Part shown: one piece after another, positions 1-23,631 of the stretch
How positions within the stretch are numbered: position 1 is the stretch's first letter
Layout: every line of letters begins with the position of its first letter
IMG/VR virus record: IMGVR_UViG_3300006735_000267
Coordinates: 1 to 23,631 of that record
Origin: a virus
DNA: 23,631 bases
Strand: one strand, 5' to 3'
The notes under the pieces: generated by a model
Database searches by the model: none
The model's input: the letters and a program-made list of their open reading frames with translations, nothing else
What the model was told of the DNA's origin: nothing
Translations under genes and position numbers: made by a program

Positions 1-62
1 CTGCGTAGGGCAGGCTTAGTGTAGTTGCCTGCTTCATTGACCTTGCTCTTCTTCTCAGCCAC
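1..62 (-). CDS. Partial small conserved phage protein (KSKVNEAGNYTKP type), cut by the window edge
   Basis: Only the first 20 codons lie in the window. They start at a GTG (62-60) preceded by GAGG six bases upstream and read MAEKKSKVNEAGNYTKPALR, open to base 1. The start overlaps the end of the preceding gene by 8 bases, in keeping with the coupled junctions of this operon. The stretch KVNEAGNYTKP is one I recall from a family of small basic proteins in marine and other tailed phages, which usually continue with a GQWSARKAQ-like segment; that continuation lies outside the window, so the family call is from memory and partial. Function is unknown. An ATG at 36-34 in another frame is less likely because it has no recognisable product. 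Confidence 0.6.
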   Translation of the reverse strand, partial: MAEKKSKVNEAGNYTKPALR

Positions 63-486
63 TCTTTGCCTCGATAACTACAGGTTCGTGATCTGCAACA
101 ACTTCCTCCGCGTTAAAGTAGTCACCACGGAGTTTCTTTGTTTCTCGTTTAACTTGTACTAACGCAGTTACAATATCTGTGTAGGCGTCTTGTGGTCTCC
201 CCTCTACAGAGTTCTTAGTCGCAAGGATCGTAAAGTTAAGCTCATGCCATGCCCTAAGCTCTTGAGCCACGATAGGAGTGATACGACCTTCCATAAGAGC
301 GGCCATGATGGTACACCCAAAGCTAACCAGATCATCGTATTCCTTGATAGGGTGAGCCTTAATAAACTCGGCTATCTCCTTACGCTTATCCTTCGGGACC
401 AGCATGAGCCATGAAGAATAATCAGCTCCCGGTGAGGGGGCTGCTCTACTTGGGCGGGGCTGCGAACCACGATTTCTACGAGCCAT
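55..486 (-). CDS. Hypothetical protein with a basic, Pro-rich N-terminus
   Basis: A 143-residue protein. Residues 1-20 are basic and rich in Arg, Ser and Pro and look disordered; the rest looks alpha-helical, with IAEFIKAH and a segment ITPIVAQELRAWHELNF that resembles the helix pattern of small phage packaging or DNA-associated proteins. I do not recognise the family with certainty. The start ATG overlaps the upstream stop (TAATG) and has GGAG seven bases before it. It sits between a possible HTH protein and the small KVNEAGNYTKP protein in the leftward operon that begins at the excisionase-like gene. A small terminase-type or regulatory role is possible but is only a guess. Confidence 0.8.
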   Translation of the reverse strand: MARRNRGSQPRPSRAAPSPGADYSSWLMLVPKDKRKEIAEFIKAHPIKEYDDLVSFGCTIMAALMEGRITPIVAQELRAWHELNFTILATKNSVEGRPQDAYTDIVTALVQVKRETKKLRGDYFNAEEVVADHEPVVIEAKSG

Positions 487-1244
487 TAGCGTTCTCCAGT
501 TCTGTAAAGACGACAGTCCTTTGTTAATCTCATACGCTTTGGTGATGAATAAATCAAGTAGGAAACATACGACGGGTTGGTTAGAAGAAGTTTTGCTTGT
601 GTATTATTAAGACGAAACGGGTTTCGTTTTAGTGTAGTTACGATAGCAGCACGATTCTGGAGAGGCAGTCGCATAATGTTTACAGGATAGACCGCTTTAT
701 TAAAGTTGGTCCCTGATGCCCACAGTAGGTACTGTGGCATCTCTGTCAGCCCTGTGATACCATCGGCCATCCGTCTTAGAACCTCGGCCTCCGTTGTCTT
801 CATCCCCTCGGCGATCTCTTCAACTGTAAAGCCCATCCCGTAGAGGAGAACGACGTACAGGTTCTTCAGATACTGTGGTGGCCCACGGTAGCGAGAGCAC
901 AAGTCTACGTTGGTGATCTCATACGGTGATGGAATCAAGTGATGCCTAAACGATGGGTATATCGCGGTGGGCCAATCTGAAGGAGATACAAGGCACCGAG
1001 GTGAGACTACCCAGTCTTTGACCACGGGAGTATTCTTAATCCAGTCAAGAATACTTTTTGTGGGCCTATCGTCTTGTGGGGTAGTCCAAGTAAATGTTTT
1101 CCCCCGTACCCTTGTGATACCAGAAACCATCTTGGGCCAACTCTTGCACGCTGGATACTTTTCCGTATAGAACAGGTGAAGTGCCATAACGTGCGGGCTC
1201 TTGGCATAGTCGCTGGAAAGGAACCTGTATTGTTTAAGCTCCAT
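486..1244 (-). CDS. Hypothetical protein with a possible helix-turn-helix segment
   Basis: About 252 residues from the ATG at 1244-1242. An in-frame TTG two codons earlier is an alternative. The start lies inside the last codons of the primase-helicase gene, an 11-base overlap that suggests translational coupling. Around residues 130-165 the sequence GMGFTVEEIAEGMKTTEAEV has the spacing of a helix-turn-helix of the sigma region 4 / small-terminase kind (hydrophobic positions, EIA, then a second helix with V). N-terminal residues are rich in aromatic and basic residues. No catalytic motif is visible. It could be a DNA-binding regulator or packaging-associated protein; the family was not recognised. 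Confidence 0.8.
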   Translation of the reverse strand: MELKQYRFLSSDYAKSPHVMALHLFYTEKYPACKSWPKMVSGITRVRGKTFTWTTPQDDRPTKSILDWIKNTPVVKDWVVSPRCLVSPSDWPTAIYPSFRHHLIPSPYEITNVDLCSRYRGPPQYLKNLYVVLLYGMGFTVEEIAEGMKTTEAEVLRRMADGITGLTEMPQYLLWASGTNFNKAVYPVNIMRLPLQNRAAIVTTLKRNPFRLNNTQAKLLLTNPSYVSYLIYSSPKRMRLTKDCRLYRTGER

Positions 1245-3705
1245 CGTCAACGACCTTTAAGTGCATAAAGGTATTGGGGGCACTGTCTTTTGAAAGCCCG
1301 ATGCCTAGCCATGACTTGACAACCGCGCCTTTTACCCGCTTTGGCTTTGACTGGTAGCCACGTTCTTTTAGCTGACGGTTGAACAGCCGGTAGTTCTGTG
1401 GGCGTTGACGTAACTCGTCACACCACTGAGCATAGACAAGATAGAGATCTTTCATGCCAACGTACTGTGCCTCACCCAGAAGACACATCTCAGCCATAAA
1501 GTCTGCGAGCACGTCCATCTCTTCGCGGTATGCACCTGTAGCGAGGGTCACCTTCTCTGGTGCGTCGAGTCCGTTTTGTTGCCACGCCATGCAGCCTTCA
1601 ACCATCTTGGCTAGAATGCCCGGAGCCTCTTCTTTCAGCTTGTCCAAGAAGAAGGGGTCTTTCTTATGTGCAGGAATCTGTCGGTTCCAAGGGATACGGA
1701 GCACACGTCGCCAGATGCCTTCGTCGTTGCCCTTGATGATCGGACGGTGGTTTGCTGCAATACAAAGTTTGTGCGTAGGCATGAACTGATAGAAGTCCTG
1801 ACGCATCCTACGCGCCCTCACGGGGTCACTACCCGTCAACTGCTTGATGAGCGCCTCAGCGAACGGCTTGCCCTTCTCTACTTCGGAGTTAGCTACGAAG
1901 CGTGCGCCCTCTAGATCGGCCACCTCTGTAGGGTGGGACTCTCCGGTCTTGGCTAGAAGCAGGCCCGGAGCACCTTGGATAGCGTACTCACCCAAGATGT
2001 GCATCATCATGAGTAGGGCAGTTGTCTTACCATTACTGCCGGTACCCTCAAGAAATAGTAGTACCTGCTCGGTAACCATGCCTGTAAGGCAGTAACCAAA
2101 GAACCTGTGAATAAAGTCCACCACATCTTGATCCTCTTCCATGGCATAAAGTAAGAACTCTTCCCATAAAGGACATGTGGCATTGGGATCGTACTTTACA
2201 GGGCTCTTTTTCGTAATGTAGTCTGTCCGGTCATGGTCCTGTAGCTTACCTGTCCGAAGGTCGAGAGTCCCGTTGGCAACATTAAAAAGCCAAGGGTCAG
2301 CGTCCAAGCGATGTGACTCAATTGCTACCTCTTTTTCGGTTGACGCTAGCCTAATCATAGAGTTAATCGCTCTTGCGCTCTCACTAGAGAGGGCGTGACG
2401 CCGAATGGCTTTCTTGAGAGCTTTACCTGTAGCAGCAGCAACCTCATCAAATATAGTAGAAACCACTGCTTTCGCTCGCCGGTCTATCTCGCCATCCGTA
2501 TCTTTCTTCCAATGAGAGTCCCGGTATACATACCATGCCCCGTGAGTAGGGCAGTAAAGGAGTTCATTCTGATGCCAACGTACCAACCGCTTTGCATTTC
2601 CGAGATCAGTGAGATTCGGAGAGTCCATCGTAGACGCAGCCAGCGTAACAATACCGGAGTCGAAGGGTTCGCCAGCAAGCTCTTGCAGGTTCTTCCAGCC
2701 GAGATGCTTACCAGCGTCGTTCTTCTCTGCACCTTTGCAGTTCTCATGAAGGCATCCGGCTGCAATACCCCCGTCATTGAACTGGACGATGTACGCACTC
2801 CTATCTGTGTGACTTGCGTCCCAAGGACAAACATCAAAGACCCATCGTCTCCCCTTTCCTTTCCATTGGACGGGATCACCAAGTTGCGGGAAGTGCTTAG
2901 CAATCCAAGTGTCAAGTCGGTCGAACGAATCTGAGACTAAGGAGTCGAAGATCGGATTGCTGTTGTCTTTAGTAGAAGCCTCTCCGAGGATGCCCGTTAG
3001 CTGCTGCGTTGAAACTGGGGCCAGAACTTCTGCCGGATTCAACAGCTTAGCTTCGCGCCATGGCCTTGCTGCGTCATTGTCACCTTTACGAGGCCACGTT
3101 CCGTACACCTTCCAGATTCTACTGGGGTTAAATACCGTGCGGTCTACTGTCGCTCCGTCAGTATCGAACATTTGCCCGAGGTGTACCAAAAAATCACTAA
3201 TTACTTCGGAAGTAACCCCCGAAACGCGGTAAAGGAGGTGGTATCCGTTGCCGGAATCGCCCAGTAGTGGGGACGGGAACCCTTCGTTGGTGAGATAACG
3301 TAGAACCTGCTGGCAAACTAGCTTACCATCGTTCTTCTCCTCGACGGTTGCGGACAATCCGGCCTTTCGGGTGGGGTCGATGTCGATGAGTAGCCACCGA
3401 ATCTCCTCGATGTCGGAATCTTTGGCGGATTTGCCCCGTGATCCCACAGTGAGAGTGTTCAGGTTCTGGGTCTTACGGCTTTCCTTTATAGGGTTAGGGG
3501 TGAAGTAGACTCCCTTCGCCCCTTGGTCCGATAATGAAGCGGCGGCTTGGGACAAAAGTCCAATGTCGTTGAAGAATCCACTGAATGTGCGCTTGATTCC
3601 GTCATCGCACGGGACAGAAAGGGCTCGGAGTTCAACTATTGTCCCGGATTCAACAATAGCCCGGAATGCCGCCTCGATGGCAGCAACATCTGCTGTGTAT
3701 TTCAC
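1234..3705 (-). CDS. PrimPol / superfamily 3 primase-helicase (D5-like)
   Basis: An 823-residue replication protein that would make primers and unwind DNA at the origin. The N-terminal archaeo-eukaryotic primase (PrimPol) domain shows IDID (107-110) as the metal-binding acidic motif, SGNGYHLLYR (151-160) with the conserved His, and SRIWKVYGTWPRKGDN (195-210). A Cys/His cluster follows (C293, H299, C318, H320, C323). The C-terminal D5_N/SF3 helicase has Walker A GTGSNGKTT (554-562), a Walker B-like ARFVANSEVEKGK (601-613), the sensor HKLCIAANHRP (645-655) and the Arg-finger region GIWRRVLRIPW (663-673). Translation starts at GTG with AGGAG five to six bases upstream; this Shine-Dalgarno overlaps the stop of the HTH gene. 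It lies next to the iteron-like region, as expected for an origin-associated initiator or helicase. Complete and of usual length for the family. Confidence 0.95.
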   Translation of the reverse strand: MKYTADVAAIEAAFRAIVESGTIVELRALSVPCDDGIKRTFSGFFNDIGLLSQAAASLSDQGAKGVYFTPNPIKESRKTQNLNTLTVGSRGKSAKDSDIEEIRWLLIDIDPTRKAGLSATVEEKNDGKLVCQQVLRYLTNEGFPSPLLGDSGNGYHLLYRVSGVTSEVISDFLVHLGQMFDTDGATVDRTVFNPSRIWKVYGTWPRKGDNDAARPWREAKLLNPAEVLAPVSTQQLTGILGEASTKDNSNPIFDSLVSDSFDRLDTWIAKHFPQLGDPVQWKGKGRRWVFDVCPWDASHTDRSAYIVQFNDGGIAAGCLHENCKGAEKNDAGKHLGWKNLQELAGEPFDSGIVTLAASTMDSPNLTDLGNAKRLVRWHQNELLYCPTHGAWYVYRDSHWKKDTDGEIDRRAKAVVSTIFDEVAAATGKALKKAIRRHALSSESARAINSMIRLASTEKEVAIESHRLDADPWLFNVANGTLDLRTGKLQDHDRTDYITKKSPVKYDPNATCPLWEEFLLYAMEEDQDVVDFIHRFFGYCLTGMVTEQVLLFLEGTGSNGKTTALLMMMHILGEYAIQGAPGLLLAKTGESHPTEVADLEGARFVANSEVEKGKPFAEALIKQLTGSDPVRARRMRQDFYQFMPTHKLCIAANHRPIIKGNDEGIWRRVLRIPWNRQIPAHKKDPFFLDKLKEEAPGILAKMVEGCMAWQQNGLDAPEKVTLATGAYREEMDVLADFMAEMCLLGEAQYVGMKDLYLVYAQWCDELRQRPQNYRLFNRQLKERGYQSKPKRVKGAVVKSWLGIGLSKDSAPNTFMHLKVVDDGA

Positions 3706-3713
3706 GTTAACTC

Positions 3714-3935
3714 CTAGAACAGTGTAGTGTGGTCAGGCTTACCAGTGGAAGGGCTAGCGGTATTGCCCTCTCGCAGTAACTGATCTAACGCATAACGTGA
3801 GATCCGCATCTGACGACCTACCTTAGCTGCACTAAGGTCTCCTTTTTTAATTAATCGCTGTACTGTTCGCTCACTCACGTTTAGGAACTTAGCTACTTCT
3901 GGTATTGTGAACAACGGGTTGTCAACTTCATTCAT
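3714..3935 (-). CDS. Small excisionase-family (MerR-like HTH_17) DNA-binding protein
   Basis: A 73-residue protein with a classic excisionase/HTH_17 domain: LFTIPEVAKFLNVSERTVQR, then LIKKGDLSAAKVGRQMRISR and a YALDQLL helix, ending in a short polar tail. Such domains bind DNA as the winged-helix part of excisionases, plasmid replication accessory proteins and small regulators. I chose the ATG at 3935 because GGAGG lies five bases upstream; a GTG two codons earlier is too close to that site. It is directly upstream of and coupled to the primase-helicase (its TAG overlaps that gene's Shine-Dalgarno). No integrase is visible in the window. Its position beside 12 copies of TGTAACCA/G makes it the leading candidate to bind them, as an origin-binding or autoregulatory protein; this is inference. 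Confidence 0.9.
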   Translation of the reverse strand: MNEVDNPLFTIPEVAKFLNVSERTVQRLIKKGDLSAAKVGRQMRISRYALDQLLREGNTASPSTGKPDHTTLF

Positions 3936-4000
3936 ACTCACCTCCGGTCAACGGGTAACATACATGACAGAAGACGACAAGAGACGACATGCAGAAAATG

Positions 4001-4294
4001 TGTAACCAAACGTAACCAAATGTAACCAAACTTGGTTACACTTTATCTAGGCTTCTACCTTACTTATAAGCAAATGTAACCGTGTAACCGTTTTTTCTCC
4101 TATAGTAGGTGTATAGCGTTTTTATATTGCTTATAAGAACTGGGTTTTTATTAAAAAAGACTATGTACTCTATTAAGGAAAAATGGTTACATGGTTACAA
4201 AGACACACAAACGCTTCATAAGCTAGGGCTAACCCCTACAATGAGTGTAACCAAAAGTGTAACCAAATGTAACCATAATTGTGTTTTGGTTACA
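4001..4294. repeat. Iteron-like array: 12 copies of TGTAACC(A/G) in both orientations
   Basis: Direct copies start at 4001, 4011, 4021 (exact 10-base tandem of YGTAACCAAA), 4075 and 4083 (8-base tandem TGTAACCG), 4246, 4258 and 4268. Inverted copies (TGGTTACA) occupy 4033-4040, 4184-4191, 4192-4199 and 4287-4294. Eleven copies have TGTAACC and one has CGTAACC. The 10-base phasing of the first cluster would put bound proteins on one face of the helix. Single copies of the octamer do occur in genes elsewhere in the window; the clustering is what stands out. Confidence 0.9.
4063..4137. repeat. 11-bp inverted repeat flanking an AT-rich stretch
   Basis: CTTATAAGCAA (4063-4073) is matched by its exact reverse complement TTGCTTATAAG (4127-4137), 53 bases apart. 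Each arm also contains the self-complementary CTTATAAG. The interval holds two TGTAACCG copies, a six-T run and a TATAGT/TATAGC-rich stretch. It could be a DNA-unwinding element or a pair of regulator sites. Confidence 0.65.
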
Positions 4295-4473
4295 AACGAG
4301 GTTGGAACTGGACTATCAGCAGAAGGGCTCCTCGCATAGAGCACGCGCCCCTACCCGCTGCTGTATCCAAATAGAGAGTCTGGTAGCAGGTGGCTCGAAA
4401 ATCGAACTATGCCTTGAGGTTGCAAAAAATTGACATCGTGTTGAGCAGAGGTGTGCGGAAGCAACACCATACG

Positions 4474-4532
4474 CCCCCGCCGGGGATGCCCCCGCTGCCC
4501 CCGCCAGCTCCCCACGCGCATACACCCCCACG
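4474..4532. other. C-rich (+) / G-rich (-) tract with three CCCCCGC repeats
   Basis: CCCCCGC occurs at 4474-4480, 4489-4495 and 4498-4504, followed by CCCC near 4510 and CCCCC near 4526. The minus strand therefore has five runs of four to five G within about 60 bases and could form a G-quadruplex. The base composition contrasts sharply with the AT-rich stretch 300 bases to the left. No gene is supported here. Confidence 0.6.
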
Positions 4533-4585
4533 GACCATGCATATCACGCAACACACCAAACGCTAGACGCACCAAACCCCCCGAC

Positions 4586-4604
4586 AAAAGAAGGCCTCTC
4601 TTTT
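4586..4604 (-). terminator. Weak candidate terminator for the 4644-5631 leftward unit
   Basis: Downstream of the stop at 4644 the leftward transcript can form a 6-bp A/T stem (AAAAGA with TCTTTT, loop GAGGCCT) whose 3' arm is U-rich. The stem is short and A/T only, so this is a weak call. A TAGTCT/AGACTA inverted repeat (4616-4638) lies just before it. Confidence 0.3.
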
Positions 4605-4643
4605 ATCGAAGGGTCTAGTCTATTCGGCTATGAGACTACGCGG

Positions 4644-5063
4644 CTATAGGTCGTCCTTATGATTCCATGACCAGCCCATACCCGCGCCATTACATCGGCC
4701 ACATTCTTCTTTATAGTCGCGCCCACTATCAAACCCAAGTACACCAGTCGCGCCGCAATCGGTACATGCAAAGATAGACAACGACGTGAAGCCCGATTCC
4801 ATATGACCCAACACGTCTAGCCTACTACCGGCAGGTGTAAGTAGACTACCCGCTAGCGGTGCGGCTACCATGAAACGATGTTTCAGTTGTTCATGTTTCA
4901 GCGCTTTGGAAAGCGTATCGATCATCTTATCATTACGCGTTGAAAGGTTACGCAACCGTTCAATCTCGTCTAACATATGACCCTGGTCCTTATACTGAAC
5001 CCAAGCCATAAACATAGCGAGCACTGAACAGATGATAACAACGGCAATAGTTGGGTCTACCAT
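4644..5063 (-). CDS. Membrane-anchored protein with coiled coil and DnaJ-type zinc motif
   Basis: A 139-residue protein with three visible parts: a single N-terminal transmembrane segment (about residues 5-22, TIAVVIICSVLAMFMAW), a charged helical or coiled-coil stretch (28-62), and a C-terminal zinc site with C100, C103, C121 and C124 in CTDCGATG and CGRCNGAG. The last two blocks are the CxxCxGxG-like repeats of DnaJ zinc fingers, here without a J domain. It would sit in the inner membrane with the zinc module on one face; topology was not determined. It is the last gene of a three-gene leftward unit and overlaps the upstream gene by 7 bases. Function is unknown; a spanin-like or host-interaction role would be speculation. 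Confidence 0.8.
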   Translation of the reverse strand: MVDPTIAVVIICSVLAMFMAWVQYKDQGHMLDEIERLRNLSTRNDKMIDTLSKALKHEQLKHRFMVAAPLAGSLLTPAGSRLDVLGHMESGFTSLSIFACTDCGATGVLGFDSGRDYKEECGRCNGAGMGWSWNHKDDL

Positions 5064-5422
5064 ACGTCACCCCCGAACACTTCCGCCGCGTTGTCTAGGG
5101 CGTCCTGTTGGTCCATCAACCACGCTTCCATGTTGAGGTTTATCTGGGCACGCCACCCGATATGCTCCCATGCATCCGCGCACGTCACGTTTCGAAAGTC
5201 GCCGCCGGTTTCTTGTAGCTTGGCAAGGTAATCCGTCGCCCCCTTTATCTCCTCGGGGTTCGTCTTATAGAACCTGCAATCCGTTACAAAGAATATCGCC
5301 GCGCGCAATACCATCCCCGCAAGTCTAGGGTGCATGTCTACGCTATAGATTACGCACTTCTCGCGTAGTGCCTCAATCTTTGCCATTGCTTCCATGTGTG
5401 CTAGCTCTTGTGATTCTGTCAT
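5057..5422 (-). CDS. Hypothetical protein
   Basis: A 121-residue, mainly helical protein. The start ATG overlaps the stop of the upstream gene (TAATG) and GGGGGA precedes it. The N-terminal half is amphipathic (SQELAHMEAMAKIEALREK). A central block AAIFFVTDCRFY contains one of three scattered cysteines, and the C-terminus is rich in Trp, Asp and Ala. No signal peptide, membrane segment or catalytic motif was recognised. Its coupling to the membrane-zinc protein downstream suggests a shared accessory role. Confidence 0.75.
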   Translation of the reverse strand: MTESQELAHMEAMAKIEALREKCVIYSVDMHPRLAGMVLRAAIFFVTDCRFYKTNPEEIKGATDYLAKLQETGGDFRNVTCADAWEHIGWRAQINLNMEAWLMDQQDALDNAAEVFGGDVW

Positions 5423-5631
5423 TATCTTCCCCCTTCATGTGCTGTCATTGCCCGCGCGGTGTCTACCGCGTCTTCTATGTCATCGGTGAAATACGTCTTC
5501 ATGTTCTTGTCGTCTTCGGTTTCTTTGGCGGTGAAGCCCACGGGCGACACCATGAACTCATCCCATGTATTATTGAACCAGATATTAAACTTCCCAATCG
5601 TCTTTACTTTACGCAATGTCTTCATCCTCAT
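5422..5631 (-). CDS. Hypothetical small protein
   Basis: A 69-residue protein, first in a three-gene leftward unit. The N-terminus is basic (MRMKTLRKVK) and the C-terminal half is acidic and polar (YFTDDIEDAVDTARAM). There is no clear Shine-Dalgarno before the ATG at 5631; instead the leader contains CAACAACG (about 5642-5635), as at other leftward transcript starts in this window. ATG at 5625 is an alternative start. A promoter lies just upstream at 5652-5679. Family not recognised. Confidence 0.7.
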   Translation of the reverse strand: MRMKTLRKVKTIGKFNIWFNNTWDEFMVSPVGFTAKETEDDKNMKTYFTDDIEDAVDTARAMTAHEGGR

Positions 5632-5651
5632 CGGCGTTGTTGCCTACTTAC

Positions 5652-5679
5652 ATAGTAACACAACGGGTAGCGTTGACAA
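5652..5679 (-). promoter_or_regulatory. Sigma70-type promoter for the 5631-4644 leftward unit
   Basis: On the minus strand TTGTCA (5679-5674) is followed after 16 bases by TACTAT (5657-5652), 20 bases before the ATG. The spacer carries CGCTACCCGTT, the reverse complement of the ACGGGTAGC motif shared with other intergenic regions. The 22 bases 5651-5672 match 6351-6372 at 18 positions. Confidence 0.6.
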
Positions 5680-5680
5680 C

Positions 5681-5717
5681 ATAAAAGGAAAGGCCGCCCC
5701 GATTATTCGGGACGACC
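5681..5717 (-). terminator. Rho-independent terminator after the 5776-6300 gene
   Basis: On the minus strand an 11-bp stem (5717-5707 with 5702-5692, two G-U pairs, loop ATAA) is followed by TTTCCTTTTAT. It lies 59 bases beyond the stop at 5776 and just before the next leftward promoter, separating the two units. Confidence 0.8.
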
Positions 5718-5775
5718 TAGAGCGACGTTCACAAGAACAGACAAGATAAGTAACGCCGCGAACACGGCGCACACT

Positions 5776-6300
5776 TTAAGTCCAGCGAATAGACACGCGG
5801 CTTGCGTCATACGCTCGCCCCTTTGTCGCGCGGTGGTGCTCTGCTACGGTGGCGGTGTTCCCTTTCATACCGATGAGGTAGCCCTTTACGCTGTCATCAA
5901 TAAACACCTTGATTCGACCCTGCGCGGCTAGCCCACTCGTTAGCATCTGCGCGTGTGCTGTTACCTGCACGGGTACTGGAGCGGGTACTGGAGCGGGTAC
6001 CAGAATATCGGGCACGGGTTCAGGAGGTAGAGATTCGGGCGGTACATCTTGTGCGGTGTCTTGTGCTTTGACAACACCTTGTACCCATTCCCACGCGGCT
6101 AGCAATGTGGCCCCGTCTTCTACTTTCATGAACACTTCACTACCTTTTAGCTGATAGGTCGCTTCGGTGTTCGGGTTGTACTTGTTGACATATAGCGTGC
6201 CCTTTGTCTTGTGCTTGACAATCGCTAGTTGGAAATCGTCACTTGTTGCGACGGTTTCATAATCGTTGTTTTTTGGTGCTCGTTTCTTTTGACCAAACAT
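5776..6300 (-). CDS. Hypothetical protein with a Pro-rich VPAPVPAPVPV linker
   Basis: A 174-residue, single-gene leftward unit with its own promoter and terminator. An N-terminal segment of about 80 residues (basic start, then beta-rich KTKGTLYVNKYNP) is joined by a Pro/Glu/Val linker (about 88-112, PPESLPPEPVPD then repeated VPAP) to a C-terminal segment of about 60 residues with GRIKVFIDDSVKGYLIGMKG that looks like a small beta-barrel. The linker is encoded by a 12-base tandem repeat. No family was recognised; two small binding modules on a stiff linker is a reasonable reading. No strong Shine-Dalgarno is present; the leader contains ACAACAACAACG. Confidence 0.75.
   Translation of the reverse strand: MFGQKKRAPKNNDYETVATSDDFQLAIVKHKTKGTLYVNKYNPNTEATYQLKGSEVFMKVEDGATLLAAWEWVQGVVKAQDTAQDVPPESLPPEPVPDILVPAPVPAPVPVQVTAHAQMLTSGLAAQGRIKVFIDDSVKGYLIGMKGNTATVAEHHRATKGRAYDASRVSIRWT
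5971..6000. repeat. 12-base tandem repeat inside the Pro-rich linker
   Basis: GGGTACTGGAGC is repeated at 5971-5982 and 5983-5994 and partly at 5995-6000. On the coding (minus) strand each unit adds APVP to the linker. Such arrays can change length by slippage. Confidence 0.8.
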
Positions 6301-6348
6301 ATCTCACTCTCGTTGTTGTTGTTGTGTCGAGGTAGCCCCGACGAGAAC

Positions 6349-6376
6349 AACATAGCACCCCGACGGGTAGCGGCAA
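6349..6376 (-). promoter_or_regulatory. Candidate promoter for the 5776-6300 gene
   Basis: On the minus strand TTGCCG (6376-6371) and TATGTT (6354-6349) are 16 bases apart. The spacer carries the same CTACCCGT element as the 5652-5679 promoter. The -35 box is poor, so the call rests partly on the match between the two regions. Confidence 0.45.
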
Positions 6377-6388
6377 CCCATCGTGCAA

Positions 6389-6401
6389 CACTTGACAAGT
6401 G
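6389..6401. promoter_or_regulatory. Palindromic operator-like site CACTTGACAAGTG
   Basis: Perfect 6-bp arms (CACTTG/CAAGTG) around a central A lie just upstream of the promoter at 6349-6376. A second TTGACA follows at 6403-6408. Two direct TTGACA-type boxes about 11 bases apart also occur upstream of the 7518 and 10434 genes, there on the minus strand, so these may be regulator sites rather than only -35 boxes. Confidence 0.4.
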
Positions 6402-6430
6402 CTTGACATTTCGGTGCGCCCCTCCCCCTG

Positions 6431-6457
6431 ACGCATGCACGCATGCACGCACGCACG
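6431..6457. repeat. 27-nt alternating purine-pyrimidine tract (ACGC/ATGC repeats)
   Basis: From A6431 to G6457 every step alternates purine and pyrimidine, made of ACGC and ATGC tetramers, followed by two GGACGCAC-like units to about 6470. Such tracts are prone to left-handed Z-DNA under negative supercoiling. It lies between the palindrome and the leftward terminator; no gene is supported here. Confidence 0.75.
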
Positions 6458-6490
6458 GACGCACGGACGCGAGTACGCGGAACCGCGAAC

Positions 6491-6534
6491 GCATAAAACA
6501 AAACCCGCTACATAGCGGGTGCCATGTAGCGGGT
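6491..6534 (-). terminator. Strong rho-independent terminator of the 10434-6614 leftward operon
   Basis: On the minus strand ACCCGCTACAT (6534-6524) pairs perfectly with ATGTAGCGGGT (6513-6503), an 11-bp stem with a 10-base loop, followed by TTTGTTTTA. The loop contains a second ACCCGCT, so a shorter alternative hairpin (CCCGCT/AGCGGG, 6519-6504) competes with the main stem; either leads into the U-tract. Confidence 0.85.
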
Positions 6535-6539
6535 GGGGT

Positions 6540-6593
6540 GTTGTATATCTTTTATAGGGAGACTGTGGCAGGATACAACTTACCGCACAGTCT
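6540..6593 (-). ncRNA. Interlocked inverted repeats: possible pseudoknot in the leftward 3' UTR
   Basis: Two perfect inverted repeats overlap in H-type pseudoknot order. GTTGTAT (6540-6546) pairs with ATACAAC (6573-6579), 7 bp, and AGACTGTG (6560-6567) pairs with CACAGTCT (6586-6593), 8 bp. Connecting segments are 13, 5 and 6 bases. Just upstream in the transcript, AATGTAG/CTACATT (6600-6620) forms a further hairpin containing the stop codon of the 6614 gene. The strong terminator follows at once, so the mRNA 3' end is highly structured. Confidence 0.4.
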
Positions 6594-6613
6594 AACGATA
6601 ATGTAGTATAAAC

Positions 6614-7228
6614 CTACATTAAAACTTTACGCGCCATATCTTTAATATGTTTTGCGTAGCAATCAGAGATACGCTCTGTAGGTATATAACTTCCGTTATA
6701 CTCTGGCACGGGGTACTCGTTCATCTCTTCCATAGCAGCACGGTATGCCTCAAACCTTTGGTCTAGTGTAAGGTCTTCATGACATTGCTCACCCTCTTCA
6801 CCTAACGTCTTAGCTAGGTCATAGTCCGCATAGTTATCAAACGCTTCACGTTCCCATTCTGCTTCTACATAGGAACACACTTCATCATCAATAAGAGGAT
6901 AACTTTCTAGCCCGTCTATCATCTCATCGAGTTCATCATATACACCTTTGCATACCCAGTATGTACGGCTACCCCAAACACCTTGTAGTTTGATAACAGT
7001 AACACCAGCTACTTCATCATCATCGGACCATAGCCTATCCTCGCACGCCCTACGGAAGTGTTCATAGGTAATGTTTGCTACGTCTACGTCGTCTTCATGT
7101 TCCTCTAAGAAGGTATCAATACAACGGAAGTTAGCTATAGCAATACTACCTCCACCACCATAGTCACCGAATGTAAGTGCAGGGTGGGAGACATAAGTAA
7201 CTAGCCCAATAGTCTTTTCTTCAATCAT
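6614..7228 (-). CDS. Hypothetical acidic protein
   Basis: A 204-residue, strongly acidic protein, last in the long leftward accessory operon. It opens with a beta-rich segment (TIGLVTYVSHPALTFGDYGGGG), then alternates acidic helices (EEHEDDVDVANITYEHFRRACEDRLW; EVEAEWEREAFDNYADYD-like) and ends with a basic helix (IKDMARKVLM). No catalytic or metal motif was recognised. Its ATG overlaps the stop of the DUF3846 gene (TAATG), so the two are probably co-translated. Acidic small proteins in such phage clusters often act as DNA mimics or host inhibitors, but nothing here proves that. Confidence 0.8.
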   Translation of the reverse strand: MIEEKTIGLVTYVSHPALTFGDYGGGGSIAIANFRCIDTFLEEHEDDVDVANITYEHFRRACEDRLWSDDDEVAGVTVIKLQGVWGSRTYWVCKGVYDELDEMIDGLESYPLIDDEVCSYVEAEWEREAFDNYADYDLAKTLGEEGEQCHEDLTLDQRFEAYRAAMEEMNEYPVPEYNGSYIPTERISDCYAKHIKDMARKVLM

Positions 7229-7518
7229 TATTCTTCCCCTTCTTCATCTAAGAAGTCCGCTTTGTTCACCAGTACAACGTCGCCTACTATGTGGTACCTT
7301 GCAAAGAATGGATTGGTAGGAAGCCCTTTGAGCCTACCTTCTTCATTAACTATTATGCACTTTCCTGCCCTATCAAACTCGCCTAAGAATACATATTCAA
7401 TGTAGCCTCCGACTGTTTCTTGTAGTGCAAGTAGAAAGTTAGCCGTAGGCCAAATGTCTTTCATCTCTACTGAACCGTCAGTTTTTAATACTGTTATCTG
7501 TATACCGTTAGGTGGCAT
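7228..7518 (-). CDS. DUF3846 domain protein
   Basis: A 96-residue protein matching the DUF3846 pattern as I know it: a beta start (GIQITVLKTDGS), LQETVGGYIEYVFLG (about residues 30-45), then CIIVNEEGRLKGLPTNP and a closing strand VGDVVLV. This domain is found in phages and conjugative elements, and its function is unknown. The leader before the ATG is an unusual CAACAACACAACAACG stretch (7550-7529), with only GGGA as a possible Shine-Dalgarno. It starts a sub-unit of the leftward cluster after a 150-base gap that contains two TTGACA boxes. Confidence 0.85.
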   Translation of the reverse strand: MPPNGIQITVLKTDGSVEMKDIWPTANFLLALQETVGGYIEYVFLGEFDRAGKCIIVNEEGRLKGLPTNPFFARYHIVGDVVLVNKADFLDEEGEE

Positions 7519-7577
7519 CGTTTATCCCGTTGTTGTGTTGTTGTGTTTTGCCGGTACCACGCCCGACCCATGCAAGC

Positions 7578-7617
7578 TAACCGCACCACTACCCGTCGTG
7601 TGTCAAGAGAATGTCAA
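7578..7617 (-). promoter_or_regulatory. Candidate promoter region with two TTGACA boxes upstream of the DUF3846 gene
   Basis: On the minus strand TTGACA occurs at 7617-7612 and 7606-7601, 11 bases apart, followed by CACGACGGGTAGTGG, another copy of the ACGGGTAG motif. No good -10 is visible: GGTTAG at 18 bases from the second box is the best. The layout resembles the 10485-10531 region. Confidence 0.4.
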
Positions 7618-7668
7618 GCCGCAGAAACCAAGGTTCTAGCCCCAGTTTCTACGGCAGCGACACCCAAG

Positions 7669-7953
7669 CTACGACTCGCGCTTTGTACCATGCCTCCCGT
7701 ACTTGGTAGTATTCTTACGCGGTGGGTACGTTTCTAGTATGTACTCGATACTACGATACCGAGTACCACAGTCACCACATTCAAATAGTCTTACAGTTAG
7801 TGGTAGGTCTTTACCTACTCCAAGGGCTTCACGCTTAGCGTGTCCCCATCGCTCTAGGTATTCGTGTCCTCTACCTGATACAAACTCATTGCCACTGTGT
7901 GCCGTGTCCCGCACATAGGTTTTACCTTCACACTTAATACACTTATGCGCCAT
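7669..7953 (-). CDS. NrdR-like zinc-ribbon protein without an ATP-cone
   Basis: A 94-residue protein with zinc ligands C5, C8, C59 and C62 (CIKC, CGDC) and the flanking RLFECGDCGTRYRSIEY, which closely recalls the N-terminal zinc ribbon of the transcription regulator NrdR (R-x-C-x2-C-x2-R-[FY]-x2-[IF]-E). NrdR carries an ATP-cone after the ribbon; here the protein ends in a basic tail (RKNTTKYGRHGTKRES). The insert between the two Cys pairs (residues 9-58) is longer than in NrdR. It could bind DNA or act as an adaptor. The start has GAGGAG seven bases upstream and overlaps the preceding gene. Confidence 0.75.
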   Translation of the reverse strand: MAHKCIKCEGKTYVRDTAHSGNEFVSGRGHEYLERWGHAKREALGVGKDLPLTVRLFECGDCGTRYRSIEYILETYPPRKNTTKYGRHGTKRES

Positions 7954-8227
7954 CGTATCGCTCCTCTATGAAGTCACCGTAGGTATCTTCAAGTACCTGT
8001 TGTGCATGATGCAGAAAACTATCATCAGCATCGGGTGTTAGGCATTCCCCTTCTGGTAAGGAGTATACCGCGTAGTCATTACCGGGACAGTAGTTAGCTT
8101 GGAACATAAGCCCACACCCTAAGGTTTCGGCATCGTCCTTGCCACACATCGGGTGCAACGCATAAGGCTTGTGGCTCACGTCTATGATACCATCATCGGT
8201 CTTGTACAGACATACTATATGTGTCAT
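7943..8227 (-). CDS. Hypothetical protein
   Basis: A 94-residue protein with five scattered cysteines (VCLYK, HPMCGKDD, LGCGLMF, NYCPGND, GECL) that do not form a recognised metal site, and an acidic C-terminus. The ATG overlaps the upstream TGA (ATGA) and has the strong Shine-Dalgarno GGAGGTGAGGA within the end of the preceding gene, so translation is coupled. Family not recognised. Confidence 0.75.
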   Translation of the reverse strand: MTHIVCLYKTDDGIIDVSHKPYALHPMCGKDDAETLGCGLMFQANYCPGNDYAVYSLPEGECLTPDADDSFLHHAQQVLEDTYGDFIEERYDGA

Positions 8228-8412
8228 TCCTCACCTCCAACGTCAATAATAAGCCGGTCAGGAAACACTACAGGGATGCTATCGTCTAGAGTAAACTGAT
8301 ACTCTACAACGTACTCCTCGGGCCGACGTTTACTCTCTGCTTCTTTGCAGTCGGCAAACATCATACGAGGTACACCATCTGTCTTCTCTACTGAATACAT
8401 AAACATTCTCAT
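8224..8412 (-). CDS. Hypothetical small protein
   Basis: A 62-residue protein starting at the ATG of an ATGA overlap (8412-8409). ATG at 8406 is an alternative with a slightly better Shine-Dalgarno distance. A beta-rich N-terminus (MRMFMYSVEKTDG) and a later VVEYQFTLDDSIPVVF strand suggest a small beta fold. The Gly-Gly-Glu-Glu C-terminus comes from codons that also form the next gene's Shine-Dalgarno. Family not recognised. Confidence 0.65.
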   Translation of the reverse strand: MRMFMYSVEKTDGVPRMMFADCKEAESKRRPEEYVVEYQFTLDDSIPVVFPDRLIIDVGGEE

Positions 8413-9026
8413 TCTTCCTCTCCTCTTAGCTCGGGAAACTCTACCCAACGTACAGCACGCATGATCTCGCTCCTTACTTTAAGGCGCTCCTTCTTGTACT
8501 TATCGGGACGACAAACAGCATCCTGCTTATGCGGGATACCACTACAACTAAACACTTGTGGGTGCATACTGATACGCATCACCCCCTCATCTATGATACT
8601 CCGTATCCTTGGACAGCTATTGCCCCGCTCCTCGAAGTAGTCTACGATACTTGCCAACTCTAGTAAGCACATACAGTAAAGCATGTTGTATGCTTCATCC
8701 GCGTTAGGGTTCGCAATAGCATCAAGCCCGGCCTGACGTACTAGTTCTGGACATACTACCTGATCGATAGCCCACCAATGATTAGAGAACTGACCAAGCC
8801 ATTCTGTATACAGGTTGAAAATATCTTCAGCGTCCCCGTACTCCCGCTCAAACTTCTCATATAAACTAAGCTGATAGTAGTAGTCTATTGCTGACATAAG
8901 GTCAGAGGCTTGCGGTATGTACGACGCCTTACGCATCTTATCACCTAAGAGGTGCAACTCTTGGGCTAAGAAGTAGGTACGGTGTGACCGTGGATTATCT
9001 GTCTTTGGTTTAGTAGGTGCCTTCAT
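8409..9026 (-). CDS. Hypothetical helical protein
   Basis: A 205-residue, mainly helical protein with a basic, Pro-rich start (MKAPTKPKTDNPRSHRTYF). The middle is aromatic-rich (DYYYQLSLYEKFEREYGDAE; FSNHWWAIDQVVCPELVRQA) and the C-terminal third has scattered cysteines and a basic patch (DKYKKERLKVRSEIMRAVRW). No catalytic motif was recognised. The ATG lies 17 bases inside the upstream gene with a GGAGGTGAGGA Shine-Dalgarno. Family not recognised. Confidence 0.8.
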   Translation of the reverse strand: MKAPTKPKTDNPRSHRTYFLAQELHLLGDKMRKASYIPQASDLMSAIDYYYQLSLYEKFEREYGDAEDIFNLYTEWLGQFSNHWWAIDQVVCPELVRQAGLDAIANPNADEAYNMLYCMCLLELASIVDYFEERGNSCPRIRSIIDEGVMRISMHPQVFSCSGIPHKQDAVCRPDKYKKERLKVRSEIMRAVRWVEFPELRGEEE

Positions 9027-9270
9027 TCCTCACCTCCTTCTTCAATACCTTTATGCGGTATGCCGCTCTCCGTACTGGACGGATTACTTTGGCAGGGTCG
9101 GGCGTATCTAGCTCTTGTAGATGAATCACCTTCCCCATCAAAGGGTCCTCTTTAATCTGTACTGAGTTTAGATACGCGCTGTAAATGAAGCGCACATCCA
9201 ACATTACTTGTTTCTCCAACTCTGCTTCTGTTAGCTGATTCAATAGATTCATTAGTTCCTTACCCGTCAT
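9010..9270 (-). CDS. Hypothetical small protein
   Basis: An 86-residue protein. An N-terminal helix (GKELMNLLNQLTEAELEK) leads into a strand QVMLDVRF, then VIHLQELD and a basic C-terminus (VRRAAYRIKVLKKEV). The pattern of helix, strand and a later functional-looking strand is common among small phage proteins of unknown function. GGAGG lies six bases before the ATG, which overlaps the upstream stop (ATGA). Confidence 0.75.
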   Translation of the reverse strand: MTGKELMNLLNQLTEAELEKQVMLDVRFIYSAYLNSVQIKEDPLMGKVIHLQELDTPDPAKVIRPVRRAAYRIKVLKKEVRNEGTY

Positions 9271-9509
9271 TCCCCACCTCCATCATTCCACCAATCACTT
9301 ACGGGCTTGGCATCACCGTCGATTACAAGGTTACCAAACTTACTGTCCAAGGGGTAAACAGAAGCAAAGAATCCTTTGTGTCCCCCCGACTCTAGTTTGC
9401 GCCAACCTTGTCTAGCTCCCCTCTGCTTACAGTACCGACGCAACGCAGCATCGGTACTAAAGTCCATATGTTCACTTTCATAATCGTTATAGATAATCCA
9501 GCTATTCAT
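9267..9509 (-). CDS. Hypothetical small protein
   Basis: An 80-residue protein (MNSWIIYNDYESEHMDFST...). I chose ATG at 9509 because GGAGG lies five bases upstream and it overlaps the upstream TGA (TGATG); an in-frame GTG at 9521 adds four residues. The middle is basic and aromatic (ALRRYCKQRGARQGWRKLE), suggesting nucleic-acid or substrate binding, and the end is acidic and Gly-rich (SDWWNDGGGE), partly because it encodes the next Shine-Dalgarno. Family not recognised. Confidence 0.7.
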   Translation of the reverse strand: MNSWIIYNDYESEHMDFSTDAALRRYCKQRGARQGWRKLESGGHKGFFASVYPLDSKFGNLVIDGDAKPVSDWWNDGGGE

Positions 9510-9718
9510 CACTGCCTCCACTGATTGTAATCTTCAATCTCTTGCATTAACTCTTCAAACTCTAAAACATCTTCTACTGCTTTCATCTCTACAAATAACT
9601 CAGCTATATCCTTATACTTCATCCCCCATCTATCGGACATAAGGTTAACAACTCGCTCTAGATTCACTGGGTTACCTCTATGTGCTTCGCCACATACCCT
9701 TTTTAGTTTGGCTTCCAT
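9509..9718 (-). CDS. Hypothetical small helical protein
   Basis: A 69-residue protein starting at the ATG at 9718 (GGGGG six bases upstream); GTG at 9721 is an alternative. It appears wholly helical: a basic first helix (MEAKLKRVCGEAHRG), a middle helix (LERVVNLMSDRWGMKYKDIA) and an acidic last helix (VLEFEELMQEIEDYNQW). It is coupled to the DUF7227-like gene by a TGATG overlap. It may be a partner of that protein, but this is only inferred from the overlap. Confidence 0.7.
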   Translation of the reverse strand: MEAKLKRVCGEAHRGNPVNLERVVNLMSDRWGMKYKDIAELFVEMKAVEDVLEFEELMQEIEDYNQWRQ

Positions 9719-10434
9719 CACTTACCCCCTCTGTATTCATCAAGTCTTGCATCTACTTTTTTCTTACTGTTACCATGTGCCCAAAAGCCTACAGCAAAGT
9801 CACGGTCTATCCTTGCACATAGCGGACCCTTAGCCCCTCCACAGTTAGAGCAACCAATGTCTTCACTTAGTTGTGCAGGACAACCGTATACCTTACGACC
9901 CTTAGGTGTAGTCTGATTACGCCTCTTGAACGTAGACTTCCATACCATAGTAGCCGGTACACCAGCATCCATTGCCTCGTCTACATCATCCAAACTGTAA
10001 CAAGACGAGTTCATAGCAAAGCCCAAGTCGAGTACGGCACGGAACGTCTCTACGTTTTTCTTTAGTAGATATGCACAGTAGGTCCATGCTGTTTTCTTCT
10101 TGTGCGTCATAGCCTTAGCAACATCAATGCACTTGTCGTGATCTAGGGTATCGATACCATTACCGGGCATATCACCTGCTTGTTGTCCACGAATCATAGT
10201 ACCGAACGGCAACGCTCTTAGTTGCTTAATGTATTCGGTAAACCCTACACCACGCTCACCACTATCTACCTTGTCCCAGTGTAGTTTTAGTGGCCATCCT
10301 TCAGCGTAACACTCGCTACCGTTACCCTTAAAGATACATGAATCGGGACATGTACTTCGACTAGTCGTTGTGACTGCCGTCCCCCTTAGTTTTCTATTAC
10401 TACTTTGTGCTGTTACCTTACCGTTGAAACCCAT
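9718..10434 (-). CDS. DUF7227-like Cys-rich protein (CxxxC...CYAE)
   Basis: A 238-residue protein heading the leftward accessory operon. The N-terminal half has SSNRKLRGTAVTTTSRSTCP with C29, C33 and C42 in the CYAE motif; then GDMPGNGID (88-95), TAWTYCAY (115-122) and a C-terminal cluster CPAQ...C...C...C (C185, C195, C198, C206) followed by RDFAVGFWAHG. From memory this order (TCP..C..CYAE, GDLPG, WTYTHK, CPA, CxxC, GF.AHG) is that of DUF7227, a phage family of unknown function related in its first motif to GP88. The seven Cys could hold a metal or Fe-S centre. The leader has CAACAACG and only a GGGG Shine-Dalgarno. The promoter is at 10485-10514. Confidence 0.8.
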   Translation of the reverse strand: MGFNGKVTAQSSNRKLRGTAVTTTSRSTCPDSCIFKGNGSECYAEGWPLKLHWDKVDSGERGVGFTEYIKQLRALPFGTMIRGQQAGDMPGNGIDTLDHDKCIDVAKAMTHKKKTAWTYCAYLLKKNVETFRAVLDLGFAMNSSCYSLDDVDEAMDAGVPATMVWKSTFKRRNQTTPKGRKVYGCPAQLSEDIGCSNCGGAKGPLCARIDRDFAVGFWAHGNSKKKVDARLDEYRGGK

Positions 10435-10484
10435 CGTTGCCCCACGTCGTTGTTGTATTGTGGCCGAACATCGCCCGACGTTGC

Positions 10485-10514
10485 GCTATAGCCCGACCCG
10501 TTGGGGCGTGTCAA
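10485..10514 (-). promoter_or_regulatory. Sigma70-type promoter for the leftward accessory operon
   Basis: On the minus strand TTGACA (10514-10509) and TATAGC (10490-10485) are 18 bases apart. Two more TTGACA boxes lie upstream (10520-10515 and 10531-10526), and the spacer holds CAACGGGTCGG, a copy of the shared ACGGGT motif. Transcription would begin about 10475, giving a 40-base leader with CAACAACG. Confidence 0.7.
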
Positions 10515-10582
10515 TGTCAAGCAAATGTCAAGGCCGAGAGTCCAGCTTGTCCCGTTGCTTTGGGGGAGATTGCATTTTCTTG

Positions 10583-10611
10583 TTGCCGTGCTGTACGTCG
10601 TAGGCTACACC
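10583..10611 (+). promoter_or_regulatory. Weak candidate promoter for the rightward operon
   Basis: TTGCCG (10583-10588) and TACACC (10606-10611) are 17 bases apart in the divergent intergenic region (10435-10663), about 50 bases before the first rightward gene. Both boxes match consensus poorly. The rightward operon must have a start near here because the genes diverge, but the exact promoter is uncertain. Confidence 0.25.
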
Positions 10612-10663
10612 GTCAGGGTCCGCCACAAGTGGACACCAAACGACAGCACACGACAGAGGCACT

Positions 10664-10822
10664 ATGAATAGCAAGTTAAAGAAGATGATAGATGATGACT
10701 TACTTCGAGTACGTTTAATGAAACAACAAATGGACATGGTTGAGAAAGCATGTCGTAGATCTGCTACTAAGAGGGAGCAAAATGAAAACCGTAAGCAAGA
10801 GAAGGAGACTAGCAATGACTAG
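10664..10822 (+). CDS. Tiny charged hypothetical protein
   Basis: A 52-residue ORF opening the rightward operon: MNSKLKKMIDDDLLRVRLMK and onward to a Lys/Glu/Asn/Gln-rich tail. It looks like one long charged helix. GAGG lies four bases before the ATG. Its 3' end overlaps the next ORF in another frame. The only support is position, ribosome site and composition; no family was recognised. Confidence 0.55.
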   Translation: MNSKLKKMIDDDLLRVRLMKQQMDMVEKACRRSATKREQNENRKQEKETSND

Positions 10823-10946
10823 TATCGTATCGTTTCTACACCAAGAGGAAGCTGAGTATTTTACGAAGCACAACCCACACATGAATCTATTTATAATCAA
10901 AGAGACCGATTCACGGTTTCACGTCTACAACATGGAGGGCAACTAA
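10782..10946 (+). CDS. Small hypothetical protein
   Basis: A 54-residue ORF (MKTVSKRRRLAMTSIVSFLH...) with GAGGGAG six bases before the ATG at 10782. An ATG at 10815, which overlaps the previous stop and has AAGGAG upstream, would give a 43-residue protein without the basic start. The segment TDSRFHVYNMEGN at the end resembles the small beta strands of phage proteins shaped HNPH...FHVY. It ends two bases before the DUF932 gene, and its last codons form that gene's GGAGGG Shine-Dalgarno. Confidence 0.6.
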   Translation: MKTVSKRRRLAMTSIVSFLHQEEAEYFTKHNPHMNLFIIKETDSRFHVYNMEGN

Positions 10947-10947
10947 T

Positions 10948-12015
10948 ATGGGCCACAATATTGATATGAGTAATGGTAGAGCAAATGTTATGTACGTTGA
11001 TGAAACAATGGGCGACCGCCCACTATGGCATGGGCTAGGTACACCAGTAAAAGAAGCAGCGACCGCTGAAGATGCTATTGTACTGGCGGGCTTAGACTTT
11101 CACGTTGACCTACTTCCCGTATACGCAAAGCATACTGCATACGGTTTCGAGGATGATTACCTTCCAGTAGATAAGAGCTTTGCTCTTACCCGTACTGATA
11201 CACTAGCCCCGTTGGCTATTGTAGGTAGCAAGTACACACCTATTCAGAACAAGCAGTGTTTCTCCTTTATGGATTCCGTTGCCGGTCCTGAGCGTTTGGT
11301 TCGGTACAATACAGCAGGCTCGCTATTTGGTGGTAAAAAGATTTGGCTTGCCGCTGAGCTAACGAACATCACTATTGAGCCAGTGCCTAACGATGTCGTA
11401 AAGACGTACCTCGTTATTATCAAGGGTCATGATGGTATCACTCCATTGATGGCGTTCTTTACTACAGTGCGTATTGTGTGTGCCAACACTATGAACGCTG
11501 CGATTACAGAAGCATTGAAGAGTAAAGCAAACATGGTCAAGATTCGTCATACACGTTCTGCTATGGACCGAGTACATGAAGCAAAGCGTATCCTTGGTCT
11601 TGCAGTAGAGCGTTCAGAACTACACAATAGTTTTGCACGCTACCTTGCATCTAAGCAAATGGACACCGCTAAATGGAATGATTTCCTAGATACCTTGTTC
11701 CCTCTACCAGAGTTGGAACAAGGTAAGGAAACAAGCCGGGCGCTTACACTAGCTACGAGTAAGCATGACCTTCTAACAGAACTCTTTGAGTCTGGTAAAG
11801 GTACAGACATTCCCGGTGTACGAGGTACTGCTTGGGGTGCGCTCAATGCAGTCACCGAGTACACTACGCACTATGCTCGAACTCGTACTGGCGTTGCTAA
11901 GGAAAGCCCCAAGTTTAATCGAGCTAGGAACGAGAGCCTACTGGCTTCCTCATGGTTTGGTTCAAGTGCTAAGTTAAACGATAGAGCTATGGACTTGTTG
12001 GTCAACACTCTATAA
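10948..12015 (+). CDS. DUF932 phage/plasmid-like protein
   Basis: A 355-residue protein of the DUF932 / TIGR03299 family, common in phages and plasmids. The family start is clear: a short lead then DETMGDRPLWHGLGTPVKEA, followed by GLDFHVDLLPVY, the central VVGSKYTPIQNKQCFSFMD-like block (here IVGSKYTPIQNKQ) and ICAN-type TVRIVCANTMNAAI with IRHTRS shortly after. The biochemical role is not established; genetic context elsewhere suggests a link with DNA replication or recombination. Length is usual for the family. GGAGGG lies before the start and a strong terminator follows the stop, so it closes a three-gene early unit, with read-through possible. Confidence 0.92.
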   Translation: MGHNIDMSNGRANVMYVDETMGDRPLWHGLGTPVKEAATAEDAIVLAGLDFHVDLLPVYAKHTAYGFEDDYLPVDKSFALTRTDTLAPLAIVGSKYTPIQNKQCFSFMDSVAGPERLVRYNTAGSLFGGKKIWLAAELTNITIEPVPNDVVKTYLVIIKGHDGITPLMAFFTTVRIVCANTMNAAITEALKSKANMVKIRHTRSAMDRVHEAKRILGLAVERSELHNSFARYLASKQMDTAKWNDFLDTLFPLPELEQGKETSRALTLATSKHDLLTELFESGKGTDIPGVRGTAWGALNAVTEYTTHYARTRTGVAKESPKFNRARNESLLASSWFGSSAKLNDRAMDLLVNTL

Positions 12016-12026
12016 GCAAGCTTTAA

Positions 12027-12090
12027 GAGGGCGTCTACGTTTTTTAGGGTACCTCACCCGTTGTTGTAGCGTAGGCGTCCTCTTTTTTTT
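12027..12090 (+). terminator. Strong rho-independent terminator after the DUF932 gene
   Basis: GAGGGCGTCTACG (12027-12039) pairs along its full 13 bases with CGTAGGCGTCCTC (12070-12082), with two G-U pairs, followed by eight T (12083-12090). The 30-base loop has its own GGGT/ACCC mini-hairpin and a CGTTGTTG copy (12059-12066). Confidence 0.9.
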
Positions 12091-12101
12091 ATGAGGATGC
12101 A

Positions 12102-12302
12102 ATGCCTATATATGAGTTTAAATGTCAAGAGTGTGGGCATAGGTCCGAGAAGTTGGTGCGTAACGAGTTGGCTATTGTAGGCTGTACTTGTGACGAGTGT
12201 GGTAGCAAAGAGCTAGAGAGGCTTATGTCCTCCTCTACCTTTATTCTTAAAGGGGGAGGATGGTATGCTGATGGCTACACTAAGGGTGGGGATTCGAGTT
12301 AG
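12102..12302 (+). CDS. FmdB-type zinc-ribbon protein
   Basis: A 66-residue protein with the FmdB/CxxC_CxxC_SSSS start MPIYEFKCQECGHRSEKL. Zinc ligands are C8, C11 and two of C28, C30 and C33 (CTCDEC), followed by LERLMSSSTFILKGGGWYADGY, the conserved tail of this family. FmdB-like proteins are regarded as putative regulators; their role in phages is unknown. AGGA lies upstream of the ATG just after the terminator, so it starts the next rightward unit. Confidence 0.9.
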   Translation: MPIYEFKCQECGHRSEKLVRNELAIVGCTCDECGSKELERLMSSSTFILKGGGWYADGYTKGGDSS

Positions 12303-12311
12303 GTTTCGTAT

Positions 12312-12506
12312 ATGACTAAGACGATTACCTTAGAACTTACGGAAGCCCCAGACTATGAAGATCGTATGATTTATCAAATGGTATCGGACATGTTCGACGT
12401 TGATATACAGTTTCAGGATGCAGACATTGAAGTGGAAGGCGAGCCTAATAATGTAGCCGCATGGATAGCTTTTCACATTTTACCTATGGAGTTGGGAGAT
12501 ACATAG
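12312..12506 (+). CDS. Small acidic hypothetical protein
   Basis: A 64-residue, very acidic protein (MTKTITLELTEAPDYEDRMI..., DVDIQFQDADIEVEGEP) ending in a helix WIAFHILPMEL. It looks like a small alpha/beta fold. The Shine-Dalgarno is weak (TAGG). Its stop immediately precedes the helicase ATG, so it is likely co-translated with the helicase and might be a partner. Family not recognised. Confidence 0.7.
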   Translation: MTKTITLELTEAPDYEDRMIYQMVSDMFDVDIQFQDADIEVEGEPNNVAAWIAFHILPMELGDT

Positions 12507-13976
12507 ATGAGAAAGCCTTGGGAGTATGAAGAGAAAACCAAAAGGATAAAGCCTTGGGTTCTTGATGATTATTTAACAGAGTACCAGAAGGAAGCATGGG
12601 ACTGGAGCGTTAAGCGTACCGGCTCACTACTATGGTGGGCGTGTGGTTCGGGTAAGACCTTAGCTGGTTTGCTCTGGTTACTCGCGGGTACCACTAAGGA
12701 GTGCAAGCTTATTGTCACTCGCGCACCAGCTAAGCAGCAGTGGAGGTTCCAGATAGCCCAATACTCTGACTTAGACGCAAGGGTATTGAGTGGCTATGCA
12801 CCTACCGTACTCGCAACAGAGGAGTGCATCATCATATCGTGGGAGATGCTACCTTACTGGTGGGAAACTATTAAGGAATGGGTAGAGTTTGAGAACCGTT
12901 CACTTTCTATTGTGTGGGATGAGATACACAAAGGGAAGTCATGGAGGCGTAAAGAGAAGTACGTCAAGCCAACGGGGGGAACTGGGTGGCGCTATATGGA
13001 CAACAGGTCAGCCGCTGCCGCACGCTTAAGTAAGCTATCGTCCCGTCGCTTAGGTTTAACGGCAACACCCATACAAGATAGGCGTATGGACTTGTGGGCA
13101 CAGTTAGATTTGGTGGAGCCTGCGAAGCACGGCACTAGCTATAACTGGGCCAAGAAGTATTGTGATGCTAAGGAAAGCTCATTCGGTGGGCTAGATACTA
13201 AGGGCAAGAGCAACTGTGATGAGCTAAAGCAAACGCTCAAAGAGATAGCCCACGTTGTATCGTATGCCGAGATGTCCAAGTCACTGCCACCTAAGCGTCG
13301 TCAGCTTATCTACTTAGATAGGGAAGAGCAGGGTAAAGCAGTAGGCTTTGCTAAGGCATTCAAAGAGGCAGGCAAGAAAGGCTTCCAGCATTTGTTTGAG
13401 ACAAAGCTTCAAGCAGCAGCCGCAGTCAAACGTCCTTGGATTACAGAGACAGTTGTAGACTTAGTGGAAGGCGGACAGAAAGTGACCGTCTTTACCGGAC
13501 GACGTAAGGACTGTGAGCAACTAGCCAAAGCCATTGGTAAGAAACTAGCTAAGAAGAAAGTACCTGTGTGGTCAGGGCATGGTGGTGATTCACTAGCAGC
13601 CCGTCAAGCGATGGTGCATGAGTACGCTAACTGTACAACAGCAGGTGTATTTGTCGGTACGACGGACGCATTCGGTGAGGCGATAGACGGTTTACAAAAT
13701 ACTGACACGGTGATATTCGCCTTACTTCCTTGGACACCGGGCAAGGTAACACAAGCCGAAGGAAGATTTTCACGTCATGGCTCGACACGTCCTGTGCTTA
13801 TCAGTTACGTCATTGCGGAAGGGACAGTCGATGAGCGCGTGGCCGACGTGCTACTAGAAAAACTTGAGATTGTTGAACAGACTTTAGATGATGATGAAGC
13901 TGGTGGGGTGGCAGAAACCTTAGCTGGCATGGGTAATGAAGAAGAGATCTTAGAGAAACTATTTACACACTACTGA
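12507..13976 (+). CDS. SNF2-like superfamily 2 DNA helicase/translocase
   Basis: A 489-residue phage helicase of the SNF2/DEAD-box-like type. Motif I ACGSGKT (45-51), motif II DEIHKGKS (138-145, the SNF2-style DEAH variant), motif III LTATPIQDRRMDLW (184-197), a RecA-like second domain with VFTGRRKDCEQLAKAI (328-343), VFVGTTDAFGEAIDGLQ (381-397) and motif VI QAEGRFSRHG (416-425) with Arg420 and Arg423. An N-terminal WDWSVKRTGSLLWW segment positions the adenine as in Q-motif-like starts. It would use ATP to move along or remodel double-stranded DNA, in replication restart or recombination. Downstream are a nuclease, a Sak4-like ATPase and a DUF669-like protein, a common phage recombination set. 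Confidence 0.93.
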   Translation: MRKPWEYEEKTKRIKPWVLDDYLTEYQKEAWDWSVKRTGSLLWWACGSGKTLAGLLWLLAGTTKECKLIVTRAPAKQQWRFQIAQYSDLDARVLSGYAPTVLATEECIIISWEMLPYWWETIKEWVEFENRSLSIVWDEIHKGKSWRRKEKYVKPTGGTGWRYMDNRSAAAARLSKLSSRRLGLTATPIQDRRMDLWAQLDLVEPAKHGTSYNWAKKYCDAKESSFGGLDTKGKSNCDELKQTLKEIAHVVSYAEMSKSLPPKRRQLIYLDREEQGKAVGFAKAFKEAGKKGFQHLFETKLQAAAAVKRPWITETVVDLVEGGQKVTVFTGRRKDCEQLAKAIGKKLAKKKVPVWSGHGGDSLAARQAMVHEYANCTTAGVFVGTTDAFGEAIDGLQNTDTVIFALLPWTPGKVTQAEGRFSRHGSTRPVLISYVIAEGTVDERVADVLLEKLEIVEQTLDDDEAGGVAETLAGMGNEEEILEKLFTHY

Positions 13977-13986
13977 GGGGAAGAAG

Positions 13987-14256
13987 ATGGAAGAAGAGAT
14001 TGAAGGTGCCGAGGCTTACCTCCGCGCAAAGCTACGCAATGATGTAACGGATGTGCTACTTAAGACTGCACTTCCAAAGTCGGATTTACTCGACGAGATT
14101 ATCGCAGCAGCCGCTACTGCCGCCATTGTCTTTCAAACCTGTACCGAGCAGCAAGCAGTACACAAGTTTGAACTGGCTTTACAGTCAGCCCGTAAGGGGA
14201 TGGAGACGATAAACTCTGGTGTAAACTGGACGACGGACGGCTCGATAGAAGCCTGA
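13987..14256 (+). CDS. Hypothetical protein
   Basis: An 89-residue, mainly helical protein with an acidic start (MEEEIEGAEAYLRAKL) and an Ala-rich middle (LLDEIIAAAATAAIVF). GAGGGGAAG precedes the ATG. It sits between the helicase and the nuclease, in the same strand and spacing, and may be an accessory of either. No family was recognised. Confidence 0.7.
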   Translation: MEEEIEGAEAYLRAKLRNDVTDVLLKTALPKSDLLDEIIAAAATAAIVFQTCTEQQAVHKFELALQSARKGMETINSGVNWTTDGSIEA

Positions 14257-14266
14257 CGAGGGAAAC

Positions 14267-15112
14267 ATGGACAAGTTCTTGATTGACCCCGGTCCATCTC
14301 GTAAGGGATGGCATCGGTTGGCAAAGGTGCTACGGTGCCCACGCCTCTATGCAATGTCATATCTGAAGACTCACCGTACATCGGACGAGCCTCCAGCCGA
14401 GCCTTTGATAAAGGGGTCACTCTTTCATGTAGGCTTAGCCCACTACTATGGGCTGAAGTCTGACCTCTACGACGATGTGGAGTTGTACAGTCCAGAGGAT
14501 GCGATTGAGGTCTTAGCCCAGTCGCAGCCACAAGGACACCGCGCAGCATGGCAACGCTATGTACCACAAATGCGTGAGACCTTGCTGGAGTACAGTACCC
14601 ACTGGCACGCAGAGAACTGGGAGGTAGAACGCATAGAGCATGAGCTTTGTGTCAACGTCCATGATGAAGATCGGAACAGTACATACTTCTATACGCAACG
14701 TGTAGACTTAGTATGGCGAGCACCACTGACTGGTAAGATTTGGTTTGTAGATCACAAGACAACAGGGAGGTTTACCGAGAAGACACTTGGGGGCTACTCA
14801 ATGAATGGGCAGTTCCTTGGTTATCAGATGATTGGACAGAAGATGTTTGGCAAAGACTGGGGTGGTGTCATCCTAAATGTCATTGAGTGGGGCAAGGGTG
14901 GGAAGGCAGCAAGCTTTAAGCGTATGCCTATCGATCCAGCACCACACTCTGTAGCCAACTTTAAGACGAGTATCCTAAGAGCAGAACGAACACTAAAGGA
15001 GTTTGAAGATATGAAACCAGAACTATGGCCCGGTACACATCAAGAGGCGGCATGTTGGCCATACCGCAAATGTAGATTCTATGACACATGCCAATGGGGG
15101 AGTAAGACATGA
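14267..15112 (+). CDS. PD-(D/E)XK nuclease with AddB/Cas4-type Fe-S cysteines
   Basis: A 281-residue RecB/Cas4-like nuclease. H54 (GSLFHVGLAH), D147 (RVDLVW), D162-x-K164 (VDHKTT) and Q182/Y186 (GQFLGYQM) are the expected catalytic set. One Cys in the N-terminal RCPRLYAMSY (C24) and three at the C-terminus (C263, C269, C275; ACWPYRKCRFYDTC) make the four-Cys pattern that holds a [4Fe-4S] cluster as an iron staple in AddB, Cas4 and related enzymes. It would cut or resect DNA in recombination. It overlaps the ATPase gene by ATGA, so the two are coupled. Length is usual for phage members. Confidence 0.9.
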   Translation: MDKFLIDPGPSRKGWHRLAKVLRCPRLYAMSYLKTHRTSDEPPAEPLIKGSLFHVGLAHYYGLKSDLYDDVELYSPEDAIEVLAQSQPQGHRAAWQRYVPQMRETLLEYSTHWHAENWEVERIEHELCVNVHDEDRNSTYFYTQRVDLVWRAPLTGKIWFVDHKTTGRFTEKTLGGYSMNGQFLGYQMIGQKMFGKDWGGVILNVIEWGKGGKAASFKRMPIDPAPHSVANFKTSILRAERTLKEFEDMKPELWPGTHQEAACWPYRKCRFYDTCQWGSKT

Positions 15113-16005
15113 GACCATTAATCATCACCTACGGGGATCCGAAAACAGGCAAGACACTTGCAGCAGTGCGAGCTTTCCCTGACGGTTTGTTCATCACACC
15201 AAAGGGCGGACTCATGTGCTCTAAGTGGATGGGCTGGGAACCCAAGGTTATCGAAACCGAGGAGAAGCAACTTGGCATCCTCGACCTCATACCTATCATC
15301 GAAAAGGCTCAACACAAATACCCTGCTATTGTCATTGATGACTTTAGCATCATGTGTCAGGAAGAGCTAGCTAAGTGTGAGAAGCGCACTCCCGGATGGC
15401 AGGCATACGGTGTCTTCAACGAGCGTGTACGCAAGTTCCAGAAGGCATGTCGTACAGCAACGAACAACTGCCACATCATCATTACGATGCACTCCCAGCC
15501 CCCAAGAGAGGTTGAAGACAAGGGTGTCGTAGTACCACTGAAGGGATGTCCTATGCTGCCGGGACGACAGTTACCTAAGCAGTTCCCTACCATGGCAGAC
15601 CTTGTAGCCCGTGTGGTTCACGACAAGAAAGCCATTGGTTGGGGCAACGTATACACTACAGCATCGGACCCTGACTGGACCGCAGGCGATCGCCTAGCTA
15701 TCACTCCAGAGAAGTTCCCCCTCAATCTAAGAGAGGTGCTTCTGCTTGCCGGGTACGATGTTCCACGCCCCGAAGCCCTGAGCTTTATGGATGAGTGGGT
15801 AGACAAGATCTCGAAAGAGGTGAGCAAAGAGCTGATTAACAAACGACCAAAGGTGAAGGATGTTCTCCGTCCCTTTGTAGACTTGATGAAGAAGGAGGAA
15901 CTTGACGACCGCCACATGCGGTGGATATTCGCAGACGCCCTAGACAGGGCGCAACTTAGAACCCATAACAATAACTTGATTGATAACTTTATTGAAACTC
16001 TGTAA
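15109..16005 (+). CDS. Sak4-like (AAA_24) recombination ATPase
   Basis: A 298-residue P-loop ATPase with Walker A GDPKTGKT (9-16) at the very N-terminus and Walker B PAIVIDDFSIM (72-82, D77-D78), the layout of the AAA_24/Sak4 group of RecA-like phage recombinases. Such proteins promote strand annealing or exchange and work with a phage nuclease and a single-strand binding protein. A later HIIITMHSQPPRE block corresponds to the sensor region. The C-terminal third is helical and charged and may serve oligomerisation. The gene is coupled to the nuclease upstream and lies just before a DUF669-like gene, a frequent order. Confidence 0.85.
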   Translation: MRPLIITYGDPKTGKTLAAVRAFPDGLFITPKGGLMCSKWMGWEPKVIETEEKQLGILDLIPIIEKAQHKYPAIVIDDFSIMCQEELAKCEKRTPGWQAYGVFNERVRKFQKACRTATNNCHIIITMHSQPPREVEDKGVVVPLKGCPMLPGRQLPKQFPTMADLVARVVHDKKAIGWGNVYTTASDPDWTAGDRLAITPEKFPLNLREVLLLAGYDVPRPEALSFMDEWVDKISKEVSKELINKRPKVKDVLRPFVDLMKKEELDDRHMRWIFADALDRAQLRTHNNNLIDNFIETL

Positions 16006-16017
16006 GGAAGAAAACAC

Positions 16018-16539
16018 ATGTTTGATTTTGATTTTACTACTTTTTCTAGTAACCGTGCCCCTACTAAGGCTGGTGTCTATCCTGTTGAAATCGTGAGCGT
16101 TGAAGGACGCATCACCAAGACAGGCAATGGTCGCATTGACATTCGTACTCGCGTAACCGAGGGCGAGTTCGAGGGTGCTGCCATCCGTGACGGCATCAAC
16201 CTGCCTACGTCGGGACCATCTGCCAACAAGCTTAAGAGCATCTGGACGACGTTCTTTGGTTCTTGTGGACTCAACCTGTCAGAGGTGAAGGCTACCTTTA
16301 GTCGTCCCTTTGGCTCTAAGGGTGACTCCAAGGAAGATGCGGTCAAGGCAGCGGAACAAGTCATTGGCGAAGTCGTCGTAGGTCTCAAGGGCTACATCTC
16401 GTATGCTCCTGCCATCGAAGACGGTGAGTACCCCCAACGTCGCTGGGTCCGCCCGGAGGCACAGGTTGCTGACGCTAAGTCTAAGAAGGCTACCAAGGAT
16501 AAGACATCGGATGCGCTAAGCGACTTCGTTGACTTCTAG
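16018..16539 (+). CDS. DUF669-like putative single-stranded DNA-binding protein
   Basis: A 173-residue protein that opens with beta-rich sequence (GVYPVEIVSVEGRITKTGNGRI, TRVTEGEFEGAAIRDG) typical of the OB-fold DUF669/SSB-like proteins that follow Sak4 in many phages. It ends in a Lys-rich linker (SKKATKDKT) and the acidic-aromatic tip DALSDFVDF, reminiscent of the C-terminal peptide of bacterial SSB that recruits partners. It would coat ssDNA and deliver it to the upstream ATPase. AGGAAG precedes the ATG. A terminator follows. The family assignment is by pattern and context. Confidence 0.7.
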   Translation: MFDFDFTTFSSNRAPTKAGVYPVEIVSVEGRITKTGNGRIDIRTRVTEGEFEGAAIRDGINLPTSGPSANKLKSIWTTFFGSCGLNLSEVKATFSRPFGSKGDSKEDAVKAAEQVIGEVVVGLKGYISYAPAIEDGEYPQRRWVRPEAQVADAKSKKATKDKTSDALSDFVDF

Positions 16540-16551
16540 TCTGCTTGACAT

Positions 16552-16586
16552 GGGTGCCTCTACATAAGGTAGGGGCACCCTTCTTT
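16552..16586 (+). terminator. Rho-independent terminator between the recombination and polymerase genes
   Basis: GGGTGCCTCTAC (16552-16563) and GTAGGGGCACCC (16569-16580) form a 12-bp stem with one G-U pair, loop ATAAG, followed by TTCTTTAT. The T-tract is interrupted, so partial read-through into the downstream genes is likely; no convincing new promoter is visible before 16602. Confidence 0.75.
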
Positions 16587-16601
16587 ATGGGAGGGATAGT
16601 T

Positions 16602-16832
16602 ATGAAAGAAGACAGGCTGAAAGATAGCATAGCACTAATCACCGAGGGTTTTGACGCCCTGCACGACATTGTAACCGAGCTTGACAGGAAGCAAGAGCAC
16701 ATGCGAAAGCATCTTCGTACCGCAGTTAACTACGAGGTTGAGCGTAGGATATCAACATACGAGCGCAAGTGGGCCACAAAGATTGCATTCTTAAACGCAA
16801 ACGTAAGTCAAGAGATTTACGAGGAAGAATGA
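16602..16832 (+). CDS. Small coiled-coil hypothetical protein
   Basis: A 76-residue protein that is almost entirely charged helix (MKEDRLKDSIALITEGFDAL, VTELDRKQEHMRKHLRTAVN, then YERKW), likely a coiled coil. I chose the ATG at 16602 with GGGAGG upstream. A TTG further upstream in the same frame lies inside the terminator hairpin and is unlikely. Its stop overlaps the next ATG (ATGA). Family not recognised. Confidence 0.7.
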   Translation: MKEDRLKDSIALITEGFDALHDIVTELDRKQEHMRKHLRTAVNYEVERRISTYERKWATKIAFLNANVSQEIYEEE

Positions 16833-16987
16833 TGGACTGCTGGGTTTGTAAGACGGAACTGATATGGGGTGGTGACGATGAGTGTGAGAACGCAGAGCAT
16901 ACCTTAGTCACCAATCTTAGCTGCCCTAAGTGTAACGCATTTGTCTTAGTCTATTCAGATTGCATTGCTGACGATGGTGAGGAATAG
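16829..16987 (+). CDS. Small zinc-ribbon protein
   Basis: A 52-residue protein with CWVC near the start (C4, C7) and CPKC in the middle (C32, C35), the four ligands of a zinc ribbon, plus an extra C19 and C45. The first ATG (16829) overlaps the previous stop; a second ATG follows directly. The acidic end (ADDGEE) encodes the GGTGAGGA ribosome site of the polymerase gene, so the two are coupled. It may be a cofactor of the polymerase or a regulator; no family was recognised. Confidence 0.7.
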   Translation: MMDCWVCKTELIWGGDDECENAEHTLVTNLSCPKCNAFVLVYSDCIADDGEE

Positions 16988-16988
16988 T

Positions 16989-19448
16989 ATGGCGTTTGAT
17001 AAAGCAAAATGTGCTCAGTGCCCATTGAAAAAACACTGGAAAGATAAAGGGTGCTGGAGCCCAGTTGGCTTTGAGAATCATGGGGACGACGGTGGCGTGC
17101 TAGTGTTAGGGGAAGGGCCGTCTAAAGCCGAGACCCAGTACCAAATGCCCTTCTCCGACAGCGCAGGAGCCTATGTTGTCGAGACCCTAAAGGAGCTTGG
17201 TAAGGATAGGAAGGACGTATCATGGGGCAACATCATTGGATGTCGGTGGCCAGATGACGACCCTAAGACATACCTAGCCCGGTTGCGTGCCAGCAATAGA
17301 CGACGGGCTAAGCAAGGTAAGCCCTTGATTATGTCTCCTATCGAAGCATGTGCAGTACACACAAGAGACGAGATGAGTCGTGTAAAGACAGTTATCTCAC
17401 TAGGTAGTTACGCTACTAAGTTTGTGTACCAGAGCAACACTAAGTTTGATTCTGTCCGTGGCGCACCGGCTAAAGTACATGGGCTCAATGTCCTACCCAC
17501 TTACACCGCAGTTACCTTGCAGAAGGCACCAAGGTTTGGGACTGTGTTTAAGCGTGACATTGCAAAGGCGTTTCGCTTCCACGATAACAAACTGCTTTGG
17601 ACAGACCCTAAGGTTATATACAACCCTACGGTAGAGGAAGCGGAAGCATTCTTTGAGCGGGTCAAAGGGCAACCTCTAGCGTATGACGTTGAGACGGACG
17701 GAGTAGACTGCTTAACTACAGAACTACGTTGTGTCGGGATAGGAACGACCGATGAAGTATTGATGGTCGCCTTTCTAAGCATTGATGGCGTCAGCAGATT
17801 CTACAACGCAGATGAGGAAGTTTGGATTAAGAATGTCCTTAGGGATGTAATGACAGACCCAGAGCATTTGAAGGTAGGCCACAACGCAGGCTACTTCGAC
17901 CGCTTGGTTATAGAGCAGCACCTTGGTGTTACCCCTACGCCTTTGGTAGATACCATCCTACTACATAAGCTCGCCCAGTCGGAGCACAGGCATAGTCTAG
18001 GCTTTATTGGTTCATGGGTACTAGACGTACCGGCATGGAAAGCAGACCACGCTGCGGTAGACGCTAAGACTGACCGTGAGCTTCATGACTACTGTGCAGT
18101 TGACGTAGCTGTTACCGCTAGGATCTTAGCCCCTTTGAAGCAGGGTGTGAAGAACAGAGACCAGATGCACCTCTATCGGTTTGATGCAAAGTTACAGAGT
18201 ATCTGTGCTGGTATGCGTCGGATGGGGATGCGTATTGATGAGGGTGTCCGTGCCAAGCATGAGCGGGAGCAGCGTGAGATCGTAGAGCGTTGGAAGTCGG
18301 TGCTCCTCAAACAACAGCCCGATGTGCATCCCAACTCGATTGCTCAAGTACGGGAACTGTTATTCCATCAATGGATGCTGCCCCCACGGGATGTAACCGC
18401 AACGGGTGAGTTGTCTGTAGATGCTGATACCCTTCGCTTTTTATCCGGTAATCCTCTTGTTGAGGAGGAGCAGCGTGAGTACATCAATGCACTTCGTTTT
18501 TATAGGCGGGGTGAAAAGATGCTTTCTACCTACTTAAAGAAGCTAGCCCCCAACGCAGGGCTCGTAAGGGATGGATATGTTTACCCTAACTGGAACTCAC
18601 ATGGCACGGTTACAGGACGACTCTCATCTAGCGGTCCTAACTTCCAGAACATTCCGTATGTACTTCGTGACATGTTTATCCCACCCGAAGGATGCGTCTT
18701 CGTCGGGGCCGATTACGACCAACTGGAGCTTCGCTTTGCCGCCGCACTGGCAGGAGCCAAGCACTACCTAGAAGCCTTTGAGGACAAGCTTATAGATCCA
18801 CACAACCTCACGGGTGACTTGATGTTCGGTGCCCGGTTCTGGAAGGCAGAGGGGGCACCAGAGACCAAGATGGGTAAGGGTACGGGACAGTTCAAGCGGA
18901 TGCGTAACCTTGCCAAGGCTATCTGCTTCGCGTCTCTGTATGGTGCATCAGCGCCTAAGATCTACGAACTGGTGACCAGTAATGAGGATGATGACGGCAA
19001 CTTGACATACGCCCACTACACACTTCAGCAGATCAGGGTACTACACAAGAGGTGGAAGAAGCGAGCCCCGGAGTTTGCGAAGTGGTGGAATGAGACCCTA
19101 AGGTTTGTCCGTAACAATAGTTACGTTGGGGAGGTTGTTCGGGGAAGGCGGCGATACTTCGCACAGGAAGATTACAACGCCGTGCTTAACTTTGGTGTAC
19201 AGGCAGGAGGGTTTGCTGTTGTAGCCAACGGGATGATTGAACTCGTTGAAGACCACCTTCCATTTGATTTTGATAACAAGATTGGCTTAGTGAATCAGCT
19301 TCACGATGCCGTAGTATTCACAGTACCGGAGGGGAAAGCAGAACAAACGAAAGAGATTGTAACTGAAGTGCTAACAAGGAGGGTAGAAGGTCTACCCGTA
19401 GAGTTTACAGCAGAGGCCGAGATAGGCCAAACATGGAAGGAAGTATGA
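16989..19448 (+). CDS. Fused uracil-DNA glycosylase-like domain and family A DNA polymerase
   Basis: An 819-residue replicative polymerase with the SPO1-like order of domains. Residues 1-200 match family 4 UDG: Fe-S type Cys C8, C11, C85 and C121 (CAQC, IIGC, EACA) and motif GEGPSKAET with MPFSDSAG; the usual HPS-type motif is replaced by PTYTAVTLQK. The 3'-5' exonuclease has D233/E235 (YDVETD), N299...D304 (HNAGYFD) and Y368-x3-D372. The polymerase has GTVTGRLSSSGPNFQNIP (539-556), motif A DYDQLELR (575-582), motif B R639-x3-K643-x3-F647-x3-Y651-G652 and motif C HDA (772-774). Motif C has Ala where HDE is usual, but the metal-binding Asp remains. F647 is equivalent to E. coli F762. Start chosen at ATG 16989 with GAGGA upstream. 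Confidence 0.93.
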   Translation: MAFDKAKCAQCPLKKHWKDKGCWSPVGFENHGDDGGVLVLGEGPSKAETQYQMPFSDSAGAYVVETLKELGKDRKDVSWGNIIGCRWPDDDPKTYLARLRASNRRRAKQGKPLIMSPIEACAVHTRDEMSRVKTVISLGSYATKFVYQSNTKFDSVRGAPAKVHGLNVLPTYTAVTLQKAPRFGTVFKRDIAKAFRFHDNKLLWTDPKVIYNPTVEEAEAFFERVKGQPLAYDVETDGVDCLTTELRCVGIGTTDEVLMVAFLSIDGVSRFYNADEEVWIKNVLRDVMTDPEHLKVGHNAGYFDRLVIEQHLGVTPTPLVDTILLHKLAQSEHRHSLGFIGSWVLDVPAWKADHAAVDAKTDRELHDYCAVDVAVTARILAPLKQGVKNRDQMHLYRFDAKLQSICAGMRRMGMRIDEGVRAKHEREQREIVERWKSVLLKQQPDVHPNSIAQVRELLFHQWMLPPRDVTATGELSVDADTLRFLSGNPLVEEEQREYINALRFYRRGEKMLSTYLKKLAPNAGLVRDGYVYPNWNSHGTVTGRLSSSGPNFQNIPYVLRDMFIPPEGCVFVGADYDQLELRFAAALAGAKHYLEAFEDKLIDPHNLTGDLMFGARFWKAEGAPETKMGKGTGQFKRMRNLAKAICFASLYGASAPKIYELVTSNEDDDGNLTYAHYTLQQIRVLHKRWKKRAPEFAKWWNETLRFVRNNSYVGEVVRGRRRYFAQEDYNAVLNFGVQAGGFAVVANGMIELVEDHLPFDFDNKIGLVNQLHDAVVFTVPEGKAEQTKEIVTEVLTRRVEGLPVEFTAEAEIGQTWKEV

Positions 19449-20422
19449 TTAAGACACTAGTAACAAATGTTAAGAACAAACTGGAAACACGCTGGAGGTT
19501 CGAGGTTCCGTATGTGCTCATCTATGGACGCAACGGGGCAGGCAAAAGTTCCATCATCCACGGGCTAGAGCTAGCCTGCTTCAACCAAGTGTTCGATGCC
19601 GCAGGCAAAGACGTAAAGCTTAAGCGAGTCATCAACCAAATGGGGTACAAGGGTGATGAGGTACGAGCATCCATTCTGACGAATGACTTCGCTAAGTACG
19701 AATATGGTAGTGGGCAAGCCGGTTATCGTAATGCAGTACACGATGCCATGACCGCAATGAATGGTGGTTCAGTTTCTCTGTACAAGTTTCTACTGCGAAA
19801 TGTAGACAACGACATGCCACTTACAGTCGTACATCAGAAATGGGACGCTCATGTTAAGCAACACGGCAGCTACCGCAAGGCTCTGTTGAAGATGGATGAG
19901 GTAGTTGGTAAGGCACTTCGGAGCCATAGGGCGAAGCTCAAGGAGCTAGACATTGCCGCCAAGTACGCGCAGGTCAACAACCAAGAGTTAACTGCACAAC
20001 GGTCAGCAGCCGTGTTGCACGAGGCCCAAGCGAAGGACTTGGCAACGCAGATCAAGAGGGAGATGCACAGGTTCTATGAAGAGATCGCACCTGTAATAGA
20101 ACGCAAGATGCAAAAGTACATTCCCGAAGGAATGGGTAAGCCTAAGTTTGTAACTACCCAAGATGTAAGACTGGGTTTCGAGGATCGCCCGTTTCCATCT
20201 GGTGCTGAGTCTGTAGCCCTTGCTGTTGCCCTTGCTGCCGCTGTGCTTCCCATGGAAAAGAGTGTTATCATATTCCCAGATAGGGCATACGATCCGAAGA
20301 CACTTGGGAACATGATGCGGGTCGCTCGAACTATACCAGCTATTGGTGTGTATGTTCAGAGTACAGTGATGCCTAAGGACTATGAGCCAGAGGCAATGGG
20401 ATGGCAGGTACTACCAGTATAA
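19445..20422 (+). CDS. Short Rad50/SMC-like P-loop ATPase
   Basis: A 325-residue ATPase. Walker A GRNGAGKSS (28-36) sits in the ABC-type N-terminal lobe; a charged helical stretch (about 145-230, KAKLKELDIAAKYAQVNNQE...) is too short for a full coiled-coil arm; the C-terminal lobe has SGAES as an ABC-signature-like motif and SVIIFPDRAYDPKTL as Walker B plus D-loop. The usual catalytic Glu after the Walker B Asp is Arg (FPDR), so hydrolysis may be slow or use another residue. It probably acts in DNA-end handling with the polymerase: its ATG overlaps the polymerase stop (ATGA). ATG 19433 is an alternative start four codons earlier. Confidence 0.8.
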   Translation: MIKTLVTNVKNKLETRWRFEVPYVLIYGRNGAGKSSIIHGLELACFNQVFDAAGKDVKLKRVINQMGYKGDEVRASILTNDFAKYEYGSGQAGYRNAVHDAMTAMNGGSVSLYKFLLRNVDNDMPLTVVHQKWDAHVKQHGSYRKALLKMDEVVGKALRSHRAKLKELDIAAKYAQVNNQELTAQRSAAVLHEAQAKDLATQIKREMHRFYEEIAPVIERKMQKYIPEGMGKPKFVTTQDVRLGFEDRPFPSGAESVALAVALAAAVLPMEKSVIIFPDRAYDPKTLGNMMRVARTIPAIGVYVQSTVMPKDYEPEAMGWQVLPV

Positions 20423-20949
20423 CAGAACGAATCCTTCACGCTCTTCCATCATGGGAGGGCTATAGCTACGGGCACAAGGTGGACTTCCCGTCTTGTGTCC
20501 GTGGCATTCCATCCAAGCTGGTTGATACAGGAACTAAGCAGATAGACTGTTCGACGTTCACTTGGGCAGTTCTTTGCCAACTATACCCAGACGCTGACTG
20601 GACGTTTGACCGCTATAAGAAGTGGCAGATGTGGGACCGTAAAGACTTGTGGGGTCCAGTTACTCAAGCCCGTGAGATGGGTATCGCAGCCGAAGGCGAA
20701 GGCGATGGTTGGTACCTATTCCAAGTGTGGAAAGGTCAGTGGGAAGGTGGGCACTCCTTCCTTGGTTGTGAGGCTGGAGGCCGCCTACTGGTTCTAGAGG
20801 CTACCAAATCCAGACGGAACGGTATTGACCACAATGGCGTGGTATGGCGGGGAGTTGGTCCCGGTGAGGCATACTTGCCACCTTGGCCAGAGTACAGCCC
20901 CGGTGATGCGACACGGGGCGTTGTGTACGCAAAGGTTAAGCTAGCCTAG
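20401..20949 (+). CDS. NlpC/P60-like cysteine peptidase (candidate endolysin or tail lysin)
   Basis: A 182-residue protein with the cysteine-peptidase triad pattern of NlpC/P60-like enzymes: nucleophile C50 in IDCSTFTWAV (compare DCSGF), H118 in EGGHSFLG, and a polar third residue E133 in LVLEATK. Trp-rich sequence around 60-115 could form the substrate groove. No signal peptide or membrane segment is visible, so it would need a holin for lysis, or could belong to the tail. Enzymes of this fold cut peptide bonds in peptidoglycan or related amide bonds. It overlaps the ATPase gene by 22 bases and its last 9 bases overlap the leftward gene at 20941. Confidence 0.75.
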   Translation: MAGTTSITERILHALPSWEGYSYGHKVDFPSCVRGIPSKLVDTGTKQIDCSTFTWAVLCQLYPDADWTFDRYKKWQMWDRKDLWGPVTQAREMGIAAEGEGDGWYLFQVWKGQWEGGHSFLGCEAGGRLLVLEATKSRRNGIDHNGVVWRGVGPGEAYLPPWPEYSPGDATRGVVYAKVKLA

Positions 20950-21312
20950 AATAGTCAGTCCCACTGCCGTAGTTGGCGCACTCTGGGCTCCTGCACTTTC
21001 CAGTGTAGATGTCGCAATGACAAAGTTACCTGTAGCTTGGTACAGTCCACCGGGTAGGAACACATACGTCTTAGTGGTCGCGGGTACAGGGATAATCAAA
21101 CGCGGGTGTGTGGCTCCGTCTGTAGGGTCCGGGGCACTACCTACCTGATAAAACTTGTAGTAGGTAATAGCAGAGTTGGCTGTATTATCCAACTCAAAGT
21201 GGTAGTACGTTTGTGCCGAAGTTGCAATCTGTACTGGAGTTGTAGACAGAGCACTCTCTTGGAATACAAGTGTACCCAGTGGATTGCGAAGTGTAATGAT
21301 TGTTGAAGCCAT
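20941..21312 (-). CDS. Small beta-sandwich-like protein, probably virion-associated
   Basis: A 123-residue protein rich in Thr, Ala, Ser and Pro with few charges, typical of phage structural proteins. The block YYKFYQVGSAPDPTDG...LIIPVP...VFLPGGLYQATGNFVIATS resembles the equivalent part of the neighbouring 145-residue protein (IKFYD...SLILPF...IIFPEGLAFSNGLAISIAKD), so the two are probably paralogous beta-domain proteins, perhaps tail or capsid decoration. It is the last gene of the leftward block; GAGG lies seven bases before the ATG. Its stop overlaps the convergent peptidase gene. Confidence 0.75.
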   Translation of the reverse strand: MASTIITLRNPLGTLVFQESALSTTPVQIATSAQTYYHFELDNTANSAITYYKFYQVGSAPDPTDGATHPRLIIPVPATTKTYVFLPGGLYQATGNFVIATSTLESAGAQSAPTTAVGLTILG

Positions 21313-21320
21313 ATTTTACC

Positions 21321-21758
21321 TCACTTGTACGCAATAACAACGTCGGTAACGTCGGCGGCAAGATCTGTTGCACTTAGCTTACCAAAGTTTGTACTTACAT
21401 CCTTAGCGATTGAAATCGCTAAACCGTTACTGAATGCAAGTCCTTCAGGAAAGATGATTGCCGTGTAGTCGGATGAACCATCAACGCCCGCATCGTATAT
21501 TCGGAAAGGCAAGATGAGGGAAGGGTTTACGTCGGTGACACCCGCTGCTACCGTAACTGCCGCGATCGTATCATAAAACTTAATGAGGCCGAGTTCCGCA
21601 GAACCGTGCTCGTTGCGAATGTAAATCGCGTATACGCTACCTGCGCTTCCGAATACATTGCGGTACGTTGTAGCAACTTCCTTTGCCATCTCGTCAAAGC
21701 GGACAAATCGGTAGTTGAGCCCTGTAGATTGATTAGTAGCGGTTGTGACTGAGGCCAT
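21321..21758 (-). CDS. Virion-like beta protein, paralogue of the neighbouring gene
   Basis: A 145-residue protein, beta-rich (YAIYIRNEHGSAELGLIKFY, SLILPFRIYDAG, YTAIIFPEGLAFSNGLAISI) with an Ala/Asp/Val-rich end. It shares the LIKFYD, L-I-P and F-x-x-G-L-x-x-x-x-G pattern with the protein encoded just downstream. Typical length and composition for a minor tail or head-decoration protein. GGGG lies six bases before the ATG. Specific role unknown. Confidence 0.75.
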   Translation of the reverse strand: MASVTTATNQSTGLNYRFVRFDEMAKEVATTYRNVFGSAGSVYAIYIRNEHGSAELGLIKFYDTIAAVTVAAGVTDVNPSLILPFRIYDAGVDGSSDYTAIIFPEGLAFSNGLAISIAKDVSTNFGKLSATDLAADVTDVVIAYK

Positions 21759-21761
21759 CTA

Positions 21762-21938
21762 TCACCCCATCACTTCGTCGAGGTACGCGGTGACCTCTGA
21801 CAGCAAGAGTGCGATGATCTCGTCGCGCTCATCAGGGCTGATCTTCTGATCGTCTGACAGTGCGACTGTAATCTTACGCCCCACGCGAAGAATGCGCGCG
21901 ACGAGCTTAAAGATGTTGAACTTCTTGTTCTTAGCCAT
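21762..21938 (-). CDS. Small helical hypothetical protein
   Basis: A 58-residue protein starting at ATG 21938 with GGAGA five bases upstream: a basic, amphipathic N-terminus (MAKNKKFNIFKLVARILRVG), then LSDDQKISPDERDEIIALLL, with an acidic C-terminal helix. The DDQKISPDERDEI block is like a loop between two helices of small phage head or holin-like helper proteins. No membrane segment is certain. Family not recognised. It lies between the phosphoesterase and the paralogous beta proteins. Confidence 0.65.
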   Translation of the reverse strand: MAKNKKFNIFKLVARILRVGRKITVALSDDQKISPDERDEIIALLLSEVTAYLDEVMG

Positions 21939-21939
21939 T

Positions 21940-23091
21940 TTAGTCTCCAATGAACTGTCTCCAGCCCGTTTCAAACGCGATTTGCTCTGCGGGGTCTTCA
22001 CCCTCAAAGACTTGGTTATTGTATACAAGTCGCCCGTTAGTGATTGGAAGTACCTGCATGTGAACATCTTTAGTTCTCTCGTCAAGTATAGCAAGTCCGA
22101 GCCCTTGTTGCCAATCGGGAGTTAGAGAAACACCCGGTGTCGGACCCGGTACTCTAACTAAACAGCCGGGACTCATTGCAGTTACACACTGAGGACCGTC
22201 AGGTCCATGGTATGTTTTCTGTACAAACTCTACCCTATGAATATGGCCATACACCTCGGACCAGCGAGCAGTCTTCGCTATCGCAGTGGCTGTACCACCG
22301 GAGCCTCCGCGCACCTTGGTACCATGGTTTACCCTGATGGGAGAGTTAGAGTCTGGCCATAGCCACCAGTCGGCACCGTATGGACCAACGTAGTCTATGT
22401 CTAGTTTATCTAGATGTAGTAGTCTGTTAAGGCTGAGCACAGGATCATCTTCTAATGCAGGGGCTACAGTCGATGCCTCTGGTAGTAACTCTACAGTTGC
22501 CTTAGATATTCTGGCTTCATGATTTCCAGCCATGTAAACTATTTTACTAGCTGGAGATGCGTCTCGTAGGTCAGCTAACCACCAGTGCAACTCGTCAATC
22601 GCAGGCTGTGTTGTCTGCCTATATTCTGGCTTACGAGGGAAGCGGGTACTCCATGGAGCAAGATCTAACATATCCCCTAAAAGAACTATAATGTCAGGGC
22701 GAGTCTGACGTACAAACCTAGACACTGCATCCATCGCCTTGCGATCGTGCATTGGATCTAAGTATGTGTACTTGTTTTTCCACGCATAGCCCAACTGGCT
22801 ATCCGGTATAAAGCAAGTGGTCTTGAGCCCGGATGAGCGAGCAGGCTCTTCCACGCGAGCTATGAACTTAGGTGGGTACGCAGGCTGACGGTCAGGCTCA
22901 ATCTTACGCTCTAGGTACGCTTTGACCTGATAAAGCGTGATAGTAGATTCGCCACCTTTGACGCTCTGTTCCCAAGAGTTACACTTCCAACTAGACACGC
23001 GCCACTTGCGTTTGTCTACGTTGGCATGGCGTAGAAGCTGGTTCAGTGTACGGACCCGCCGCCCCTGTGCGCTGACGGTTATCTCTTCCAC
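21940..23091 (-). CDS. Calcineurin-like metallophosphoesterase (D-x-Q variant)
   Basis: A 383-residue phosphoesterase. After a 90-residue basic N-terminal domain (TLNQLLRHANVDKRKWRVSS) come the metal motifs: D97-S98-Q99 (PDSQLGY, in place of D-x-H), GDMLD (139-143), GNHE (189-192), VNHG (254-257) and GHIH (282-285). All other metal ligands are present. D-x-Q variants are, as I recall, a known type in marine phages. The substrate is unknown: phosphodiester or nucleotide is likely. It starts at GTG one base after the stop of the upstream gene (TAAGTG), which implies termination-reinitiation. It lies among virion-like genes rather than the replication genes. Confidence 0.9.
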   Translation of the reverse strand: MEEITVSAQGRRVRTLNQLLRHANVDKRKWRVSSWKCNSWEQSVKGGESTITLYQVKAYLERKIEPDRQPAYPPKFIARVEEPARSSGLKTTCFIPDSQLGYAWKNKYTYLDPMHDRKAMDAVSRFVRQTRPDIIVLLGDMLDLAPWSTRFPRKPEYRQTTQPAIDELHWWLADLRDASPASKIVYMAGNHEARISKATVELLPEASTVAPALEDDPVLSLNRLLHLDKLDIDYVGPYGADWWLWPDSNSPIRVNHGTKVRGGSGGTATAIAKTARWSEVYGHIHRVEFVQKTYHGPDGPQCVTAMSPGCLVRVPGPTPGVSLTPDWQQGLGLAILDERTKDVHMQVLPITNGRLVYNNQVFEGEDPAEQIAFETGWRQFIGD

Positions 23092-23631
23092 TTACTGAAC
23101 GGGCTCGATTTCGAGTCTTACTTTACAGAAGAGCGCATTCGCGCTTAGGTCTTCAGAGCCCGTGTGTACGTTGGCCCAAGTAAAGAACAGGGTCGCACCA
23201 CCTTCGTTTGGTCCTAGTTTACCTAGCGATGCGTCGTAGAAGAGGCCGGAAGGTCCACCACCATTTGCTGTAGTTGCTGTCCCTGACGGCATACCGGGTG
23301 CGAAGTCGAGTACGGGAGCCCATGTGAACAAGTTTGTTCCCATCACTACCTTGCCACCTACGCTGTTTGCTCCACTCGGGTTAACCACGGCTTGTGCAAA
23401 TACGCTCTTAAGATCGGCTAGTAGCAGCCTACTGACAGCAGCGCCTTCGCCCAGCCCGCAGACTGTGTGGAGGAGTGCAGTTCCATCTTTGTCCGCAAAT
23501 GCAAATGCGGTGCTCTTACCCCAGATGAGTGTGACCCTGTGGATATAGCCCCGGCGAGGTACGTCCAAGGCGACGGTAACCATGTCATTGTCTGACGCTG
23601 GGATAGCCGCGTTTTGGATCGTACCTTCTAC
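23092..23631 (-). CDS. Partial virion-like protein, open at the window edge
   Basis: The reading frame is open to base 23631. Its first Met in the window is at 23583, but this has no ribosome site and 16 more sense codons (VEGTIQNAAIPASDND...) lie upstream, so the gene probably begins beyond the window. The visible 179 residues are beta-rich and Gly/Ala/Thr-rich (RRGYIHRVTLIWGKSTAFAF, LFTWAPVLDFAPGMPSG) and end in KVRLEIEPVQ. This suggests a head or tail protein in the same leftward structural block. Function is not assignable. Confidence 0.75.
   Translation of the reverse strand, partial: VEGTIQNAAIPASDNDMVTVALDVPRRGYIHRVTLIWGKSTAFAFADKDGTALLHTVCGLGEGAAVSRLLLADLKSVFAQAVVNPSGANSVGGKVVMGTNLFTWAPVLDFAPGMPSGTATTANGGGPSGLFYDASLGKLGPNEGGATLFFTWANVHTGSEDLSANALFCKVRLEIEPVQ

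What the first reader, a model, noticed from the sequence alone, without database searches (positions are those of the whole stretch)
3936..4643. Iteron-like array next to a PrimPol/SF3 primase-helicase: candidate replication origin
Twelve TGTAACCA/G octamers, including an exact 10-base tandem and 8-base tandems, sit around an AT-rich segment flanked by an 11-bp inverted repeat, immediately upstream of a gene pair for an excisionase-type HTH protein and a primase-helicase. Iterons, an unwinding-like element and an initiator gene are a known origin plan in plasmids and some phages. An HTH_17 protein as iteron-binding partner, in a window without an integrase, would be unusual.
Basis: partly seen in the sequence, partly recalled or inferred. 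Interest (0 to 1): 0.75.

Follow-up and report, generated by a model that had tools for sequence, protein, structure and literature searches.

The report
Phage replication origin with switching iterons
This is very probably where a phage known only from metagenomes starts copying its DNA: six short sequence tags on each side of an easily melted stretch, next to the phage's own primer-making helicase; about 20 related phages keep the layout but use different tags, which fits a known kind of origin with an unexplained extra DNA-binding protein.

Summary
Eleven exact TGTAACCR octamers plus one CGTAACCA lie in 4001-4294, six on each side of a 93-bp, 74% A+T core (4091-4183). Shuffled windows never give more than 4 copies of any 7-mer in 300 bp.

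About 20 phage contigs with primases 53-70% identical keep the plan: inverted inner octamers around an A+T-rich core of 74-109 bp, outer clusters, HTH gene, primase. The octamer differs by lineage (TGTAACCA, TGTAGACG, YGTAGACA, TGTAGTAA, TGTAGTTT, TTTGTGGT, GGTAGCA) and is mostly confined to the array.

Best reading: a replication origin of the D5/SaPI kind, bound by the primase-helicase itself through its C-terminal RFX-like winged helix. Only two primase columns, 759 and 787, sort fully by octamer class; both lie in that domain (post hoc, five lineages).

The HTH has a BldC/Xis-type fold, and most relatives end like a sliding-clamp-binding peptide, so it may be a clamp recruiter or autoregulator.

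No binding or replication was shown. A new variant of a known kind.

The parts
4001..4040 (.). HTH-side outer iteron cluster: TGTAACCA 4001, CGTAACCA 4011, TGTAACCA 4021 (10-bp pitch, + strand) and TGTAACCA 4033-4040 (- strand)
   Evidence: counterpart clusters in relatives
4075..4090 (+). inner iteron pair, TGTAACCG TGTAACCG, 8-bp pitch
   Evidence: inverted inner groups in relatives
4091..4183 (.). A+T-rich core (74%), presumed unwinding element
   Evidence: 74-109 bp in relatives where both inner groups were mapped
4091..4108 (-). conserved block at one edge of the core (window CTACTATAGGAGAAAAAA; relatives CTTATAATAGGGAAAAAA)
4184..4199 (-). inner iteron pair, inverted relative to 4075-4090, 8-bp pitch
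4246..4294 (.). outer iteron cluster on the far side: 4246, 4258, 4268 (+) and 4287-4294 (-)
4063..4137 (.). 11-bp inverted repeat, arms 4063-4073 and 4127-4137; not a consistent feature of relatives
   Evidence: cores folded
4424..4489 (-). second conserved noncoding element: CTCAACACGATGTCAATTTTTT (4424-4445) and GCATCCCCGGCGGGGGC (4473-4489); function unknown
3952..3980 (-). promoter-like element just upstream of the HTH gene (TTGTCG-N17-TACCCG preceded by TGT; weak in the window, relatives carry TTGAC/TTGCA-N16/17-TGTTAC)
   Evidence: not reported by the sigma-70 scan
3714..3935 (-). 73-residue HTH_17 winged-helix protein (BldC/Xis fold) ending in ...TTLF
1234..3705 (-). 823-aa PrimPol / D5-type SF3 helicase with C-terminal RFX-like winged helix (residues about 728-805); presumed initiator

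Best explanation
The region 4001-4294 is the phage's replication origin, of the kind opened by a self-loading D5/SF3 primase-helicase. The primase-helicase (1234-3705) would recognise the octamers through its C-terminal RFX-like winged helix, assemble on the six octamers on each side of the core, probably as two opposed hexamers, melt the A+T-rich core 4091-4183, and prime synthesis with its N-terminal PrimPol domain for the phage's family A polymerase. The 73-residue HTH_17 protein is an accessory factor of the same operon: either an autoregulator or an architectural helper that may bring in the host sliding clamp through its C-terminal LF peptide. Shown here: the array, its symmetry, its conservation with changing octamer sequence, the gene order and the domain folds. 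Inferred: origin function, which protein binds, the hexamer count and the clamp contact.
For: Array far beyond chance and six octamers per side. Core among the most A+T-rich windows. Same plan in about 20 relatives with 53-70% identical primases and lineage-specific octamers. In larger relatives the octamers lie mostly in the array: 11 of 15 TGTAACA in 54.5 kb, 11 of 15 YGTAGACA in 54 kb, 9 of 10 in 32 kb. HTH and primase are linked: the 21 best HTH hits lie in contigs that carry the primase. D5_N and Pox_D5 match all 13 primases and RFX_DNA_binding matches 9 of 13 (best E 0.0003); Foldseek finds PrimPol, D5 helicases and the RFX domain. Primase columns 759 and 787 are the only ones that sort fully by octamer class, both in the C-terminal winged helix, none in the HTH. 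phi105, GMA4, Ekdilam and phiSP119-3 have repeat arrays just downstream of related primases; in phi105 inverted AGTAAC pairs flank an A+T-rich core. [quoted passage not shown]
Against: No binding, unwinding or replication was shown. The column test is post hoc, rests on five lineages and seven sequences, and arbitrary regroupings of the same lineages gave 3-9 two-way columns against 6 for the octamer grouping. Without L017 and L172, HTH and primase distances track the octamer equally. The helicase region of the model has low confidence. Octamers per side vary in relatives (about 2-7; L154 has only two found on one side). Octamer lists in relatives used lineage-specific seeds, so weak copies may be missed or added. 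Four of the eight isolates sampled showed no array.
Confidence: 0.72

Rival explanations
1. Same origin, but the HTH_17 protein is the iteron binder: it coats the octamers head to tail like BldC or Xis, bends the DNA and recruits the helicase.
For: HTH model matches Pukovnik Xis and BldC; BldC binds direct repeats head to tail (PMC5859096), of 9 bp in one target (PMC11963761), close to the 8-10 bp pitch here. The residue at the start of its recognition helix (position 22 of the 73 aa) is among the most variable columns beside invariant RT..QR.
Against: Octamer class persists where the HTH is replaced (L017, L172/L178); partial correlation of octamer with HTH given primase is negative; no HTH column sorts by octamer class. 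Isolates with arrays lack an adjacent HTH gene of this kind in their annotation.
Confidence: 0.2
2. The octamers are operators: the HTH protein or the primase represses its own operon, and the origin is elsewhere.
For: A small DNA-binding gene ahead of a primase-helicase gene recalls pRN1, where orf56 encodes a copy-control repressor (PMC4234260). A TATAAT-like block lies at the core edge in many relatives.
Against: A separate promoter-like element lies between the array and the HTH gene. Twelve octamers arranged symmetrically around an A+T core over 290 bp are more than an operator needs. Similar arrays lie downstream of the primase in phi105, GMA4, Ekdilam and phiSP119-3, where they cannot be its operator.
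Confidence: 0.1
3. The array is a packaging site and the HTH protein a small terminase subunit.
For: The HTH protein has a weak match to a small-terminase family (phrog_57, E 5e-5).
Against: In the 54.5 kb relative G008 the large terminase lies at about 34.0-35.7 kb and the array at 44.4 kb; excisionase families score better; the gene is locked to the primase.
Confidence: 0.03

Closest known systems
SaPI Rep origins and SCCmec Cch2 putative origin (self-loading initiator helicases; PMC7581432)
   Same: iterons next to the initiator-helicase gene; C-terminal DNA-binding domain; D5_N helicase (Cch2, SaPI5 Rep)
   Different: those origins lie downstream of the helicase gene; here the array lies upstream of an HTH-primase operon; phage rather than island
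Bacillus phage phi105 primase locus (NC_048631)
   Same: D5-type primase about 37% identical over the helicase part; inverted AGTAAC pairs at 9-bp pitch around an A+T-rich core
   Different: array downstream of the primase; no adjacent HTH gene; no experimental origin found in the library searched
Phage P4 alpha protein and its origin repeats (from memory, not tested)
   Same: primase-helicase that is its own initiator and binds short repeats
   Different: sequence of repeats and layout not compared here
BldC / phage Xis winged helix proteins
   Same: fold of the HTH protein; direct-repeat binders
   Different: no role in replication initiation in the papers read; no clamp-like tail described there
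TrfA of plasmid RK2 (iteron initiator with clamp-binding LF; PMC4980987)
   Same: origin-associated protein with an LF that contacts the beta clamp
   Different: TrfA is itself the iteron-binding initiator; here the LF tail sits on a separate small protein and clamp binding is untested

Membership tests
D5/SaPI-type self-loading primase-helicase origin | initiator with D5_N helicase | tested here: met
   Pfam D5_N in 13 of 13, E 1.1e-35 for the window; profile matches C962R and another DNA primase in PDB
D5/SaPI-type self-loading primase-helicase origin | C-terminal dsDNA-binding winged helix in the helicase protein | tested here: met
   Pox_D5 728-805 and RFX_DNA_binding; Foldseek RFX domain hits. 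The fold is met; binding is not tested
D5/SaPI-type self-loading primase-helicase origin | iterons on both sides of an A+T-rich segment next to the gene | tested here: met
D5/SaPI-type self-loading primase-helicase origin | array downstream of the helicase gene (as described for SaPI; position, not mechanism) | tested here: not met
   array is upstream of the HTH-primase operon in the window and all mapped relatives; so it is filed as working like this kind, as a variant, not as a SaPI-type origin proper
D5/SaPI-type self-loading primase-helicase origin | helicase C-terminal domain binds the iterons; replication starts there | not testable with these tools
   only indirect covariation
PrimPol (archaeo-eukaryotic primase) | PrimPol fold in the N-terminal domain | tested here: met
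   model hits CAPP 7nqd and Prim-PolC 6sa1; no Pfam PrimPol match in the window protein
DnaA-dependent iteron plasmid origin | DnaA boxes beside the iterons | tested here: not met
   one TTWTNCACA in the window, at 2106, none in the array
BldC/Xis winged helix family | fold and sequence family of the HTH protein | tested here: met
   HTH_17 E 5.6e-17; Foldseek 4j2n, 6ama (best E 0.003)
Beta-clamp-binding proteins | clamp-binding pentapeptide such as QL[SD]LF | tested here: inconclusive
   L006 RQLDLF, L156 LQLDLFN, L027 KQLNLF; window only TTLF; L154/L023 end SLV, L017 ends NLV and L172/L178 lack it; Leu and Phe codons vary synonymously

The most novel reading that the evidence does not exclude
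The HTH_17/Xis-type protein is a dedicated origin factor that binds the origin region and brings in the host beta clamp through its C-terminal QLDLF-like tail, so that helicase loading and clamp recruitment are split between two proteins of one operon; the octamer is re-specified by lineage, giving replication incompatibility groups among related phages.
Probability: 0.2. Interest if true: 0.75.

Novelty: new variant of a known kind. Interest (0 to 1): 0.5.

Why it matters
It gives a natural series of about 20 phage origins with one layout and about a dozen octamer versions, each next to its own primase and HTH protein. That makes it possible to test which protein reads the origin and how iteron specificity changes while the architecture stays. 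It also offers a small DNA-binding candidate for clamp recruitment at a phage origin.

Tried and rejected
GC skew as an origin test: rejected, because it follows gene orientation. The 11-bp inverted repeat or a core hairpin as a conserved part: no consistent signal; two of ten cores folded below all shuffles, the window's not. Mantel tests to name the binder: all 15 lineages favour the primase, but without two outliers HTH and primase tie. Exclusive-residue test for the TGTAAC group: one primase column, no better than controls. Search by the conserved ATAATAGGGAAAA block: of 30 matching stretches 8 came from known members and the rest showed no primase or HTH. Genome-collection scan: no relative. 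HTH protein against phage records: two Edwardsiella phage records with the hit beside an integrase gene, and one unannotated fragment. HTH relatives away from the primase lack the LF tail. Rfam: nothing.

Full report
What is there. The window is a 23,631-bp IMG/VR virus record. Between the HTH gene (3714-3935, - strand) and the next gene (4644-5063) lie about 700 bp without a convincing gene. In 4001-4294 there are 11 exact TGTAACCR and one CGTAACCA. They fall into four groups: 4001-4040, 4075-4090, 4184-4199 and 4246-4294, that is six on each side of a 93-bp core with 74% A+T. Shuffled windows never exceed 4 copies of any 7-mer in 300 bp, against 11 here.

Relatives. Primase searches of IMG/VR gave two overlapping sets of 26 and 34 loci. 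The primases compared in full were 53-70% identical to the window's, apart from one near-identical contig (L003). Every relative with enough upstream sequence has its own repeat array: inner octamers in opposite orientation around an A+T-rich core of 74-109 bp where both inner groups were mapped, outer clusters at about 10-bp pitch, then the HTH gene and the primase, with about 6-36 nt between them as measured from the tblastn or ATG start used. For L005 the automatic core estimate (166 bp) took the wrong gap, and for L023 and L154 sites on one side are few. Octamers differ by lineage but mostly share GTA: TGTAACCA, TTGTAACC, TGTAACA, TGTAGACG, YGTAGACA, CGTAGAA, TGTAGTAA, CGTAGTA, TGTAGTTT, TGTAGTCA, GGTAGCA, and TTTGTGGT without it.

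Confinement. In records of 19-55 kb the octamers lie mainly in the array: for example 9 of 10 YGTAGACA in 32 kb (G004), 11 of 15 in 54 kb (G001), 11 of 15 TGTAACA in 54.5 kb (G008). Exceptions exist: GGTAGCA in G007 has 10 copies in the array and 9 scattered over 55.8 kb; the reversed control pattern gives 11 in the same record.

Which protein binds. The primase has a PrimPol-like N-terminal domain, a D5-type helicase and a C-terminal winged helix related to the RFX DNA-binding domain. The RFX half-site GYAAC, from memory, resembles GTAAC in the window octamer; this is a lead only. Across 15 lineages octamer distance correlates with primase distance (whole 0.32, N-terminal 0.41, C-terminal 0.36) but not with HTH distance (0.12, p 0.22). 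Dropping L017 and L172 makes the two equal, about 0.5. In the seven short-wing primases only columns 759 and 787 divide by octamer class (AAA/TT/VV and KKR/ST/LI); both lie in the C-terminal domain, which is about 9% of the protein, and none divides in the HTH. That test was made after seeing the wing, and it rests on five lineages. L017 and L172 differ at one base of the octamer (TGTAGTAA, TGTAGTCA) and are 61% identical in the primase but 29% in the HTH.

The HTH protein. It is HTH_17, and its model matches Pukovnik Xis and BldC. The 21 best hits of its profile lie in primase-bearing contigs. Most versions end in LF, several as QLDLF or QLNLF, with synonymous codon changes. HTH relatives not beside this primase lack it. 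TrfA of RK2 needs an LF to bind the beta clamp (PMC4980987), so clamp contact is plausible. The window's own tail, TTLF, is a poor match to the pentapeptide, L154 and L023 end in SLV, and L172/L178 have none.

Wider family. Of eight isolate phages with related primases, four (phi105, GMA4, Ekdilam, phiSP119-3) have repeat arrays just downstream of the primase; Wrath, Blf4, Sycamore and Adumb2043 gave none above shuffles. In phi105, AGTAAC pairs in opposite orientation at 9-bp pitch flank an A+T-rich core. SaPI Rep and the SCCmec helicase Cch2 are described as working in the way proposed here, by C-terminal recognition of iterons (PMC7581432).

Rivals. HTH as the binder of the same origin (0.2), operators only (0.1), packaging site (0.03); see the rival list.

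Verdict. A replication origin of the D5 primase-helicase kind is the best reading (0.72). Upstream placement, the HTH partner and octamer turnover make it a new variant. Nothing was tested at the bench, and the host is unknown.

Noticed in passing
window 4424-4489 (- strand): Second conserved noncoding element, GCATCCCC...CTCAACAYGAY...TTTTT, outside the far iterons in about 20 relatives; function unknown.
   Followed up: partly
window 3952-3980 (- strand): Conserved TTGAC/TTGCA-N16/17-TGTTAC element just upstream of the HTH gene, promoter-like; weak in the window.
   Followed up: partly
window 16965-19448: Family A DNA polymerase gene with an N-terminal uracil-DNA glycosylase-like domain in one reading frame; both families also seen among G008 proteins.
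   Followed up: no
L007 556-812: A second repeat family, TGTCAAG, farther upstream of the origin array in this relative.
   Followed up: no
L027 and L019 (one contig, 55,781 bp): The primase gene runs across the contig ends, so the genome map is probably circular.
   Followed up: no
L251 11049-18380 (- strand): A very long reading frame (about 2,440 aa) in the G008 relative, not identified.
   Followed up: no
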